From Allokutzneria sp. A3M-2-11 16 (GTDB lineage Bacteria > Actinomycetota > Actinomycetes > Mycobacteriales > Pseudonocardiaceae): a stretch of DNA of 64,000 bases. The notes beneath the pieces are model-generated. The model was not told the origin of the DNA. It did not search any database and saw nothing but the letters and a program-made list of their open reading frames with translations. Position numbers and translations under genes: made by a program. The stretch spans positions 1 to 64,000 of the forward strand of contig NZ_JANAVO010000010.1 in NCBI RefSeq assembly GCF_024213555.1, in the 5' to 3' direction. Shown in pieces: positions 1-64,000 of this stretch; position 1 is the stretch's first letter; the number at the start of each line of letters is the position of its first letter.

Positions 1-76
1 GCGAGGGCCGGGGTTTCATCCCGTGCCCCCGAGAGGCCCAAGGGCACGCGCAAGGGGCCCCCAGGTCAAGCCGACC
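1..76 (-). repeat. Element C copy 1, 115-bp core (cut by window edge)
   Basis: The first 76 bases are the reverse complement of the 115-bp core found whole at 35393-35507 and 50669-50783. Over the 76 visible bases it differs from them at one position. It ends at 59-76 in one arm of the terminal inverted repeat (GGTCGGCTTGACCTGGGG when read on the minus strand). The other two copies each lie about 115 bp upstream of a DUF222-HNH gene, so a third such gene on the minus strand just left of the window is inferred. Confidence 0.9.
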
Positions 77-181
77 CACCGCTGGAAGCCCAGCGCCCCA
101 CGCTGGAAGTCCGGCCAACTCCGCTGGAAGCTCAGCCCACGCAAGCAAGAAGCCCAGCCACGCAAGCAGGAAACCCAACCA
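77..181 (-). repeat. Element C copy 1, degenerate tandem array
   Basis: About five units of 20-23 bp, read on the minus strand as CTGGGCTTCCAGC followed by a short variable tail (TTGCGTGG, GGAGTTGG, GTGGGG and similar). The same units and tails occur next to the 115-bp core at 50544-50668. The array stops just short of the SDR stop codon at 191. Confidence 0.85.
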
Positions 182-190
182 GGAACACCA

Positions 191-1117
191 TCAAGGCGTC
201 CCGTTGCCACCGTGGATCGCCAGATGAGACCCGGTCATATAAGGGAAATCCGCCGAAGCCATGGTCAGCACGAACGCCGCCACCTCATCCGGCGTCGCCA
301 TCCGCCGCAGCCCGCGCACGTTCGACTTCCCCCAGTTCGCCGCCATGGCGTCCCACACCGCGTCCGGCAGGTCCATGGCCCCGCCGACGCGCCGCGTGAA
401 CTCGGAGTTCACGGTGCCGGGCAACACCGTGTTGATCTGGATGCCCTGCATCGCGTAGTCGAGCGAGGCGGACTGGACGAGCCCCACGAGCCCGCTCTTC
501 GAAGCGGCGTAAGCACTTCGGTCCGTACCGCTGAGCTTCGCGTTGCCGGAGGAGGTGATCACGATGTTCCCGCCGCCGCGCCGGAGCAGGTGCGGGATCT
601 GGTACTTCATCGAGAGGAACACGCCGCGCAGGTTCGTGCCGATCACATCGTCCCACTCGCCGGAAGTGAACTCGTGCAAGGGTTTCTGGTTGGTGATACC
701 GGCGTTGTTGAAGCATACGTCCAGCCCGCCGTACGCCGACGCGACGCGATCGACGAAGCGCTGGACCTCCGATTCCACCCGCACGTCGGCGCGCACGTAC
801 ATGGCCTCGCCGCCCGCCGCGCGGATCTCGCGCTCGACCTCGCGGCCGAGGTTCTCGCGCCTGCCGCAGAAGCCGACCTTCCCGCCCTCGGCGGCGAAGC
901 GCACGGTGGCGGCGCGGCCGATGCCGCTGGTGGCGCCGGTGACCACGACGACCTTCCCGGCGTAGCGCCGCGCGGCCGACGGCGTGATCGTCGGGGTCGG
1001 CGCGCCGCCCTGCACCAGGGCGACACCGGCGGCGAGCCCGGCGACGGCTCCGGCGCCCGCGGCGACGCCGCCGGTGGTGAGCACGCGGCGTCGGCTGTAA
1101 GTCTTGTTCTCGTCCAC
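191..1117 (-). CDS. Tat-exported SDR family oxidoreductase
   Basis: A 308-residue short-chain dehydrogenase/reductase using NAD(P)H; substrate unknown. The N-terminus has a twin-arginine signal (SRRRVLTT at residues 8-15, then an Ala/Gly-rich hydrophobic stretch to about 38), so it is probably exported folded with its cofactor. The Rossmann motif TGATSGIG is at 60-67, NNAG at 137-140, the catalytic Ser near 190, and YAASK at 203-207 supplies Tyr and Lys. This is a complete classical SDR set. Its stop codon lies about 10 bp from the element C tandem array. It is divergent from the LuxR gene at 1189 with a 71-bp gap. Tat-exported SDRs are a minority of the family. Confidence 0.85.
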   Translation of the reverse strand: MDENKTYSRRRVLTTGGVAAGAGAVAGLAAGVALVQGGAPTPTITPSAARRYAGKVVVVTGATSGIGRAATVRFAAEGGKVGFCGRRENLGREVEREIRAAGGEAMYVRADVRVESEVQRFVDRVASAYGGLDVCFNNAGITNQKPLHEFTSGEWDDVIGTNLRGVFLSMKYQIPHLLRRGGGNIVITSSGNAKLSGTDRSAYAASKSGLVGLVQSASLDYAMQGIQINTVLPGTVNSEFTRRVGGAMDLPDAVWDAMAANWGKSNVRGLRRMATPDEVAAFVLTMASADFPYMTGSHLAIHGGNGTP

Positions 1118-1188
1118 GCGCCCAGCCTCACCACGCGGGGCGCGAGCGGCATCTGTCGATGTGACCGGTCATCACTACGCTGGGCGGT

Positions 1189-3543
1189 GTGATGCACGGC
1201 CGGGAGCGCGAGCAGCGCCGGATCGACGAGGTCCTGGAGCACGGGGGAGCCCTCGTGCTGCGCGGTCCTGCCGGGATCGGCAAGAGCACGCTGCTGGCCG
1301 AGGTGCCCGCGACGTTGCGCGCGTGCGGCGTCGAAGCCGAGGTCGAACTGGCTTTCAGCGGCCTGCACCAGCTCCTCGGCCCGCTGCTGGACCGCCTCGA
1401 TGAGCTGCCGGAGTCCCAGGCGGACGCGCTGCGCCGCGCGCTCGGCCTGAGCACGGGGGAGACGACCGACCTACTCGTGTGCGCGGCGGTCTGCGCACTG
1501 CTCCGAGCCGCCGAGCCCCAGGTCGTGGTGATCGACGACGCGGACAACGTGGACCGCGCGTCGATGCGGGCGCTGCTCTTCGCCGCGCGCCGCCTCGACG
1601 GCAGCCGCAGCGCGATGCTGTTCGGCGTGCGGGACCTGGACACCGCCGACCTGCCGGAACTCGTCCTGACCGGACTTGACGACGAGGCCGCCGCGCGGCT
1701 CCTGCCCGATCTCGCGCCCGCCACCCGCGCTGTTCTCGTCCGCGCCACCGGCGGCAACCCGCTCGCGCTCCGTGAGCTGAAGCCGGACCGCGCGGTGCTC
1801 GACGCGCTGGCCACGGGCACGGTCCCGCTCGGGGAAGCCCTGCGGAAAGCCTTCGCTGACCGCATAGCCGCGTTGTCCCAACCGGAACAAGATGCCTTGC
1901 TCGTCGCGGCAGCCGAAGGTGCGGGCCGACCGGAGACGATCGTCGCCGCATGTGCGGAACTGGAGCTACCCGAGCCGCCAGAGTTCGCCCATCCGCTCAT
2001 GCGCTCCGCCGTGTACCGATCCGCGAGCGCGGAGCGCCGTCGCAAAGTCCACAGTGCACTGTCCACAGTGGAAACCAACTCGACAGCAAGACTGCACCGT
2101 GCGCTCGCCACTCCGAACACCGACGAATCCCTTGCCGCAGAACTCGAAGCGGACGCGGCGTCATGCACCTCGCGTGGCGGATTGGCCGCGTCGATCTCCG
2201 TGCTGACCGAAGCGGCACGTCTCAGCGGAACCCCGGAAGCGCGAAACAGGCGGCTCGCCGCGGCAACCTACGCGGCGTGGAAGTCAGGTCATCCCGAGCT
2301 GGTCGCCGCGGAGCGCGTGTCGACGCGACTGCGCGGGCTGATCGAGCGCTACAGCGGCGATCAGGTCACCGCGTTCGAGTACCTGTCCAGAGCCGCGAAG
2401 TCCTTGTGGGACAGCGATCCTGAGCAAGCGGCGGACCTGGCCTTCCTCGCCGGTGACGCCGCGGTCCACGCCGGACTGCTGGACGAGGCGATCGCCACCG
2501 TGAACGAGGTCGCCGAGCGCGCGACCGACCCCGGGTACCGGAACTTCGGCCGCTGGCTCGCCGCCTGGGGAGACAACGCCCCGGAGCCGTGGCAGGTCTT
2601 CGACGCGGCCCCTGGGGCGATCAAGCGCTCCGGCGCGCACAAGTGGCTGGTGCCGATGGCGATCAGCATGCGCGGTCCGCATCTGCGCCAAGCGCGCGAG
2701 TTCGGCCTGGAAGCCGTCGCCGACCTGCGCGAGCACGGGATGTTGGCGATCCACGCCGTCCCGCTGTACTGGCTGGCGGAGATGGAGTTTCGCCTCGGGC
2801 TGTGGGACGAGGGGATCGCACACGCGCAAGAGAGCCTGCGCGCGGCCCAAGACGCAGGTCAGCGGCCCGGCGAGGCGAACGCGCACGCGCTGCTCGCCCT
2901 GTTCGCCGCAGGACGGGGCGAGGCGGGGGAGTGCCGCGCACACGCCGCCAAGGCTCTCGGAGCGGCGCAGCCCGTGCGTGATCGCCTCGCGGCGGCGCGC
3001 GCGACCTGGGCCCTCGCGCTGCTGGACCAGGCGCTGGGCGAACACGAGGCCGCGACGGAGCGCATGGCCGTTCTCTCACATGATCTCGTTGTGCGCCAAG
3101 CACAGCAGCGCTCCGAAGCGCATCCCTTCGACCGGGCGCGGACAGCCCTGGAACTCGGGCAGGAACTGCGCAGGAACAAGCAGGTGAAGGACGCGCGCGA
3201 GCCGCTGCGGCTGGCTGCGGACCTCTTCGACGTGCTCGGCGCGGCGCCGTGGGCCGAGCGCGCCCGGACCGAACTGCGTGCCTGCGGAGCGTCGAACGGG
3301 CGGACCGGGGGAGAGCTGACCCCGCAGGAGTGGGAGGTCGCCCGGCTCGCGGCGGCCGGGCTGAGCAACCGGGAGATCGGCGAGCGGCTGTTCCTGAGCC
3401 CCCGCACGGTCGGCTACCACCTGCACAAGATCTTCCCGAAGCTCGGCGTGGCCAGACGGTCCCAGCTCAGGGCGGCGCTAGGCTCCGCGCATGCTGGAGG
3501 CGGCCGACTACCGCGCGATGTTCCGGATCCTGGAGGCAGTTGA
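1189..3543 (+). CDS. LuxR-family regulator with N-terminal AAA ATPase (LAL type)
   Basis: A 784-residue protein. The Walker A motif GPAGIGKST is at residues 26-34 and a Walker B-like VVVIDDAD follows near 110. A long helical TPR-like middle is followed by a C-terminal LuxR helix-turn-helix (LTPQEWEVARLAAAGLSNRE and following, about residues 705-770). Family members are large ATP-dependent activators. The start is GTG at 1189 or the adjacent ATG at 1192. No Shine-Dalgarno is visible, and TACGCT ends 7 nt before the GTG, which suggests a leaderless mRNA. Its last 53 bp overlap the next LuxR gene, so the two are probably co-transcribed and translationally coupled. Confidence 0.9.
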   Translation: MMHGREREQRRIDEVLEHGGALVLRGPAGIGKSTLLAEVPATLRACGVEAEVELAFSGLHQLLGPLLDRLDELPESQADALRRALGLSTGETTDLLVCAAVCALLRAAEPQVVVIDDADNVDRASMRALLFAARRLDGSRSAMLFGVRDLDTADLPELVLTGLDDEAAARLLPDLAPATRAVLVRATGGNPLALRELKPDRAVLDALATGTVPLGEALRKAFADRIAALSQPEQDALLVAAAEGAGRPETIVAACAELELPEPPEFAHPLMRSAVYRSASAERRRKVHSALSTVETNSTARLHRALATPNTDESLAAELEADAASCTSRGGLAASISVLTEAARLSGTPEARNRRLAAATYAAWKSGHPELVAAERVSTRLRGLIERYSGDQVTAFEYLSRAAKSLWDSDPEQAADLAFLAGDAAVHAGLLDEAIATVNEVAERATDPGYRNFGRWLAAWGDNAPEPWQVFDAAPGAIKRSGAHKWLVPMAISMRGPHLRQAREFGLEAVADLREHGMLAIHAVPLYWLAEMEFRLGLWDEGIAHAQESLRAAQDAGQRPGEANAHALLALFAAGRGEAGECRAHAAKALGAAQPVRDRLAAARATWALALLDQALGEHEAATERMAVLSHDLVVRQAQQRSEAHPFDRARTALELGQELRRNKQVKDAREPLRLAADLFDVLGAAPWAERARTELRACGASNGRTGGELTPQEWEVARLAAAGLSNREIGERLFLSPRTVGYHLHKIFPKLGVARRSQLRAALGSAHAGGGRLPRDVPDPGGS

Positions 3544-4234
3544 GCGGCTGGACACCGCGGAGCGGTTCTCCGCGACCCTGGTGGAACAGCTGGCCAGAGA
3601 ATTCGGCTGGCGTTCGCTCATCTTCCAGTTGTCCCCCACGGACTTCAGCGACTTCCGCGCGGGCCGGGTCTGCCTGCGCACGGTCCGCTTCACGCACAAC
3701 GTGCGCCCCGGTCTGGTGGACGAGATGGTGGAGCGCTGGGGCGATTACCACCCGCTCGGGCCTGGAGTGAGCGTCGGCATGATGCGCTCTGGTGTCGTCG
3801 CGGCGTCGCAGCTCGACACGGATGCCAACGAGATGTTGCGGGACTACTTCGACAGCTACGTCCACCGCCGAGGGGTCGGTGACGTGCTGCACGCGGCGAC
3901 GGACGCCGGTGCGCGGGGCGGCCTCGGGCTGTGCGCGTACACCGACAACGGTCCGCGTGAGCGCCTCGTGCTGGCCAAGCTGTCCAAGATGCTGGTGCCC
4001 TTCCTGCGCCAGCACCCGGCGGTGGTGGACACGCGCGACGACGGGCTCACCGAACGCGAGGCCCTGGTCGCCCGCCTGGTCGCGGAGGGGCACCCGAACC
4101 AGGAGATCGCGCTGCAGCTGGGGATCTCACTTGGCACGGTGAAGAAACACCTTTCCAGAGCGTTGGCCAAGACAGGCAGCACCAGCAGGACCCAGCTCGC
4201 GTTCCGGCTGGCTCGGCGGGTGGAACCCGAGTAG
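3491..4234 (+). CDS. LuxR family transcriptional regulator
   Basis: A 247-residue protein. The N-terminal 170 residues form a mixed alpha/beta domain that could be a GAF-type or autoinducer-type sensor; I do not recognise the ligand. The C-terminal LuxR HTH reads LTEREALVARLVAEGHPNQE then IALQLGISLGTVKKHLSRAL, close to the family consensus. It starts inside the 3' end of the LAL gene in another frame (53-bp overlap). Two stacked LuxR regulators of different architecture are unusual. The last 108 bp overlap the 3' end of the convergent small gene at 4127-4651. Confidence 0.85.
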   Translation: MLEAADYRAMFRILEAVERLDTAERFSATLVEQLAREFGWRSLIFQLSPTDFSDFRAGRVCLRTVRFTHNVRPGLVDEMVERWGDYHPLGPGVSVGMMRSGVVAASQLDTDANEMLRDYFDSYVHRRGVGDVLHAATDAGARGGLGLCAYTDNGPRERLVLAKLSKMLVPFLRQHPAVVDTRDDGLTEREALVARLVAEGHPNQEIALQLGISLGTVKKHLSRALAKTGSTSRTQLAFRLARRVEPE

Positions 4235-4651
4235 CCCGGCCCTCGTCATGATCGCGTCGAGGTGGTGCTTCGGCACCAGCCAGCCCCACTCCTCGATGAA
4301 GCCGAAGTCGTCGGCGTAGCGCACCCTCGTGCGCCACAACGCCTTGGCGAAGGTCATGATCGCGTCGCCGAAGGGCACCCGGGTGGCGAACTCCGGGTCG
4401 CCGCGCCGCGGGCTCTCGTCCACGCAGCCGTGCACCGCGATGCCGACGTGGCCGATGTGGTCCAGCGACATGTCGAGGAAGGCACTGCCCGACCAGCGGA
4501 CGCTGACGCTGCGCCTGCCCTCGGCCAGGTCCGCGACCGCGACGACGAGGTCGGTGAACACGTACGGCTCCGTTACCGGGGTCAGCGCGTGGTCGTCGAG
4601 CACCAGCGAGCACCGGCCACCGTGGAACTCGATGGCAACCGAGAACGTCAT
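4127..4651 (-). CDS. Hypothetical protein overlapping a LuxR gene
   Basis: I do not recognise the family. From the ATG at 4651 it encodes 174 residues beginning MTFSVAIEFHGGRCSLVLDD, mostly predicted beta with a central acidic helix, and no signal peptide or membrane segment. An upstream in-frame ATG at 4726 would add 25 atypical residues. The beta-rich N-terminal half resembles small actinobacterial proteins of the DUF5959 type only loosely. The C-terminal 36 codons run antisense to the HTH of the LuxR gene, so the true stop or the gene itself could be in question. Confidence 0.5.
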   Translation of the reverse strand: MTFSVAIEFHGGRCSLVLDDHALTPVTEPYVFTDLVVAVADLAEGRRSVSVRWSGSAFLDMSLDHIGHVGIAVHGCVDESPRRGDPEFATRVPFGDAIMTFAKALWRTRVRYADDFGFIEEWGWLVPKHHLDAIMTRAGLLGFHPPSQPERELGPAGAACLGQRSGKVFLHRAK

Positions 4652-4834
4652 GCCGGGCAGCCAAGCGGTTTCCGTGCTGGAAAGACATGGGTCGAAGGTG
4701 GAACATTTCACGAATATGAATGGCATTCGTCAATATGGGCGCTTGTCGTCGTGGCCGTCGACGGCACACCCTGGGGGGCCCACACATCCTGGAGGGCACC
4801 GCGCCGCCGCAGCCGAAGCAATGCGAGGAGCACC

Positions 4835-6007
4835 ATGCCCAGTCCGGCGCGAAGACTGTTCTCCATCGCTCTCGCCGCCATAACGGCGCTGATCATGACG
4901 CCGCCCGCGGTCGCGGCTCCGCCGGTCTTCCAGCACCCGGGGGTGCTGGTCAGCAAGCCACAACTGGACTTCGTCCGGGGCAAGGTGAACGCGGGGGCAC
5001 AGCCGTGGCGCACCGCCTTCGACCGCCTGCTCGCCAGCCCCTACGCGTCGTTGTCACGCACCCCGAAACCGCGCGCCGTCGTGGAATGCGGGCCTTATTC
5101 CAAGCCCAACAACGGTTGTACCGATGAGCGCGAGGACGCGATCGCCGCGTACACGCTCTCCCTCGCCTGGTACCTCACGCAGGACGCGAAGTACGCGAAC
5201 AAGGCCATCGCGATCATGGACGCGTGGTCGGCGGTGATCCGGGACCACACCAACTCCAACGCGCCGTTGCAGACCGCGTGGTCGGCCTCCTCGTGGACCA
5301 GGGCGGCGGAGATCGTCCGGCACACCTATACGAGCTGGCCGGGGGCCGGGCGGTTCGCCACGATGCTGCGCTCGGTCTACCTGCCCGAGGTGATCAACGG
5401 ACGCGCGAACACCAACGGCAACTGGGAACTGACCATGATGGAGGCGACGCTCGGGATCGCCGTGTTCACCGAGGACCGGGCCGCCTACGACCGCGCGGTC
5501 GGCATCTTTCGCACCCGTGTCCCCGCCTTCATCTACCTGACCGGCGACGGCGCGCTGCCGAAGACACCGCCCGGCTCCGGCATCGACACCCGGCCGGAGA
5601 TCATCGCCTACTGGCACGACCAGAGCACGTTCGTGGACGGCCTGAGCCAGGAGACCTGCCGCGACTTCACCCACACCGGGTACGGACTGGCCTCCATCGC
5701 GAACTTCGCCGAGACCGCGCGGCACCAGGGCCAGGACCTCTACGCCGAGGTCCGGGACCGGCTGCGGCACGCGATGGGGCTGCACGCCAGGTACCAGCTG
5801 GGCGAGGCCGTGCCGTCATGGCTGTGCGGCGGCAGCGTCAAGCGCGGCCTCGGCCCGGTGCTGGAGGTCGGTCACAACGCGCTCGCCAACCGGCTGGGCA
5901 TCCCGATGAGCAACACCCAACGGCTGATCGAACAACAGCGCCCCGAAGGCACCAACAACCTCTTCGTCGCGTGGAACACCCTGACCCACGCGAACAACCC
6001 GCACTAA
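4835..6007 (+). CDS. Secreted alginate lyase family protein
   Basis: 390 residues from the ATG at 4835, which has GAGGAG at 4825-4830 as ribosome-binding site; the reading frame extends much further upstream but without support. A Sec signal peptide (RRLFSIALAAITALIMTPPA, cleavage near AVAA) precedes a helical alpha/alpha-toroid domain of the alginate-lyase superfamily. Motifs seen are NGNWELTMMEATLGIAVF near residue 190 and EIIAYWHDQS near 255. The family cleaves polyuronates, but actinomycete members often have unproved substrates. The gene is monocistronic and ends 47 bp before repeat A1. Confidence 0.8.
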   Translation: MPSPARRLFSIALAAITALIMTPPAVAAPPVFQHPGVLVSKPQLDFVRGKVNAGAQPWRTAFDRLLASPYASLSRTPKPRAVVECGPYSKPNNGCTDEREDAIAAYTLSLAWYLTQDAKYANKAIAIMDAWSAVIRDHTNSNAPLQTAWSASSWTRAAEIVRHTYTSWPGAGRFATMLRSVYLPEVINGRANTNGNWELTMMEATLGIAVFTEDRAAYDRAVGIFRTRVPAFIYLTGDGALPKTPPGSGIDTRPEIIAYWHDQSTFVDGLSQETCRDFTHTGYGLASIANFAETARHQGQDLYAEVRDRLRHAMGLHARYQLGEAVPSWLCGGSVKRGLGPVLEVGHNALANRLGIPMSNTQRLIEQQRPEGTNNLFVAWNTLTHANNPH

Positions 6008-6053
6008 ACAGTCCACATCGGACAGTCCACATCAGGCCCAGCGCGGTTCCCCC

Positions 6054-6172
6054 GTCTTCAAGTACCCCGCACCCCCACCACAGCGGTCGCAAACCGCCGC
6101 ATACCTCGACGTGCGCGCCGGGTTCACCACCGTTTGCGACCGCTGGGACCTGGGTGCGGGGTACTTGAAGAC
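6054..6172. repeat. Dispersed inverted-repeat element A, copy 1
   Basis: A 119-bp two-stem structure. The outer arms at 6054-6074 and 6152-6172 are perfectly complementary over 21 bp and begin GTCTTCAAGTACCCCG. Inner arms at 6081-6094 and 6132-6145 (CAGCGGTCGCAAAC) pair perfectly over 14 bp. The loop holds GTGCGCGCCGGGTTC, shared almost exactly with copy 3. It lies between the convergent 3' ends of the alginate-lyase-like gene and fabF. No T-tract follows either arm. Confidence 0.9.
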
Positions 6173-6187
6173 GCACCAACCACGGCG

Positions 6188-7414
6188 TCAGACGGAGGAG
6201 AAGACCAGCGCGGTGTTGTGACCGCCGAACCCGAAGGAGTTGCTGAGCGCGGCGGGAACCTCCATGTGCCGCGCCTCGGCCCTGGTCACCTCGACCGGCA
6301 GATCGTCGTCGGGGTCGTTGAGGGTCGGCGTCGGCGGAACCACCCCGTGGTGCACCGAAAGCACCGTCGCCAGCGCTTCGAGCGCACCGGCCGCGCCGAG
6401 CAGGTGCCCGGTCATCGACTTGGTCGCGCACACCAGCGCGGCGTCGCCGAACACCTCGTGGATCGCGCGCGCCTCGTTCCCGTCACCGGTCGGCGTGGAC
6501 GTGGCGTGCGCGTTCACGTGCACGATGTCCTTTTCGGACAGTCCGGCCTCGGCGAGCGCGTGCCGCATCGCGCGGACCTGGCCCTCCTCGGCGGGCGCGA
6601 CCATGTCGTAGGCGTCGGAGGTGACCCGCGCCCCGGCCAGCCTCGCGTACGGGGTGCGGCCGCGAGCGGCGGCGAACTCGGCGCGCTCGATGACCAGCAC
6701 CGCCGAGCCCTCGCCGAGCACGAACCCGTCGCGGGTCTTGTCGAAGGGCCGCGAGGCGGTCTCCGGCTCGTCGTTGCGCGTCGAGAGCGCCTGCGCCTGG
6801 CCGAACCCGGCCATGGTCAGCTGGTTCACGCACGCCTCGGTACCGCCCGCGATCACCACGTCGGCGCGGCCCAGCCGGATCAGGTCCAGCGCGTGCGCCA
6901 CCGCCTCGGCCCCGGACGCGCAGGCGCTGACCGGCGTGATCGCCCCGGCCCGCGCGCCGAACTCCAGGCTGATCACGGCGGCGCTGCTGTTGGGCATGAT
7001 CATCTGGATCATGCGCGGGGAGACCCGGCGCGGCCCCTTGGTGCGCAACGCCTCCTCGTTCTCCAGCAGGCTGTTGATCCCGCCGATGCCGGTGGCCACC
7101 ACGACCGCGAGCCGGTCGGGGGCGACGGCACCCCCGTTCTCGGACAGGGCGAGACCCGCGTCCGCCCACGCCTCCCGCGCCGCGACGAGCGCGGCCTGGG
7201 TGGAGCGGTCCATCTTGCGGGCGACCACGCGGTCGATCTTCTCGGTCGGCTCCTGCGCCATCCGGGCGGCGATGCGCGCCTTGAGCGGTTCGGCCCACTC
7301 GTCGGTCAGCGCTGCGGCGCCGGAGCGCCCGGCCAGCAATCCCGCCCATGTGGAGGCGACGTCACCGCCGAGCGGAGTGGTCGCGCCAAGGCCGGTGATC
7401 ACTGCGTCGGTCAT
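6188..7414 (-). CDS. fabF: Beta-ketoacyl-ACP synthase II (FabF type)
   Basis: 408 residues, the usual length of KAS II, which condenses malonyl-ACP with an acyl-ACP in fatty-acid elongation. The catalytic triad is visible: Cys165 in SACASGAEA, His303 in NAHATSTPTG, and His337 in TKSMTGHLLG, with Lys332 also conserved. The ATG at 7414 is preceded by AAGGA. No ACP, malonyltransferase or chain-length factor gene is adjacent, so this is a stand-alone copy. It could act in primary synthesis or in a dispersed specialised pathway. The HxlR gene lies 41 bp upstream on the same strand. Confidence 0.9.
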   Translation of the reverse strand: MTDAVITGLGATTPLGGDVASTWAGLLAGRSGAAALTDEWAEPLKARIAARMAQEPTEKIDRVVARKMDRSTQAALVAAREAWADAGLALSENGGAVAPDRLAVVVATGIGGINSLLENEEALRTKGPRRVSPRMIQMIMPNSSAAVISLEFGARAGAITPVSACASGAEAVAHALDLIRLGRADVVIAGGTEACVNQLTMAGFGQAQALSTRNDEPETASRPFDKTRDGFVLGEGSAVLVIERAEFAAARGRTPYARLAGARVTSDAYDMVAPAEEGQVRAMRHALAEAGLSEKDIVHVNAHATSTPTGDGNEARAIHEVFGDAALVCATKSMTGHLLGAAGALEALATVLSVHHGVVPPTPTLNDPDDDLPVEVTRAEARHMEVPAALSNSFGFGGHNTALVFSSV

Positions 7415-7455
7415 CGATCGTCCTTCTGGTCAGCCGAGGTCGTTCGACGTCCAGA

Positions 7456-7809
7456 CTATTTGATGGCCTCACGGCACTTCTTCTCCGGCAGGTTCGCCGC
7501 CGCCCAGTCCGCCAGGCTTTCCAGCACCGGCAGCAGGTTCTCGCCGCTTGACGTCAGCCGGTAGCTCACCGACAGCGGCGGCCCGGGGGTGACTTCCCTG
7601 CTCAGCAGCCCCGCCGCGGTCAGTTCGGTGAGCCGGTCGGACAGCATCGAATCGCTGATCCCGGTGATCGCGCGCTTCAGTTCGGCGAAGCCGGCCGGGC
7701 CGTGCGAGAGCGTGCCGATGATCACGCCGTTCCACCGCTTGCCCAGGAAGTCGAAGGCGCGCGCCAGCGCCCCGTCGCAGGTCCGCGCGTCCTTGTGGGC
7801 TCTGGGCAC
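7456..7809 (-). CDS. HxlR family transcriptional regulator
   Basis: 117 residues with the winged-helix fold typical of HxlR. The family hallmark region FDFLGKRWNGVIIGTLSHGP is near residues 19-38, then FAELKRAITGISDSMLSDRL, then the wing ending in VSYRLTSSGENL. A single Cys near residue 10 is the position used for redox sensing in some HxlR proteins (YodB, HypR type). It is divergently transcribed from the RutE-like nitroreductase at 7922, the usual arrangement for HxlR-controlled reductases, and so is the likely regulator of that gene. Confidence 0.9.
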   Translation of the reverse strand: MPRAHKDARTCDGALARAFDFLGKRWNGVIIGTLSHGPAGFAELKRAITGISDSMLSDRLTELTAAGLLSREVTPGPPLSVSYRLTSSGENLLPVLESLADWAAANLPEKKCREAIK

Positions 7810-7862
7810 GGGCTCAGCCTATCTGAACTACTGAACCGGTAGCCACTTCGAATCTAGTAGTG

Positions 7863-7877
7863 CTACGTTTTCCGTAG
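7863..7877. promoter_or_regulatory. Candidate HxlR operator
   Basis: CTACG and CGTAG arms around a 5-nt centre, within the 112-bp gap between the divergent HxlR and reductase genes. A second weaker repeat of CTAC and GTAG ends lies about 35 bp to the left. Assignment as an HxlR site is inferred from position and symmetry only. Confidence 0.4.
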
Positions 7878-7921
7878 TGACTCCGGATAACCGATCCGGT
7901 CGAGCACGGGGAGAGCCCTGG

Positions 7922-8509
7922 ATGGAACTGGACAAGGCCGCGCAGGAGCTGCTGTTCACCGAGGCGCGCACCGCCAACGCGTTCAGCCCGGAACCGGTGT
8001 CGGACGAGACGCTGCGCGCGATCTGGGAACTGGCGAAGTGGGCGCCCACGGCGATGAACAGCAACCCGCTGCGCGTGGTCTACCTGCGCACCGAGGAGGC
8101 CAAGGCCCGGCTGATCCCGCACATGAGCGAGGGGAACCAGGCGAAAACCGCAACGGCGCCCGTGGTCGCGGTGCTCGCCGCCGACTCCGCGTTCCACGAG
8201 CACATGCCGCACCTGTTCCCGATCCGCGAGGGCATGCGCGAGTACTTCGCGGGCGACGACGCCGCGCGCACGCACACGGCCGAGTTCAACTCGGCGCTCC
8301 AGGCGGGCTACTTCCTGCTCGCCGTCCGCGCGGCGGGGCTGGCCGCCGGGCCGATGGGCGGCTTCGACCGCGCGGGCGTCGACGGCGAGTTCTTCGCCGA
8401 CGGCCGCCACCGGTCGATCATGGTGGTGAACATCGGCAAGCCGGGCGAGGGCGCGTGGTTCGACCGCCTGCCCCGGCTCGACTACGACGAGGTCGTCACA
8501 CTGGCCTGA
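7922..8509 (+). CDS. RutE-like nitroreductase family protein (malonic semialdehyde reductase type)
   Basis: 195 residues, the normal length for RutE, an FMN enzyme reducing malonic semialdehyde to 3-hydroxypropionate in Rut pyrimidine degradation. Start ATG at 7922 has GGGGAGAG 7 nt upstream; the upstream in-frame GTG at 7877 would add 15 poor residues. The RTANAF N-terminal flavin segment, WAPTAMNSNPLR and AGLAAGPMGGFD are characteristic. No other rut genes are nearby, so in vivo it may be a general enal or nitro reductase under HxlR control. Its stop overlaps the next start (TGATG). Confidence 0.8.
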   Translation: MELDKAAQELLFTEARTANAFSPEPVSDETLRAIWELAKWAPTAMNSNPLRVVYLRTEEAKARLIPHMSEGNQAKTATAPVVAVLAADSAFHEHMPHLFPIREGMREYFAGDDAARTHTAEFNSALQAGYFLLAVRAAGLAAGPMGGFDRAGVDGEFFADGRHRSIMVVNIGKPGEGAWFDRLPRLDYDEVVTLA

Positions 8510-8709
8510 TGGCTGACTTCCTCGACGTGGCCGACGACCTGGTGCGGCGTTCGGGGGTGGTGGTGGACCGCCGCAAGGGCTCGCCCCACCCCCGCTTCCC
8601 GCTCGCGGGGCCGGACGTGTTCACCTGGGTGTACAGCGGGTTACTTTCGAGTAGAACTCGTATTAACGCCTTAAAAGTGACCTGTTTTACATTTCGCCGA
8701 GACGGTTAA
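8509..8709 (+). pseudogene. Truncated 66-residue ORF, possible inorganic-pyrophosphatase-like remnant
   Basis: Starts in a TGATG overlap with the reductase. The first 30 residues (MADFLDVADDLVRRSGVVVD, then RRKGSPHPRFP) resemble the start of actinobacterial proteins related to inorganic pyrophosphatase. From about 8637 the DNA becomes AT-rich and the protein turns into an unrelated tail ending at 8709. The simplest reading is a gene broken by an insertion or deletion at about 8640. Alternatively it is a small genuine protein of unknown function. Confidence 0.45.
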
Positions 8710-8825
8710 TCAAAAGCAGATCAAGTGTTATCAAGCGAAGGTCAAGGTTGCTTGACGCTGCTCTCGATTCCTGTCACCTTTTGTGCGTCGAACGCAATGG
8801 GGGGCGGAAAAGAGGAGTGAGAACA

Positions 8826-9062
8826 ATGGGTAGCCACCAGTCGAACATGAACCCGGCGCGCGTTTCCCGGCAGGGCGCGAGTTGTCGGTCCCAATGCGAG
8901 AACGCGAGCTGTTTCCTCGCGTGCGTCGCCGCCAAGACCCGCGAGCAGGGCAACCCCTGGTTCACCAGTGGGGTCGTCACTTCCCCCAGGTCCCGCCGCC
9001 CGCTCGCGCCCGAGCCCGCCTCGCGCCGCCCCCGCGCCGCCGCCTGGCCGACCGCCTTCTGA
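8826..9062 (+). CDS. Small hypothetical Cys-containing protein
   Basis: A 78-residue ORF with ATG at 8826 and a purine-rich AGAGGAG ribosome-binding site 8-14 nt upstream. It has three closely spaced cysteines and a fourth (CRSQCENASCFLACV near residues 20-34), then a Pro/Arg-rich tail. No signal peptide or known domain is seen. An upstream AT-rich stretch (8640-8760) and a good terminator at 9084-9125 frame it as an independent transcription unit. It could instead be a non-coding or leader transcript, since the tail is of low complexity. Confidence 0.45.
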   Translation: MGSHQSNMNPARVSRQGASCRSQCENASCFLACVAAKTREQGNPWFTSGVVTSPRSRRPLAPEPASRRPRAAAWPTAF

Positions 9063-9083
9063 CGGAACCCCCGCTCGTTGCCC

Positions 9084-9125
9084 GAGCCCCTCCGCCACCG
9101 ATGCGCGGACGGGGCTCTTGTTTTG
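9084..9125 (+). terminator. Rho-independent terminator
   Basis: GAGCCCC at 9084-9090 pairs with GGGGCTC at 9111-9117, extended by TCCGC with GCGGA and a one-base bulge, and followed by TTGTTTTG. It lies 22 bp after the small ORF at 8826-9062. Confidence 0.8.
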
Positions 9126-9212
9126 TCTGAACCGAAATGAAATCGCTCTCGCTAGATCATCCGGAATAGGGCAACGTTTGCGCGGCGTAGCCCGCGTCAC
9201 ATTGTTCGACTG

Positions 9213-12200
9213 TCACTCTTTCGAGGAATGAACACCCGGCCACGAAGTGGTATTGGCCAGCAGGCCGAGCATCCCGGAGATCAACCTCATCTGGTCCACG
9301 GTGCGGATGTCGGCCTCCAGCAGCCGCGGCGAGCACACGAGGACCGCCACCGCCTGGGCGCGGGAAAGCGCCACGTTCAACCGATTGCGGGACAACAGGA
9401 ACTCCAGCCCGCGCGGGAGGTCCACCGCCGTCGACGAGGTCATCGTCGCGATCACCACCGGCGCTTCCTGACCTTGGAAGCGGTCCACCGTCCCCACCCG
9501 CACGTCACCGAGCCCCGCCGCCTCCAGCTCCCGGCGCACCACGCGGACCTGGAGGTTGTACGGCGCCACCACCATGACGTCGGCCGCGGTCAGCGGGCGC
9601 GGCTCGCCGTCGGTCCACGTTCGACCGACGACGTCGGCCGCGATCGCCGCCACGGCGCGCGCCTCCTCGACCGAACTGGTGATGTTGTCGCGGTGGTCCA
9701 CCGGGTGCAGGTGCAGCCCGGCCGGGACACCGGCCAGCGCGCGGGCCGCCGCGGACGGGTGGGCGTGCAGTCGGCCCGCGTAGGACAGCTCCGACACCGG
9801 GCGGCAGACCTCGGGGTGCATGCGGCGGGACTGGTCCAGGAAGTAGCCGAGCCCCGGCGGGATCACGTCGGCTTCCCCGATCAGGTGCCCCAGCGCCGAG
9901 GCGTCCGCCCCCGCCGGGTGCGTGCCCTGGACGACCTGGGGCAGCTGCTGCGGATCGCCGAGCAGGACCAGGTTGCGGGCGCACATCGACACCGCGAGCG
10001 CGTCGGCCAGCGCGAACTGCCCCGCCTCGTCGATGATCAGCACGTCGAAGGGGTCGGCGCGCAGTGCCGAGTTCGCGAACGTCCACGCGGTCCCGCCGAC
10101 CAGGTGGCCGCCCGGGTGATCGGCCCGCCAGCTCGCCAGCGCGGCGGTGCTCTTCGGTTGCTCCCAAGGGTTCGCCGGATCGGCCGCCTTCTTCGGGCGC
10201 TTCGCCGAGGGCACCGCGGCACCCGTCCGCCGCACCGCGCCGAGCACGTTCTCCACCGCCTTGTGGCTGGTGGAGGTCACCGCGACCTTCTTGCCGTTGC
10301 CGACCAGGTGCGCGATGAGCCGCCCGGCGAGGTACGTCTTGCCCGCGCCGGGTGGCCCCTGCACCGCCAGCACCGAGTTCTCCAGCAGGTCCACCGCGCC
10401 GATCACGGTCTCGACGAGGTCGGGACCGGGCGGGGGCAGCGGCCGTCCTCCGCGCAGCCTCGGCGTGCGGCTCAGGAGGTCCACGCCCGGGTGCGCGGGG
10501 AGCAGCGGGAGGAGTTCCACGACCTGCTCCGCGAGCTCGGCCACCGCCTCGTCCTTGGGGCTCGGCCGGACCGGGCTCCCCGGCAGCACCGCGACGGGCA
10601 CGGCGCGCTGATCGAGATCGGTCGGCTGGGCGCTCTCCTGGAGGACCAGGGTGTCCGAGCCCGCCTCCTGCACCTCCGCGTCGCGCGTCCACCCCTGGTA
10701 GAGCAGGCGCACCTTGTCGCCGACGGTGAACGGGTGCGGGCGCTCGGGATCGCAGGAGGCGCGCACCAGCCGCTTCGCGGTCCTGATCCGCCCGGACGGC
10801 ATCGTCCAGTCCGCCACCGCCACGGAGATCGGCACCGCGCACTTGCTGTCGGACTCCAGGTCCGGCACGGGCGCGGCGACCTGGCGGAAGAAGTCCCACC
10901 ACGCCGGGTTGGTCTCCCTGCGGTGGTAGCCGACCGCCGCCGCGAGCAGCCCCCGGGCGCGCTCGTCGTCGCTGGCCAGCGCGGGATTGTCCGGGAGATC
11001 CTCGACCAGCGGTTCGACGATGGCCGCGAGCCGCGCCGCGCGCTCCGCTCGACGGGCCGCCGCCTGCTCGTCGTTGGCCGACTCGATCGCGGCGTCCAAA
11101 GAGGACAGTTCGATGGCGCGCGCGGGCTCGATCCCCGCTCCTTCCCTTACCCGCAACAGGAATTCGTACAACCGGTGCGTGGACACGCAGTCGTACTCGT
11201 TGTAGTCGCTGATCGCCGCGAGCACCGACGCGGCCCGCTCCGGCTCGTGTTCCAACAGCGACAGGTAGTCCTCGTACGCCTCGATGCTCGACGCCGCGGT
11301 CTGCACGTCGCCCGCCCGCGAGGTCGGCATGTACAGCGGCTCCAGGTACTTGATCGAGTACGACCGCTGCGAAACCCGCAATGCCTTGCGCACCACGGCG
11401 TACAGGTCGACCAGCGCGCCAGCGCGGAGCAGCTCGTCGACCTCGTCCTCGCGCGTGGAATGCAGTGCTGCCAAGCGTTTCAGCGCCGAAGTCTCGTATG
11501 GGGCGTAGTGGTAGACGTGCGCGCCCGGGTGCTCGGCCAAGCGCTCGCGGGCGAAGTCGACGAAGTCCTCGAACGCCTTCTTCTCCTGCGCCCGGGTGTG
11601 CGCCCAGAACGGGGTGAAGTCCTCGTCGGCGCCGGTCACCGCGCCGAACAGGTACTCCAAGCCCGTGCCGCCCAGCGCGTACGGATCGCCTTCCATGTCG
11701 AAGAAGACGTCACCGGGGCTCGGCGCGGGCAGCTCCGCCAACGCGTCCGGCGAGACGATCTCGTAGGTGACCTCGCCGACCGGGTCGTCCTCGGTGCGCG
11801 TCGCGTCCTGCCGGATCTGGATCGTGGCCTGCGCGCGCAGCCCGGTGAACGTCGCGATGGACAATGTGGACGGTCGGTCCTCCGGCGTCGCGGTGGCCAA
11901 CGCGTCGATCGTGTCGATCCCGGCGGTGACGAGCTTGCGCCGCTGATCGGTGCGCATCCCGGCCACCAGGGAGAGGTCGCGGGCCTCGGTGCGCCCGGCC
12001 TCGCAGTGCTTGGCGAAGCGGCAGGAGGCGCACGCGGGCCGCTCGTCCGCCCACAGCCGCTCCGGCAGCTCCACCGGCTTGGCCAGGCACTCGCGCAACC
12101 GCGACCGCAGATGTGTCAGCAGCGGCAGGAAATCCGCCACCCGCAAGGTGTGCTGCGTGCCGTCGCCCAACATGAGGTGCATGTCCGGCCCGGCCGGATG

Positions 12201-12674
12201 CCCCGCCCGCGCGAGCGCGTCCGCGTAGGCGGTCAGCTGGAGCACCGCGGCCGGGCGGGCGTGCCGGGCGAGCTTCGCGTCGTAGGGCTCGTACTCACCG
12301 GTGCTGGTCAGTACCAGGAAGTCGGCGTGGCCGTAGAAGCCGTCGTCGTAGAACACCGGCTGGTACACCACGAGCGCGCCCGCCTTCAGCGCGTCCCGGG
12401 TCTCCTCGGCCGCCTTGGCCAGCGCGCCCGGCGTCGGAGCGGGCTGGTCGATCTCCACGACCCCGGCACCGTGGCGGGCGCGAAAACGTTGCAGCACCGC
12501 CTGTTCGTGCGCGAGCCCGTGCTTGGCGACCAGTTGCGCCCCACCCGGGTCCGGCCGCGGCGCCCCGCGCACGCCCGTCGCGAGCGCGTGGGCGAGCAGG
12601 CTCCGGTGATCGCACTCCATCAGGTCGACCAGGTCGGTCGGGGAGAGGACGAGGCCGTCGGCTGTGCTGAGCAT
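9213..12674 (-). CDS. TM0106-family RecB-like nuclease fused to SF1 helicase
   Basis: 1153 residues from the ATG at 12674; a longer frame reaches 12914 but its first 80 residues are atypical. The N-terminal Cas4/RecB-like nuclease has a GHADFLV and YEPYDAKLA metal-binding signature and iron-sulphur cysteines (CD near residue 21; CASCRFAKHC near 225). A central DnaQ/RNase H-like segment starts FFDMEGDP. The C-terminal SF1 helicase has Walker A GPPGAGKTY, DEAGQ, LLGDPQQLPQ, VDRFQGQEAP and SRNRLNVALSRA. The architecture matches TM0106-type proteins thought to process DNA ends in repair. It is monocistronic. Confidence 0.88.
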   Translation of the reverse strand: MLSTADGLVLSPTDLVDLMECDHRSLLAHALATGVRGAPRPDPGGAQLVAKHGLAHEQAVLQRFRARHGAGVVEIDQPAPTPGALAKAAEETRDALKAGALVVYQPVFYDDGFYGHADFLVLTSTGEYEPYDAKLARHARPAAVLQLTAYADALARAGHPAGPDMHLMLGDGTQHTLRVADFLPLLTHLRSRLRECLAKPVELPERLWADERPACASCRFAKHCEAGRTEARDLSLVAGMRTDQRRKLVTAGIDTIDALATATPEDRPSTLSIATFTGLRAQATIQIRQDATRTEDDPVGEVTYEIVSPDALAELPAPSPGDVFFDMEGDPYALGGTGLEYLFGAVTGADEDFTPFWAHTRAQEKKAFEDFVDFARERLAEHPGAHVYHYAPYETSALKRLAALHSTREDEVDELLRAGALVDLYAVVRKALRVSQRSYSIKYLEPLYMPTSRAGDVQTAASSIEAYEDYLSLLEHEPERAASVLAAISDYNEYDCVSTHRLYEFLLRVREGAGIEPARAIELSSLDAAIESANDEQAAARRAERAARLAAIVEPLVEDLPDNPALASDDERARGLLAAAVGYHRRETNPAWWDFFRQVAAPVPDLESDSKCAVPISVAVADWTMPSGRIRTAKRLVRASCDPERPHPFTVGDKVRLLYQGWTRDAEVQEAGSDTLVLQESAQPTDLDQRAVPVAVLPGSPVRPSPKDEAVAELAEQVVELLPLLPAHPGVDLLSRTPRLRGGRPLPPPGPDLVETVIGAVDLLENSVLAVQGPPGAGKTYLAGRLIAHLVGNGKKVAVTSTSHKAVENVLGAVRRTGAAVPSAKRPKKAADPANPWEQPKSTAALASWRADHPGGHLVGGTAWTFANSALRADPFDVLIIDEAGQFALADALAVSMCARNLVLLGDPQQLPQVVQGTHPAGADASALGHLIGEADVIPPGLGYFLDQSRRMHPEVCRPVSELSYAGRLHAHPSAAARALAGVPAGLHLHPVDHRDNITSSVEEARAVAAIAADVVGRTWTDGEPRPLTAADVMVVAPYNLQVRVVRRELEAAGLGDVRVGTVDRFQGQEAPVVIATMTSSTAVDLPRGLEFLLSRNRLNVALSRAQAVAVLVCSPRLLEADIRTVDQMRLISGMLGLLANTTSWPGVHSSKE

Positions 12675-13102
12675 CGCGAGCAGTCTGCCCCGCGGCGCCG
12701 ACTGCCCGCTCAGCGGGCACCGGTGAACGCTTTCCGGAGAGAAGGGTGCGAGGGGGCGAATCCCGCCCGTCCACGTTCGCCCGTTCGCTGCTGTCACGCC
12801 CGCGCCGCTCGCCGGTAGCGTGGTCATCTTCGCCAGGGGAAACCGTTCCGCACACGGGATTGGGGTACTGGCCGACACGTGCGGCCGGTGCGCTGGACAC
12901 TGTTCACTGGGCACTGTTCATGGGGCCACTCGGCACCGGTAAGGGCACACGCGACCGCTTCGCCTCGGAGCGGGTCCTTGCCGACCGGTGAGGCCCGGCC
13001 AGGGGCCCTGACCCGGCCGCGTTCCGCGCTCGCGGCCGGGTCAGGGTGCCGCCTCTCTGCTTTAGTGCGTTGCGGGGTGCGCACAGCAAAGGGGTGGGGA
13101 CA
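12675..13102. other. Intergenic region, 428 bp
   Basis: Promoter space between the divergent nuclease-helicase and the gene at 13103. It contains an imperfect direct repeat of CACTGTTCACTGGG and CACTGTTCATGGG (about 12898-12925), a 23-codon ATG frame at 12920-12991 that I do not support as a gene, and the strong hairpin listed separately. No convincing -35/-10 pair was found. Confidence 0.6.
13006..13046. other. Perfect 16-bp hairpin upstream of 13103
   Basis: CCCTGACCCGGCCGCG at 13006-13021 pairs perfectly with 13031-13046 across a 9-nt loop. No U-run follows on either strand. It could be a terminator for upstream read-through or a structured leader for the downstream gene pair, whose start is 57 bp away. 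Confidence 0.75.
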
Positions 13103-13504
13103 GTGGCGGGGACAAATCCTGAACGGGGCCGACCCGGCTATGAACCTGTGGGGATTCCGCAGGTCAGCGTCGGCGGAGTGGGTGAGTCCGGCGGCTACAC
13201 CGTCGACCTGGACGGCGCCCCACGATTGCTCCAGGCCTTGCGCGAAGCGCGCGCCAAGCTCGCCGAACTCAGCGACCTTCACAAGGATCTCAGGTATGTG
13301 CCTATGCCTGACGGAGATCCGTACAGCATCGCCGCTTGCGACGTGATCATGCGGAGGCTGGGTGATGAGCCAGGTGGCTACGCTTGGGCGAACAAGGCGG
13401 GGATCGCGCAGCTGGACACGTTGATCGAGAAGCTGGAGACGTCGCCGAAGATCTACCGGGACGCCGAAGAACGCAACCGTCGCAAGTTCGGCCGGGGGGT
13501 GTGA
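13103..13504 (+). CDS. Hypothetical helical protein paired with DUF3558 lipoprotein
   Basis: 133 residues from the GTG at 13103, preceded by GGGGTGGGGA; the frame runs upstream to 13046 without support. The sequence is largely alpha-helical (residues 35-60 and 90-120) with a Gly-rich N-terminus, a size and layout like small ESX-associated proteins, but no WXG motif is present and I do not assign it. It overlaps the downstream lipoprotein gene by one base (TGATG), so the two are co-translated and probably act together at the cell envelope. Confidence 0.7.
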   Translation: MAGTNPERGRPGYEPVGIPQVSVGGVGESGGYTVDLDGAPRLLQALREARAKLAELSDLHKDLRYVPMPDGDPYSIAACDVIMRRLGDEPGGYAWANKAGIAQLDTLIEKLETSPKIYRDAEERNRRKFGRGV

Positions 13505-14082
13505 TGCGGCGCTGGGCGATCTGCTCCGTGCTGGTTCTGGCCGGATGCGCTCCGGTCACCGCCGGGGAGCCGACGGAAGTGGTCAGAGGTCCCGACAGCA
13601 CGGTTCCGCCGCCGATCACTCAGCCCACGTTGTCGTTCGAGAAGTTCCTCGCCAAGCCCTGTGATCTCCTTTCGCGTGAGCAGTTGGCGTCGATCGGCAT
13701 CACCACGGACCCAGGTAAGGCGACCACGGAGGTCATCGGTCCCAGATGCAGATGGGAAGCTGACAAGTCGATGGACACCGGTATCTCGGTGACCCTGATG
13801 ACCTACTCCGACGGGTTGGACTCGGCGTACCACCGGCGCGATCTCGGCTACTTCAAGGAGACCGCGATCGGTGGCTATCCGGCGGTCAACACCGACAACG
13901 CGAAGCCGGTTGGGCGGACAACGCCGATCGGTTCATGTGACACGGCGGTGGGGATCGCCAAGTCGGTCGCCTTCAGGGCAGGAGTGATCGCGCACAAGCC
14001 GAACCCGGACTACGAGCAGCCGTGCACGGCGTCGGACCGGGTGGCGTCGTGGGTGTTGGAGAAGCTGAAAACGGGGACCTGA
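13504..14082 (+). CDS. DUF3558 family lipoprotein
   Basis: 192 residues with a lipoprotein signal, LVLAGC giving the acylated Cys near residue 15, then a Thr/Pro-rich linker. The DUF3558 fold follows: PCDLLSREQLASIGI, a conserved Cys in GPRCRWE, and paired cysteines in the C-terminal half (IGSCDTAVGIA and EQPCTASDR). DUF3558 lipoproteins are numerous in Pseudonocardiaceae and have no established function. Translationally coupled to the helical protein upstream. Confidence 0.85.
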   Translation: MRRWAICSVLVLAGCAPVTAGEPTEVVRGPDSTVPPPITQPTLSFEKFLAKPCDLLSREQLASIGITTDPGKATTEVIGPRCRWEADKSMDTGISVTLMTYSDGLDSAYHRRDLGYFKETAIGGYPAVNTDNAKPVGRTTPIGSCDTAVGIAKSVAFRAGVIAHKPNPDYEQPCTASDRVASWVLEKLKTGT

Positions 14083-14112
14083 GCGGGGGCGCAGCACCTA
14101 GGGTAGGCGACT

Positions 14113-15897
14113 GTGAACCGCACCTTTCAAGTCGACCTGCGCGGCGTCGTTGACCTGCTCAGCCACCACCTCTACTCCAGCCCCCGCGTCTACCTGCGGG
14201 AACTGCTGCAGAACGCGGTCGACGCGGTCACTGCCCGGCGCGCGGCCGACGAGGCGGCCCCGGCGGAGATCGCCGTGCGGGTCACCGGCCGGACCCTGAC
14301 GGTCACCGACTCGGGCATCGGCCTGACCGAGGAGCAGGTGCACGAGCTGCTGGCGACGATCGGCCGCAGTTCCAAGCGCGACGAGCTCGGTTTCGCCCGG
14401 CACGAGTTCCTCGGCCAGTTCGGGATCGGCCTGCTGTCGGCGTTCCTCGTCGCGGACGAGGTCCACGTGCTCACCCGTTCCGTCGAGGGCGGGCAGGCCG
14501 TGGAGTGGATCGGCCGCGCGGACGGCACCTACCGGATCGGCCCGGCCGAGCGCGAGCTGCCGGGGACCACGGTGGAGCTGACGGCGCGGGAAGGCGCCGA
14601 GCAGTGGTTCGCCGAGGAGACCGTCACGGACCTGTGCGCGCTCTTCGGATCGCTGCTGCCGTTCACGGTCACGGTGCAGGGCAAGGCGATCAGCGGTGCG
14701 GGAACCCCGTGGCGCAAGGACGATCGCGCTCCGGGGCAGCGCATGGCCGATCTTGTCGGCTACGCGCAGGACGTCCTCGGTTTCACGCCGTTCGACGTGA
14801 TCGACCTGAACGTGCCCGAGGCGGGGCTGACCGGTGTCGCGTACGTGCTGCCATTCCCGGCGAATCCGGCCGAGCACGCCGGGCACCGCGTGTACCTCAA
14901 GCGGATGCTGCTGACGGAGAGCGCGGACAGCCTTCTGCCGGGCTGGGCGTTCTTCGCGCGCTGCGTGGTCGACGCGGGGGAGCTGCGGCCCACCGCGAGC
15001 CGTGAAGCGCTCTACGCCGACGGGCTGCTGGACTCGACGCGGGAAGCGCTGGGCGAGCACCTGCGCGGCTGGCTGGTCGGCTTGGCGCGCACCGATCCCG
15101 CACGGCTGGGCCGTTTCCTGGAGATCCACCACCTCGGGGTGAAGGCGCTCGCGCTGCACGACGAGGAGATGCTGCGGCTGGTCGAGCAGTGGATGCCGAT
15201 GGAGACCAACGTCGGCCGGATGACGCTCGCGGACTTCCGCGCCCGCCACGGGGATGTGCGCTACACGCTGACCACCGACGACTTCCGCCAGATGGCCGCG
15301 GTCGCCGCCGCGCAGGGCCTCGCCGTGGTCAACGGCGGCTACACCTACGACTCCGAGATCATCGCCAGGCTGCCGCTGATCGACCCGGAGCAGTCGGTGC
15401 GGCGCCTGGAGCCGACGGACCTGATGACCCGCTTCGACTCGCTGCCGCCGGCGACCGAGCTGGAGCTGCGGCCGTTCCTCGCCGCGGCGCAGCGCGCCAT
15501 GGACCAGCTCGGCTGCGAGGTCGTGCTGCGGTCCTTCGAGCCCGCTTCGTTGCCGGTGCTGTACCTGGTGGACCGCTCCGCCGCGTTCCAGGCCGAGCTT
15601 CGGTCCACAAAGGACAGAGTGGACGAGCTGTGGGCCGGAGTGCTCGCCGCCTTCGACAAGCCCGCCGACGACCGCCCGCAGCTGGTGCTCAACCACCGCA
15701 ACGCACTCGTGCGCCGCGTGTGCTCGCTCCGCGAGCCGGAGAAGGTCGCCCTCGCCGTGGAATCCCTGTACGGCCAGGCGTTGCTGCTCGGGTACCACCC
15801 GATCCGCCCCGCCGACGCCGCCCTGCTGAACCGCTCTTTCCTTGGTCTCTTGGATGGCCTGCTGGACCAGACCATCCCCCTGGAGGATAAGCCGTGA
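14113..15897 (+). CDS. Hsp90 family chaperone (short HtpG-like)
   Basis: 594 residues, shorter than the about 625 of E. coli HtpG. The GHKL ATP-binding motifs are intact: Glu30 and Asn34 in ELLQNAVDA, DSGIG at 67-71, GQFGIG at 102-107. The middle domain is recognisable (YLKRMLLTES); the C-terminus ends in LDQTIPLEDKP with no eukaryotic MEEVD tail. The GTG start follows TAGGGT by 8 nt without a Shine-Dalgarno, suggesting leaderless mRNA. It overlaps the next gene by 4 bp, so chaperone and TPR protein are made together. Confidence 0.88.
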   Translation: MNRTFQVDLRGVVDLLSHHLYSSPRVYLRELLQNAVDAVTARRAADEAAPAEIAVRVTGRTLTVTDSGIGLTEEQVHELLATIGRSSKRDELGFARHEFLGQFGIGLLSAFLVADEVHVLTRSVEGGQAVEWIGRADGTYRIGPAERELPGTTVELTAREGAEQWFAEETVTDLCALFGSLLPFTVTVQGKAISGAGTPWRKDDRAPGQRMADLVGYAQDVLGFTPFDVIDLNVPEAGLTGVAYVLPFPANPAEHAGHRVYLKRMLLTESADSLLPGWAFFARCVVDAGELRPTASREALYADGLLDSTREALGEHLRGWLVGLARTDPARLGRFLEIHHLGVKALALHDEEMLRLVEQWMPMETNVGRMTLADFRARHGDVRYTLTTDDFRQMAAVAAAQGLAVVNGGYTYDSEIIARLPLIDPEQSVRRLEPTDLMTRFDSLPPATELELRPFLAAAQRAMDQLGCEVVLRSFEPASLPVLYLVDRSAAFQAELRSTKDRVDELWAGVLAAFDKPADDRPQLVLNHRNALVRRVCSLREPEKVALAVESLYGQALLLGYHPIRPADAALLNRSFLGLLDGLLDQTIPLEDKP

Positions 15898-18656
15898 GCA
15901 TGACGCACCAGCAGCTCGACGAGATGATGGTGGCCGCGTGGCGGCTGCCGTTCGGCCCGTCGGCGACCGCCGCGGCCGAGGAGGTCGTCCGGCACGCCGA
16001 CGCCAACATGTGGAAGGACCTGCAGTACGCGGGCCGCATCCTGGCCACCCGCTGCTACCAGTACGGCGCGGAGCCGGGCAAGGCGTTCGTCACGTTCTCG
16101 TGGTGCCTCAACGCCTACGACCGCGGCGAGGCGGACCCACGCTTCGACCACCAGTTGTTCTGGTACTTCAAGTGGATCGTGGGATCGCTGACCACCTTCC
16201 CCGAGGTGCCGCTGGACCGGGCGCACGCGGTGCTCGACGACATGGAGCGGCGCTACAAGATCGCCGGGCACGGGATGAACCCGGTGCACCAGCGCCGCGA
16301 GATGCTGGCGCGGCACGTCGGCGACCTGGACACCGCGCGCGAGCAGTACCGGTTGTGGAACGCCAGCCCGCGTGACGAGATGTCGGACTGCGAGCGCTGC
16401 GAGCCGAGTTCGAAGGTCAACCACATGGTGCGCCTCGGCATGGACGAGGAGGCCATCGCGGTCGCGCGGCCCGGCTTGGTCAGCGACGGGGACTGCACGG
16501 AGCAGCCGCAGGGCATCCTGACCAACCTGCTGCTGCCCTACCTGCGCACCGGCAGGCTGGAGGAAGCGGTCGACGCCCACCGCAGGGCCTACCGCGCCCT
16601 CCAGCACGACCGCGGCGAGCTGCACGCGATCGGCACGCACATCCGCTTCTGCGCGTTGACCGGCAACCATTCCCGCGGCCTGGAACTGCTGGAGCGGCAC
16701 ATCGGCTGGCTGGAGGAGCCGCCGACGCCGATGGCGGAGATGTGGTTCTGCGGTTGCGCGGCGAACCTGCTCGGCCAGCTCGTCGAGGCGGGCTACGAGG
16801 ACATCACGGTGCAGCGCCAGGAGAGCGAGGTCGAGGTCCGCGACCTGCTGTCGGAGCTGGTGGACCGGGCGCGCGCCATCGCGGAGCGCTTCGACGCCCG
16901 CAACGGCACCTCCGAGCAGAGCGAGCGCGTCCGCCTCCTCATCGAGGGCGCGCCGATCGTGGAGTACCTCCCGCTGTCCGGCGTGGCCCGCCGTGCGGAG
17001 CTGCTGGAGGAGACCGAGCCCGAGCCGCTGCCGACGAGCTCTCTTGATTCCATTGTGGACCCAGCCGAGCTCGCCGACCTCGCGGAGCTGGAGTTCTTGC
17101 GGGACAACGACGATGCCTCGCTGCGCGCCTGGGAGCGCTTCGACGAGCTGTGCCCGGAACCCTCGACGCTGCTGCTCGCGCGCCGGGTGACCGGGCTCGG
17201 CGCGCACGCCGCGCGCGAAGAGCCCGAGGAGGCGGAGCGGCACTGGTTGCGCGCGTTGGAGCTGTTCACCGAGGCGGGCAACGAGGTGCTCGCGCTGTCC
17301 GTGCGCAGCCGCATCGGCATGATCCGCTGCCTGCTCGGCCGCGGCGAAGAGGGCCTGCCGATGGCCGCCGAGGCCGTGGACCGCTTGGCGGACAAGGGAG
17401 AGACCCATCAGCTCGTCCGCGCGCTGTCCCGCCTGGCGACCTGCCACCAGCTGCGCAACGAGTTCGACGAGGCGTGGGAGTTGTTGGCGCGCGCGGAAAA
17501 GCTCGCCGAGCCCGCCGGTGATCCCGAGCTGACCGCGGACATCGTCCTCGGCAAGGTCCCGTTGCTCGTGCAGCGCGGCGAGATGCCGGACGCCATGGCG
17601 ACAGCAGAGCGCGCGATCTCCTTGTACAGCGGCGTTTCCGGCACGGACCGGCTGCGCCAGGCGCAGTTCATGGCCGCCAACCTGCGCGCGGGCGCGGGCG
17701 AGTTCGACACCGCGGACGCGCTGCTCGCCGAAGCCGCGCACAGCACTTCGGCTCTGTTGCGCGCCGCGGTGCTGCACACCAGGGGCCGCGTGGCGCTGGA
17801 CCAGGACCGCTTCGGCAACGCGGTGGAGCACCTGACCGACGCGGTCGCGGTGTTCAGCAACGCCGGTGAGCCCGTGCACGCCGCCAACGTGCGCGTGGAC
17901 CTCGCCGCCGCCGCGCTGAACAACGAGCAGTTCTCCGATGCCGCAGACGCGGCCGAGGAGGCGCTGCCGGTGCTGGAGCGCTCCGGCGACGCGGAGGAGA
18001 ACTTCCGCGCGCGGTTCCTGCTCGCCAAGGCGTACGAGATGCTCGGGCAGCCCGGCCAGGCCGTCGACCTGCTCGGCCAGGTCGCGGCGCACTTCGTCAG
18101 CACGGGCAACATGCAGGGCGCGGCGCAGATGTTCACCAACGGCGGCGTGATCCTGGACCGGCTCGACCGCGACGGGGAGGCCGGGGCGCACTACGGCGCG
18201 GCGGCCGATGCCTGCAACGCGGCGGGGGACATGCAGCTGGAGGAGATCGCCAACCGCAGGGAAGCCGCGCTTTCCTGGCACTGGGCGCAGAACATGGAAC
18301 GCAGCATGGCCGAACTGTCCACAGCGGACAGTCTCGCGTCCACCCTGCCCGAAGGCGACCCGCACGCGCTCTGGCAGCGCACCCTGGTCAACTACGACGG
18401 CGCGCGGATCTTCGCCAACGTCGGCGAGTTCGGGGTCGCGCTCAACCGGACCCTGGTCGCCATCAAGGGTTTCCGCGAGCTGGGCGCGAACGTGGAGGCC
18501 ACCATCGCCGAGGTGCTGCGCGGCAGGCTGCTGGCCAACCTGGACCGCCGCGAGGAGGCGATCACCGTGCTGACCGCCGCCCTCGACGAGGTGCCGGAGG
18601 AGGCGGCGGGCCAGCGCGAGCAGATCGAGTCGCTGCTCAGCGAGCTGCGCGGCTGA
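15894..18656 (+). CDS. Large tetratricopeptide-repeat protein coupled to Hsp90
   Basis: 920 residues, almost entirely helical TPR-like repeats; clear units lie about residues 470-800, for example LRAAVLHTRGRVALDQDRFG and NFRARFLLAKAYEMLGQPGQ. No enzymatic domain, signal peptide or membrane segment is seen. The ATGA overlap with the Hsp90-family gene indicates a shared function; the known role of TPR proteins as Hsp90 co-chaperones in eukaryotes makes a bacterial partner or client adaptor plausible, but this is inference. The last 20 bp overlap the convergent hydrolase gene. Confidence 0.85.
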   Translation: MSMTHQQLDEMMVAAWRLPFGPSATAAAEEVVRHADANMWKDLQYAGRILATRCYQYGAEPGKAFVTFSWCLNAYDRGEADPRFDHQLFWYFKWIVGSLTTFPEVPLDRAHAVLDDMERRYKIAGHGMNPVHQRREMLARHVGDLDTAREQYRLWNASPRDEMSDCERCEPSSKVNHMVRLGMDEEAIAVARPGLVSDGDCTEQPQGILTNLLLPYLRTGRLEEAVDAHRRAYRALQHDRGELHAIGTHIRFCALTGNHSRGLELLERHIGWLEEPPTPMAEMWFCGCAANLLGQLVEAGYEDITVQRQESEVEVRDLLSELVDRARAIAERFDARNGTSEQSERVRLLIEGAPIVEYLPLSGVARRAELLEETEPEPLPTSSLDSIVDPAELADLAELEFLRDNDDASLRAWERFDELCPEPSTLLLARRVTGLGAHAAREEPEEAERHWLRALELFTEAGNEVLALSVRSRIGMIRCLLGRGEEGLPMAAEAVDRLADKGETHQLVRALSRLATCHQLRNEFDEAWELLARAEKLAEPAGDPELTADIVLGKVPLLVQRGEMPDAMATAERAISLYSGVSGTDRLRQAQFMAANLRAGAGEFDTADALLAEAAHSTSALLRAAVLHTRGRVALDQDRFGNAVEHLTDAVAVFSNAGEPVHAANVRVDLAAAALNNEQFSDAADAAEEALPVLERSGDAEENFRARFLLAKAYEMLGQPGQAVDLLGQVAAHFVSTGNMQGAAQMFTNGGVILDRLDRDGEAGAHYGAAADACNAAGDMQLEEIANRREAALSWHWAQNMERSMAELSTADSLASTLPEGDPHALWQRTLVNYDGARIFANVGEFGVALNRTLVAIKGFRELGANVEATIAEVLRGRLLANLDRREEAITVLTAALDEVPEEAAGQREQIESLLSELRG

Positions 18657-19434
18657 GGAACCGTTCCACGGCAAGGGCGAACCCGGCCGGGTCGTCCTGG
18701 TACAGCCAGTGACCCGTTCCGGGCAGCTCGACCAACGTGGTGTCCGGCCGCTGCCGCGCCATCCGCTCCGCCATCGCCCGCAACAGCAGCGAGCTGTTGG
18801 CGGCGCGGACGAGCAGCGCCGGGCACGTCGAGGACGTCCAGTCCTCCCACCAGCTCCCGAGGTTGCAGTGCTGCGTCGCCATCATGTCGTCGTGGTCGAA
18901 GGCCATCCGCCACTGCCCGTCCTCCTCGACGACGCTGTCCAGGAAGTAGTCGGGCGCGGGCAGGCCGAGTTCGAGGTAGGAGGCCTCCAGCTCCTCCCGG
19001 CTCGCGGCCGTGCGCGGCCACCCGCTGACGTCGACGATCGGGTTCGGCACTTCGGTCGAGTCCGTCACCGCGCCGATGTCGGCCACCGCGAGCGCGCGCA
19101 CCAGCTCCGGGTGCCGCGCCGCGAGCTGGTAGGCGTTCACCCCGCCGAGCGAGTGCCCGAGTACGATCGTCCTTTGTAGACCGAGGTGCCGGATGAACTC
19201 GGCCGTGTCCCCGACGAACTCGTCCCGCCCGAACGCCCCGCCGCGCTGCGAGAGCCCGTGCCCGCGCTGGTCGAGCGCGATCACCCGGTAGGCGGGCGCG
19301 AGGCGGCTCGCCAGATCGGCGAAGGTTCGACCTCGGCCAAAAGTCCCGTGCAGGGCCACGATCGGCTCGCCGTCGCCGCCGAAGTCCACATAGGAGAAAC
19401 GCCGCCCCCGCAAGTGCACATCCCGTTGCTCCAT
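18637..19434 (-). CDS. Alpha/beta hydrolase
   Basis: 265 residues of a soluble alpha/beta-hydrolase fold. The oxyanion region LHGTFGRG is near residue 29, the nucleophile elbow is GHSLGG near 93, and the catalytic His lies in GTGHWLY near 242. Substrate unknown; it resembles small esterases, epoxide-hydrolase-like and lactonase enzymes. The start ATG at 19434 has TAGGTT ending 6 nt upstream (19441-19446 on the minus strand) and no Shine-Dalgarno, so a leaderless transcript is likely. Confidence 0.85.
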   Translation of the reverse strand: MEQRDVHLRGRRFSYVDFGGDGEPIVALHGTFGRGRTFADLASRLAPAYRVIALDQRGHGLSQRGGAFGRDEFVGDTAEFIRHLGLQRTIVLGHSLGGVNAYQLAARHPELVRALAVADIGAVTDSTEVPNPIVDVSGWPRTAASREELEASYLELGLPAPDYFLDSVVEEDGQWRMAFDHDDMMATQHCNLGSWWEDWTSSTCPALLVRAANSSLLLRAMAERMARQRPDTTLVELPGTGHWLYQDDPAGFALAVERFLSRAAR

Positions 19435-19572
19435 CCCGACAACCTAACCCGGAGCACAACCGACTAGCCCGTGTCCCGCAAGCCCCGCCCGCACTCCGCA
19501 CACCAGGTAAACTCTTCCCATGCCCTACACCCGCCCGCACACCCCAACCCCCGCGGGCGCCGTCTAGAGAAC

Positions 19573-19635
19573 CCCGTTTCGTACTCATAGCGGGAAAAAG
19601 AGCGCTCCAAAATCCCGACAAGAGTACGAAACGGG
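19573..19635. repeat. Dispersed 63-bp inverted-repeat element B, copy 1
   Basis: Identical 14-bp ends CCCGTTTCGTACTC and GAGTACGAAACGGG flank a 35-bp centre with the palindrome GAGCGCTC and a nested CGGGA/TCCCG pairing. The left flank is C-rich and the right flank G-rich. It lies in the 268-bp gap upstream of the hydrolase and downstream of the immunity gene. Confidence 0.92.
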
Positions 19636-19702
19636 ATTTTGGGCTGCGCTGGTGACGGTTCGGGGGGTGTCACGATCGCTGGGGCCACGTGCAGGAGACG
19701 GC

Positions 19703-20179
19703 CTAGTCGAAGGTGTGCGTCTCGCGGCGGTACGGGATGTCGACCAGGGCGAGGCGGTGGGGCGGCCAGATGTCGTCCTGCTCGTTGACCGTCAGTTCAC
19801 CGTCGCGGCGCAACAGCCAGATGGTTTCTGTCTCGCGGTGCAGGACCGCGTCGCCGGGCACCCGCTTCAGCACGCCCACCGTCAACGCGACAACGTCATC
19901 CTGCTGGTAGTGCACTGGATTTGATGTGTTGATCTGAAACTCCACTGATGAGGTGGGGGCGAACCCAAGATCGTCCGCGACCACGTCGTACGGCGCTTCC
20001 AAGGGCTCCATGACCTGCACCACGGAGCCGCCCTTGGCCAGCGCGCCGTCGCCGAGGATCTGCTCAAGGGTGACGGCGTCGCTGAACAGAGCAGCCTGAC
20101 GACCGGCCTCGCGAACAGCATGCGCCACCTCGCCCGGTGACAGCTGTGTCGCGATTTCAAGACTGTAGGAGATGGCCAT
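19703..20179 (-). CDS. SitI3-like immunity protein
   Basis: 158 residues opening MAISYSLEIATQLSPGEVAH, which matches my recollection of the SitI3 family of immunity proteins, named from the Myxococcus SitA3/SitI3 toxin system. It has no signal peptide, as expected for a cytoplasmic inhibitor. It starts 20 bp after the toxin gene stops, on the same strand, with a GAGGAA ribosome-binding site in that gap. Role as cognate immunity for the nuclease next door is inferred from order, spacing and family. Confidence 0.75.
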   Translation of the reverse strand: MAISYSLEIATQLSPGEVAHAVREAGRQAALFSDAVTLEQILGDGALAKGGSVVQVMEPLEAPYDVVADDLGFAPTSSVEFQINTSNPVHYQQDDVVALTVGVLKRVPGDAVLHRETETIWLLRRDGELTVNEQDDIWPPHRLALVDIPYRRETHTFD

Positions 20180-20199
20180 TCGTTCCTCGCTCGACCCGG

Positions 20200-20952
20200 T
20201 TACGGAAAGAAGTCAATCACGGTGTCGTTCTTGTCGATCACGATGACCTCGCGGAGCCCTGGGATCGGCCAGTCGGTCAGCTGGGACCTCATCGTGGCCA
20301 GGTCGATCGCGCTGTCGTGGACGTTGAGCACGATCCGGTCGGCCTGCTTCTTCGCCACCTTCTTGGCCATCTGCTGGGCGATGTTGCGCGCTACGTCTGT
20401 CGAAGGTGCGTAGTTGTCGAAGATCCTGCCCTCGACGCGGAAGTCCGGTCTCCTGCGTCCTGGTACCTGTGGTCGCTGTTCGACCAGGTAGCCCTGCCTG
20501 GCCAGGATGGCCGCAGACTCGTTCTCCCGAGTGATCCCGCGTACGGTCTCCGCTTCGTCATCGGGGAAGATCCGGGCCGGGTGCCCGCTGGGCTTCGCGT
20601 TCGGGTAGGGGGACCGGGACGGCCTGGTATGCGGTGTGTCCGGGGCGGTCGGGCGGTCGACCGCCTGAACGGGTGGCGCGGTGGCCGAGGCGATGCCGAG
20701 GATGTCGGTGCAGTACGACTCGATCCACGCCGCGGCCTCGCGGAGCCGCCGAGCCGAGGTGGTCGCGGTAGACGCGGCTTCCCGCAGCGCCTTCGCACTG
20801 TCGGTCAAGGACGTGTCGTTGCTGCCCCGCTGAGCGGCGAGAAGGTGACCGGCGGCGGCCTCGGCATCGGTCGAGGCGCGGTGCAGCAGGTCGACGGGCA
20901 CGCGCGCCGCGATCCCCCGCAGCCGCGCGGCCAAAGCTCGACTCAAGGACAC
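20200..20952 (-). CDS. Polymorphic toxin with CdiA-type tRNA nuclease C-terminal domain
   Basis: 250 residues. The C-terminal about 115 residues match the CdiA-CT tRNase fold as I recall it: ENESAAILARQGYLVEQRPQ, a PDFRVEGRIFDNYAPS core with the expected Asp and Lys/Glu residues, QADRIVLNVHDS, and WPIPGLREVIVIDKND. Characterised homologues cleave tRNA in neighbouring cells. The N-terminal about 90 residues are an Ala-rich helical domain with no signal peptide, followed by a Pro-rich linker, so delivery is unknown (a type VII-like route is possible). The immunity gene is immediately downstream and the Hen1-Pnkp RNA-repair operon immediately upstream. Confidence 0.8.
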   Translation of the reverse strand: MSLSRALAARLRGIAARVPVDLLHRASTDAEAAAGHLLAAQRGSNDTSLTDSAKALREAASTATTSARRLREAAAWIESYCTDILGIASATAPPVQAVDRPTAPDTPHTRPSRSPYPNAKPSGHPARIFPDDEAETVRGITRENESAAILARQGYLVEQRPQVPGRRRPDFRVEGRIFDNYAPSTDVARNIAQQMAKKVAKKQADRIVLNVHDSAIDLATMRSQLTDWPIPGLREVIVIDKNDTVIDFFP

Positions 20953-21021
20953 CCCAACACCCCCGCCGAGGACCGTAGATGATCATTGGCGCCGCGAGGG
21001 TGTCGATGCAGGCAACTGCCC

Positions 21022-21053
21022 GAGGGCCCTACCGGAAACCCGGCAGGGCCCTC
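21022..21053. terminator. Hairpin between pnkp and toxin
   Basis: GAGGGCCCT at 21022-21030 pairs with AGGGCCCTC at 21045-21053, with an inner CCGG/CCGG extension. It starts 13 bp beyond the pnkp stop at 21066 and before the toxin start at 20952. No T-tract, so it may end or attenuate RNA-repair transcription before the toxin. Confidence 0.6.
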
Positions 21054-21065
21054 TGCGGACAACTT

Positions 21066-23618
21066 CTACAAACGCGGGTCCACCGGCTCGGACTCCAGCG
21101 CCAGCGTCGCGAACACCGGCTCGTGCACGCGCCACAACGGCTCGCCCCGCACGGCACGATCGAGTGACTCCAAGCCCAGCGCGTACTCACGCAGAGCCAT
21201 GGATCGCTTGTGCCCCAAGCGTCGTTCGCGCAGCCGCGACAGGTTGGCCTCTTCGGTGTAGTCGGGCCCGTAGATGATCCGGAGGTACTCGCGCCCGCGA
21301 ACCTTGATGCCGGGCTGCGCAAGGCCACGCTGAGCGCGGCTGAGGTTCGCGTGCGGCTTGACGACCATGCCCTCGCCGCCCGCGGCCGTCATCGACTCCC
21401 ACCACTCGATCCCGGCCGCGATCGACTCCGGGTCGGTCGTGTCGACGAGCAGGCGACCCGTGCGCCGCACCAACTTCGAGTCGGCCTCAACCAGGCGGTC
21501 GGCCACCGCCAGGTGCCACGAGTGGTCGTGGTGCTGGTACGTCGAACCCTCCGTCGCGAGCACCTGGAACGGCGCGAGCGAGATGCCGTCGAGGCCCGAA
21601 GTCGGCCAGCAGTACTGTCGATACGACTTGGTGAACGCCTCCGCATTAGCAGCCCGTGATGAGGTCCGCGACAGCAGCGAAGCCACATCGACACCGCGCG
21701 CCGCAGCACTCTCCAAAGTGGACACTGCGACGGGGAGTGCCGTGCGCGCCGCAGCACCGACAGCCGCGTACTGGTTGCGCAGCAGGTCTTCTGCCTTGGC
21801 AGACCACGGAAGAAGCTCGCAGTCCAGCATCAGCCAGCCGGTGTCCAGCTCCTCCCACAACCCCGCGGCCGTCACCGCCGTGCGCAGCCGCGCCAGCAAC
21901 TCCTCGGTCAGGTCGCCGTCGAAGAACGGCCGTCCCGTGCGCGTGTAGATCGCACCGGTCGCCCCATTCGTCGCGCCGAACCTAGACGCGGCAACGGATT
22001 CGTCGCGGCACACGACGACGACCGCGCGCGAGCCCATGTGCTTCTCCTCGCAGATGACCTGCGCGATGCCGTCCGCCCGGTAGCTGTCGAACGCCTCAGT
22101 CGGGTGCTCCAGAACTCCTGGCAGTGCGGACGTCGCGCTCGGCGCCATGGTCGGCGGCAGGTAGAGCAGCCACCGAGGTTCCATGGCGAAGCGGCTCATC
22201 ACCTCAAGGGCTCCGGCCGCGCTCTCCTCGCTGATGCTGATCCGGCCGTGGTGCGCGGTCTCCACCACGCGCTTGCCGAGCACATCGGTGACGTCCAACG
22301 CGTCAGGATCACGACGCTGAGGAGCAACCTCCACTGTGGACGACGGGAAGGGCTTCGTCGGCTCGTACCAGACCTTCTCGGCGGGAACGGAGACGACTTC
22401 CTTCTCCGGGTAGCGCAGCGCGGTGAGCTTGCCGCCGAACACGCAGCCCGTGTCGAGGCACATGGTGTTGTTGATCCACTCGACCTCGGGCGTCGGCACG
22501 TGTCCATAGAGGACCATCGCCTTGCCCCGGTAGTCGACCGCCCACGGGTACCGCACCGGCAGGCCGAACTCGTCGGTCTCGCCGGTGGAATCCCCGTACA
22601 GCGCGAAACTGCGCACCCGCCCGGACGCCCGGCCGTGGTAGGACTCCTTCAGCCCGGCGTGGGCCACGACGAGCTTTCCGCCGTCCAGCACCAGGTGCGA
22701 GACCAGTCCGTAGCAGAACTCCTGGACCTCCTTGCGGAACTCCTCGCTCTCCCGGCCCAGCTGCTCCAAGGTCTCGGCGAGCCCGTGCGTCACCTGGACG
22801 TTGCGGCCCTGCAAAGCGCGCACGAGTTTGTTCTCGTGGTTGCCCGGCACGGCGAACGCGTGCCCCGCGCCGACCATGCCCATCACCAAGCGCAGTACAC
22901 CTGGAGAATCGGGGCCGCGGTCGACCAGGTCGCCGACGAACACCGCGCGCCGCGACGGGTGCGCGGCGTCGACGGCCCGTCCGGACTCGTCCCTGGCGAT
23001 CGTGTAGCCCAGCGACACCAACAGGGTTTCCAGCTCCGCGCGGCAACCGTGGATGTCGCCGATCACGTCGAACGGGCCGGTCTCGTGCTTGTAGTCGTTG
23101 AGCAGGCGCTCGCGGACGATCTTCGCCTCCGCGACCTCCTCCTCGCTGTGCAGCACGTGGACCTTGCGGAAGCCCTCCTTCTGCAGGAAGCGCAGCGACC
23201 GCCGCAGCTGTCCGCGCTGACGCCGCACCACGTGCTCGCCGAAGTCCCGGTCCGGCCGCGACGCGTTGCGGTCGTGGCACACCTTCTCCGGCAGGTCGAG
23301 CACGATCGCGACCGGCAGCACGTCGTGCGCTCGGGCCAGCTCGACCAGCTTCTTGCGCGACTCCGGCTGCACGTTCGTCGCGTCGATCACCGTCAGCCGC
23401 CCCGCCGTGAGCCGCTTGCCCACGATGAAGTTCAGGACGTCGAAGGCGTCACCGCTGGCCGACTGGTCGTTCTCGTCATCGGCGACCAGACCGCGGCAGA
23501 AGTCGCTGGAGATCACCTCGAACCGGCCGAAGTGCTCCCGCGCGAACGTCGACTTGCCGGACCCGGAGGCGCCGACGAGCACCACCAGGCACAGCTCGGG
23601 AACCTCAAGAGTGCTCAT
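21066..23618 (-). CDS. pnkp: Polynucleotide kinase-phosphatase-ligase (bacterial RNA repair)
   Basis: 850 residues with all three Pnkp modules in order. The 5'-kinase has P-loop GASGSGKST at 16-24. The 2',3'-phosphatase (metallophosphoesterase) has DIHGCRAEL, GDLVDRGPDSP and GNHENK between about residues 185 and 270. The C-terminal nucleotidyltransferase has EEKHMGSRA near 495 with the adenylated Lys. Family knowledge: Pnkp heals broken RNA ends and, with Hen1, seals and methylates tRNA cut by ribotoxins. The ATG overlaps the end of hen1 by 4 bp. Confidence 0.93.
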   Translation of the reverse strand: MSTLEVPELCLVVLVGASGSGKSTFAREHFGRFEVISSDFCRGLVADDENDQSASGDAFDVLNFIVGKRLTAGRLTVIDATNVQPESRKKLVELARAHDVLPVAIVLDLPEKVCHDRNASRPDRDFGEHVVRRQRGQLRRSLRFLQKEGFRKVHVLHSEEEVAEAKIVRERLLNDYKHETGPFDVIGDIHGCRAELETLLVSLGYTIARDESGRAVDAAHPSRRAVFVGDLVDRGPDSPGVLRLVMGMVGAGHAFAVPGNHENKLVRALQGRNVQVTHGLAETLEQLGRESEEFRKEVQEFCYGLVSHLVLDGGKLVVAHAGLKESYHGRASGRVRSFALYGDSTGETDEFGLPVRYPWAVDYRGKAMVLYGHVPTPEVEWINNTMCLDTGCVFGGKLTALRYPEKEVVSVPAEKVWYEPTKPFPSSTVEVAPQRRDPDALDVTDVLGKRVVETAHHGRISISEESAAGALEVMSRFAMEPRWLLYLPPTMAPSATSALPGVLEHPTEAFDSYRADGIAQVICEEKHMGSRAVVVVCRDESVAASRFGATNGATGAIYTRTGRPFFDGDLTEELLARLRTAVTAAGLWEELDTGWLMLDCELLPWSAKAEDLLRNQYAAVGAAARTALPVAVSTLESAAARGVDVASLLSRTSSRAANAEAFTKSYRQYCWPTSGLDGISLAPFQVLATEGSTYQHHDHSWHLAVADRLVEADSKLVRRTGRLLVDTTDPESIAAGIEWWESMTAAGGEGMVVKPHANLSRAQRGLAQPGIKVRGREYLRIIYGPDYTEEANLSRLRERRLGHKRSMALREYALGLESLDRAVRGEPLWRVHEPVFATLALESEPVDPRL

Positions 23619-25054
23619 TTTTCCACCCCCACAGTGTCAATGCTCGACCCCGCAAGCGGGTCTTCGGCGGAAAACACGGCCATCTGCGTCGGCGAACCCA
23701 ACGAAGGGTCCTCGGGCCCCACGGGCAAATACCTGACGCCGTAGCCGTGCGCTGTCGCCACCCCGGACGCCCAGGCGCGGAACTCCTCGCGGGTCCACTC
23801 GAACCGGTGATCGCGGTGCCGCATCGTCCCGGCGGGCAGGTCCTCGTACAGCACGTTGTACTCGACGTTCGGCGTCGTCACGATCACCGTGTTCGGGCGC
23901 GCGTGCCCGAACACCGTCGCGGCGAGCGCGGGGAGCCTCGGCGGGTCGACGTGCTCGACGACCTCCATCAGCACCACGGCGTCGTAGCCGCACAGCCGCT
24001 CGTCGCGATAGGTCAGCGAGGACTGGACCAGCGTCAGCCGTTCGCGCTGCCGGTCCGGCATGCGGTCCAGCCGCAGCTTCCGGACAGCGATCTGCAGCGC
24101 GCGGTGCGAGACGTCCACGCCGAGCACCTCGCGGAAAGACGCGTCCGCCACGAGGTCCCGCAGCAGCGCGCCCTCACCACAGCCCAGGTCGACGACCCGC
24201 GCGGCTCCGGCCGCCCGCAACGCCGCCAGCACGGCACCGCGCCGCTGCTGGGCGAGCGAGACCTTGCGCTCCGGCGGCTCAGCCTCAGAAACGGCGTTGT
24301 CCAGCGCCTCCGGCTCGGCGTCGTCGACCTCGGCGAGCCGCCCGGTCGCGGTGATCACCAGCTCCCGGCGGTGCGCGAGGTACCGCCGCGTGATCAGCTC
24401 GCGGTCGGGGTGCGTGGCCAGCCAGCCCTCGCCCGCGCGGATCAGCTTGTCCACCTCGTCGGTGCTCACCCAGTAGTGCTTGGTGTTGTCCAGGACGGGA
24501 AGCAGGACGTAGAGGTGGTTCAGCGCCTCCGCGAGCCGGATCTCGGCCGTGAGCCGGAGATCGACGTAGCGCGAGTCACCCCACTCCGGGACCTCGGGGT
24601 CCAACGGCACCGGTCGCGCGTCGACGGTCCAGCCCATCGGCTCGAACACCCGGCGAGCCACCTCCGCGCCACCGCGGCACGGCAGCACGGGAATCCTGAT
24701 CTCCAAAGGAAGTGGTTGCCCTGGCAGCTTCGGACGCGCCTTGCACTGCCCGGACATCGCCGTCCGGAAGACCTTGCCCATGGCCACCGCCAGCATCGAC
24801 GACGCGGCGTAGGGCCGGTCGTTGACGTACTGGGTCAGCGAGAAACCGTCGCTGGGGCGACGGCCGCGCACCAGCGCGACCGGGTCCACCTCCAGCAGGA
24901 GGGCGGCGGTGCAACGCCGCTCGGTGGCCTCTGGGTAGAAGACGTGGGCGGAGCCGCCGGACACGGCGAAGGACTGGGCCTTCTCAGGATGCTTGTGCAG
25001 CAGGAAGCCCAGGTCGCTCGCGTGCTCGGCAGTGGAGGAGATCGTCAGCAACAC
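23615..25054 (-). CDS. hen1: 3' terminal RNA ribose 2'-O-methyltransferase Hen1
   Basis: 479 residues. The N-terminal half is the Hen1 domain that activates the Pnkp ligase; the C-terminal half is a SAM methyltransferase with VVDLGCGEGALLRDL, the metal-binding EVVEH motif and the TTPNVEYN segment. It methylates the ribose 2'-OH at the repair junction so the same toxin cannot cut again (established for bacterial Pnkp/Hen1). GTG start at 25054; first gene of the two-gene operon with pnkp. It is divergent from the SsgA-like gene. Confidence 0.93.
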   Translation of the reverse strand: MLLTISSTAEHASDLGFLLHKHPEKAQSFAVSGGSAHVFYPEATERRCTAALLLEVDPVALVRGRRPSDGFSLTQYVNDRPYAASSMLAVAMGKVFRTAMSGQCKARPKLPGQPLPLEIRIPVLPCRGGAEVARRVFEPMGWTVDARPVPLDPEVPEWGDSRYVDLRLTAEIRLAEALNHLYVLLPVLDNTKHYWVSTDEVDKLIRAGEGWLATHPDRELITRRYLAHRRELVITATGRLAEVDDAEPEALDNAVSEAEPPERKVSLAQQRRGAVLAALRAAGAARVVDLGCGEGALLRDLVADASFREVLGVDVSHRALQIAVRKLRLDRMPDRQRERLTLVQSSLTYRDERLCGYDAVVLMEVVEHVDPPRLPALAATVFGHARPNTVIVTTPNVEYNVLYEDLPAGTMRHRDHRFEWTREEFRAWASGVATAHGYGVRYLPVGPEDPSLGSPTQMAVFSAEDPLAGSSIDTVGVEK

Positions 25055-25208
25055 CGCCGCAGTCTGTCACCCGGCCCGGTGACCGCGGAGCCGATTTTCC
25101 GGCTCCGCTCGCACGATCGGGTGTGACGTGGACCGAATCGCGTCAGAGCCCGCCGGACCGGTCGTCACCCCTGTGCCGCATCTCCAGGCGAGGGAAGGGA
25201 CGAGGGCC

Positions 25209-25625
25209 ATGAGCTCCGAACACTCCGAGATCCGTTCCGCCGCGATGTTCGACCTGCTGGCCGGAACCCCGGTCGCGGTCGAGGTCGAGTTCAGCTACTC
25301 CACCCGTGACCCGTACGCGATCCACGTGCTGTTCAACCCCTACGGTGACCAGAGCGTGCAGTGGATCCTCGCCCGCGACCTGCTCGCGGACGGGCTGCTC
25401 GCCGAGGCCGGTGAGGGTGACGTGCGGATCTGGCCGGTCATGGACGAGCTGGACGTGGTGGTGCTGGAGTTCAGCACGCCCGCCGGGCAGGCGCGGTTCG
25501 GCGCCGACCCCGAGGACCTGGTCGACTTCCTCAACGAGACCTACGAGCTGGTCGAGCCGGGCCAGGAGTCGCGGTGGTTCGACTTCGACCAGGAACTCGC
25601 CCTGCTCGGCGAAGCCAAGCAGTAA
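25209..25625 (+). CDS. SsgA-like (SALP) sporulation/cell-division regulator
   Basis: 138 residues from the ATG at 25209, chosen for its purine-rich GGGAAGGGACGAGG leader over an upstream GTG at 25128. The SALP fold shows in VEVEFSYSTRDPYAIHVLF, WILARDLLADGL, GDVRIWP and VLEFSTPAGQA. SALPs such as SsgB recruit FtsZ and steer septation and peptidoglycan remodelling in actinomycetes; the length fits SsgB. Context gives no operon partner. Repeat A2 begins 27 bp after its stop. Confidence 0.88.
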   Translation: MSSEHSEIRSAAMFDLLAGTPVAVEVEFSYSTRDPYAIHVLFNPYGDQSVQWILARDLLADGLLAEAGEGDVRIWPVMDELDVVVLEFSTPAGQARFGADPEDLVDFLNETYELVEPGQESRWFDFDQELALLGEAKQ

Positions 25626-25652
25626 CCCGCCTCCTGGCGCGGCGCGGGTCGG

Positions 25653-25777
25653 CAGGTCTTCAAGTACCCCGGACCCCCGCTGTGAAGGTCGTCAACGACG
25701 GCAAACCCGCCGAGCGGGACCGGGTTCGTGGCAGTTCACGACCCCGAGGAGGCCGGTTCGGGGTACTTGAAGACCTG
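25653..25777. repeat. Dispersed inverted-repeat element A, copy 2
   Basis: 125 bp with perfectly complementary 19-bp arms at 25653-25671 (CAGGTCTTCAAGTACCCCG) and 25759-25777. The loop holds ACCGGGTTCGTGGC, close to the loop of copy 3. It lies between the convergent ends of the SsgA-like gene and the gene at 26038, sharing the gap with element B2. Confidence 0.9.
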
Positions 25778-25915
25778 CGCACCCCAACAACTGGCTCGGC
25801 CTACTCGGGCCCTTAGTCCGTCCCGCACACATGGCCGCCGCGGTCCGCGACGCGCTCGCCCGCGGCTGGAACCCGAAACTCAACGGCCCCACCCACCACA
25901 TCAGTCACACCTGAG
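25778..25915. other. Spacer between elements A2 and B2
   Basis: No supported gene. C-rich on the plus strand toward B2. Short frames here are shadows of the repeats. Confidence 0.5.
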
Positions 25916-25978
25916 CCCGTTTCGTACTCAAAACGGCTTTTGGGAGCACTCTTTTTCCCGTTATGAGTACGAAACGGG
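25916..25978. repeat. Dispersed 63-bp inverted-repeat element B, copy 2 (opposite orientation)
   Basis: The same 14-bp ends as the other copies; the 35-bp centre matches copy 1 only when reverse-complemented (ATAACGGGAAAAAGAG on the minus strand). Left flank C-rich, right flank G-rich, as in other copies. Between convergent genes. Confidence 0.92.
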
Positions 25979-26037
25979 GAGAGAGAGGCTGCGCCGATGT
26001 GGGGTGGCGGGTTGAGGATAGCGCGAGTGACGTGGTG

Positions 26038-26484
26038 TCAGTCCTGCTCGCGGTTGTTGAGGCCGTAGAGGATGCGCTGCATGACCTCGTGGCCGATGTC
26101 GGCGCCGTCGTCCACCGGCTGCTCGGCGGCGATGCGCTCGGCGGCTCGGGATCGCTTGCGCTCGCGGCGGGGCAGCGGCACCGAGGAGCCTGTCAGCCCA
26201 GCGGGCAGCGGCAGCGCGTGCGCGACCAGGCGGCCGTCGTCGACCTCGACCACCAGGCGGTCGCCGCTCACCAGCAGCCGCACCGTGACCAGGCCCGGGG
26301 CCTTCGGGTCGGCGTCGTCGACCTTCTCCGCGACCAGCTGGCAGGCCGCCCGGCTGGTCTCCTCCACCATAGGTCGCAGCGACCACTCGCTCAGCGTGAA
26401 CCGGACGAAGAGGTCCGTGCAGTTCACGGCGCTGGGCAGCGCGATGAGTTGGAGATCGTCGACCTGTGCGGTGTCGGAGTTCAC
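26038..26484 (-). CDS. ATP-binding-like protein (HATPase/anti-sigma kinase type)
   Basis: 148 residues from the GTG at 26484, which has GGAAGGA upstream; an ATG at 26544 gives a poorer N-terminus. It begins NSDTAQVDDLQLIALPSAVN and continues with FTLSEWSLRPMVEETSRAAC, the layout of RsbW/HATPase_c_2 regulators that share an ALPSAV-type start and a helix carrying the ATP-binding Glu/Asn. The clear N-box and G-boxes are not visible, so it may be a degenerate member. The C-terminus is basic then acidic. Confidence 0.6.
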   Translation of the reverse strand: MNSDTAQVDDLQLIALPSAVNCTDLFVRFTLSEWSLRPMVEETSRAACQLVAEKVDDADPKAPGLVTVRLLVSGDRLVVEVDDGRLVAHALPLPAGLTGSSVPLPRRERKRSRAAERIAAEQPVDDGADIGHEVMQRILYGLNNREQD

Positions 26485-26769
26485 CCGGGTCCTTCCGTCG
26501 TCAACATGCCCTTGTTGAGAGCCGTATCTTGCCAACCCCGTCATTCGCCCTGAAGGCGGGTCTGGTTAGCCCGTTCGGGCAGTGCAACTTGCACGCTCCT
26601 TGGCCTCGCATTCTGCGCCCGCAATTTCTTCAGTGCCCGGTGAAATCAAGCTTTTCGAAGTACAACCTCCTTGCGTCGCTTGGCAATCGGTCCCAGCGGC
26701 GCGGTGATCGACAGCGCTGGGAAGGGGGCTGGGGACGATAAACCGAGCGGCTGCTCTAGTATTAACGAC
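26485..26769. other. Divergent intergenic region
   Basis: 285 bp, less GC-rich than its surroundings. TAGTAT at 26757-26762 ends 7 nt before the GTG at 26770 and is a candidate -10 for a leaderless mRNA. No clear -35 or operator seen. Confidence 0.5.
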
Positions 26770-27447
26770 GTGACCGGTTCGGGGGAGCGCGTCGTCGCGC
26801 ACAAGTCGTGGGAACAGGCCATCGTCTGGATTGGCGGGCCCGTGCTGGGAGCGGTCGTCGGCTGGCTGGTGAAGCCGCTCGCCGCGTGGGTCGCGACGCT
26901 GCCGTGGGCGCCGATGCAGGGGCCGTTCGAGCTCGCGGAGCGGATCCCGGGGTGGGTCCTGGTCGGCGGTGGCGCGCTGCTCGGCCTGGCGCTGGCGTTC
27001 TTCGTGTCGCTGGACATGCTGCGGGTGGTGGTCTCCGCCGAGCGCGTGGTGCTGCGGCGCGGGGACGACACCACCGAGGTCGACGGTGCCAAGGTGTCGG
27101 CTGTTTTCCTTGACGGCAAACGAATCGTGCTCCTCGGCGCGGACGGCGCGGAGCTGGCCGCGGAGAAGACCGACCTGAACGCGGGCGAGCTCCGGGACGC
27201 GTTCACCGCGTCGGGCTTCCGGTGGCTGGCCGAGGGCGACCCGCACGCGGGCGAGTACCGGCTCTGGGTGGAGGACACCCCGGACCTGCCGCCGGGCGCT
27301 GACGCGCTCCTGAAGGCCAGGAAGCGGGCGATCGGCAGCGGCGAGGACGAGGACGTGCGGCTGCTGCGCGCCGAACTGGGCAGGCTGGGCGTGGTGGTGC
27401 GCGATGACAGGAAGCGCCAGTACTGGCGGATGACCCGGACCGGCTGA
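26770..27447 (+). CDS. YqeB-like membrane protein
   Basis: 225 residues from the GTG at 26770. Two hydrophobic segments near the N-terminus (IVWIGGPVLGAVVGWLV and WVLVGGGALLGLALAFFVSL) are followed by a soluble PH-like domain with VVLRRGDDTTEVDGAKVSAV and a C-terminal alpha-helical segment of charged residues. This matches the actinobacterial YqeB-like family as I recall it; biochemical role unknown. Its stop overlaps the TetR start by one base (TGATG), so the regulator is co-translated with it. Confidence 0.75.
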   Translation: MTGSGERVVAHKSWEQAIVWIGGPVLGAVVGWLVKPLAAWVATLPWAPMQGPFELAERIPGWVLVGGGALLGLALAFFVSLDMLRVVVSAERVVLRRGDDTTEVDGAKVSAVFLDGKRIVLLGADGAELAAEKTDLNAGELRDAFTASGFRWLAEGDPHAGEYRLWVEDTPDLPPGADALLKARKRAIGSGEDEDVRLLRAELGRLGVVVRDDRKRQYWRMTRTG

Positions 27448-28046
27448 TGCCCAGGACGGTCGACCCGGCCAAGCACGAGGCGAAGCGCCTGCTCATCCTC
27501 GACGCGGCCGCGGAGTGCTTCGCCCGCAAGGGTTTCGAACGGACCACCACCGCCGAGATCTGCGCGCGGGCGGGGATCAGCTCCGGCAGCCTGTTCCACT
27601 ACTTCCCGAGCAAGCGCGCGATCTTCGTCGCGATCTTCGAGCTGGACGGGCGGCTGCACGCCGACCTGCTCGACCGCGCGGGCCGCGCCGAGGACCCGGT
27701 CGCCGGGCTGCTGCAGGTGGTCGACGGGCTGGTGCGACCGCTGTCCGATCCGAGCGCCCCCGGGCTGGTCACCGAGGTGGCCGCGCAGGCGGGGCGCGAT
27801 CCGGAGCTGGCGGAAGTACTGGTGCGCAACGAGATCCGGCTGCGCGAGGGGCTGGCCGGTCTGCTCCGCCGCGCCGCGGGCCTCGGCCGCATCGACACCG
27901 GGCTGGACCCGGACCGGGCGGCCGGGTGGATCGCGGCACTGGTGGACGCGGCGTTCGCCAGGGTGAGCGTGGAACGCGACCTGGAGCCGGACGCGGAGCG
28001 GGAGATGCTGCGCCTTATCCTGACCAGGTTCCTGCACATCCGTTAG
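27447..28046 (+). CDS. TetR/AcrR family regulator
   Basis: 199 residues. The N-terminal HTH is typical: ILDAAAECFARKGFERTTTA, then EICARAGISSGSLFHYFPSK. The C-terminal helical domain has no recognised ligand. Coupled to the YqeB-like gene and 16 bp upstream of the CobW-type gene, so it could regulate either; no palindrome stands out nearby. Confidence 0.9.
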   Translation: MPRTVDPAKHEAKRLLILDAAAECFARKGFERTTTAEICARAGISSGSLFHYFPSKRAIFVAIFELDGRLHADLLDRAGRAEDPVAGLLQVVDGLVRPLSDPSAPGLVTEVAAQAGRDPELAEVLVRNEIRLREGLAGLLRRAAGLGRIDTGLDPDRAAGWIAALVDAAFARVSVERDLEPDAEREMLRLILTRFLHIR

Positions 28047-28062
28047 CCGAAGGGGAGAAGCG

Positions 28063-29073
28063 TTGGGGCGCAAGCAGATCCCGGTCGTGATCGTCGCTGG
28101 GTTCCTGGGCTCGGGGAAGACGACGCTGCTCAACCACCTGCTCTCGGCCAGCGGGGGCACGCGGATCGGCGTGGTGGTCAACGACTTCGGCAGCGTCAAC
28201 ATCGACGCGATGCAGGTGGCCGGGCAGGTCGACTCGATGATCTCGCTGGGCAACGGCTGCCTGTGCTGCCTGGTGGACGCCTCCGGCATGGACGAGCTGC
28301 TGGAGCGGCTGGCCCGGCCGGGCCTCGTCGACGTGATCGTCATCGAGGCCAGCGGGCTGGCCGAACCGCGCGACCTGATCCGGATGGTGCTGGCCAGCGA
28401 CAACCCCGGGCTCTGCTACGGCGGGCTGGTCGAGGTGGTCGACGGCGCGGAGTTCGAGTCGAGCAGACAGCGCCATCCCGAGCTGGACGGCCACCTCCGG
28501 TACGCGGACCTGGTGGTGCTCAACAAGATCGACCGGATCGACGCCGAGCAGCAGGCGTTGCTGCGCAAGACCGTCACCGAGCTGAGCGAGGGCAAGCCGG
28601 TGCTGCCGACCTCGCACGGCCGCGTCGATCCGGCGCTGCTGTTCGAGCAACGGCCCAAGCGTGACGAGGTGGCGCGGCAGCTGTCCTTCGACGACCTGGA
28701 CCACGACGACCACTCAGGACATGCGCACGCGGCCTACGAGAGCGTGGTGTTCAGCTCGGCGAAGCCGCTGAACCCCAGGCGCCTCATGGCTTTCCTGGAC
28801 TCGCGGCCCACCGGGCTGTACCGGATGAAGGGGTTCGTCCACTTCGGACTGCCAGGGCACCGGCAGAAGCACGTGCTGCACACGGTCGGCGGGTTCCTGC
28901 GGTTCGAGCGGTCCAGGTGGGAGCGGGACGAGGCGCACCACACCCACCTGGTGCTGATCGGCTCCGGCATCGACGCGGACGCGGTGCGCGCCGGGCTGGC
29001 CGACTGCGTGGAGACCGACCCGGCTCCGTCGGACAAGCAGGCGATGCTGCTGATCGCGCCGTACCTGCGCTAG
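28063..29073 (+). CDS. CobW/G3E family GTPase (putative metallochaperone)
   Basis: 336 residues from a TTG at 28063 with AGGGGAGAAG upstream. G3E signatures: Walker A GFLGSGKTT at 13-21, Zn-binding GNGCLCC with Cys66, Cys68 and Cys69, then IEASGLAEP and LNKIDRID (NKxD). A His-rich stretch (DDLDHDDHSGHAHAA) near residue 220 and the C-terminal CobW domain (GLYRMKGFVHF) are present. The family delivers zinc or other metals to client enzymes under GTP control. No Zur box was recognised upstream. The last 4 bp overlap the next convergent gene. Confidence 0.9.
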   Translation: MGRKQIPVVIVAGFLGSGKTTLLNHLLSASGGTRIGVVVNDFGSVNIDAMQVAGQVDSMISLGNGCLCCLVDASGMDELLERLARPGLVDVIVIEASGLAEPRDLIRMVLASDNPGLCYGGLVEVVDGAEFESSRQRHPELDGHLRYADLVVLNKIDRIDAEQQALLRKTVTELSEGKPVLPTSHGRVDPALLFEQRPKRDEVARQLSFDDLDHDDHSGHAHAAYESVVFSSAKPLNPRRLMAFLDSRPTGLYRMKGFVHFGLPGHRQKHVLHTVGGFLRFERSRWERDEAHHTHLVLIGSGIDADAVRAGLADCVETDPAPSDKQAMLLIAPYLR

Positions 29074-29426
29074 GAGGCGCGGTGGGCGCCGACCGGGATC
29101 GGTGCCGCGAGGTCCTCCTCCAGCCTGCGCGCGGCGGTGCGCAGCCGGAGCAGGGCGGGGTGCAGCGCCGCGGCGTCGAAGGTCTCGGCCGACAGGGCGG
29201 CGCGGGCCTTGGCCAGCAACGCGACCGTGTCGGTGACGGGGCCGTGCGGGTCGCGGGCGGCGAGCGCGGTCAGGGAGGGTTCGATCACGGCGAGCTCGGC
29301 CTCGAACTGGATGGCGAGCTCGGAGATCGCGGCGATCGGCATCTGGTGGCCGGAGAGGCCGCGCAGGCCGCGAACCATGTCGTCGACGACCTGGCGCAGC
29401 GCCGCGATCACGGGCATATGACTCAC
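29070..29426 (-). CDS. Hypothetical helical protein
   Basis: 118 residues, entirely alpha-helical by inspection, with no signal, cysteines or domain that I recognise. It overlaps the end of the CobW gene by 4 bp on the opposite strand. Its own upstream region is shared with the divergent GlxA-type gene. Confidence 0.65.
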   Translation of the reverse strand: MSHMPVIAALRQVVDDMVRGLRGLSGHQMPIAAISELAIQFEAELAVIEPSLTALAARDPHGPVTDTVALLAKARAALSAETFDAAALHPALLRLRTAARRLEEDLAAPIPVGAHRAS

Positions 29427-29629
29427 GGGCGCAGTCTAGGCGAATGCTGGACCATTCGGGGCAGCCGCATGCGCCTTTTGGATCATGTGTGCGTTTTCGG
29501 GTGAAGATCGGCTAAAGGGGGGCCCTGGCAAGAACACCGCGCACCGCCGGATTCCGGCAAACGCCCAAGATGCCTGACGGGCAAGGGAAAATCTTCCACC
29601 GAAGAGGATTCGGGCGTTATCTTCCCGCC

Positions 29630-30619
29630 ATGCGCACAGTCGCGGTGCTGGCCCTGCACGACGTCGTGCCGTTCGACCTGGCCATGCCGGTGGACACGTT
29701 CGGCCGGACGTTCCTGCCGGGCGGCGGGAACGCCTACGACGTCAGGGTCTGCTCGGAGGCCGGGGCGGGCAGCGAGGTCGACACGGGCTTCTACGGGGTG
29801 CGCGCGCCGTGGGGGCTGGAGGGACTGTCCACGGCGGACACGATCATCGTGCCCGGCCGCAACGACGCGACGATCCCGTTGGCGGAACCGGTGGCCGAGG
29901 CCCTGCGCGAGGCGCTCGACGCCGGGACCCGGATCGCGTCGGTCTGCGCGGGTGCTTTCGTGCTGGCGCAGGCGGGAGTGCTCGACGGGTTGCGCGCCAC
30001 CACGCACTGGCTCGGCACCGCCATCCTCGCCCGCCAGTACCCGGAGATCTCCGTCGACCCCAACGTGCTCTACGTCGACAACGGTCAGGTGCTGACCTCC
30101 GCGGGCGCCGCGGCGGGGCTGGACATGTGCCTGCACATGATCCGCAACGACCACGGTTCCGCCGTCGCCGCGGGCGCGGCACGGACGATGGTGATGCCGT
30201 TGGAGCGCGCGGGCGGGCAGGCCCAGTTCATCGTGCACGAGCCGCCGACGCCGGACGGGGCGACGCTGGAGCCGTTGCTGCGCTGGCTGGAGGAGAACAT
30301 GACGCGCGAACTGTCCCTTGAGGACATCGCGGTGCGCGCGGCGATGAGCGCTCGAACGCTCAACCGCCGCTTCCGCGAGCAGACGGGGACGACACCGTTG
30401 CAGTGGCTGCACCGGGCGCGGTTGCGGCGGGCGCAGTACCTGCTGGAGACGACGGCGCATCCGGTGGAGCGGATCGCGGCGGAGGTCGGATTCGGCTCCA
30501 CCACAACGTTTCGCGACCGGTTCAAACGGCTGGTGGGGACGAGTCCGCACGCCTACCGCCGCGCGTTCCGGGGCGGCGGTGAGGCGGCTCTGGCAGGGAA
30601 AGCCGAAATCGCGGACTGA
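29630..30619 (+). CDS. GlxA family AraC-type regulator
   Basis: 329 residues from the ATG at 29630, which has TTATCT 7 nt upstream and no Shine-Dalgarno (possibly leaderless). The N-terminal DJ-1/PfpI-like domain has IIVPGRNDA and the nucleophile-elbow-like SVCAGAFVLA; the C-terminal AraC domain has two HTHs (LSLEDIAVRAAMSARTLNRR and HPVERIAAEVGFGSTTTFRD). Regulators of this architecture sense small molecules through the DJ-1 domain. Repeat A3 follows 22 bp after the stop. Confidence 0.88.
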   Translation: MRTVAVLALHDVVPFDLAMPVDTFGRTFLPGGGNAYDVRVCSEAGAGSEVDTGFYGVRAPWGLEGLSTADTIIVPGRNDATIPLAEPVAEALREALDAGTRIASVCAGAFVLAQAGVLDGLRATTHWLGTAILARQYPEISVDPNVLYVDNGQVLTSAGAAAGLDMCLHMIRNDHGSAVAAGAARTMVMPLERAGGQAQFIVHEPPTPDGATLEPLLRWLEENMTRELSLEDIAVRAAMSARTLNRRFREQTGTTPLQWLHRARLRRAQYLLETTAHPVERIAAEVGFGSTTTFRDRFKRLVGTSPHAYRRAFRGGGEAALAGKAEIAD

Positions 30620-30641
30620 CACATGCCCCCGGGGTTCGCGT

Positions 30642-30760
30642 GTCTTCAAGTACAGCGAACCCCGGTCGGGGCTGTCGCTAACCGCCTCCAACCCTCGGTG
30701 CGCGCCGGGGTTCGTGGCGGTTGGAGACGGTTGTGCGGGGGGTTGGGGGTACTTGAAGAC
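30642..30760. repeat. Dispersed inverted-repeat element A, copy 3
   Basis: 119 bp with outer arms GTCTTCAAGTAC at 30642-30653 and GTACTTGAAGAC at 30749-30760. Inner arms AACCGCCTCCAAC (30680-30692) and 30720-30732 pair with one mismatch. The loop holds GTGCGCGCCGGGGTTCGTGG. It lies between the convergent ends of the GlxA-type and M23 genes. Confidence 0.88.
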
Positions 30761-30807
30761 CGGAGAACCCGGCTGGGAACGGTGTCGCGGCTGACAGGGT
30801 TCAGGCG

Positions 30808-31392
30808 TCAGCAGTTGCGGCTGATCACGTTGCGCCAGGTGCGGCCGTTGGCCTGGCCGTACTCGACGCCGTTGAAGAACGGGCGGACGCGTTCGGTCCC
30901 CGCGGCGCCCCACGAGGCGACGCCGTCACCGTTGCGGTCGAACGCCTGCTCGTAGTGCAGGTGCGGGTGGCCGTTGGAGGTCGGCCCGGTCTTGCCGACG
31001 CGGCCGATGATCTGGCCCTTCGCCACCCGGGCGCCGACCGCCACGGCGCGGGACTGCAGGTGGATGCCGGTGGTGAACCAGCCGCCGCCGTGGTTGATCT
31101 GGATCATGTTGCCCGCGTTGGAGTGGTAGTAGGACTGGCGTACCGTGCCCGCGGCCGAGGCGCGGTAGGGGGCGCCCTCGGTGCCGACCTGGTTCGGCTC
31201 CTTCACCATGTCCAGCGCGGGGGCGTGGGCCCAGGTGTCCAGGCGCCATTTCGCGTTGCAGTCGAACGGGAGCTGGAACGCGGGCCTGGCCTCGATGGTG
31301 ATCTCGTCCGCGGCCGGAGCGGCCTCGGCGAGCGCGGGCAGACCCGCCGCGAGCAGGACCGCGGCGAACACGCCGATGGTTTTGCGGTGCAT
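30808..31392 (-). CDS. Secreted M23 family metallopeptidase
   Basis: 194 residues from the ATG at 31392, with AGGAGGG 5 nt upstream. Signal peptide to about residue 28 (cleavage at AEA-AP), then a LytM/M23-like domain with HAPALDMV, GNMIQINHGGGWFTTGIHLQ and the metal-binding HPHLHYE (HxH). The usual first-ligand motif HxxxD is seen as HAPALD. Such enzymes cut peptidoglycan cross-bridges or related peptides. It ends RNVISRNC and stands alone. Confidence 0.85.
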   Translation of the reverse strand: MHRKTIGVFAAVLLAAGLPALAEAAPAADEITIEARPAFQLPFDCNAKWRLDTWAHAPALDMVKEPNQVGTEGAPYRASAAGTVRQSYYHSNAGNMIQINHGGGWFTTGIHLQSRAVAVGARVAKGQIIGRVGKTGPTSNGHPHLHYEQAFDRNGDGVASWGAAGTERVRPFFNGVEYGQANGRTWRNVISRNC

Positions 31393-31467
31393 TCGAACCC
31401 TCCTGTGGTCGTCAGGAATATGAATCCCCGACCACGTTAGGTTTGCGCACTTGCACATCACCTACGT

Positions 31468-32043
31468 TTAACCACAGGCCAAATGGTCCAGCACGGAGCG
31501 AGCCGCCGCGCGGGCCTGGCCGACCGGATCGTCGAGATGGCCGATGAGCAGGCCGGTCAGTGCGCCCTCGTAGAGCAGCAGCACGCGTTCGGCCGCCTCC
31601 GCCGACCCGGTTATTTCCGTCAGGCGGGCAAGCAGGTCGGCCTTGTGCCGGTTGATCACCGCCCACGCGGGGTGCTCGCGGTCGGTCAGCTCGGCGGCCG
31701 CGTCGACGAAGGCGCAACCGCGCTCCACCTCGCCGGAGTCCGCCCACGCCCGCAGCGCGTCGAAGATCGACAGAGATTTGTCCATTGTGGACTCCGCGGC
31801 TTCGGTGCGCGCGGTCCAGCTCTCCGTCCAGCGCTCGTGCCGGTGTTCCAGGTAGGCCACCACGAGGCCGTCCTTGCCCGCGAAGTGGTGGTAGAGCGTC
31901 ATCGTGGCCACGCCCGCGCGGCCGACCGCCTTGTCGACCGGGGTCGCGGCGATGCCGTCGCGGCGGAACAGCTCGTCGGCCGCGGCGATGAGGCGTTCGC
32001 GCGCGGTGCCGCGGGGCGGGGCGGGCTTGCGTTGCGTGGCCAT
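31468..32043 (-). CDS. TetR family regulator of the adjacent MFS gene
   Basis: 191 residues with a TetR HTH (LIAAADELFRRDGIAATPVD and VGRAGVATMTLYHHFAGKDG). It is divergent from the MFS transporter at 32095, with only 51 bp between starts, filled by a long palindrome. This is the usual autoregulated efflux pair, derepressed by the transporter's substrate. Confidence 0.9.
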   Translation of the reverse strand: MATQRKPAPPRGTARERLIAAADELFRRDGIAATPVDKAVGRAGVATMTLYHHFAGKDGLVVAYLEHRHERWTESWTARTEAAESTMDKSLSIFDALRAWADSGEVERGCAFVDAAAELTDREHPAWAVINRHKADLLARLTEITGSAEAAERVLLLYEGALTGLLIGHLDDPVGQARAAARSVLDHLACG

Positions 32044-32052
32044 GCGAGCGAG

Positions 32053-32085
32053 TATAACGTGCGTTCTAGTAGAACGGGCGTTATA
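32053..32085. promoter_or_regulatory. TetR operator, 33-bp palindrome
   Basis: Left arm TATAACG, then CGTTCT, centre AGT, then AGAACG and CGTTATA; the halves are complementary except for the two bases TG/GG. It covers most of the gap between the TetR and MFS starts and ends just before the MFS AGGAGG. Assignment is by position and symmetry. Confidence 0.85.
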
Positions 32086-32094
32086 GGAGGGCGT

Positions 32095-33225
32095 GTGCGA
32101 CCCATCGAAACGCGGCTGGTCGCGGCCGGAGTGGCCGTCATCGCCGTCACCTACGGCCTCGGCCGCTATGCCTACGGGCTGTACCTGCCGGAGTTCCGCG
32201 CCGAGTTCGGCATGAGCGCGGCCACCGCGGGCGCGCTGGCATCGGGCGGCTACGCGGCGTACTGCCTCGCCGTCGTGCTCAGCGCGCTGCTCACCGCTCG
32301 CTGGACCGACCGGGGGACCGCGGTGCTGGCCGCGGCGACCGCGACGGTGGGAACCGCGTTGATCGCCACGGCGGGTTCGGGGACCGCGCTCGTGTTCGGC
32401 GTGCTCGTGGCCGGGGCGAGCACGGGGCTAGCCACGCCGCCGCTGGTGTCGATGGTCAATCGCGGTGTGGCGCAAGCACGTCGTGGCGCGGCGCAGGCGA
32501 TCGTCAACGCGGGCACGGGTGTCGGAGTGCTCGTCAGCGGGCCTTCCGCGTTGTTCGCCAGCGGGAACTGGCGAGTGGCGTGGGTGTTCTTCGCCGCGCT
32601 CAGCCTGGTGGCGACCGTCGCTATCTTCTTCGCGGGCCGGGATTTGCCGCCGCACCAACGCAAAGCGGTTTCGTCGGGCGAAAAGCCGGCGAGGTTGGTG
32701 ATCGCCAGCGCTGTTGTCGGGGCGGCGAGCGCGGCGTTCCTGACCTTCGGGCGGGACCTGGTCGTCACGGTCGGCGGATTCGACGGTGGGCAGTCCGCTC
32801 TGTTCTGGATCGTCCTTGGCGCCGCTGGGATCGTGGCCGCGGTGACCGGGGACGTGGTGGCGAAGGTGGGATTGGAGCGGGCATGGCGGCCGTTGACCGG
32901 CGCGCTCGCGGCCTCCACGGTTTTCCTTGCTGTGAAACCGAATTCGGTACCAGTGACCTTGATCGCCGCAGCGGTGTTCGGTGCCAGTTACGTCGCGCTG
33001 ACCTCGGTCATGGTGCTCGCGGCGGGGAACGCCTCTGCGGTGGCGGCGTCGTTCCTGGCGTTGTCGACGGGGCAGGTCGTCGGGGCCGCGGCGGTGGGCT
33101 GGTTGATCGACGGAGCTGGCTGGCTGCCCGCGTTCGCGATCGCGGCCGGAGTCGCGCTCGTCGCACCGGCCGCGACCGCGGTCACGCCAGAGCCGATGAG
33201 CCGGCCAGTCCCTGGAGCTCGGTGA
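32095..33225 (+). CDS. MFS transporter
   Basis: 376 residues from the GTG at 32095, with AGGAGG about 6 nt upstream. About 11-12 hydrophobic segments, with the MFS loop signature visible in weak form (TARWTDRGTAVL) after the second segment. Substrate unknown; the divergent TetR suggests drug or metabolite efflux. The last 44 bp overlap the 3' end of the convergent beta-lactamase-like gene. Confidence 0.85.
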   Translation: MRPIETRLVAAGVAVIAVTYGLGRYAYGLYLPEFRAEFGMSAATAGALASGGYAAYCLAVVLSALLTARWTDRGTAVLAAATATVGTALIATAGSGTALVFGVLVAGASTGLATPPLVSMVNRGVAQARRGAAQAIVNAGTGVGVLVSGPSALFASGNWRVAWVFFAALSLVATVAIFFAGRDLPPHQRKAVSSGEKPARLVIASAVVGAASAAFLTFGRDLVVTVGGFDGGQSALFWIVLGAAGIVAAVTGDVVAKVGLERAWRPLTGALAASTVFLAVKPNSVPVTLIAAAVFGASYVALTSVMVLAAGNASAVAASFLALSTGQVVGAAAVGWLIDGAGWLPAFAIAAGVALVAPAATAVTPEPMSRPVPGAR

Positions 33226-34030
33226 CCGCCTTGGTGACGGCCTTCGTCGCCGTGGGCCACGAAGTCCCCTTCGGCCAGCTGGTCAGCACGACGACCACGT
33301 AGTTGTGCTTGCCGCTGACCATGCCCGTCGTGTTCAGCACCATGCGGTCGTCCGTGCTGCCCCAGCCCTGCTTGACCGCCCACTCCCGGCCGGACAACCC
33401 GGTGGGGATGCCGAAGTACTGGTCGAAACCGTCCGCCGCCGTGCGCGGCGCCGAGGAGAGCGCGTCGGTCAGCGTGATCCGCCGCTCCTTGGGCAGCTTC
33501 GCCGAGATGTGCTGGTAGATCCGGGCCACGTCCGCGGCCGAGGTCAGCGTCTCGCCCCAGCGGCCGGGCCGGGCGGGCGGCCGCGTGTGCTGGAGGCCGA
33601 TCCGCTCGCTCATCCGGTGCACGATCGCCGCGCCGCCGTTGGCCGTCCACAGCTCGCTGGCCACCTCGTCGTCGCTGGCGGCGAGCATCCGCTCCAGCCC
33701 GGCGGGCTCGGACTCCTTGCCCGCCAACGCGTCCAGCGCGATCAGCAGCTTCACCACGGAGGCGGACGGGAACAGCGCGGAGGCGTTCGCCCCGGCCACG
33801 TCGGTGCAGCCGGTCAGGTCCACCATCGCGATCCCGGCCGTCGCGCCGCGCGCGGCCGACTGGATCGCCCGCGCGGCGTCCTTGACCTCGGCGGACTGGC
33901 GGGTCGGGGTGATCTCCCCGGTGCACGAGGACGCCCACGCGTCCCGGCTGGGCCACAGCGCGAAGCCGAGTGCCACGGCGAGGGCCACGGTCACCACCGG
34001 GGCCACGACCAGGAGCGTGCGTCGTTTCAT
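33182..34030 (-). CDS. Serine hydrolase, class A beta-lactamase-like
   Basis: 282 residues with an N-terminal membrane anchor or signal (residues 7-26). The active-site SxxK is Ser91-Val-Val-Lys94 in FPSASVVK. An SDDE segment near 119 stands where class A enzymes have SDN, and KQGWG near 218 stands for KTG. The departures from SDN and KTG make antibiotic hydrolysis doubtful; a peptidase or other serine hydrolase role is as likely. It lies 65 bp downstream of the GntR gene. Confidence 0.75.
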   Translation of the reverse strand: MKRRTLLVVAPVVTVALAVALGFALWPSRDAWASSCTGEITPTRQSAEVKDAARAIQSAARGATAGIAMVDLTGCTDVAGANASALFPSASVVKLLIALDALAGKESEPAGLERMLAASDDEVASELWTANGGAAIVHRMSERIGLQHTRPPARPGRWGETLTSAADVARIYQHISAKLPKERRITLTDALSSAPRTAADGFDQYFGIPTGLSGREWAVKQGWGSTDDRMVLNTTGMVSGKHNYVVVVLTSWPKGTSWPTATKAVTKAVTELQGLAGSSALA

Positions 34031-34063
34031 GCTTGGAGGACGCGCCGTCCCGACGGGGGTTGC

Positions 34064-34093
34064 ACCCTTTCACCAATTAAGTAGTGAAAGGGT
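34064..34093. promoter_or_regulatory. Palindrome between GntR and beta-lactamase-like genes
   Basis: ACCCTTTCAC and GTGAAAGGGT are perfect 10-bp arms around a 10-nt AT-rich centre that is itself nearly symmetric around TTAA. It follows the GntR stop and precedes the serine hydrolase start on the minus strand, so it may be the regulator's operator or the terminator of its mRNA. Confidence 0.65.
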
Positions 34094-34095
34094 CC

Positions 34096-34494
34096 TCAGT
34101 GGCGGGGGAAGTGCTCCGCGCGCACGTCGGTGTACAGGGCATCGATGTCGTCCCGGCTCAGCCCCGCGGCTCGCGCGTGGCCCACCCACTTCGCCAGCTC
34201 GTAGCGCAGGGGTGAGTTGCGGCCGGTCTGCCCCGAGCCCAGCGAGCGCCGGACGAAGGTGCCCATCCCGCGCTTCGCCTCGACCAGGCCGGAGCGCTCC
34301 AGTTCGCGGTAGGCCTTCAGCACGGTGTTGGGGTTGATCGCGGTCGCCTCGACGACCTCGCGCGCGGTCGGCAGCTGGTCGCCGGGGGCGAGCACCCCCA
34401 GGCGCAGAGCTTGTTCGACCTGCTGGACCAGCTGCACGTACGTCGCGACGCCGGACCGCTGGTCGATCCGGAACTCGATCACGCGGCTCAGCAT
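34096..34494 (-). CDS. GntR family regulator (YtrA type)
   Basis: 132 residues from the ATG at 34494 (an in-frame GTG at 34482 is also possible). A GntR winged helix reads LRLGVLAPGDQLPTAREVVE and INPNTVLKAYRELERSGLVE, then the short C-terminal tail typical of the YtrA subfamily rather than a ligand domain. YtrA members usually control ABC efflux or stress genes; here the neighbour downstream is the beta-lactamase-like gene. Confidence 0.85.
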   Translation of the reverse strand: MLSRVIEFRIDQRSGVATYVQLVQQVEQALRLGVLAPGDQLPTAREVVEATAINPNTVLKAYRELERSGLVEAKRGMGTFVRRSLGSGQTGRNSPLRYELAKWVGHARAAGLSRDDIDALYTDVRAEHFPRH

Positions 34495-34587
34495 AGCCGT
34501 GGACGGCGTGCGGTTCCCGCCGTCGCTGTCCGTACATGAGCGGTGACCTGGCAAAACGCGTGGACTCGGCAGCTTAGACTCCCGCGC

Positions 34588-35349
34588 ATGACTACTGGGG
34601 GAGTGTGGATCGGCATCGCGGCGGGGGTCCTCGCGGCCGGACTGATCGCCGGAGGGGCGATCTGGCTGTTCGACGAGGACCTGCCGCTCGGCACCAAGGA
34701 GGGCGCGGAGGCAACGGCCTTCGGCCCCGACCGCTTCGGCAAACTCAAGATCGGCATGACCAAGGACGAGGCCATCGCCACCGGCGCCCTCGGCCCGTCC
34801 CCGGTGGCCGTGGTCACCGGCTGCGAGGACTACTCGTTCCTCGGTGGCCCGTTGCCCGAGCCCGCGCGAATGGCACTGGAAGCCGCCACGGAGAAGCAGT
34901 ACGAAGCCGCGAAGAAGGAGAACGACGAGATCAGGGCCAAGCTCGACGCGCACCGCGGCCAGTCCGCGCAGTCCGCGCAGGACTACGCCACCCGCGCCGA
35001 ACTGCTCGCGAAGTCGGCCGAGGCGCTGAGGAAAATGTCCATCGCCTCGGCCGAGTCGTCCGGGCGGTCCTCATTCCGGATTCGACGCGCTAATGAGCAT
35101 GGTGGAGTGTCGTTTGGGCAGGGGAAGCTGCGGTTGATCTCGGCGCCGCCTTTTGCGAAGACTGCGGAGGGGATTGGGCGGGAGTCCTCTGTTGAGGATT
35201 TGAAGAAGGCTTATGAGGGGCGGGGGATGGTTGAGGATCGGGGGCGGTATGAGGTGCCTGTGGAATCGGACTGGGTTCTGGCATTTGATGTGTCGGGTGG
35301 GAAGGTGGCGAACTTCTTGTTGTTGAGTAAGGGGATTCGGTGTAGGTAG
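34588..35349 (+). CDS. Membrane-anchored hypothetical protein
   Basis: 253 residues from the ATG at 34588; TAGACT ends 7 nt upstream and no Shine-Dalgarno is seen. One N-terminal membrane segment (VWIGIAAGVLAAGLIAGGAI) is followed by a periplasm-facing domain with FGKLKIGMTKDEAIATGALG, a charged helix (about 95-150) and a C-terminal DWVLAFDVSGGKVANFLLLS. The KIGMT-type repeat resembles actinobacterial envelope proteins of unknown function. From about 35095 the coding strand turns G+T rich and C-poor, unlike the first part. Its stop abuts the element C array. Confidence 0.7.
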   Translation: MTTGGVWIGIAAGVLAAGLIAGGAIWLFDEDLPLGTKEGAEATAFGPDRFGKLKIGMTKDEAIATGALGPSPVAVVTGCEDYSFLGGPLPEPARMALEAATEKQYEAAKKENDEIRAKLDAHRGQSAQSAQDYATRAELLAKSAEALRKMSIASAESSGRSSFRIRRANEHGGVSFGQGKLRLISAPPFAKTAEGIGRESSVEDLKKAYEGRGMVEDRGRYEVPVESDWVLAFDVSGGKVANFLLLSKGIRCR

Positions 35350-35392
35350 GGCTTCCTGCTTGGCTTCCAGCTTGCGTCGGTACCAGCGGTGG
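35350..35392 (+). repeat. Element C copy 2, short tandem array
   Basis: Two or three degenerate units (CTTCCTGC, GGCTTCCAGCTTGCG) of the array seen at 50544-50668 and 77-181. It begins immediately after the stop of the preceding gene. Confidence 0.7.
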
Positions 35393-35507
35393 GGTCGGCT
35401 TGACCTGGGGGCCCCTTGCGCGTGCCCTTGGGCCTCTCAGGGGCACGGGATGAAACCCCGGCCCTCGCGATAAGCGTATGGCACGCGCACCCCAGGTAAA
35501 GCCGACC
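35393..35507 (+). repeat. Element C copy 2, 115-bp core
   Basis: Terminal inverted repeat GGTCGGCTTGACCTGGGG at 35393-35410 against CCCCAGGTAAAGCCGACC at 35490-35507 (17 of 18 pair). A second stem, GCGCGTGCC with GGCACGCGC, lies inside it. Same length as the core at 50669-50783, with one base different. It lies 116 bp upstream of a DUF222-HNH gene. Confidence 0.93.
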
Positions 35508-35534
35508 CCGATTTCCAGCCCGCCCTCGCCTTTT

Positions 35535-35623
35535 CGCTGGGGTTGCGTTTCGGGCTTTTCGGGTGCCTGGGAATTCATCCTTTAGGGCCATGATCGTCTA
35601 TTATTGTGCGATAGAATGGGGAC
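35535..35623 (+). promoter_or_regulatory. Conserved promoter of DUF222-HNH copy 1
   Basis: About 85 bp nearly identical to the region before the second DUF222 gene: GGGTTGCGTTTCGGGCTTTT, then a GCCATGATCG box. TAGAAT at 35612-35617 ends 6 nt before the ATG, the spacing of a leaderless mRNA. No standard -35. Confidence 0.7.
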
Positions 35624-36742
35624 ATGTTCCCTGTAGATCCTGACCATAAACTGATGGTCTACTTCGCTGCGATGGGGAAAGCGTCGGCGGACTTCGCGGT
35701 CGTGTTGATGGAGTATGTCGCTCGGCTGGAGTTGTGTGATCGTGAGTTGGCCGAGGAAATCCTTATGCGCTTGTTGGCGGTCTCGAAGACGAAGGCCGCC
35801 CGGCTGTTGCAGCGCGCGGAGGATTTGACTGGTCGGCCTGTGGTGTTGCGGGCGCTGGCCGAAGGCCGCTTCGACGAGGGCAAAGCGTTGATGATCGTTG
35901 ACCTGCTCTCCACCCTCACCGCCGTGCACGCAGCGATCGCCGAGCAGGACTTCCTCGCCTTCGCTGAAACGCACAACTACACCGCGACTCGCAGGCATGC
36001 GGTGCGGTTCATCACCAAGCTGGACCCGAAGGCTGCTGAGCGTCGGCATAAGGAGAAGCGCAAGGCGAGGTTGGTGGAGAAGATCCCCCAAGACGACGGC
36101 ATGTGTCTGCTGCGGATGTTCTTCCCGGCGTTGCAAGCCTCTCTGATCTATGACCGGATCGACCGCATCGCCAGGGCTCTACCGAAGGATCACCGGACGT
36201 TGGATCAGAAGCGGGCCGATGTGACGATGGATGTGTTGATGGGTAAGGAAACCGGCGCACCCCAAGGCCAGGTCACCGTCTACCTCACGATGCCGATGGG
36301 TTCCTTCCTCGGTCTCAGCAATGAGCCCGCCATGCTCCACGGATACGGACCCCTGCCCGCGAAGATCGCCCGGGATGTGGCCGCGAACGGGATCTGGAAG
36401 CGCATCCTGACCGACCCGGTCACCGGGATCGCCGAGGACGTCACCACCTACCGGCCCTCAGCCAAGCAGCGGGAGTTGATCCACGCCCGCTACCCGACGT
36501 GCACGGCGATCGGCTGCAACCGACCGGCGCACCGTTGCGATCTGGATCACTGCTGTTCGTTCGACGGGACAAACACCACGGTCGATAACTTGCGGCCGAA
36601 GTGCCGCAGGCATCACCGGATGAAGCATGAATCCAACTGGAGCTGCGAGAACCTCCCCGATGGTCGGCACGTGTGGACGACACCGAACGGGAAGACTTCG
36701 GAGACGGAAGCGGAACCGATCGCGGAACCGGCGCCGTTCTGA
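35624..36742 (+). CDS. DUF222/HNH endonuclease, 13E12 repeat family (copy 1)
   Basis: 372 residues. The N-terminal DUF222 helical domain covers about residues 1-250. The C-terminal HNH motif reads CDLDHC, then TTVDNLRPKC and RRHHRMKHE, with CTAIGC upstream completing the Zn-binding cysteines. This is the family of the M. tuberculosis REP13E12 repeats. It is paralogous to the gene at 50898: same length, N-termini divergent and the C-terminal about 130 residues almost identical. No RuvC domain is present, so it is not IscB-like. The gene and its upstream element form a repeated unit. Confidence 0.9.
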   Translation: MFPVDPDHKLMVYFAAMGKASADFAVVLMEYVARLELCDRELAEEILMRLLAVSKTKAARLLQRAEDLTGRPVVLRALAEGRFDEGKALMIVDLLSTLTAVHAAIAEQDFLAFAETHNYTATRRHAVRFITKLDPKAAERRHKEKRKARLVEKIPQDDGMCLLRMFFPALQASLIYDRIDRIARALPKDHRTLDQKRADVTMDVLMGKETGAPQGQVTVYLTMPMGSFLGLSNEPAMLHGYGPLPAKIARDVAANGIWKRILTDPVTGIAEDVTTYRPSAKQRELIHARYPTCTAIGCNRPAHRCDLDHCCSFDGTNTTVDNLRPKCRRHHRMKHESNWSCENLPDGRHVWTTPNGKTSETEAEPIAEPAPF

Positions 36743-36762
36743 GCGGGAGCTAGGGTGACGCG

Positions 36763-37695
36763 GTGAGACGTCGGCCCAAAGCACCGTTGCCGCAGCGCAA
36801 CGGGCTTGATCCCGCCCGGTTGCGGCTGCCCGCCGAAGGGGAGTGGGTGACAGTGCGGGACCACCTCGTGGAGCGGTTGCCGAGGGTGGCGCCGGAACGC
36901 ATCGACATGATGCTGCGCGAGGACCGGATCATGGGGCTCGACGGACCGATCACAGTGGACACTCCGTACGCGCCCGATTCCTACGTGTGGTTCCACCGCG
37001 ACCTGCCCGTCGAGGTGCCGGTGCCGTTCGAGATCGGGATCGTGCACCGGGACAACGACCTGCTCGTGGTGGACAAACCGCACTTCCTCGCCACGATCCC
37101 GCGCGGACAGCACGTGATGGAGACGGCTCTGGTGAAGTTGCGGCACGACCTCGGGTTGCCGGAGCTGGTGCCCGCGCATCGGCTCGACCGGGTCACGGCG
37201 GGGCTGGTGATGTTCGTGGTCCGCCCGGAACTGCGCGGGAAGTACCAGACGATGTTCCGGGACCGCTTGGTGCACAAGGAATACGAGGCCATCGCGGGGC
37301 ACGATCCCGGCTTGGTGTTGCCGTGCACGGTGCGCAGCCACATCGTCAAGGAGCGCGGGGTGATCACCGCGCAGGAGATCGACAGCCCGCCGAACAGCGA
37401 AACCCTCGTCGAGCTCGCGGAACACCGGGGTGGGCTCGGCCGCTACCGGCTGGTGCCGAGGACGGGGCGGACGCACCAGCTGCGGTTGCACATGAGCGGC
37501 CTGGGCGTGCCGATCCTCGGTGACGACTTCTACCCGGTGCTGACCGAGAAGCCGCTGGACGACTTCACGCGTCCGTTGCAGCTGTTGGCGAAGGTGCTCG
37601 CGTTCACCGACCCGGTCAGCGGTGCGGCGAGGCGGTTCGAGAGCAAGCGCGAACTCAGCGCCTGGAGCCGTCCCGGGGAGTGGGCGGCAGGCTGA
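36763..37695 (+). CDS. RluA family pseudouridine synthase
   Basis: 310 residues from the GTG at 36763, which has TAGGGT ending 6 nt upstream (leaderless pattern). The catalytic Asp142 lies in HRLDRVTAGL, VVDKPH precedes it, and GRTHQLRLHM is the conserved RluA C-terminal motif. It isomerises uridines in rRNA or tRNA; the target is not predictable. It lies 20 bp after the DUF222-HNH stop. Its 3' end overlaps the convergent STAS gene by 41 bp. Confidence 0.9.
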   Translation: MRRRPKAPLPQRNGLDPARLRLPAEGEWVTVRDHLVERLPRVAPERIDMMLREDRIMGLDGPITVDTPYAPDSYVWFHRDLPVEVPVPFEIGIVHRDNDLLVVDKPHFLATIPRGQHVMETALVKLRHDLGLPELVPAHRLDRVTAGLVMFVVRPELRGKYQTMFRDRLVHKEYEAIAGHDPGLVLPCTVRSHIVKERGVITAQEIDSPPNSETLVELAEHRGGLGRYRLVPRTGRTHQLRLHMSGLGVPILGDDFYPVLTEKPLDDFTRPLQLLAKVLAFTDPVSGAARRFESKRELSAWSRPGEWAAG

Positions 37696-38041
37696 GCGCT
37701 TCGGTGACGCTGTCGAAGACGGCGATCGTGCGGTCGAGGTCGGTCAGGCTGATGGGGCGCAGCACCGGAGCGGTCGTGGCGACCACGCGCAGCGGCGTGC
37801 GGTGGCGGGCGCAGACCTCGTGGTGGTGCGCCAGCAGGGTGAGGCCGTCGGAGGAGAAGTACTCCACCCGGGTCAGGTCGAGCACCACGGGAGCCGGTGG
37901 GGTCGCGAGGGCCGACGCGGTGGCGATCTCGGTGTTCAAGGTCGGGCCGCTCGCGAGATCGATCTCGCCGAAAACCGTTACCACGACGGCAAAACCCCGG
38001 AGCTCGCGCTGGATGTGCACGCCACTGTCAACGGGAAGCAC
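37655..38041 (-). CDS. STAS-domain anti-sigma factor antagonist
   Basis: 128 residues from the GTG at 38041, preceded by GGGAGAGGG. A single STAS domain: FAVVVTVFGEIDLASGPTLN, then VVLDLTRVEYFSSDGLTLLA with the phosphorylatable Ser in FSSDGL. Such proteins bind an anti-sigma kinase when dephosphorylated. No kinase gene is adjacent, though an HATPase-like protein lies at 26038. Confidence 0.88.
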   Translation of the reverse strand: MLPVDSGVHIQRELRGFAVVVTVFGEIDLASGPTLNTEIATASALATPPAPVVLDLTRVEYFSSDGLTLLAHHHEVCARHRTPLRVVATTAPVLRPISLTDLDRTIAVFDSVTEALSLPPTPRDGSRR

Positions 38042-38174
38042 TGCGACCCTCTCCCTTCGGACCCGCCAACGGCAGGGACGACGGGGAAGGCTGCCGTGGC
38101 GACGCCCTAGGACAGTAGTTGGGCTTCCGCCAGGGTCAAGCCGCTGATCAGGGAAAACGCTACGTCCGATCGGG

Positions 38175-38726
38175 TTATCTGGTGTACGCGAGCGCCGTCA
38201 TCGGTACTCCGGTCGCCTCGACCACCCGGCGACCGATGCCCGCCGGGTCCTCCGAAAGGCACGCGATCCCAACGACGGTTGCGCCCTCCTCGCGCAGCAC
38301 GCGCACCAGGCTGGCGATCATGTGGCAGTCCGACAGCGCCGCGTCCACGACCAGCACGCGAGTACCCGCCAGCTGGTTGTAGGTGAACAGCTCCGCACCG
38401 CGCTGGCGGGGCAGCCTGCTCTGGTTCAGCCGCCACGCCAGGTGGTACGGCAGGCCCGAGGCCAGCGACATCGCCAGCGTCGGCACGATCCCGTCGCCTT
38501 CGAGGCCGAGCAGCACCTCCGGCCGCTCGTGCCCGGGATCGGAGATCCACTGCGACCACATCGCGTGACCGACCTCCAGCAGGCGCGTCGGCTCCACGGG
38601 GTGCGCGACCCCGTCGAGCTCGTGCACGACCCGGACCGCGGGCACCTCCGGCGGCAGGTCCAGGCAGAGGATCTGGCAAGCCTGGAAGTCCACCGCGGGG
38701 GTGTCGGCGCGGTCAAGAGCGGTCAT
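38175..38726 (-). CDS. Phosphoribosyltransferase-like protein
   Basis: 183 residues from the ATG at 38726 with GGGAGAG upstream. Core reads EVLLGLEGDGIVPTLAMSLA, then the PRPP-loop region VLVVDAALSDCHMIASLVRV, which departs from the standard acidic-acidic-(T/S)G consensus, and EEGATVVGIACLSED. It may be a non-catalytic or regulatory PRTase (PyrR or PurR type). Confidence 0.7.
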   Translation of the reverse strand: MTALDRADTPAVDFQACQILCLDLPPEVPAVRVVHELDGVAHPVEPTRLLEVGHAMWSQWISDPGHERPEVLLGLEGDGIVPTLAMSLASGLPYHLAWRLNQSRLPRQRGAELFTYNQLAGTRVLVVDAALSDCHMIASLVRVLREEGATVVGIACLSEDPAGIGRRVVEATGVPMTALAYTR

Positions 38727-38998
38727 CGTGCTGCTCTCCCTTCCGGCCTGCCAGCCGTGACCGAGGGAACACGGTCGGCTACAGACGATGAGGGCATCAC
38801 TCTATGAAGTGACTCCACTCGGTGAATGGGCGTTGAGCACAGCGTGAGTCGGCCGCACTGTGCGACCCGCTAGACATGGGATGTCTTGTTTTCACGTTCG
38901 GTGTTCGTTGCGCAGGTAGGCGCCGTGCACTGCCCGGGCCCACCTGGCTGTCCGTCGTGCACAGATGATCCATTCGGCCGCTGGCTAACCTCCGCGCC
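38727..38998. other. Divergent intergenic region upstream of hyuA
   Basis: 272 bp. AGACAT-GGG-ATGTCT at 38872-38886 is a perfect-arm palindrome and a candidate operator. TAACCT at 38986-38991 is 7 nt from the hyuA ATG. Nothing else recognised. Confidence 0.5.
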
Positions 38999-41035
38999 AT
39001 GGGCGGAGCACGGGTCTCGATGGACATCGGTGGCACGTTCACCGACGTCGTCGTCTACGACGAGACCGACCGCCGCCACCGGATCGGCAAGTACCCGACG
39101 ACGCCCGCTGATCTCGCCGCCGGCGTGCTCGAAGCGGTCGCCTCCGTGGTGGACCAGCCCGCCGACATCTCCTTCCTCGTGCACGGGACCACGCAGGGGC
39201 TGAACAGCCTGTTGCAGCGGCGCGGCGTGCGCGTCCTGCTGCTCGCCTCCGCCGGGGCGCGGGACGTCTACCACATCGCGCGCGGGCCCCGGACCAGGAT
39301 GTACGACCTCCACTTCAGCAAACCACGGCCGCTTGTGCCGCGCCGCGACGTCGCCGGGATCGACGGCAGGCTGGACGCCTCCGGTGCCGAGCTGGAGCCG
39401 CTGGACGAGCGGGCCGTGCGCACCGCCGCGGCGCGCTACCGGGACGAGGGGTTCGGCGGGATCGCGGTGGCCTACCTGTTCAGCCACCTCAACCCGGTGC
39501 ACGAGCTGCGCACGCGCGAGATCCTGCTGGAGGAACTGGGCACCGAGGTCACGCTGTCGTTGTCGCACGAGACGGCCAACGAGTGGCGGGAGTACGAGCG
39601 GACCTCCTCCGCCGTCGTGGAGTCCTACATCGGCCCTGCCGTCCGCGGGTACCTGGCGCGGCTCGGTGATGAGCTGGCGCGGCGGGGGATGACCGTTCCG
39701 CTGCACGTCATGCAGTCCTCCGGCGGCATGATCACCGCGGAGTCGGCGCGGCGGCGGCCGTTGCAGACGCTGCTGTCCGGGCCGGTCGGCGGGACCATGG
39801 GCGGTGTCGCGCTCGCGGCGGCGATGGGGCGGCCGAACCTCATCTACGTGGACATGGGCGGGACGTCCTTCGACGTCTCCGTGGTGGTGGACGGCAAACC
39901 CGACGTCGCGCCCGAGGTGCGGCTGGACGGGCTGCCCATGCTGATGAGCGCGGTCAACATCCACACCGTCGGCGCCGGTGGCGGGTCGGTGGCGTGGGTG
40001 GAGGCGGGCGGCCTCCGGGTCGGCCCGCGCTCGGCGGGGGCGCGGCCGGGCCCGGCCTGCTACGGCAACGGCGGTGAGCAGGCCACGGTGACCGACGCCA
40101 ACCTGGTGCTCGGGCGGATCGAGCCGGAGTCCTTCGCGGGTGGGCGCGTCGCGCTGCACCCGGAGGCGGCTCTCTCCGCGGTCACCGGGTTCGGCCGTGC
40201 CCTCGGCATGGACACCCTCTCCGCAGCGGAAGGCATCTGTGCGGTGGCGAACGCGAAGATGGCGCAGGCGATCCGGACGATCACCGTGGCGCGCGGCATC
40301 GAGCCGAGGGACTTCGGCCTGGTCGCCTTCGGTGGCGCGGGGCCGATGCACGCGGTGTTCCTCGCGCGTGAGCTGGGCATCCGCGAGGTCGTGGTGCCGC
40401 GGTTCCCCGGCGCGTTCTCCGCGTGGGGGATGCTCCAGACGGAGATCCGCCGCGACCTGACAGAGCCGTACTACCGCCTCGACGCGGACGTGGACGGTGC
40501 CGAGCTGGCGGACCGGCTCGCGGGGCTGGCCGAGCAGGGGCTGCGGGCGCTGGACGGCGAAGGGGTGCCGGAGGCCGCGCGGCGCGTCGAGCACGCGGTC
40601 GATCTCCGTTACGCAGCACAGGAATACGCGCTCACGGTGCCTTTGGAGGGCGCCGACGAGCCCGCTCGGCCGGCCTTCCTTCAGGCGGTCGCGGCCCGCT
40701 TCGGCAAGCTGCACGAGCAGCGGCACGGACACGCCAACCCGGGTGCCCCGGTGGAGTTCGTCGCGCTGCGCACGACCGTCTACGGCGATCTCGGCAAGCC
40801 CGCGGCAGAACGGCTCGCCCGGGCGGAGGGCGACTTCCCGCGCCGCGGCCGCCCGGTGGTCTTCGACGGCGAAGCGGTCGAGTCGCTGATCGTCGACCGC
40901 GCCGATCTGCTTGCGGGACATGCTTTCCAGGGCCCGGCACTGGTGCTCGAACCCACCGCGACGACCGTGGTACCGCCCGGGTACGCGGTCCGCGTCGACG
41001 ACCTCGGCTCCCTTGTCATCGAAGAGGAACGCTGA
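38999..41035 (+). CDS. hyuA: Hydantoinase/oxoprolinase family protein, A subunit
   Basis: 678 residues with the ATP-dependent hydantoinase/5-oxoprolinase/acetone-carboxylase fold. N-terminal phosphate-binding MDIGGTFTDVVVYDE, the second motif VDMGGTSFDVSVVVDG in the middle domain, and the C-terminal Hydant_A_C domain are intact. With HyuB it forms an ATP-hydrolysing amidohydrolase; the real substrate could be a hydantoin, 5-oxoproline or other lactam. Its stop overlaps the HyuB start (TGATG). Confidence 0.9.
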   Translation: MGGARVSMDIGGTFTDVVVYDETDRRHRIGKYPTTPADLAAGVLEAVASVVDQPADISFLVHGTTQGLNSLLQRRGVRVLLLASAGARDVYHIARGPRTRMYDLHFSKPRPLVPRRDVAGIDGRLDASGAELEPLDERAVRTAAARYRDEGFGGIAVAYLFSHLNPVHELRTREILLEELGTEVTLSLSHETANEWREYERTSSAVVESYIGPAVRGYLARLGDELARRGMTVPLHVMQSSGGMITAESARRRPLQTLLSGPVGGTMGGVALAAAMGRPNLIYVDMGGTSFDVSVVVDGKPDVAPEVRLDGLPMLMSAVNIHTVGAGGGSVAWVEAGGLRVGPRSAGARPGPACYGNGGEQATVTDANLVLGRIEPESFAGGRVALHPEAALSAVTGFGRALGMDTLSAAEGICAVANAKMAQAIRTITVARGIEPRDFGLVAFGGAGPMHAVFLARELGIREVVVPRFPGAFSAWGMLQTEIRRDLTEPYYRLDADVDGAELADRLAGLAEQGLRALDGEGVPEAARRVEHAVDLRYAAQEYALTVPLEGADEPARPAFLQAVAARFGKLHEQRHGHANPGAPVEFVALRTTVYGDLGKPAAERLARAEGDFPRRGRPVVFDGEAVESLIVDRADLLAGHAFQGPALVLEPTATTVVPPGYAVRVDDLGSLVIEEER

Positions 41036-42714
41036 TGATCGATCCGGTCACCGTCGAGATCATCCGCAACGCGCTCACCTCGGCGGCCGAGGACATGAAC
41101 GCGATGCTGATCCGCTCCGCCTACACCCCGGTGATCTACGAGTGCGGGGACTGCGTGGTCGCCCTGCTCGACGACCGGCACCGGGTGCTCGGCCAGTCTG
41201 CGGGGCTGCCGATCTTCCTGGGCAACCTGGAGGTCTGCACCCGGTTCACCGAGGAGCGCTTCGGCCGCGACGTGTGGCGACCGGGGGACGTGTGGATCCT
41301 CAACGACTCCTACCTCGGCGGCACCCACCTCAACGACGTGACGATCTTCGGGCCGGTGTTCACCGGGGACCGGCTCGCCGGGTTCACCGCGACCAGGGCG
41401 CACTGGATCGACGTCGGCTCCAAGGACCCGGGCGGGTCGATGGACTCGGTGAACATCTTCCAGGAGGGCCTGCGCCTGGGGCCGCAGAAGCTGGTCTCGG
41501 GCGGGGAGCCGGTGTACGGGGTGCTGGACACGGTGCGCACCAACGTGCGCTTCCCGTACCCGACGATGGGCGACCTCAACGCCATGATCGCCACCATCGA
41601 GATCGGGCAGCGGCGGCTCGCCGAGCTCGTCGGGCGGTTCGGCACCGAGACGCTGCGCCTGGCCGCCGAGGAGATCTTCGACCAGACCGAGCGCCTGGAG
41701 CGGGCGGTGGTGCGCGAGATCCCGGACGGGGTCTACCGCGCGGAGGGCTCGCTGGACAACGACGGCATCGACCTGGACACGCCGGTCCCGGTGCGGCTGA
41801 AGATCACCGTCTCCGGCGAGGACATCACCTTCGACGTCACCGAGTCCGCCGACCAGACCGTGGGGCCGGTCAACTGCGGGGTCGCCCAGGCGGTCTCCGC
41901 GTGCCGGGTCGGCTACAAGATGTTGGTCAGCCCGGACGTGCCGGGCAACGGCGGGTCGTTCCGGCCGCTCACCGTCGAGGTCCGCGAGGGCTCGGTGTTC
42001 GGCGCGCAGGCCCCGGCGGCGTGCCAGTGGTACTTCTCCCACCTGGGCCTGCTGATCGACCTGGTGGCCAAGGCGTTGGCGCCCGCGCTGCCGGAGCGGG
42101 TGGCCGCGGCGAGCCACGGCGACTCGATGATCGTGCAGTGCGCCGGGACCGATCCGCGCACCGGCCGCGACTACGTGAGCCTGGAGGCCACGCTCGGCGG
42201 GTGGGGCGCGTGGGCGGGCGGCGACGGCGAGACCGCGTTGATCAACAACGTCAACGGTTCGCTGAAGGACATGCCGATCGAGGTCTTCGAGACGCGTTTT
42301 CCCTTGCGGGTCACCGAGTACGGCATCCGCACGGACTCCGGCGGGGCCGGGCGGTGGCGCGGCGGCAACGGGGTGGTCCGCGAGTACGTGGCGCTGCACG
42401 ACTGCTCGCTGTCGCTGTGGTTCGAGCGGTCGGTCACCCCCGCGTGGGGGCTGTTCGGCGGAGCCGGCGCGGCTCCGCCGGAGGTGGTGGTCAACCCGGG
42501 CGAGCCGGACGAGCGTCGGTTGCTCAAGTGCAACGGGCTGAGGTTGTCGGAGGGCGACGTGGTGCGCTGCCTGACCGGTGGAGGCGGTGGCTACGGCCCG
42601 CCGTCCGAACGCGACGTGCGGCTGCTCGACGCGGATCTGCTCGACGGAAACGTCTCCCCAGGCCACGCTCTGCGCGAGTACACCGCCCGCGTTTCGCCCG
42701 TTTCGTACTCTTAG
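41035..42714 (+). CDS. hyuB: Hydantoinase B family protein
   Basis: 559 residues of the HyuB family: PVTVEIIRNALTSAAEDMNA, then GDVWILNDSYLGGTHLNDVT and TEYGIRTDSGGAGRWRGGNG. The stop TAG at 42712-42714 lies inside repeat B3 and the last five residues (PVSYS) are encoded by the repeat's end. The insertion has thus replaced or trimmed the original C-terminus; the ATP-linked catalytic region is upstream and intact. Confidence 0.9.
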   Translation: MIDPVTVEIIRNALTSAAEDMNAMLIRSAYTPVIYECGDCVVALLDDRHRVLGQSAGLPIFLGNLEVCTRFTEERFGRDVWRPGDVWILNDSYLGGTHLNDVTIFGPVFTGDRLAGFTATRAHWIDVGSKDPGGSMDSVNIFQEGLRLGPQKLVSGGEPVYGVLDTVRTNVRFPYPTMGDLNAMIATIEIGQRRLAELVGRFGTETLRLAAEEIFDQTERLERAVVREIPDGVYRAEGSLDNDGIDLDTPVPVRLKITVSGEDITFDVTESADQTVGPVNCGVAQAVSACRVGYKMLVSPDVPGNGGSFRPLTVEVREGSVFGAQAPAACQWYFSHLGLLIDLVAKALAPALPERVAAASHGDSMIVQCAGTDPRTGRDYVSLEATLGGWGAWAGGDGETALINNVNGSLKDMPIEVFETRFPLRVTEYGIRTDSGGAGRWRGGNGVVREYVALHDCSLSLWFERSVTPAWGLFGGAGAAPPEVVVNPGEPDERRLLKCNGLRLSEGDVVRCLTGGGGGYGPPSERDVRLLDADLLDGNVSPGHALREYTARVSPVSYS

Positions 42715-42759
42715 CCGGGAAGAGAGCGCTCCCAAATCCCGCTATGAGTACGAAACGGG
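42697..42759. repeat. Dispersed 63-bp inverted-repeat element B, copy 3
   Basis: CCCGTTTCGTACTC at 42697-42710 and GAGTACGAAACGGG at 42746-42759 with a 35-bp centre holding AGAGCGCTCC. It overlaps the 3' end of hyuB and supplies its stop. The flank to the right is strongly G-rich. Confidence 0.92.
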
Positions 42760-42957
42760 AGTTCTCTGGCTGGCCCGGCTCAGGAGGGGTGGGGGGCCGG
42801 GTGGAGGGGCACGGGGGAGAGTCTAGTCGGCGGACGAGCTGGTTGGGCTGGTGGCGCGGGCGGGACTACGCAATACGGTCGACAGTGGTTCGACACTGAC
42901 GCCGTCACGGTGTATTGATCACCCCCGGGGCCGACGAGCGGCCGGCGGGGAGAGTTC
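42760..42957 (+). other. Intergenic G-tract and promoter region
   Basis: 198 bp. 42783-42817 carries five runs of three to six Gs, a G-quadruplex-like pattern. Further on, CAATAC (42871-42876) and GTATTG (42912-42917) are inverted arms around CAGTG and CACTG. GGGGAGAG precedes the ATG at 42958. Confidence 0.5.
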
Positions 42958-44331
42958 ATGCGCATTGGTGTCCGGTTGGGCGCGCACGGCGCCGACGGGA
43001 CCCTCGTCCACGCTGACCGGGTGCTGGCCGCGGCGCGCAGACCGGACGGCGGCTGGCGCGGTCTTCCTGCCCTGTTGCGCGAACTCTCCGCCGCCGCACC
43101 GTCCACAGTGGACACGATCGACACTGTTGTCTGGAACATCGCGCCGCTGATCGAGCACGCCCTGCTCGCGGCGGGCCCGCGTGCCCCGGCGCCGCCCGCG
43201 TTCACCGTCCCGCCCGCCGTTCCGGTGGCGTCGCTGCTGGTCATGCCGCGCGCGCCGCGGGCGTTGGCGCATCCGTCGGAGCTGGTGCGGTCGCTGATCT
43301 CCTGGCGCGGGGTGATCCCCGGCGGGCACGACCTCTTCGGCGCGGAGCTGGTCCCGGTGGACCTCGACGCCGCCGTGCGCGCGGCCACCGAGGCACGGGC
43401 GGCCGGGCTCGGCACGCTCGCCATCACCGCGACCGGGGCCTCCAACAGCGTCGCGCACGAGGAGGCGGTCGCCGCGCGGGTTCGCGAGGAGTTCCCCGAC
43501 CTGCGCATCCGGCTCTCCGGCGACTCGGGCGGCCTGGGCCTGCTCGAACGCGACGCGACCACGGTCATCAACGCCGCGCTGCTCGGTACCGCGGAGGAGC
43601 TGGTCGACCGCTGCGAGCGGCTGACCGCGGCCCTGCCCGGCGAGCCCGGCTGCTGGTTCGCCACCGGCGACGGCGGCCGGGTCTCGGCGAAGCGGCTGCG
43701 CGCGGTGCCGGTGCGCTGCCTCGGCGCGGACGGCGCGACCGCGCTGACCGGCTCCGCCGTGCTCACCCGCAGGCCGGACGCGCACGTGGTGCTCGCCGCG
43801 CGCGGGTTCATCGCGCTCGGCCGGGTCGACGCCGGGCGCCCCAGGATCGCCCCCGACCTGGCGGGCAAACTCGGCGTGCGCACGGTGAGCCCGATCCCCG
43901 TGCTCAACGTGCGGGGCACCGCCGCCGAGCCCGCGCTCGCCGCCGAACTGCGCAGCTTGGTCGGGCCGAGCGTGATCGCCGCGTTCGACCGGGAGGCCAT
44001 GGACATCGCCGACCGGCTGTGCGCCGAGGTCGGCCCCGCGCTCGTGCCGCTGCGCTCAGAGGCGAACCCCAGCGCGGTGGGCGCCGCGTGCAGTGAACCG
44101 AGCGCGTGGCTGGACATCGTCGTGCCTGCGGACACCCTCGATGAGCTGCAACGACAGCAGCACCTGGCCGAGCGCCAGGCCATGACGCTGGTCGCCGCGG
44201 CGGGCGCGCGCCCGGGGAGTGAGCGGGTGATCAGCTCGGTGGCGACCGCGCTGGCGTTCCTCGGCCGCGACGTCTACCGGCTGCACGTGCGCGCGAGTAC
44301 CGACAGCGAGTCCGAGGGGGACCGCGCGTGA
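42958..44331 (+). CDS. Degenerate hydantoinase A-like protein
   Basis: 457 residues that align by order with HyuA's first two domains but lack both phosphate motifs. The start reads MRIGVRLGAHGADGTLVHAD where HyuA has DxGGTxTD, and the middle reads LAARGFIALGRVDAG where HyuA has VDxGGTTxD. SGDSGGLGLLERDATTVINA and WFATGDGGRVSAKRLRAVPV keep the neighbouring structure. Probably a non-catalytic partner. The last 4 bp overlap the DUF917 gene. Confidence 0.75.
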   Translation: MRIGVRLGAHGADGTLVHADRVLAAARRPDGGWRGLPALLRELSAAAPSTVDTIDTVVWNIAPLIEHALLAAGPRAPAPPAFTVPPAVPVASLLVMPRAPRALAHPSELVRSLISWRGVIPGGHDLFGAELVPVDLDAAVRAATEARAAGLGTLAITATGASNSVAHEEAVAARVREEFPDLRIRLSGDSGGLGLLERDATTVINAALLGTAEELVDRCERLTAALPGEPGCWFATGDGGRVSAKRLRAVPVRCLGADGATALTGSAVLTRRPDAHVVLAARGFIALGRVDAGRPRIAPDLAGKLGVRTVSPIPVLNVRGTAAEPALAAELRSLVGPSVIAAFDREAMDIADRLCAEVGPALVPLRSEANPSAVGAACSEPSAWLDIVVPADTLDELQRQQHLAERQAMTLVAAAGARPGSERVISSVATALAFLGRDVYRLHVRASTDSESEGDRA

Positions 44332-45416
44332 TCACCGAGATCACCGTCGAGGACCTGCCCGCGCTGGAGACGGGCAGCCAGTTGACGTGTTCCTCCGCGG
44401 GCAGCACGCACTTCGACGGCACCCTGGCCAACATCGCCGAGCTGCTGCGCGAGCGCGGCCCGGTGCGCATGGTCGGCCTCGACGAGCTGGACGGGGACGC
44501 GTTGTGCGTGGCCATCGGCGCGATCGGCGGCTTCGGCCCGATGCTGGAGCTCCCGCCGTCCGGCGACGAGGCGGTCTCCGCCGTGCGCGCCCTGGAAGCC
44601 AGGCTGGGCAAGCGCGTCGACGCGATCGTATCGCTGAATGCCAGTGGTCCCAACGCTTTCGCCCCGGTCGCGGCCGCCGCGGCGCTCGGCCTGCCGCTGG
44701 TGGACTGTGACGGCATGGGGCGCGTGCTGCCGCTGATGAGCCAGACCACCTACGCGCTGGCCGGTCTGCCGATCGGCCCGCTGGCCGCGGCGAGCCTCGC
44801 CGGTGACGTGATGGTGCTGGACACCTCGACGGCGCGCTCGGAACTGCTGCTGCGCTCGGCGATGCAGGCCGCGGGCGGGTTCATGCTGTGCGCCAGCTAT
44901 CCGTCCATTGTGGACCAATTGGCGAAGTGCGCGATCCGCGGCTCGACCAGCCGGGTGGTGGAGGCGGGCAGGCTGCTGCGCGGCGCACCAGACCGCGGGA
45001 CGTTGCTGGCCGGGCTCGCTTCCATTGCCGGAGCACGGGTTCTCGGCGGCGGGCGGGTCGTCGAACTCGGCCACGCGACCAGAACCGTTGGCGCGCGGCA
45101 GTACCCGGCGGTGCCCACCAGCGTGGTGGTCCGCGAGCCGGGCCCGGACGGGCGGATGATCCGGCTGGAGGGGCAGAGCGAGATCTTCCTCGCGGTGGCC
45201 GACGGGGTGGTCAGCGCGGCCGTCCCGGACGTGCTGTGCCTGCTGGACCAGCGCGAGCCGCACATCGTCGGGCTGGAGCGGGTCGCCGTCGGCAACGACG
45301 TGGACGTGCTGGTGATGCCCGCCGACCCGATGTGGCACAGCCGGGCCGGGCTGGCGCTGGCCGGTCCGCGCGCGTTCGGTTTCCCGGTCGAGCACCCCCG
45401 CGAGGTGGTTTCGTGA
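44328..45416 (+). CDS. DUF917 family protein
   Basis: 362 residues. DUF917 signatures: ITVEDLPALETGSQLTCSSA, IGAIGGFGPMLELPPSGDEA, and the LPLVDCDGMGRVLPLMSQTT metal-site-like stretch. Members are often next to hydantoinase genes and PucR regulators; the enzymatic role is not established. It overlaps the upstream and downstream genes by 4 bp each, so the three make one co-translated operon. Confidence 0.85.
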   Translation: MITEITVEDLPALETGSQLTCSSAGSTHFDGTLANIAELLRERGPVRMVGLDELDGDALCVAIGAIGGFGPMLELPPSGDEAVSAVRALEARLGKRVDAIVSLNASGPNAFAPVAAAAALGLPLVDCDGMGRVLPLMSQTTYALAGLPIGPLAAASLAGDVMVLDTSTARSELLLRSAMQAAGGFMLCASYPSIVDQLAKCAIRGSTSRVVEAGRLLRGAPDRGTLLAGLASIAGARVLGGGRVVELGHATRTVGARQYPAVPTSVVVREPGPDGRMIRLEGQSEIFLAVADGVVSAAVPDVLCLLDQREPHIVGLERVAVGNDVDVLVMPADPMWHSRAGLALAGPRAFGFPVEHPREVVS

Positions 45417-46873
45417 ACCGCAAGGACGTCGTCGAGCAGCTGAGCGTGGCCGAGCTGGTCCAGTTCGGGCCGCTGGGCCAGGCCAAGGTGTTCGCGGGCG
45501 AGGAGCTGGACCGCCAGGTCTCCGGCGTGGTCCTGGTCGCGGAGCTGGAGGAGATCCGGCAGTGCGAGCCGCACTCCGCGGTGGTGCTGCACGGCGCCGC
45601 GGCGCAGGGCGCGTGGTCGCTGGAGTCCGCGCTGCGGCTGGCCTGGGAGCGCAACGCCTCCTGCGTGATCGCCCCGGCCGACATCGCGGTCGGCAACCCC
45701 ACCGCGCAGCTCGCCGAGCGGTTGCGGGTCCCGCTGTTCGTGGTCGCCGACCCGGCGCGGCACGCGCTCGAACTCTCCGCGGCGGTCGCCGACACCGATG
45801 CGGCGCGGGCCCGGCTGACCGCGCGCTGCGCCGTGCTCTTCGGTGAGCGCGGCACCCTCCGCGACATCGTCGGAGTGATCAACATCGAGGTCCCCGGCGT
45901 GCAGGTCGCGCTCATCGCCGAGGACGGGCACGTGCTCGCCGGGCGGGCCGCCGCCGACCACGCCGAGGGCAAGCGCCGCGTCGAGGTGCACGTGCCGGGG
46001 CCGGACGGGCGCCCGTGGGCGCGGCTGGTCGGGCAGCTCGCCGCGTGGTCGCCGTCGTGGGCCCTGACCGTGCGCACGGTCCTGGGCCTGGCGCGGGCGC
46101 CGCTCGCCGCGTGCGTGGGACGCGCCTGGCTGCGGCCCGTGCGCCAGGCCGCGAGCGACCGGGTCCTGCTGGACCTGCTGCTCGGCGAGGACGGTGACGA
46201 CGAAGGGGCGCGCGCCGCGGGGTGGTCGGTCGACGGCAACCACGTCGCCGTTTTCCTCCAGGTCCGCGAGGCGGGCGACGCCGATCAGGAAGCGATGGCG
46301 CCGCGGGTGCTCGCGGCGTGGCAGGAGGCTTTCCCGCACCTGCCGCTGATCCCGCGCGGCGAGGGCTGGGTGAGCTGGTGGACCGGCGCCGAGAGCCCGG
46401 ACGCGGTCGCCGGGCTGCTGCGCCCGTACCTCCAGGCCACGCGGCCCGTGCAGCTCGCCGCGGGCGTCGGCCTGCCGGGAGAGGGTGTCGCGGGTCTGCG
46501 CCGCTCGGTCGACGAGGCCCGGCTGGCCGCGGCGGTGGCCGGTCGCCGCGACGGGGAGACGGTCGAACTGTTCGGCGCGCTCGGCCCGCGGGCGGTGTTG
46601 GCCTGCATACCCGTGCCCGACGTCGCCGCCGCCGCGCGCGTCGCGCTGGCCGATCTGCTGGCGGCACCGGACGCGGACGTGCTGCTCACCGCCCTGGTCG
46701 CGCTGCTGGACTGCGCGGGCTCAACCGGTCAAGCGGCGGCCCGGCTCGGTGTGCACCGCAACACCGTGCTCAGCCGAATCGAGCGCATCCGGGCGCGCGG
46801 GGTGGACCTCGACTCGCCAGAACAACGCCTCGCGCTGCACCTCGCGTGCTACTCCCTGCTCAGCGCCACCTGA
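45413..46873 (+). CDS. PucR family transcriptional regulator
   Basis: 486 residues from the GTG at 45413. An N-terminal PucR-type sensory domain (DRQVSGVVLVAELEEIRQCE) is followed by a long middle region and the C-terminal PucR HTH (CAGSTGQAAARLGVHRNTVL and SRIERIRARGVDLD). Family members activate purine or hydantoin catabolism. As the last gene of the HyuA-like/DUF917 operon it is the likely regulator of the whole locus. Confidence 0.88.
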   Translation: MNRKDVVEQLSVAELVQFGPLGQAKVFAGEELDRQVSGVVLVAELEEIRQCEPHSAVVLHGAAAQGAWSLESALRLAWERNASCVIAPADIAVGNPTAQLAERLRVPLFVVADPARHALELSAAVADTDAARARLTARCAVLFGERGTLRDIVGVINIEVPGVQVALIAEDGHVLAGRAAADHAEGKRRVEVHVPGPDGRPWARLVGQLAAWSPSWALTVRTVLGLARAPLAACVGRAWLRPVRQAASDRVLLDLLLGEDGDDEGARAAGWSVDGNHVAVFLQVREAGDADQEAMAPRVLAAWQEAFPHLPLIPRGEGWVSWWTGAESPDAVAGLLRPYLQATRPVQLAAGVGLPGEGVAGLRRSVDEARLAAAVAGRRDGETVELFGALGPRAVLACIPVPDVAAAARVALADLLAAPDADVLLTALVALLDCAGSTGQAAARLGVHRNTVLSRIERIRARGVDLDSPEQRLALHLACYSLLSAT

Positions 46874-46882
46874 CGGTAGTCT

Positions 46883-46912
46883 GGATGATCTGAACATCTG
46901 GTTCAGTCATCC
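46883..46912. promoter_or_regulatory. Palindrome upstream of clpX-like gene
   Basis: GGATGATCTGAAC and GTTCAGTCATCC are complementary except for one extra base, around ATCTG. It lies 9 bp after the PucR stop and 5 bp before the ribosome-binding site of the clpX-like gene. It could be an operator or a 5' UTR hairpin. Confidence 0.65.
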
Positions 46913-46926
46913 GACTGGAGGTGGCC

Positions 46927-48093
46927 GTGCGCCGAGACCTGCCGAAGTGCTCGTTCTGCGGCAAGGACCAGGAGCAGGTGCGCAGGCTCATCGCGGGCCC
47001 GGTCGGTGTGTACATCTGCGACGGCTGCGTCGGCCTGTGCAACGAGCTGGCCGCCGAGGACGACGTCCCCGTTGCCGACTCGCCCCTGCTCAAGCCGCGT
47101 GAGCTGCGGGAACGGCTGGACGAGTACGTGATCGGGCAGGACGCGGCGAAGCGCGCGCTGTCGGTGGCGGTCTACAACCACTACAAGCGCGTCGGCGGCC
47201 CGGAGTCCGACATCGAGCTGGGCAAGTCGAACGTGCTCCTGATGGGGCCGACCGGCTGCGGCAAGACCTACCTCGCCCAGACCCTGGCGAAGCTGCTGAA
47301 CGTGCCGTTCGCGATCGCCGACGCGACCTCGCTGACCGAGGCGGGCTACGTGGGCGAGGACGTGGAGAACATCCTGCTCAAGCTGATCCAGGCGGCCGAC
47401 TACGACATCGAGCGGGCGCAGCGCGGGATCATCTACATCGACGAGGTCGACAAGATCGGCCGCAAGAGCGAGAACCCCTCGATCACCCGTGACGTCTCCG
47501 GCGAGGGCGTGCAGCAGGCGCTGCTGAAGATCCTGGAGGGCACCACCGCGAGCGTGCCGCCGCAGGGTGGCCGCAAGCACCCGCACCAGGAGTTCATGCA
47601 GATCGACACGACGAACATCCTGTTCATCGCGGCGGGAGCTTTCCCTGGCCTCGAAAGCAAAGGCGGCGCGCCCATCGGGTTCGGCGCGCGGGCCGTTCCG
47701 GACTCGGACGGGCCCACGGCGCGCGACCTGGTCGAGTTCGGGCTGATCCCGGAGTTCGTCGGCCGGTTGCCGGTGATCACCTCCGTGCGGCCGATGGACC
47801 GGATGACCCTGACAAGGGTGCTGACCGAGCCGCGCAACGCGCTCGTCCGGCAGTACCAGAAGCTGTTCCGCTATGACGGTGTCGAGCTGGAGTTCGCCAG
47901 GGGCGCGCTCCCGGCGATCGCCGAGCGAGCGCTGAACCGGGGCACGGGCGCCAGGGGCGCGCGGGCGGTGCTGGAGGAATTGTTGTTGCCCGCCATGTAC
48001 GAGGTGCCCAGCCGCGACGACATCGCGAAGGTCCTGGTCACCCGAGACTGCGAAGTCGTCCTGGTTCCCCGGGAGCTGCGGGCGACTGGTTGA
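46927..48093 (+). CDS. ClpX-type AAA+ unfoldase (secondary copy)
   Basis: 388 residues from the GTG at 46927, with GGAGGTG upstream (GTG at 46921 also possible); canonical actinobacterial ClpX is about 425-430. Zn finger CSFC ... CDGCVGLC, Walker A GPTGCGKT, Walker [10 protein letters not shown], pore loop GYVG, RKH loop GRKHPHQ and a ClpP-docking PIGFG loop are all present. No clpP is adjacent, so it may use the housekeeping ClpP or act alone. The last 56 bp overlap the truncated SARP gene. Confidence 0.88.
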
Positions 48094-49312
48094 ACGTCAG
48101 CACGACGCGGAGGTTCAGCTCGGCGTCGTCGGCGTCCAGCCAGGCCAGCTGCGCGGCGTACTCGCGCAGCTCGGTCGCCAGTGCCGCCAAGGGAATTTCG
48201 GGGTTCGCGCGGGCGCGTGCGGTGATGACGCCGAGCGAGAGCGGCAGGCCGTCGCAGTAGCTCAGCAGCTCGTTCACGGCGGCGGGCTCGGCCTGCATGC
48301 GTTGTACGCCAAGGTGATCCTTGAGTAGATCGCGTGCGTGTCGCTCGCCGAGAGGTTCGACCTTGAGGGGCTGCGCACCCCTCGTGGTGATCCCCTCTCG
48401 GCTCGTGATGATCACGGTGCACGCGGGATCGTTGGGCAGCAACGGTTCCAGCTGCTCGTAGTCCCGCGCGTTGTCCAACACCAGCAGCATTCGGCCCTCG
48501 GCCCGAGCGGGCTCGACGGGGGCGCTCAGGTCGACGTAGCGTTGCCCGTCCGGAAAGCGGTCGAGGTTGTCGTGCGCCCACCGCAATGCGAGCCAGCTCT
48601 TGCCGACACCGCGTTGCCCGTGGATGGCGAGCGTGACCGCTCCCTCTTCGCGCTGGATGGCGAACCGTCGTTCGAGCGCGGCCAGCTCTCCGCCACGCCC
48701 GACAAATCCTGTTGGCGCGTCAGGAAGTTCTCGCGGCACAGGTCCGGAGGGTTCCGGCCTGTCGCCGTAGAGTCCGAGCAAAGCCCGGCCGATCTGCCGC
48801 TCGTGGTCTTCCGTGTCGGAGGCGAGCAGGTTCGGCAGCAGGCCGCCATGTCCGGCGGTTCGGAGCTGGCTGTCGTTGTCGTCCAACGCCGCGCCGAGCC
48901 GCTCGGCCAGCAACGCCGTCCGCGTCTCGTCAGCCCATGGACTGTCCATTTCGGACAGTGGCGTGCCGCGCCACAGCTCCAACGCCTCCGCCGGGTTCTC
49001 GGCTGCTAGAGCCCGGAAGCGGTGGAGGTCGATGCTGTCCTCCGGGGCGGCGAGGCGGTAACCGTCGCCGGTGCGCTCGATCTCCACCTCCGGCAGGGCT
49101 TCCCGCAGTCGGGAGGCGAAGGCGCGCAAGGTGTTCCCGGCCCGGGGTGGCGTATCGGCTCCCCACACCCGCTCGCTGAGCACGCGGAGCGGGATCACCT
49201 GGCCCACCTCGACGAGCAGCACGGCGAGCATCGCCCGCGCCCGCCCCGCCGGGAGCTCTACCCGCCGCCCCTCCCGCAGCGCGACGAGCTCGCCGAGCAC
49301 TCCGAACCACAC
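48038..49312 (-). CDS. SARP-type regulator (BTAD plus NB-ARC), truncated
   Basis: 424 residues from the GTG at 49312. The OmpR-like winged helix begins [20 protein letters not shown]; the bacterial activation domain spans about 90-160; the NB-ARC ATPase has Walker [11 protein letters not shown] and Walker [12 protein letters not shown]. AfsR-type proteins continue with a TPR sensor of several hundred residues. Here the frame ends soon after the NB-ARC in [20 protein letters not shown], so the C-terminus looks lost or frameshifted where it runs over the end of the clpX-like gene. Confidence 0.8.
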
Positions 49313-49319
49313 CCGCCCA

Positions 49320-50435
49320 TTAGAGCAGGCGGTCCTGGTGCGCGGCGGCCTCCTTGCGGACGCGGTCGAAGAACGCCTTGTCGCGGTCGGCGCGCTGCGG
49401 AGCCGGGGTGTTCGGGGGAGCGGCGTCGTCCTCGTAAGCGCGGTAGAGCAACCAACAGCCCCGGATGCCGTCGAGCAGGTCTTCGAGGAGGTCGTGGGCC
49501 GGGCGCACCGGGTCCAGCGGGGTGATCCGGTCGGGCACCGTCGCCTCGAAGTCCTCGTCGTCGCCGCTGAGGTCCTCGCCCGCCTGCACGAGGAGCACCA
49601 TCAGGCCCTCCACGTCCGGGATGCGCCCGTCCGCCACCGCCATCGCGTCACCGACCAGATCGGTCACCACCTGGCGGGGCGACTCCCCGTTGGCCAGCCG
49701 CTCCAGCACCAGCGTCGGCGTGTCCACCGCCAGCGGCTCCAGGTCGTCGGCCTCGATCACCACCTCGGTCGGCGCGGTCTCGGCCATCTCCGCTGCGATC
49801 TCCGCCGCCACCTGGAGCCAGTGCGCCGCCGCCACCGACGCCGCGGTCGCGTCGACCTCGCTGAACAACGCCGCCGAGCCCAGCGGGTCCTGCTGCAACA
49901 GCGCGTCCGCGGCGGCCACCTGCAACGGTGAGGCATCTGCCCTGGTCAGCCGCACCGCCTGGCGGGCACGCCCGGTGAGGTCCCCGCGCTCGGCCGCCTC
50001 GATCGCGGCCAGCTCCGCCTCCACCTCGGTGACCAGCTGCTCGGTCAACCCGAGATCGGAGATCCCGTGCAACTCCCGGCCGACCCGGTGCGCCGACTCG
50101 ATCACCGGGCTGTAGGACTCCAGCAGCATCCCGTCCTCGGGCAGGTTCGGCGCCCGTATCGCCGCCACCACATCGGCGAGGGCCGCGCGTTCGTCCGTGC
50201 GCTCCCAGCCCTCGCCGTCCAAGTCCAGCTCGGCGTCGTCCAGCGGGCTGCCAGGATGGGTGTAAGTGCGCCACGCGGCCCGGGAAAGCCCGTTGAGCAC
50301 GTGCGTCAGCAACAGCGCCTGATCGGTGGAGACCGCGTCGGGCAGATCCGCGGCGGTGTGCGCGATATTGCCCAGTCCCGAGCTCCACATCGCCACCAGT
50401 GCGTGCCGATCGGTGTCGACGCCGTAGTCCGTCAT
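49320..50435 (-). CDS. Hypothetical protein upstream of SARP
   Basis: 371 residues from the ATG at 50435; the open frame reaches 50852 only because it runs through the element C array. Largely helical and acidic, with no signal peptide, membrane segment or motif that I recognise. Only 7 bp separate it from the SARP start, so the two are one transcription unit. It begins about 110 bp from the tandem array. Confidence 0.7.
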   Translation of the reverse strand: MTDYGVDTDRHALVAMWSSGLGNIAHTAADLPDAVSTDQALLLTHVLNGLSRAAWRTYTHPGSPLDDAELDLDGEGWERTDERAALADVVAAIRAPNLPEDGMLLESYSPVIESAHRVGRELHGISDLGLTEQLVTEVEAELAAIEAAERGDLTGRARQAVRLTRADASPLQVAAADALLQQDPLGSAALFSEVDATAASVAAAHWLQVAAEIAAEMAETAPTEVVIEADDLEPLAVDTPTLVLERLANGESPRQVVTDLVGDAMAVADGRIPDVEGLMVLLVQAGEDLSGDDEDFEATVPDRITPLDPVRPAHDLLEDLLDGIRGCWLLYRAYEDDAAPPNTPAPQRADRDKAFFDRVRKEAAAHQDRLL

Positions 50436-50543
50436 GGCGCCATCGTGGCGAAGATCCGGCGATCGCGGGGGGAAAGCGGGCAGGGACACGCGAAGAGGGC
50501 TCAAGATCGCCCTTTGTGGCGGGGGGTTCCGGCGGGGGTACGG

Positions 50544-50668
50544 CTGAGCTTCCAGCTTGCGTGGCTGGGCTTCCAGCGGGGGTACGGCTGAGCTTCCAGC
50601 GTGGGCGCTGGGCTTCCTGCTTGCGTGGGCTGGGCTTCCAGCGGAGTTGGCTGGGCTTCCAGCGTGGG
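50544..50668 (+). repeat. Element C copy 3, six-unit tandem array
   Basis: Units at 50544, 50565, 50588, 50608, 50630 and 50651, each starting CTGGGCTTCCAGC (or CTGAGC, CTTCCTGC variants) with tails of 5-10 nt. Tails TTGCGTGG, GGAGTTGG and GTGGGG recur in copy 1. Too short for CRISPR spacers. Confidence 0.88.
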
Positions 50669-50783
50669 GGTCGGCTTGACCTGGGGGCCCCTTGCGCGTG
50701 CCCTTGGGCCTCTCAGGGGCACGGGATGAAACCCCGGCCCTCGCGACAAGCGTATGGCACGCGCACCCCAGGTAAAGCCGACC
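50669..50783 (+). repeat. Element C copy 3, 115-bp core
   Basis: Same ends, inner stem and length as 35393-35507, differing by a single base (C for T in the GCGAYAAGCG segment). Encodes no supported protein. It lies 114 bp upstream of the second DUF222-HNH gene. Confidence 0.93.
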
Positions 50784-50811
50784 CGCTTTCATGTGCGGCT
50801 TGCTGTTTCGT

Positions 50812-50897
50812 GGGGGTTGCGTTTCGGGCTTTTCGGGCGCCTGGCAATTCACCCTGTAGAGCCATGATCGACTATTTGTCTGCGATAAAATGGAGAC
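50812..50897 (+). promoter_or_regulatory. Conserved promoter of DUF222-HNH copy 2
   Basis: Nearly identical to 35535-35623, ending in TAAAAT at 50886-50891, 6 nt before the ATG. Both copies keep the GCCATGATCG box and the spacing, supporting a leaderless transcript. Confidence 0.7.
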
Positions 50898-52016
50898 ATG
50901 CCCCTCGATATCACTGATGCGAAAGTCAAGGCAACGTTCACCGGTATCGGTAAAGCCGTCGTCGAATTCCTGGTGGCGTTGATGGAGTACGTCGCTCAGC
51001 TCCGGCCCGCCGAGCGTGAGTACGCCGAGGAGTTGCTGATGCCGTTGTTGCGGATCTCGAAGGAGAAAGCATCACGACTCCTGGCGAAAGCCTCAGATTT
51101 GACCGCGCGTCCCGTGGTCTTGCAGGCGCTGGCCGAAGGCCGCGTCGACGAGGGCAAAGCGTTGATGATCGTCGAACTCCTTCAGGGCCTCTCGGCGGTG
51201 CAGGCGGCGACGGCCGAGGAGGCGTTGTTGGCGCATGCGGAGAACAACGCCTACTCCGCGACCCGTCAGTACGCGCGCCGCTACATCGACCGGCTCGACC
51301 CCAGCGCCGTCGAACGCCGCCACGAGGAGGGACGCAAGCAGCGCAGGGTGGAGAAGACCAACCTCGATGACGGCATGGCATCACTCCGGTTGATCATGCC
51401 CGCGCTGGACACCGCCCTAGCCTTCGACCACATCGACGCCATCGCACGCGGCCTCCCCAAAGACGGCCGCACCCTCGACCAGAAACGCGTCGATGTCGCC
51501 CTGGATCTCTTGTTGGGTAAGGAAACCGGTGCCCCTCAAGGCCAGGTGACGGTGAACCTCACCATGGCGATCAGCTCCCTGATCGGCATGGACGACGACC
51601 CCGCCATCCTCCAAGGCCACGGGCCCCTGCCGATCAACATCGCCCGGGATGTCGCAGCGAACGGGATCTGGAAGCGCATCCTCACCGACCCGGTCACCGG
51701 CATCGCCGAAGACGTCACCACCTACCGGCCCACCGCCAAGCAGCGCGAACTCATCGCCGCCCGCTACCCGCACTGCACGATGATCGGATGCCGACAGCCC
51801 GTCCACCGCTGCGACCTCGACCACTGCTGCCCCTTTGACGGAAGCAACACGTCAGTCGACAACCTCCGGCCTAAGTGCAGGCGGCACCACCGGATGAAGC
51901 ACGAGACCAGCTGGCAGTGCCAGAACTTGGAAGACGGACGGCACGTGTGGATCACACCGGAGGACAAGACCTACGAATCGGAAATCGAGCCGATTGGCGA
52001 ACCCGCTCCCTTTTAG
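50898..52016 (+). CDS. DUF222/HNH endonuclease, 13E12 repeat family (copy 2)
   Basis: 372 residues, the same length as copy 1. DUF222 at about 1-250, then HNH: CTMIGC, CDLDHCCPFDG, TSVDNLRPKC, RRHHRMKHE. The stretch AANGIWKRILTDPVTGIAED is shared exactly with copy 1, while the N-termini differ widely. Its stop overlaps the end of the convergent aminopeptidase gene. Confidence 0.9.
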   Translation: MPLDITDAKVKATFTGIGKAVVEFLVALMEYVAQLRPAEREYAEELLMPLLRISKEKASRLLAKASDLTARPVVLQALAEGRVDEGKALMIVELLQGLSAVQAATAEEALLAHAENNAYSATRQYARRYIDRLDPSAVERRHEEGRKQRRVEKTNLDDGMASLRLIMPALDTALAFDHIDAIARGLPKDGRTLDQKRVDVALDLLLGKETGAPQGQVTVNLTMAISSLIGMDDDPAILQGHGPLPINIARDVAANGIWKRILTDPVTGIAEDVTTYRPTAKQRELIAARYPHCTMIGCRQPVHRCDLDHCCPFDGSNTSVDNLRPKCRRHHRMKHETSWQCQNLEDGRHVWITPEDKTYESEIEPIGEPAPF

Positions 52017-52948
52017 GGCTTGGCGAAACTATTGGTCGCGTCGATGATCGCTTCCGTCGTGCCGGTGCCATGTGTGCCGTGCTCGATGATTACCAGTTCG
52101 GAACCCGGCCAGGCGTTGTGCAGCACCCACGGATTCCCGGCGAGCGCACTGAGGTCGAGCTGGCCATGCACGATGACGCCGGGAATGTTCTTCAACACAT
52201 GACCCTCGCGGGCCAACTCATCGTCTTCGAGCCAACAGCGGTTGCTGAAGTAATGGGTGACGAGACGGGCGAAAGCGAGCTGGAAACGCGGCTCCCACGG
52301 CTCGTGCACGACATCGCGGCCGGGCGGGACCGTGGCGATGGCGTCCTCCCAAGCGCACCAGTCATCGGCGGCCTTGCGGTGAACGGCGGGATCGGGGTCC
52401 ATCAGCAGGCGGTGGTAGGCGGCGGAAATGTCGTCACCGGGATCGGGGACACCGGCGCGGAAACGCTCATAAGCCTCGGGGGCCAGCTGGCCGAAGCCTC
52501 GGATCAGCCACTCGATCTCGGAATGCCTGCCGGTGGCGACGGCGGTGATGACCATCTCGGAGACTCGTTCGGGGTGACGCAGCGCGTAAGTCACCGAGAG
52601 CACCGAACCCCAGGAACCGCCGAACACCAGCCATCGGTCGATGCCGAGGTGCTCGCGCAGCTGCTCCATGTCGCGGAGCAGGTGATCGGTGGTGTTGGCG
52701 GACAGGTCGACGACCGGTTCGCTCGCGTGCGGGGTACTGCGGCCGCAGTTGCGCTGGTCGAACAGGACGATGCGGTAGACAGCCGGATTGAAGTAGCGGC
52801 GGTGGCCCGGGCGCGAGCCCGAACCGGGGCCGCCGTGCACGACGACGGCGGGCTTGCCGTCGGGGTTGCCGCTGACCTCCCAGTACACGCGGTGACCATC
52901 GCCGACGTCGAGCATGCCCTGGTCGTAGGGCTCGATCTCGGGGTACAT
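52013..52948 (-). CDS. Prolyl aminopeptidase
   Basis: 311 residues from the ATG at 52948, preceded by AGGAGG; the open frame extends to 53020. Prolyl iminopeptidase signatures: HGGPGSGSRPGHRRYF (oxyanion region), FDQRNCGRSTPHA, and nucleophile elbow GGSWGS. It releases N-terminal proline from peptides. It is divergent from the MarR gene and shares its operator region. Confidence 0.9.
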   Translation of the reverse strand: MYPEIEPYDQGMLDVGDGHRVYWEVSGNPDGKPAVVVHGGPGSGSRPGHRRYFNPAVYRIVLFDQRNCGRSTPHASEPVVDLSANTTDHLLRDMEQLREHLGIDRWLVFGGSWGSVLSVTYALRHPERVSEMVITAVATGRHSEIEWLIRGFGQLAPEAYERFRAGVPDPGDDISAAYHRLLMDPDPAVHRKAADDWCAWEDAIATVPPGRDVVHEPWEPRFQLAFARLVTHYFSNRCWLEDDELAREGHVLKNIPGVIVHGQLDLSALAGNPWVLHNAWPGSELVIIEHGTHGTGTTEAIIDATNSFAKP

Positions 52949-52965
52949 CCATCCTCCTGGCAAAA

Positions 52966-52993
52966 GTAACAGCACTAATATAAGTGCTGTTAC
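52966..52993. promoter_or_regulatory. MarR-type operator palindrome
   Basis: GTAACAGCACT and AGTGCTGTTAC are perfect 11-bp arms around AATATA. It sits in the 55-bp gap between the divergent aminopeptidase and MarR starts. Confidence 0.85.
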
Positions 52994-53003
52994 GATAGCT
53001 CGT

Positions 53004-53471
53004 ATGACCGATCCGACCAAGCACAGCCGCTGGCGGCCACTGCGGGTGCTGCTCGCGGCGATGGACGACGAGATCGGCCGCCTCTACACCGAGCGAGGCA
53101 TCGACGGGGTGCGCCCGCGCTACGTGATGCCGCTGATCCGGCTCGGGCGCTCGGGGCCGATGACGATCCGCGCGCTGGCCGAAGATCTGGACGTCACGCA
53201 CTCCGCGATGAGCCAGACGGTGACCGCGCTGCGTCGCGAGGGCCTGGTCACGAGCGTGCCCGGGGCGGACGCGCGCACCAGGAGCGTCGAGCTGACCGAG
53301 CGCGCGAAGGAGCTGGTCCCCTTCCTCGAAGCCGAATGGCGCGCCACGGAGCAGGCCGTCGCGGAACTGGAGGAGGAGCTGCCCTACGCGCTGAGCCAGG
53401 TCGTGCGCGATCTGGAAGCGGCGCTGGCGAAGCGGTCTTTCCACGACCGCATCGAAAGGCACTTGAAGTGA
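53004..53471 (+). CDS. MarR family regulator
   Basis: 155 residues with a MarR winged helix (MTIRALAEDLDVTHSAMSQT and GADARTRSVELTERAKELVP). Autoregulation and control of the aminopeptidase through the palindrome at 52966 is inferred. The stop overlaps the MFS start (GTGA). Confidence 0.9.
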   Translation: MTDPTKHSRWRPLRVLLAAMDDEIGRLYTERGIDGVRPRYVMPLIRLGRSGPMTIRALAEDLDVTHSAMSQTVTALRREGLVTSVPGADARTRSVELTERAKELVPFLEAEWRATEQAVAELEEELPYALSQVVRDLEAALAKRSFHDRIERHLK

Positions 53472-54697
53472 AGCTGTTCATCGACGTGCGGCCGCTGCGC
53501 GCGAGCGACGCGTTCCGGCGGCTGTGGATCGGCAGCACCGCGTCGGTCCTGGGCGGCCAGCTCACGGTGGTCGCCGTGCTCACCCAGGTGTGGCAGCTGA
53601 CGGAGAGCACCGTCGCGGTCGGCGCTATCGGCATCGCCCAGGCCGCACCGATGGTGGTGTTCGGGCTGCTGGGCGGCACCCTCGCCGACACCGTGGACCG
53701 GCGACGGCTAGTGCTGATCACAACGGTCGGGCAGGTCGTGACAGCCGCTTTACTTGCCGCGCAAGCACTTCTGGGCTTCGAGTCGCTCGCGGTGGTGCTC
53801 GGCCTGGTCGGCGTGCAGGCCACGTTCAGTGGGCTCGGCGCCCCGGCGCGCAAGACCTTCGCGGTGCGGCTGCTGCCGGAACACCTGGTGCGGGCGGGAA
53901 TCGCTCTGAACCACATCAGTTTCCAGGCGGCCATGCTGGTGGGCCCGGCGATCGCGGGCGTGATCACGGCGCAGTGGGGAGTCGCAACCTGCTACGTGAT
54001 CGACGCGTTCACCTTCACCATCGGGCTGTACGGCGTGGTCAAGCTGCCGTCGATGCTCCCCGAGGGTTCGGCGCGCCCGGGACTGCGCGCGATCGGCGAG
54101 GGCATGCGGTTCCTCGCTGGGCAGCGGGTGGTGCGGGGCGCGCTGGTGACCGACGTGATCGCGACCGTGTTCGCCATGCCGATCGCGTTGTTCCCGGCCA
54201 TCGCGGACGAGCGCTTCGGGCGGCCGGAAGCGTTGGGGCTGTTCATGTCCGCCATCGCGGTCGGTGGGATCACGGCGAGCGCGGCGTCCGGGGTGGTCAC
54301 GCGGGCGCGCCAACCGGGGGCCGTCATGCTCGTGGCCGCAGGGGTTTGGGGCGCGGGGCTCGCGGGATTCGGTGTGGCGCAACCGTTGTGGCTCGGCGTG
54401 GCGTGCCTGGTGGTCGCGGGGGCGGCGGACACGATCTCGGTGATCTCGCGCGGCGCGATCGTGCAGATCGCCACGCCCGATGCCTATCGCGGCCGAGTCA
54501 GCGCGGTCGAGCACATCATCGGCGTGTCGGGTCCGGACGTCGGCAACTTCCGCGCCGGGCTCGTCGCGGGTGGTAGCTCTCCCGCGTTCGCGCTCGTGTC
54601 CGGCGGAGCGCTCTGCGTCGCGGGAGTCGCCTACCTGGCGGGGCGGAACAAACCGTTGCGGCGCTTCAGCACTCCGGTCGAGGAGACTGTGCACTAG
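53468..54697 (+). CDS. MFS transporter (enterobactin-exporter-like)
   Basis: 409 residues from the GTG at 53468, coupled to MarR. About 11-12 hydrophobic segments; the loop ADTVDRRRLVL after the second segment is the MFS signature. It resembles the EntS-type half of the family. With MarR and a peptidase it may handle a proline-containing peptide or a drug. Confidence 0.85.
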   Translation: MKLFIDVRPLRASDAFRRLWIGSTASVLGGQLTVVAVLTQVWQLTESTVAVGAIGIAQAAPMVVFGLLGGTLADTVDRRRLVLITTVGQVVTAALLAAQALLGFESLAVVLGLVGVQATFSGLGAPARKTFAVRLLPEHLVRAGIALNHISFQAAMLVGPAIAGVITAQWGVATCYVIDAFTFTIGLYGVVKLPSMLPEGSARPGLRAIGEGMRFLAGQRVVRGALVTDVIATVFAMPIALFPAIADERFGRPEALGLFMSAIAVGGITASAASGVVTRARQPGAVMLVAAGVWGAGLAGFGVAQPLWLGVACLVVAGAADTISVISRGAIVQIATPDAYRGRVSAVEHIIGVSGPDVGNFRAGLVAGGSSPAFALVSGGALCVAGVAYLAGRNKPLRRFSTPVEETVH

Positions 54698-54709
54698 CCT
54701 CCCGGAGGC

Positions 54710-56359
54710 ATGTCGGTAAAACAGTTTCAGGTGGTCCACGCCCCTCAGGGGGACGCGGCGACGGAGCGCGTGGTGCGGGCGGCCCTCGGCGGCGACGTCA
54801 CGGTGCGGCTCGGCGGTGAGAAGTTCGTCGGCGGCCCCGAGTCCTACCAGGTGATCATCGGCCGCGAGGAGGTCGTGCTCGACGGGGCCGATCCCGCGGG
54901 CACGTTCTACGCCGCGCAGACGCTCCGCCGACTCGTCGAGCGGGGCGAGGCGCAGCCCGGCCTGGTCGTCCGCGAGGCGCCCGCGATGCCCTTCCGCGGC
55001 TCCATCGAGGGCTTCTACGGAACGCCGTGGTCGCACGCGGATCGCCTGGCGCACTTGGACTTCCTCGGCGAGCACCGGATGAACACCTACGTGTACGCGC
55101 CGAAGAACGACGCCTACCACCGCGACCGGTGGCGCGAGCCGTACCCAGCGGACGCGCTCGCCGAGCTGGGGGAGCTGATCACCCGCGCGAACGACAACCA
55201 CGTGCGGTTCGTCTTCACCGTCTCGCCCGGGTTGTCGATGCGCTACTCCCACCCCGACGACCTCGCGGCGCTGCTGGCGAAGTTCGAGGCGATCCGGGAG
55301 CTCGGCGGGACCTCGTTCGCGGTCGCGCTCGACGACATCGACCACAAGGTGTGGCACTGCGAGGAGGACGAGCGCCGGTTCGCCGACAGCGGCGCGGCGC
55401 AGGCGTGGCTGCTGAACCAGGTCCAGGAGTGGGCGGGCCCGGACGAGCCCGTGCAGCTCGTGCCGACCGAGTACTACGACCTCGAAGACACCCCGTACAA
55501 GAAGGCGCTCCGCGAGCAGCTCCACCGGGACGTCTACGTCTGGTGGACCGGGGTCGGCGTCATCCCGCGCACGATCACCAAGGCGGAGGCGGCGCGCGCC
55601 GAGGAGGTCTTCGGGCACCGAATCCTGTTGTGGGACAACTATCCCGTCAACGACTACATCCACGGCAGGGTGCCGCTCGCGGACTACTCCGGCCGGGAGA
55701 ACGGGCTGTCCGAGCACGTCAGCGGGGTGCTGTCGAACCCGATGAACCAGGCCGCGATGAGCACGGTCGCGCTGCGCTCGTTCGCCGAGTTCGGGTGGGA
55801 CGACAGGCACTTCGACTCGCGCGCGTCGTGGCGGGCGGCGCTGGACTCGCTGGCCGGTGGGCGGGGCGACGTGCTGGACGCGTTGCTGGCCTTCGCCGAC
55901 CTCAACACCCTCGACGAGCGGTTGCACCTGGAGCAGGCGCCCGAGCTGAGCGCGCGGATCGCGGAGTTCTGGACCGCGTGGCGCTCCGGGGAGATCGAGG
56001 AAGCGCTCGCGCGCCTCGGGCGGATGGCCGACCGACTGTCCACCGCGCCCGGGCTGATCCGCACCGGGGTCACCGTTCCCGGGTTTGCCGCCGAGGCCGA
56101 CGCGTGGCTGGAGGCGACCGGGCTGTGGGGGCGTGCCCTTGCCGCCGCCGTCACGCTGCTCGCGGGCGGAGAAGCCGAGGCCAGGGCGCGTGTGGTGCGG
56201 CTCGTCGAGGCGGCGGGGCGGCCGACCGACACGAGGCGGCCGCACGACAGGGCGCCGGTGCGGGTCGGCGACGGGGTGCTGGACCGGTTCGTCGCCGAGC
56301 TGCTGGCCGAAATGCCGGATGACATTTCCGGGACCGATGTGGCAACGTTGCCACACTAG
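54710..56359 (+). CDS. GH84 beta-N-acetylglucosaminidase
   Basis: 549 residues. An N-terminal GH20b/GH84-type domain (residues 1-95) is followed by a barrel with IEGFYGTPWS, YVYAPKNDAYH, FTVSPGL and the catalytic pair Asp208-Asp209 in VALDDID. GH84 enzymes use neighbouring-group catalysis on GlcNAc glycosides. No signal peptide, so it acts on imported substrates. A LacI-type palindrome overlaps its last codons. Confidence 0.9.
   Translation: MSVKQFQVVHAPQGDAATERVVRAALGGDVTVRLGGEKFVGGPESYQVIIGREEVVLDGADPAGTFYAAQTLRRLVERGEAQPGLVVREAPAMPFRGSIEGFYGTPWSHADRLAHLDFLGEHRMNTYVYAPKNDAYHRDRWREPYPADALAELGELITRANDNHVRFVFTVSPGLSMRYSHPDDLAALLAKFEAIRELGGTSFAVALDDIDHKVWHCEEDERRFADSGAAQAWLLNQVQEWAGPDEPVQLVPTEYYDLEDTPYKKALREQLHRDVYVWWTGVGVIPRTITKAEAARAEEVFGHRILLWDNYPVNDYIHGRVPLADYSGRENGLSEHVSGVLSNPMNQAAMSTVALRSFAEFGWDDRHFDSRASWRAALDSLAGGRGDVLDALLAFADLNTLDERLHLEQAPELSARIAEFWTAWRSGEIEEALARLGRMADRLSTAPGLIRTGVTVPGFAAEADAWLEATGLWGRALAAAVTLLAGGEAEARARVVRLVEAAGRPTDTRRPHDRAPVRVGDGVLDRFVAELLAEMPDDISGTDVATLPH
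56338..56355. promoter_or_regulatory. LacI-type operator 1
   Basis: TGTGGCAACGTTGCCACA, a perfect 18-bp palindrome within the last GH84 codons and 22 bp before the MBL start. The core GGCAACGTTGCC recurs at 61197. Confidence 0.9.
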
Positions 56360-56376
56360 GCGGAAGGGGCGTGCGG

Positions 56377-58194
56377 ATGGGCCAGGCGCTACCCGAGGGT
56401 GTCCACCTCTTCGAGGACACCTGCAACGTCTACGTGCTCGTCCGCGAGGGCGCGGCGGTGCTCGTCGACTTCGGTTCCGGTGACGTGCTGGACCACCTCG
56501 ACCGGTTCGGGGCCGAGGTGGTCACCGACGTGCTGATCACCCACCACCACCGCGACCAGTGCCAGGGCCTGGCGCGCGCGGTGGCGGAGGGCATCCGGAT
56601 CTGGGTGCCGCCGACCGAGCGGGACCTGTTCGACAGGGTCGACGAGCACTGGCAGCAGCGGCCGGTGTTCAACTACTACGACCTGCGCCAGGACCGGTTC
56701 TCGCTGCTCGAACCGGTCGAGGTCACGGGCGTCGTGCCGGAGTACCGGACCCGCCGGTTCGGCGAGTTCGACGTGCTCACGGTGCCGACCCCCGGGCACA
56801 CGCTCGGCTCGGTGTCGTACCTGGTGGAGCTCGGCGGGCGGCGCGTGGCGTTCACCGGCGACCTGCTCTACGGGCAGGGCAAGGTGTGGTCGCTCGCCGC
56901 CACGCAGCGGTCGTACTCCGGGGTGGAGGGCGTGCAGAACACCGTGCTCTCGCTCTACCAGCTGGCCGAGCACGAGCCGGACCTCGTGCTGCCGTCGCAC
57001 GGGCCGCCGATCGAGGACCCCACGGCCGCGTTCGAGCTGACGGAGGCGCGGTTGCTGGCGTTCTCCGACTCGCGGCGGGACAAGCCATGGGACCTGCGCG
57101 ACTGGCTCGACCGGCCGTACGAGGAGATCACGCCGCACCTGCTGCGCAACCGGACGAGCTTCGGCACGACCTACGTCCTGCTGTCGGAGACGGGGAACGC
57201 GCTGCTGATCGACTACGGCTACGACATGTGCGTCGGCTTCCCGGTCGGCGACGACCGCTCGTCGCGGCGGCCGATGCTGTCCTCGCTTCCCGCGCTGCGC
57301 AAGGACTTCGGCGTGCGGCGGGTCGAGGTGGCGGTCGCGACGCACTACCACGACGACCATGTGGCCGGGTTCAACCTGCTGCGCGAGGTCGAGGGCACCG
57401 AGATCTGGTGCGAGCGGTCCGTCGCGGAGATCCTGGCCGATCCGGCGCACTACGACCTGCCATGCCTGTGGTACGACCCGATCCTGACCGACCGCGTGGT
57501 GGAGGTCGGAGTGCCGCAGCGGTGGCACGAGTACGAGCTGACGCTGTACCCGCTGCCCGGTCACACGCTCTACGCGGTGGCGATCGCGTTCGAGGTGGAC
57601 GGTAAGCGGGTGATCGCCACCGGCGACCAGCAGACCACGTTGTGGGCGGAGGGCGAGCACACCGAGCTGCTGAACCTCCAGTACAAGAACAGGTTCCGGA
57701 TCGACGACTTCATCGCCAGCGCGAAGCTCTACCGCGAGCTGCGGCCGGACCTGATCATCAGCGGCCACTGGGCGCCGCGCTGGGTGGACGACGCCTACCT
57801 GGGCATGCTGCTGGCCAAGGCGGAGGAGCTGGCCGGGCTGCACCGCGATCTGCTTCCACTGTCCGATGTGGACTTCGGGGCCGAGGGCGTCGGCGCGTGG
57901 ATCAGGCCGTACCAGGGCAGGACCGCGCCGGGCGAGTCACTTGAGGTGCGGGTCGAGGTGCTCAACCCGTTCCGCGGCCGTGAGGACGTGACCGTGCGGA
58001 TGGTGGTGCCGGAGGGCTGGACCTGCTCGCCGCCCTCGTGCTCCGAGAAGCTGGCCGGTGGTGCCGGAACGACGTTCGCGTTCACCATCACGCCCACCCG
58101 GGATGTGGTGCGGCGCGCGCGGATCGCGGCCGATCTCACGGTGGGCTCGCGACGTTTCGGTCAGCACGCGGAGGCGTTGGTGGACGTTCGATGA
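56377..58194 (+). CDS. Tandem metallo-beta-lactamase-fold hydrolase
   Basis: 605 residues from the ATG at 56377, 8 nt after AAGGGG; a GTG at 56371 is possible. Two MBL domains: the first with THHHRDQC and the second with THYHDDH plus DLIISGHWAP, so two full metal sites in one chain. A C-terminal beta-rich domain (VEVLNPFRGREDVTVRMVVP) of the NEW3/Ig type follows. In a sugar operon a lactonase, phosphodiesterase or esterase acting on a sugar derivative is plausible. Coupled to the next gene by ATGA. Confidence 0.85.
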   Translation: MGQALPEGVHLFEDTCNVYVLVREGAAVLVDFGSGDVLDHLDRFGAEVVTDVLITHHHRDQCQGLARAVAEGIRIWVPPTERDLFDRVDEHWQQRPVFNYYDLRQDRFSLLEPVEVTGVVPEYRTRRFGEFDVLTVPTPGHTLGSVSYLVELGGRRVAFTGDLLYGQGKVWSLAATQRSYSGVEGVQNTVLSLYQLAEHEPDLVLPSHGPPIEDPTAAFELTEARLLAFSDSRRDKPWDLRDWLDRPYEEITPHLLRNRTSFGTTYVLLSETGNALLIDYGYDMCVGFPVGDDRSSRRPMLSSLPALRKDFGVRRVEVAVATHYHDDHVAGFNLLREVEGTEIWCERSVAEILADPAHYDLPCLWYDPILTDRVVEVGVPQRWHEYELTLYPLPGHTLYAVAIAFEVDGKRVIATGDQQTTLWAEGEHTELLNLQYKNRFRIDDFIASAKLYRELRPDLIISGHWAPRWVDDAYLGMLLAKAEELAGLHRDLLPLSDVDFGAEGVGAWIRPYQGRTAPGESLEVRVEVLNPFRGREDVTVRMVVPEGWTCSPPSCSEKLAGGAGTTFAFTITPTRDVVRRARIAADLTVGSRRFGQHAEALVDVR

Positions 58195-59861
58195 AGTACA
58201 CGGTGGAGCTGGACGAGCGTCGTTTGGTCGCCTCCGTTCGCGGTCCCGACCTGTGGTTTCAGCTTCGGTTGCTGGCATCACTGGACACTGTCGACGGGCC
58301 GGACGAAACCCTTGGTACGCCTGAGGTTGTGCGGGACGGCTCGCGCATCGAGGTCCGCTGTCGGAGTTCGCGCTGGCAGAGCAGGACGACGGTGCTGGAG
58401 TGCTTCCCGGACCGGCTTGAGGTTCGGACCGCGGTTACCGGCGCGGGCTCGCTGCTGACCGCGCACCTGCTTGGCGGATGGTGGGCGCCGCATGGCTTCC
58501 TGCCGAGCGGATCGGCGTTGGACACGGTGTTCACCCCGAACCCCGATCATCCTCGGCGATCCGTGCGACCGGCGGGCGAACCTGCGGTGATCGGTGTGGT
58601 CGGCGATGGGGCGGAGCCCGGGGTGGGGCGGTGGTTGTTCGTGCCCGCGCCTTGGTGCTACGCGGTTTCCCGGGATTCGCGGTGGGCGGCGCTGGGCATC
58701 GCGGCCCCGATCGCGGAGCAGAACTTCACGTCGATGCATTACACCGGCGGAGTGGACGCGCTCGGTCTGCGGCTGGACTACGAAGGACACACCACAGTGG
58801 ACGGTGAGTTCCGTGCGCCCGACGTAGTGATCCAGTTCGGTGCGGCGGACCCGGCCTCGGCTTTGCGCATGCACCACGACCTGTTGCTGGACAAGGGTTT
58901 GGTGCCGCCACCTCGAACCGAGGCGGTGCCGCGGCATTGGTTGGAGCCGATCTTCTGCGGCTGGGGCGCGCAGAACTGCCTGGGGCAACCCGCGGCCGAC
59001 TTCGCCACGCAGGAGAACTACGACCGATTCCTGGGGCATCTCGAGGACCACGGTGTGGTGCCGGGAACCATTGTGGTGGATGACAAATGGCAACGGGACT
59101 ACGGAACCAACCAGCCCGACGAGCACAAGTGGCCCGACCTGCGCGGGTGGATCGCGGCGCGTCGTGCCCGGGGCCAGCGTGTGTTGCTGTGGTGGAAAGC
59201 GTGGGACTTCGAGGGCGCTCCGGCCGAAGCCTGCGTGCGGTTGCCGGACGGGACGCCCGTGGCGCTCGACCCGCAGAGCGCGGTGGGGCGTCGGCTGATC
59301 GAGGAGACGATCGCGTACCTGCTCGGCCCGGACGGCCTGGACGCGGACGGCCTGAAGATCGACTTCCTGGCGCGCACGCCGAGCGGGGTCTCGTTGACGG
59401 CAGCCGGGCCGAAGTGGGGTGCCGCGCTGCTGCACGAACTGCTGCGCCGCGCGTACACGACCGCGAAGCGGGTCAAACCGGACTCGCTGATCATCACGCA
59501 CACGCCGAACCCCGCTTTCCGGGACGTGACGGACATGATCCGGCTCAACGACATCAGGATGCTCGACGCCGTCGATCCGTCCGGCCCAGTGGTCGAGCAC
59601 ATGCGGTACCGCGCAGCCGTTGTGGCGGCGGCATGTCCGGGAACGCCGATCGACACCGACGGTTGGTGTCTTCCCGACCGCGCGGAATGGGCGGCCTATC
59701 TTCGCGTGCAACCGAAACTCGGTGTTCCCGCGCTGTACTACGCCACGCACATCGACCACAGCGGTGAGGAGCTGCGGCCATCCGACCTCGCGGATGTGAC
59801 GCGGATCTGGTCCGCCTACAGGTCCACACTGGACAGTGCGGCCGATAGGATCGGCACGTGA
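58191..59861 (+). CDS. Glycoside hydrolase of the GH-D/GH31-36 type
   Basis: 556 residues from the ATG at 58191. A beta-sandwich N-terminal half is followed by a TIM barrel with WFQL-type start, VVDDKWQRDYGTNQPDEHKW, RVLLWWKAWD and the probable nucleophile in DGLKIDFL, the signature of alpha-galactosidase-like enzymes. Specificity (galactose, glucose, xylose) is not predictable. No signal peptide, so cytoplasmic. The GTGA overlap couples it to the LacI gene. Confidence 0.75.
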   Translation: MKYTVELDERRLVASVRGPDLWFQLRLLASLDTVDGPDETLGTPEVVRDGSRIEVRCRSSRWQSRTTVLECFPDRLEVRTAVTGAGSLLTAHLLGGWWAPHGFLPSGSALDTVFTPNPDHPRRSVRPAGEPAVIGVVGDGAEPGVGRWLFVPAPWCYAVSRDSRWAALGIAAPIAEQNFTSMHYTGGVDALGLRLDYEGHTTVDGEFRAPDVVIQFGAADPASALRMHHDLLLDKGLVPPPRTEAVPRHWLEPIFCGWGAQNCLGQPAADFATQENYDRFLGHLEDHGVVPGTIVVDDKWQRDYGTNQPDEHKWPDLRGWIAARRARGQRVLLWWKAWDFEGAPAEACVRLPDGTPVALDPQSAVGRRLIEETIAYLLGPDGLDADGLKIDFLARTPSGVSLTAAGPKWGAALLHELLRRAYTTAKRVKPDSLIITHTPNPAFRDVTDMIRLNDIRMLDAVDPSGPVVEHMRYRAAVVAAACPGTPIDTDGWCLPDRAEWAAYLRVQPKLGVPALYYATHIDHSGEELRPSDLADVTRIWSAYRSTLDSAADRIGT

Positions 59862-60880
59862 GCGATGGGGTGGTCCGGCGGCCGACAGGAGCCGATGTGG
59901 CGCGGGAGGCGGGAGTGTCCCCGTCCACGGTTTCCCGTGCGCTCAACGGAACCGGCTACACCGCGCCCCAGGTCCGCGAACGCGTCCGCGCCGCCGCCGC
60001 GCGCATCGGCTACATCCCCGATGCCAACGCGCGTAGCCTGCGCAACCGCAGCAGCCGTTCGGTCGGCGTGCTCATCTCCGATCTGCGCAACCCCTTCTAC
60101 GCCGACCTCGCCGCTGGCATCGAGCAGGTGCTCCGCGCGGCCGGCTACCACATGATCCTGGTCAACGACGACGGCAGCGCCGAGGAGGAACTGCTCGCTG
60201 TGCAGACCTTCGCGGCGATGCGGGTGTCCGGGGTGATCATCACACCGGTGTCCTCGCGCTCGGTGAAAAGCCTGCGGGAGCACGGGATCAACGTGGTCCA
60301 GGCCGACCGCCGCGCGGGCACCCGGCACGGTGACGCGGTCCTCGGCGACAACGAGCAGGGCGCCGAGCTGGTCACCGAACACCTGCTGGCGCTGGGCCAC
60401 CGCAGGATCGCGCTGCTCATCGACGAGACGAAGTGGACCACCGGGGCTGGTCGGCTCGCGGGCTACCGCGCCGCGCACGAGGCGGCCGGGGTGCCGTTGG
60501 ACGAGAAGCTGATCGCGTTCACCACGAGCTTCGAGGCGGAGGCAGCCCGGGGCGCGACCGCCGAGCTCCTCGACGCCCACCCCGACGTCACCGCGCTGTT
60601 CGCGGCCAACAACGTGATCGCGCAGGGGGCGTTCCAGGAGATCCAGCGCCGTCGGATCGCCGTGCCGCGCAAGCTGTCCCTCGCCGCCTACGACGACGTG
60701 CCGTGGATGTCCATGGTCCGTCCGGGGATCACCACCGTCACCCAGCACACGGTGTCCTTCGGGAAGCGCTGTGCCGAGGTGCTGCTGAGCAGGCTCGACG
60801 GTGCCGCCGAGCAGGAGCCGACGATCATCCACGTGCAGCCCGAGCTGGTCGTCCGCGCCTCCACCGCCGCACCCCGCTGA
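59858..60880 (+). CDS. LacI family repressor of the sugar locus
   Basis: 340 residues. LacI HTH with hinge (TGADVAREAGVSPSTVSRAL, then NRSSRSVGVLISDL), then a periplasmic-binding-protein-like sensor. It closes the MBL/glycosidase operon. The three GGCAACGTTGCC-type palindromes at 56338, 61180 and 61197 fit its expected operator; ligand unknown. Confidence 0.9.
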   Translation: MSDGVVRRPTGADVAREAGVSPSTVSRALNGTGYTAPQVRERVRAAAARIGYIPDANARSLRNRSSRSVGVLISDLRNPFYADLAAGIEQVLRAAGYHMILVNDDGSAEEELLAVQTFAAMRVSGVIITPVSSRSVKSLREHGINVVQADRRAGTRHGDAVLGDNEQGAELVTEHLLALGHRRIALLIDETKWTTGAGRLAGYRAAHEAAGVPLDEKLIAFTTSFEAEAARGATAELLDAHPDVTALFAANNVIAQGAFQEIQRRRIAVPRKLSLAAYDDVPWMSMVRPGITTVTQHTVSFGKRCAEVLLSRLDGAAEQEPTIIHVQPELVVRASTAAPR

Positions 60881-60989
60881 AACAAACTCCACCCAGGCTC
60901 GCCCCCCGCTTGCCCTCGCGCCCGCCACACCCCACGCTCACCTCCCTGGCACCCGAGGTCCCCGTGGCCCCCGGGCGACCCGCGTTTTC
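60881..60989. other. C-rich intergenic spacer before element B4
   Basis: C-rich 109-bp stretch with no gene. Together with B4, the G-tract and the operators it makes up a 387-bp gap. Confidence 0.6.
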
Positions 60990-61052
60990 CCCGTTTCGTA
61001 CTCATTACCGTGGATTAGAGCGCTCCAAAGCCCGTTAAGAGTACGAAACGGG
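60990..61052. repeat. Dispersed 63-bp inverted-repeat element B, copy 4
   Basis: CCCGTTTCGTACTC and GAGTACGAAACGGG ends, exactly 63 bp, with AGAGCGCTCC in the centre. Left flank C-rich, right flank a long G-tract. Confidence 0.92.
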
Positions 61053-61073
61053 AGGTCTCTAGCCAGGTTGGCG

Positions 61074-61145
61074 GAGGAGGGGTGGGAGGGGGAGGTGGTG
61101 GAGGGGGCGCGCGGGGTTTCAGGGGAGGGTTCAGGAGGAGTGGGG
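61074..61145 (+). other. G-tract with quadruplex-type pattern
   Basis: At least six runs of three or more Gs (for example GGGGTGGGAGGGGG at 61079-61092, then 61103, 61113, 61122 and 61127). It lies 30-130 bp upstream of the LacI-type operators of the ABC operon. Confidence 0.6.
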
Positions 61146-61179
61146 AGACCTTGACGGGGTGGGGGAGGCGCACCTAGGT

Positions 61180-61212
61180 TGTGGCAACGATTCCACATGG
61201 CAACGTTGCCAT
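61180..61212. promoter_or_regulatory. Tandem LacI-type operators 2 and 3
   Basis: TGTGGCAACGATTCCACA at 61180-61197 and ATGGCAACGTTGCCAT at 61197-61212. The first is an imperfect copy and the second keeps the 12-bp core of the palindrome at 56338. They lie 56 bp before the solute-binding protein start. Confidence 0.9.
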
Positions 61213-61267
61213 GCGCTGATCACACTGTGTTGACTGATTCCCCCTCGAAGGCGCGGAGGAACACGGC

Positions 61268-62581
61268 ATGTCGAAGCGCAGTCTCACCGCACTCACCGTG
61301 GCGACGGCCCTCGTGCTCGCCGGCTGCGGCGGGGTCGGGCGGTCCGGGCAGGACGGCGCGGCCACCCTGACCACCATGGGGTTCGGCACCGGCGACGAGA
61401 TCGCCAAGACCCGGGTGGAGCGGGCCAACAAGGTGATCGCCCCGGCCACCGTGCGCATCGGCGGCAACGCCTTCGACGCGCAGCAGTTCCTCTCCGCGGT
61501 CGCCTCGGGCAGCCCGCCGGACCTGGTGTACCTGGACCGCCAGCTGCTCGGCACCTACGCCGCGCGCGGCACGGTCGAGCCGCTGGACAGCTGCGTCGCG
61601 AACCAGAAGATCGACCTCAAGCAGTACCGCGCGCCCGCGCTGGCCGAGGTCACCCTGGACGGCAAGCTCTACGGGCTGCCGGAGTTCTACAACAACCGGG
61701 TGATGATGACCAACGGCGGCGCCGCGGTGAACGTGAGCGACCGCGCCGGGCTGGAGCGCACCGTCGTCGAGCTGACCAGGCGCGGCGGCGACGGCAAGCT
61801 CGCCCGCGTCGGTTTCGACCCGAAGATCCCGGAGTTCCTGCCGCTGTGGGCCCGCGCGAGCGGCGTGAAGATGCTCAGCGACGACGGGAAGAAGGCCAAC
61901 CTCGCCGATCCGAAGCTGGTCGAGGTGCTGGAGTACACCGTTGGGCTGCTGGACAAGCAGGGCGGCTGGGGCGCGGTGAAGGCCTTCCGCGACTCGTTCA
62001 ACTTCTTCGGCGAGAAGAACCCGTTCAGCCAGGACCAGCTCGCCGCGTTCCCGATGGAGGACTGGTACCTCAACGTGCTGGCCAACATGTCGCCGAACGT
62101 GGGCCTGGGCGTCACGCCGTTCACCGACGTCCAGGGCAGGCCGATCGACTGGGTCACCGGCAGCGCGTGGGCGATCCCGACCGCGGGCAAGAACAAGGAC
62201 AAGGCGTGCGCGTGGATCAAGGAGATGACCTCCTCGGAGTCCTGGATCGCCGCCGCTCAGGCCCGCGCGAACGCCCGCAAGGCCGAGGGCAAGGCGTTCA
62301 CCGGGGTCTACACCGCCAACGCGGTCGCCGACCAGAAGATCTTCGGTGAGCTGGTCAAGCTGGACGACAAGCCGGTGTTCGACAAGGCGGTCAAGGCCGT
62401 GCTCAGCGCCCAGGAGTCGGCCTTCACCATGCCCGCCTCGCCCGCGGGTTCGGAGTTCAAGACGGCGTGGAGCGACGCGGTGAACCGGGTGCTCTCCGGG
62501 CAGCAGAAGGCCGCCGACGCCCTGGCCCAGGCCCAGCGCGAGGCGCAGCAGGCGCTCGACCGCGCGTCCGGCGGCCGGTGA
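61268..62581 (+). CDS. ABC sugar transporter, solute-binding lipoprotein
   Basis: 437 residues. A lipoprotein signal with LVLAGC (Cys near 19) is followed by a family-1 solute-binding fold: FDAQQFLSAVASGSPPDLVY, GLPEFYNNRVMMTNGG, and SAWAIPTAGKNKDKACAWIK. It delivers an oligosaccharide or glycoside to the downstream permeases. Its stop overlaps the next start (GTGA). Confidence 0.9.
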   Translation: MSKRSLTALTVATALVLAGCGGVGRSGQDGAATLTTMGFGTGDEIAKTRVERANKVIAPATVRIGGNAFDAQQFLSAVASGSPPDLVYLDRQLLGTYAARGTVEPLDSCVANQKIDLKQYRAPALAEVTLDGKLYGLPEFYNNRVMMTNGGAAVNVSDRAGLERTVVELTRRGGDGKLARVGFDPKIPEFLPLWARASGVKMLSDDGKKANLADPKLVEVLEYTVGLLDKQGGWGAVKAFRDSFNFFGEKNPFSQDQLAAFPMEDWYLNVLANMSPNVGLGVTPFTDVQGRPIDWVTGSAWAIPTAGKNKDKACAWIKEMTSSESWIAAAQARANARKAEGKAFTGVYTANAVADQKIFGELVKLDDKPVFDKAVKAVLSAQESAFTMPASPAGSEFKTAWSDAVNRVLSGQQKAADALAQAQREAQQALDRASGGR

Positions 62582-63552
62582 GAGCCGCGGTGACGGCCCC
62601 GGCCAAGGTCGCCGCCGAGCCGGACCGCAAGGAGCGGATCCGGCGCTGGCGCAAGGGTTTCCGCAGGCGCGAGACCTGGGCGGCGTACGCGTTCCTCTCG
62701 CCGTGGATCATCGGTTTCCTGATCTTCATGGCCGGGCCGATGGTGGCCAGCTTCGTGCTCTCGCTGACCGACTACGACGCGCTCGGCTCGCCGAACCTGG
62801 TGGGCTGGGCCAACTACGAGCAGCTGCTCAGCGATCCGAAGGTGGCCAAGAGCCTGGCCAACACCGTCGTCTACTCGCTGATGGTGGTGCCCGGCACGAT
62901 GATCGTCGCGCTGGCGCTGGCCATGGTGCTCAACCGGGTCGGCACGCGCTCGGCGGGCTTCTTCCGCACCCTGTTCTACCTGCCGGAGGTCACCCCGAAG
63001 GTGGCCGTCGGCGTGCTGTTCCTGATGCTGTTCAACGGCCAGGTCGGCCTGATCAACGAGTTTCTCGGGCTGTTCGGCATCCAGGGCCCCGCGTGGAGCA
63101 CCGACCCGGACTGGGTCAAGCCCGGCCTGGTGCTGATGAACCTGTGGTCGGTCGGCGGCACCGTGGTGCTCTACCTGGCGGCGCTGAAGAACGTGCCGCT
63201 GGACCTCTACGAGGCGGCCGAGCTGGACGGGGCCTCGCCCTGGCGGCGGTTCCGGCACATCACGCTGCCGATGATCAGCGGCACGCTGTTCTTCACCTTC
63301 ATCGTGCAGACCATCGCGGCGTTGCAGACCTTCGACGAGGCCTACACCGCCTTCTACGGCAGCACCGCCTCGGCCACCTACAGCAGCGACGCGGCGCTGT
63401 TCTACCTGATCTACCTGTTCCAGCAGGCTTTCCAGTTCCTGCACATGGGCTACGCCTCGGCGATGGCCTGGCTGCTGTTCGGGATCATCATGGTCATCAC
63501 GCTGGTCCAGGTGAAGGTCAGCAAGCGGTTCGTCTACTACGAGGGTGGGTGA
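62578..63552 (+). CDS. ABC sugar transporter permease (MalF/UgpA type)
   Basis: 324 residues from the GTG at 62578, six membrane segments, and the EAA loop as YEAAELDGASPWRRFRHITL. Coupled to the binding protein; followed after 3 bp by the second permease. Confidence 0.9.
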   Translation: MRAAVTAPAKVAAEPDRKERIRRWRKGFRRRETWAAYAFLSPWIIGFLIFMAGPMVASFVLSLTDYDALGSPNLVGWANYEQLLSDPKVAKSLANTVVYSLMVVPGTMIVALALAMVLNRVGTRSAGFFRTLFYLPEVTPKVAVGVLFLMLFNGQVGLINEFLGLFGIQGPAWSTDPDWVKPGLVLMNLWSVGGTVVLYLAALKNVPLDLYEAAELDGASPWRRFRHITLPMISGTLFFTFIVQTIAALQTFDEAYTAFYGSTASATYSSDAALFYLIYLFQQAFQFLHMGYASAMAWLLFGIIMVITLVQVKVSKRFVYYEGG

Positions 63553-63555
63553 ACC

Positions 63556-64000
63556 GTGCTGAAGCAACGGAAAGGCGTCCTGTTCTGGGTCGTGCTGATC
63601 GGCGCGTCCGTGCTCTTCCTCTACCCGTTCCTGTGGGTGATCAGCGCCTCGCTGAAGCCGCGGTCGCAGGTCTTCGACAACAAGCTGGTCCCCGACCAGG
63701 TCCGGCCGGAGAACTACGTCGACGTCTGGCAGGCCGCGCCGGTGCTGGACTGGTTCGTCAACAGCGTCGTGGTGGCGCTGGCGGCGGCCGCGGCGGTGAC
63801 GCTGGTCAGCTCGATCGTCGCGTTCGGGTTCGCCTACTTCCGCTTCCCCGGCCGCAACGCGCTGTTCGGCCTGGTGCTGGGCACGATGATGCTGCCTGCC
63901 GCGGTGACGATGATCCCGGTCTACCTGATCTGGAACTCGGTCGGCCTGGCCAACACGCAGGTCCCGCTGTGGGCGGTGAACCTCTTCGGCAGCGCGTTCT
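63556..64000 (+). CDS. ABC sugar transporter permease (MalG/UgpE type), partial
   Basis: Begins GTG at 63556 (MLKQRKGVLFWVVLIGASVL); 148 codons are visible before the window ends. It shows the first membrane segment, an extracellular WQAAPVLDWFVNS and the next two segments. The EAA loop lies beyond the edge. No ATPase gene is seen in the window; MsiK-type shared ATPases are usual in actinomycetes. Confidence 0.88.
   Translation, partial: MLKQRKGVLFWVVLIGASVLFLYPFLWVISASLKPRSQVFDNKLVPDQVRPENYVDVWQAAPVLDWFVNSVVVALAAAAAVTLVSSIVAFGFAYFRFPGRNALFGLVLGTMMLPAAVTMIPVYLIWNSVGLANTQVPLWAVNLFGSAF

Follow-up and report, generated by a model that had tools for sequence, protein, structure and literature searches.

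The described systems closest to the unit analyzed here each share a part of its make-up. REP13E12, a repeat of M. tuberculosis, contains the attachment site of phage phiRv1; IscB (OMEGA) nucleases have a split RuvC domain and work with omega RNA, which is the HEARO family in Rfam; REP/RAYT systems are dispersed extragenic palindromes tied to one protein family, a Y1 transposase; and free-standing HNH homing endonucleases are selfish HNH nucleases whose cassettes are replaced by recombination.

For REP13E12, PMC10589994 lists REP13E12/HNH/DUF222 among repeats, that is, repeated DUF222-HNH genes like those of the Allokutzneria units, and a 2026 preprint (PMC13061034) reports that gene conversion in M. 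tuberculosis is especially frequent at REP13E12 loci, which rank with the top sites (87 events), and states that the repeats "lack defined biological function". Prophage insertions in a rep13e12 gene are described in PMC12803068, and PMC10123090 deals with DUF2220 rather than DUF222. The open-access literature searched yielded no function for DUF222 or REP13E12 and no description of an element with the anatomy, or of a scar, such as those reported below; the scar to the left of the core is a new observation.

The locus studied here belongs to a multi-copy unit composed of a mini-hairpin array, a long palindromic core and a DUF222-HNH gene, the stop codon of which is the right edge. As a dispersed, multi-copy repeat that encodes a DUF222 domain (PF02720) and an HNH motif, the unit falls within the DUF222 repeat family together with REP13E12; the core, array, defined right edge and strand-specific scar are described here for the Allokutzneria units, with REP13E12 compared through published descriptions. 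Like IscB/OMEGA, the unit has a structured non-coding element at its left end that is followed by an HNH nuclease, but it differs in having no RuvC domain, no Rfam match and no transposase, and in core arms that are long palindromes. Like REP/RAYT, it consists of dispersed palindromes tied to one protein family; however, the protein is an HNH nuclease rather than a Y1 transposase, and most cores own a gene (44/55 in genome G002, below). It resembles the homing endonucleases as a putative selfish HNH nuclease with recombinational cassette replacement, but inserts at many unrelated sites and carries a conserved core with it. Our best reading, which we favor tentatively, is that of a transposase-free selfish DNA cassette whose HNH nuclease would nick the core; we infer both the cleavage and the movement. 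The candidate recognition element, exact edges, empty sites and scar make the function of DUF222-HNH proteins open to direct biochemical tests, and directional scars beside a mobile element would show the working sites of a nuclease from sequence alone.

Units, cores and proteins

The window, that is, the whole 64-kb stretch of DNA analyzed, lies at the start of contig 1 in its source genome, an 8.81 Mb draft (G000). A preliminary description had placed two units in it, and both are present, each with a palindromic core followed by a 372-aa ORF (Table 1). The left-arm pattern of the core matched the window three times with 0 mismatches (at 35399+, 50675+ and 43-70 on the minus strand) and 0 times in 100 shuffles, the third match belonging to a further copy whose core is interrupted by the window start. 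As RNA, the core of copy 1 folds at -83.4 kcal/mol (z -7.8; equaled by 0/200 shuffles), with a similar value for the opposite strand, and Rfam gave 0 matches in the window at the gathering cut-off. To the left of the core lie GCTGGGCTTCCAGC mini-hairpins spaced ~21 bp, the number of which differs between copies: Tandem Repeats Finder reports ~6 units of 21 bp in copy 2 and no array in copy 1, where a pattern scan finds two units, so that the tandem array ascribed to both copies holds for copy 2 and shrinks to two units in copy 1. Similarly, what had been called a conserved promoter is reduced to an AT-rich stretch before the ATG, since scanning copy 1 (35300-35700) for the sigma-70 consensus yielded no promoter and conservation is poor over the 60 columns that follow the core.

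Table 1. Features of the three unit copies in the window (positions refer to the 64-kb stretch).
Feature	Position	Strand	Basis or remark
Third core	1..77	-	Cut by the window/contig start; any gene lies beyond the window; G002 has a core at the same site
Mini-hairpin array, third copy	78..181	-	
Host DNA with C->T scar, copy 1	35040..35390	+	GC skew, C content; 3' part of host ORF 34543-35349 plus the stretch to the core
Short mini-hairpin array (TTCCAGC-type units), copy 1	35350..35390	+	Pattern scan; left of the core
Palindromic core, copy 1	35391..35509	+	Left-arm pattern, RNA fold
Spacer with AT-rich putative promoter before the gene, copy 1	35510..35623	+	No sigma-70 consensus
DUF222-HNH gene, clade A, 372 aa	35624..36742	+	Unit ends at the stop codon
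Mini-hairpin array, copy 2	50523..50666	+	Within the stretch missing from G002
Palindromic core, copy 2	50667..50784	+	
Spacer with AT-rich putative promoter, copy 2	50785..50897	+	
DUF222-HNH gene, clade B, 372 aa	50898..52016	+	Unit ends at the stop codon

Instead of two copies, G000 holds dozens, with 58 right-half core matches (0 for a reversed-pattern control) and 70 DUF222 matches, fragments counted. Among 41 genomes, a DNA similarity search found the core only in the three Allokutzneria genomes, namely G000, G001 and G002, the last of which is one contig of 8.57 Mb. For the latter, 49 DUF222 genes or pieces (50 matches, two of them merged) and 55 core right halves were compared: for 44/49 DUF222 matches, a same-strand core lies no more than 500 bp upstream (the distance runs from the right half of the core to the beginning of the match), and 44/55 cores had a DUF222 match downstream on the same strand. 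Therefore, most cores and most genes of this complete genome are found together rather than apart, and core and gene are kept as a block, as had been proposed. The cores and DUF222 matches of G002 crowd at 0.42-3.9 Mb, in one chromosome half; between 5.1 and 8.1 Mb, a single core match is listed, at 7.37 Mb.

The units are of two kinds. Clades A and B and their close kin, which share at least ~60% identity with the copy-1 protein, carry a single core upstream of the gene. Clade C, ~23% identical to A and with open frames of 386-501 aa (12 genes), has its gene between two inverted cores in 11/21 loci (L121-L141; two second cores are partial, and three loci are cut by contig ends), the second cores going down to 84% identity. 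Terminal inverted repeats were looked for as in conventional insertion sequences: the candidates are these paired clade C cores, and none was found at the right end of 35 A/B loci.

Cores of clades A and B are 0.96-0.99 identical (six A and six B units), compared to 0.56-0.92 for the genes of the same units in 60-column bins. That is, a near-identical core accompanies different nucleases, which argues that the core sequence is constrained. The nearest neighbor of 108/113 cores lies in its own genome, and we considered concerted evolution of the cores by conversion tracts; however, identity over the 60 columns after the core is 0.75 within clade A (six units) and 0.66 between A and B. The spacer adjoining the core is thus not homogenized, no conversion tracts starting at the core are seen, and direct constraint on the core fits better. 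The core as the nuclease's putative site of action would fit both the occurrence of nearly one core across diverged clades and that of other palindromes in other genera. In the ~400 bp upstream of position 1409 of L147 (G000 C38:324 kb), a DUF222 gene that lacks the usual core is preceded by another kind of repeat and by DNA that is poor in C.

At the protein level, the two window proteins score 54.5 and 62.8 bits against DUF222 (curated cut-off 24.4), and a clade C protein 132.4 bits. The HNH motif occurs in 70/72 A/B and 24/26 C full-length proteins of the three genomes, and the Pfam HNH profile scores the clade C protein only, not the window protein tested. DUF222 and HNH are the only domains matched, and the profile matches of unit proteins include neither RuvC nor a transposase domain (Y1 transposase included), in agreement with the preliminary description. 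The HNH stretch is weakly nearest to IscB, below significance (profile A5, E 0.46 in PDB), and the IscB score, available for the clade C protein only, is 18 bits against a cut-off of 175. A Foldseek search with an AlphaFold2 model (pLDDT 83) gave a best PDB match of E 0.3 and none that was significant, the window proteins matched nothing in PADLOC or PHROGs, and searches of plasmids and phages returned no match and five partial matches (<40% identity), respectively.

Insertion sites and turnover of the nuclease

The right edge of the units is sharp. In 35/35 A/B loci (30 of the 70 G000 matches plus five more), conserved sequence ends at the stop codon (mostly EPAPF*), mean pairwise identity dropping from 0.68 over the 60 nt that precede the stop to 0.28 over the 60 nt that follow it. 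The units are insertions, present or absent at orthologous sites: copy 2 is missing at the orthologous site of G002, where 17 bp lie between the flanks, and the clade C element of G000 C1:177k is missing from G002 as well, with 12 bp between the flanks. No target-site duplication was recognizable across these empty G002 sites, given their divergence from the filled ones. The comparison of empty and filled sites proposed at the outset thus finds both kinds among relatives. At two other sites (site 1 and C1:191k), what G002 retains is the left half of the core together with the final portion of the gene, which indicates internal deletions; by eye, the breakpoints of these derivatives (G002:C1:718.9k for site 1 and 861.4k for the C1:191k site) show GCCGG-like microhomology. 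In G001, the site of copy 2 (C33:18.8-19.8k, L254) is occupied by a different sequence of ~0.9 kb, which appears to consist of a pair of similar small genes.

Site 1 is filled in both G000 and G001. Here, the flanks of the two genomes are 86.5% and 86.2% identical and the host gene 88%, compared to 71.8% (nucleotide) and 66% (amino acid) for the DUF222 gene, and for each of the two proteins a paralogue with 96-97% identity exists within the same genome. When eight shared sites were compared, the closest own-genome paralogue (82-98% aa) was nearer than the site-mate (24-72%) in 16/16 comparisons; cores are present in both genomes at five of these sites, two are cut by contig ends (in G000), and at one no core was found in G002. 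That is, the nuclease at shared sites is usually genome-specific. For the single pair that is core-less in both genomes (L147/L303), the site-mate (71%) is closer than the own paralogues (54-59%). At the site with 24% identity, where G000 has a clade A and G002 a clade C gene, the two flanks of G002 are found next to two different G000 elements, revealing that ectopic recombination also occurs; it is mixed in at the shared site G000 C3:38.8k / G002 923.6k, and in a further pair (L128/L249, 22%) the two genes occupy one place in opposite orientation. Finally, dN/dS values were 0.07 for clade A (11 genes, median dS 0.48), 0.09 for clade B (8 genes) and 0.29 for clade C (12 genes); the nuclease gene is under strong purifying selection.

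Strand bias beside the cores

Host DNA to the left of the core is C-poor and T-rich on the core-sense strand over ~350 bp. In G000, T/(T+C) is 0.48 at 50-100 bp from the core and 0.31 beyond 500 bp, and A/(A+G) also falls. Considering the 93 cores with both halves and at least 1000 bp of left flank, the T bias was higher near the core (100-300 bp) than far from it (500-1000 bp) at 80 of them (35/41 in G000, 16/16 in G001 and 29/36 in G002; p 2e-13, although this and the other p-values for the scar are overstated because the copies are related), and it was found on both chromosome strands of G002 (14/20 and 15/16). An earlier, looser core set showed the bias in 47/54 and 36/40 flanks (54 of 74 and 40 of 44 flanks used). 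Neither 103 ordinary gene ends nor 58 flanks of 29 other hairpins, both taken as controls, showed any bias. In the left flank of copy 1 (35000-35399), GC skew is +0.22 and then +0.49.

The bias extends into the unit. At four-fold sites of A/B genes, T/(T+C) falls from 0.31 to ~0.1 away from the core, with a rise to 0.20 at codons 120-160, compared to 0.08-0.13 in control genes (n=211); in 26 clade C genes, A/(A+G) goes up toward the second, inverted core, from 0.06 to 0.35 and then 0.24, a rise to which domain-specific codon use could contribute. Hence, the biased strand appears to be set by the orientation of the core, on both of its sides. The right flanks of 35 A/B units change at most slightly, in the first 100-200 bp. 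A double-strand break with two-sided 5' resection was dropped as an explanation because the top strand is also the biased one inside the gene and the right flanks are barely altered. Six A/B genes without a detected core also show the skew, and two solo cores without a gene show no scar (loose core pattern, spurious hits included).

Comparisons among the genomes bear on when the bias arises. Two insertions absent from G002 lie in unbiased DNA without C>T excess, whereas at C3:11.7k, where the element is also absent from G002, 27 C>T stand against 7 T>C in the first 500 bp, and 26 against 21 farther out; the scar thus seems to accumulate after insertion. Where the element is in both genomes, the ratio is 22:5 at C3:38.8k, and an excess is missing at C14:30.8k (10:11 within 500 bp). 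At C10:66.9k, aligned bases begin only beyond 500 bp, with 14 C>T and 24 T>C, and the C33:319k comparison, aligned in the wrong orientation, was set aside. At site 1, the C share of aligned bases 40-240 bp from the core is 0.11 in G000, 0.17 in G001 (intact) and 0.20 in G002 (internally deleted), and eight sites have T in common between G000 and G001 and C in G002; these eight differences can be read as T>C changes on the G002 side, provided that G000 is closer to G002 than to G001, which the flank identities suggest. By eye, a transporter-like host gene (L004:840-1560, G000 C10:66 kb) turns from C-rich to G/T-rich codons over the last ~350 bp before the element.

The main rival to nicking as the origin of the scar is an R-loop formed by transcription into the hairpin, which we consider rather unlikely. 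Host transcripts would enter the core, RNA polymerase would stall at the hairpin and the non-template (top) strand, kept single-stranded by the R-loop behind the polymerase, would deaminate, so that the nuclease would not be the cause of the scar. Flanks whose host gene points at the core indeed show a larger scar (60 flanks, +0.153) than those whose host gene runs away from it (20 flanks, +0.067; p 0.007 for the difference), which favors a transcription-linked part; the biased strand is the non-template one for rightward transcription on both core sides; and the bias occurs in genome G071 of another genus, where no clear palindrome was seen. (An earlier orientation test with 80 flanks toward and 25 away was based on the loose core pattern, spurious hits included.) However, flanks with the host gene running away are still biased (16/20 positive, p 0.007), three tandem units with this orientation average +0.167, and other strong hairpins, ordinary gene ends and the two solo cores show nothing.

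Possible mechanism and units of other genera

Under our preferred reading of a cassette that nicks its own core, the DUF222-HNH protein would recognize the hairpin formed by the core, either as extruded DNA or as RNA, and nick the bottom strand there, a gap would open that leaves the top strand single-stranded for some hundreds of bases, and cytosine would deaminate on the strand thus exposed. Repair from another copy would then replace the resident cassette or rearrange the genome, and recombinational repair might occasionally seed a new site. Cassettes would compete, and only those with a working nuclease would survive; this would account for the low dN/dS seen in old copies.

Alternatively, the units could belong to an ordinary gene family that uses the hairpin for regulation and has multiplied through duplication and homologous recombination; the skew would then reflect a preference for T-rich insertion sites. 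Strong purifying selection and the ectopic recombination between copies would suit such a family, but we find it improbable given the empty sites and sharp edges, the two G002-absent insertions in unbiased DNA as opposed to the 27:7 ratio at C3:11.7k, and the one host gene that, by eye, turns G/T-rich only over its last part. The interpretation advanced in the preliminary description, a nuclease paired with a structured element that it recognizes or that serves as its RNA partner, is supported in part; the further findings of a third core, of units with inverted cores, of an edge at the stop codon, of nuclease turnover where sites are shared and of a scar on one strand go beyond it.

DUF222 occurs in 39/60 genomes of the family, and 16/60 have at least 20 matches among the matches listed, of which up to 31 per genome were scored. 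Nearly all of 57 comparison loci from three genera (G010, G048 and G071) are repeat blocks in unique flanks. The palindrome GTGGCGGCGCGG...CCGCGCCGCCAC is found in 18/18 loci of G010, and CTCAACCTC...GAGGTTGAG in 8/20 loci of G048, of which nine have a second kind and three neither. G010 and G048 follow the same plan, with other palindromes in the same place and other DUF222 lineages. The left-flank T bias is present in 18/18, 18/19 and 16/20 loci of the three genera, including G071, where skew is present and no long palindrome was seen; the A->G part is clear in Allokutzneria only, being small in G010 and absent in G071 and G048.

In eight G048 cores, one stem exists in two sequence versions, with 97.9% of cells paired. 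Fifteen cells are changed on both sides and covariation is 0.155 compared to 0.050 in shuffles (both reached in 0/500), while the number of pairs changed on both sides, six, was equaled in 57/500 shuffles and reflects mostly one switch common to three loci. Although such stem-preserving changes, the structured element upstream of an HNH nuclease and the weak nearness of the HNH stretch to IscB would suit an RNA-guided nickase, that is, a core transcribed as an OMEGA-like scaffold RNA with a guide from the flank and an HNH domain nicking the RNA-paired strand, we regard this as very unlikely given that RuvC and Rfam matches are absent, that the IscB scores are below significance and HNH-only, that the bias of ~350 bp is far beyond a guide-length R-loop, and that the Allokutzneria core arms hardly vary (2/30 pairs informative for covariation).

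Extending the nicking-cassette reading to these genera, it is possible, although we propose this with greater reserve, that the units represent a new mobile-element class that is widespread in Pseudonocardiaceae. Such a cassette, anchored by a hairpin and free of a transposase, would have a DUF222-HNH nickase acting on a co-evolving palindrome, would move and overwrite rivals through single-strand-gap repair, and would leave a directional deamination scar in host DNA as a record of past activity, REP13E12 being its mycobacterial relative.

Two further features of these loci were observed. In several G010 loci (among L362-L379), the repeat block stops close to a run of NTMH codons, and the unique flank apparently supplies the C-terminal tail and the stop codon. 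In G048 (L406, L407 and L411-L417), the second palindrome kind lies upstream of the gene, with inverted-orientation matches upstream, and repeated copies of it are found downstream in several loci.
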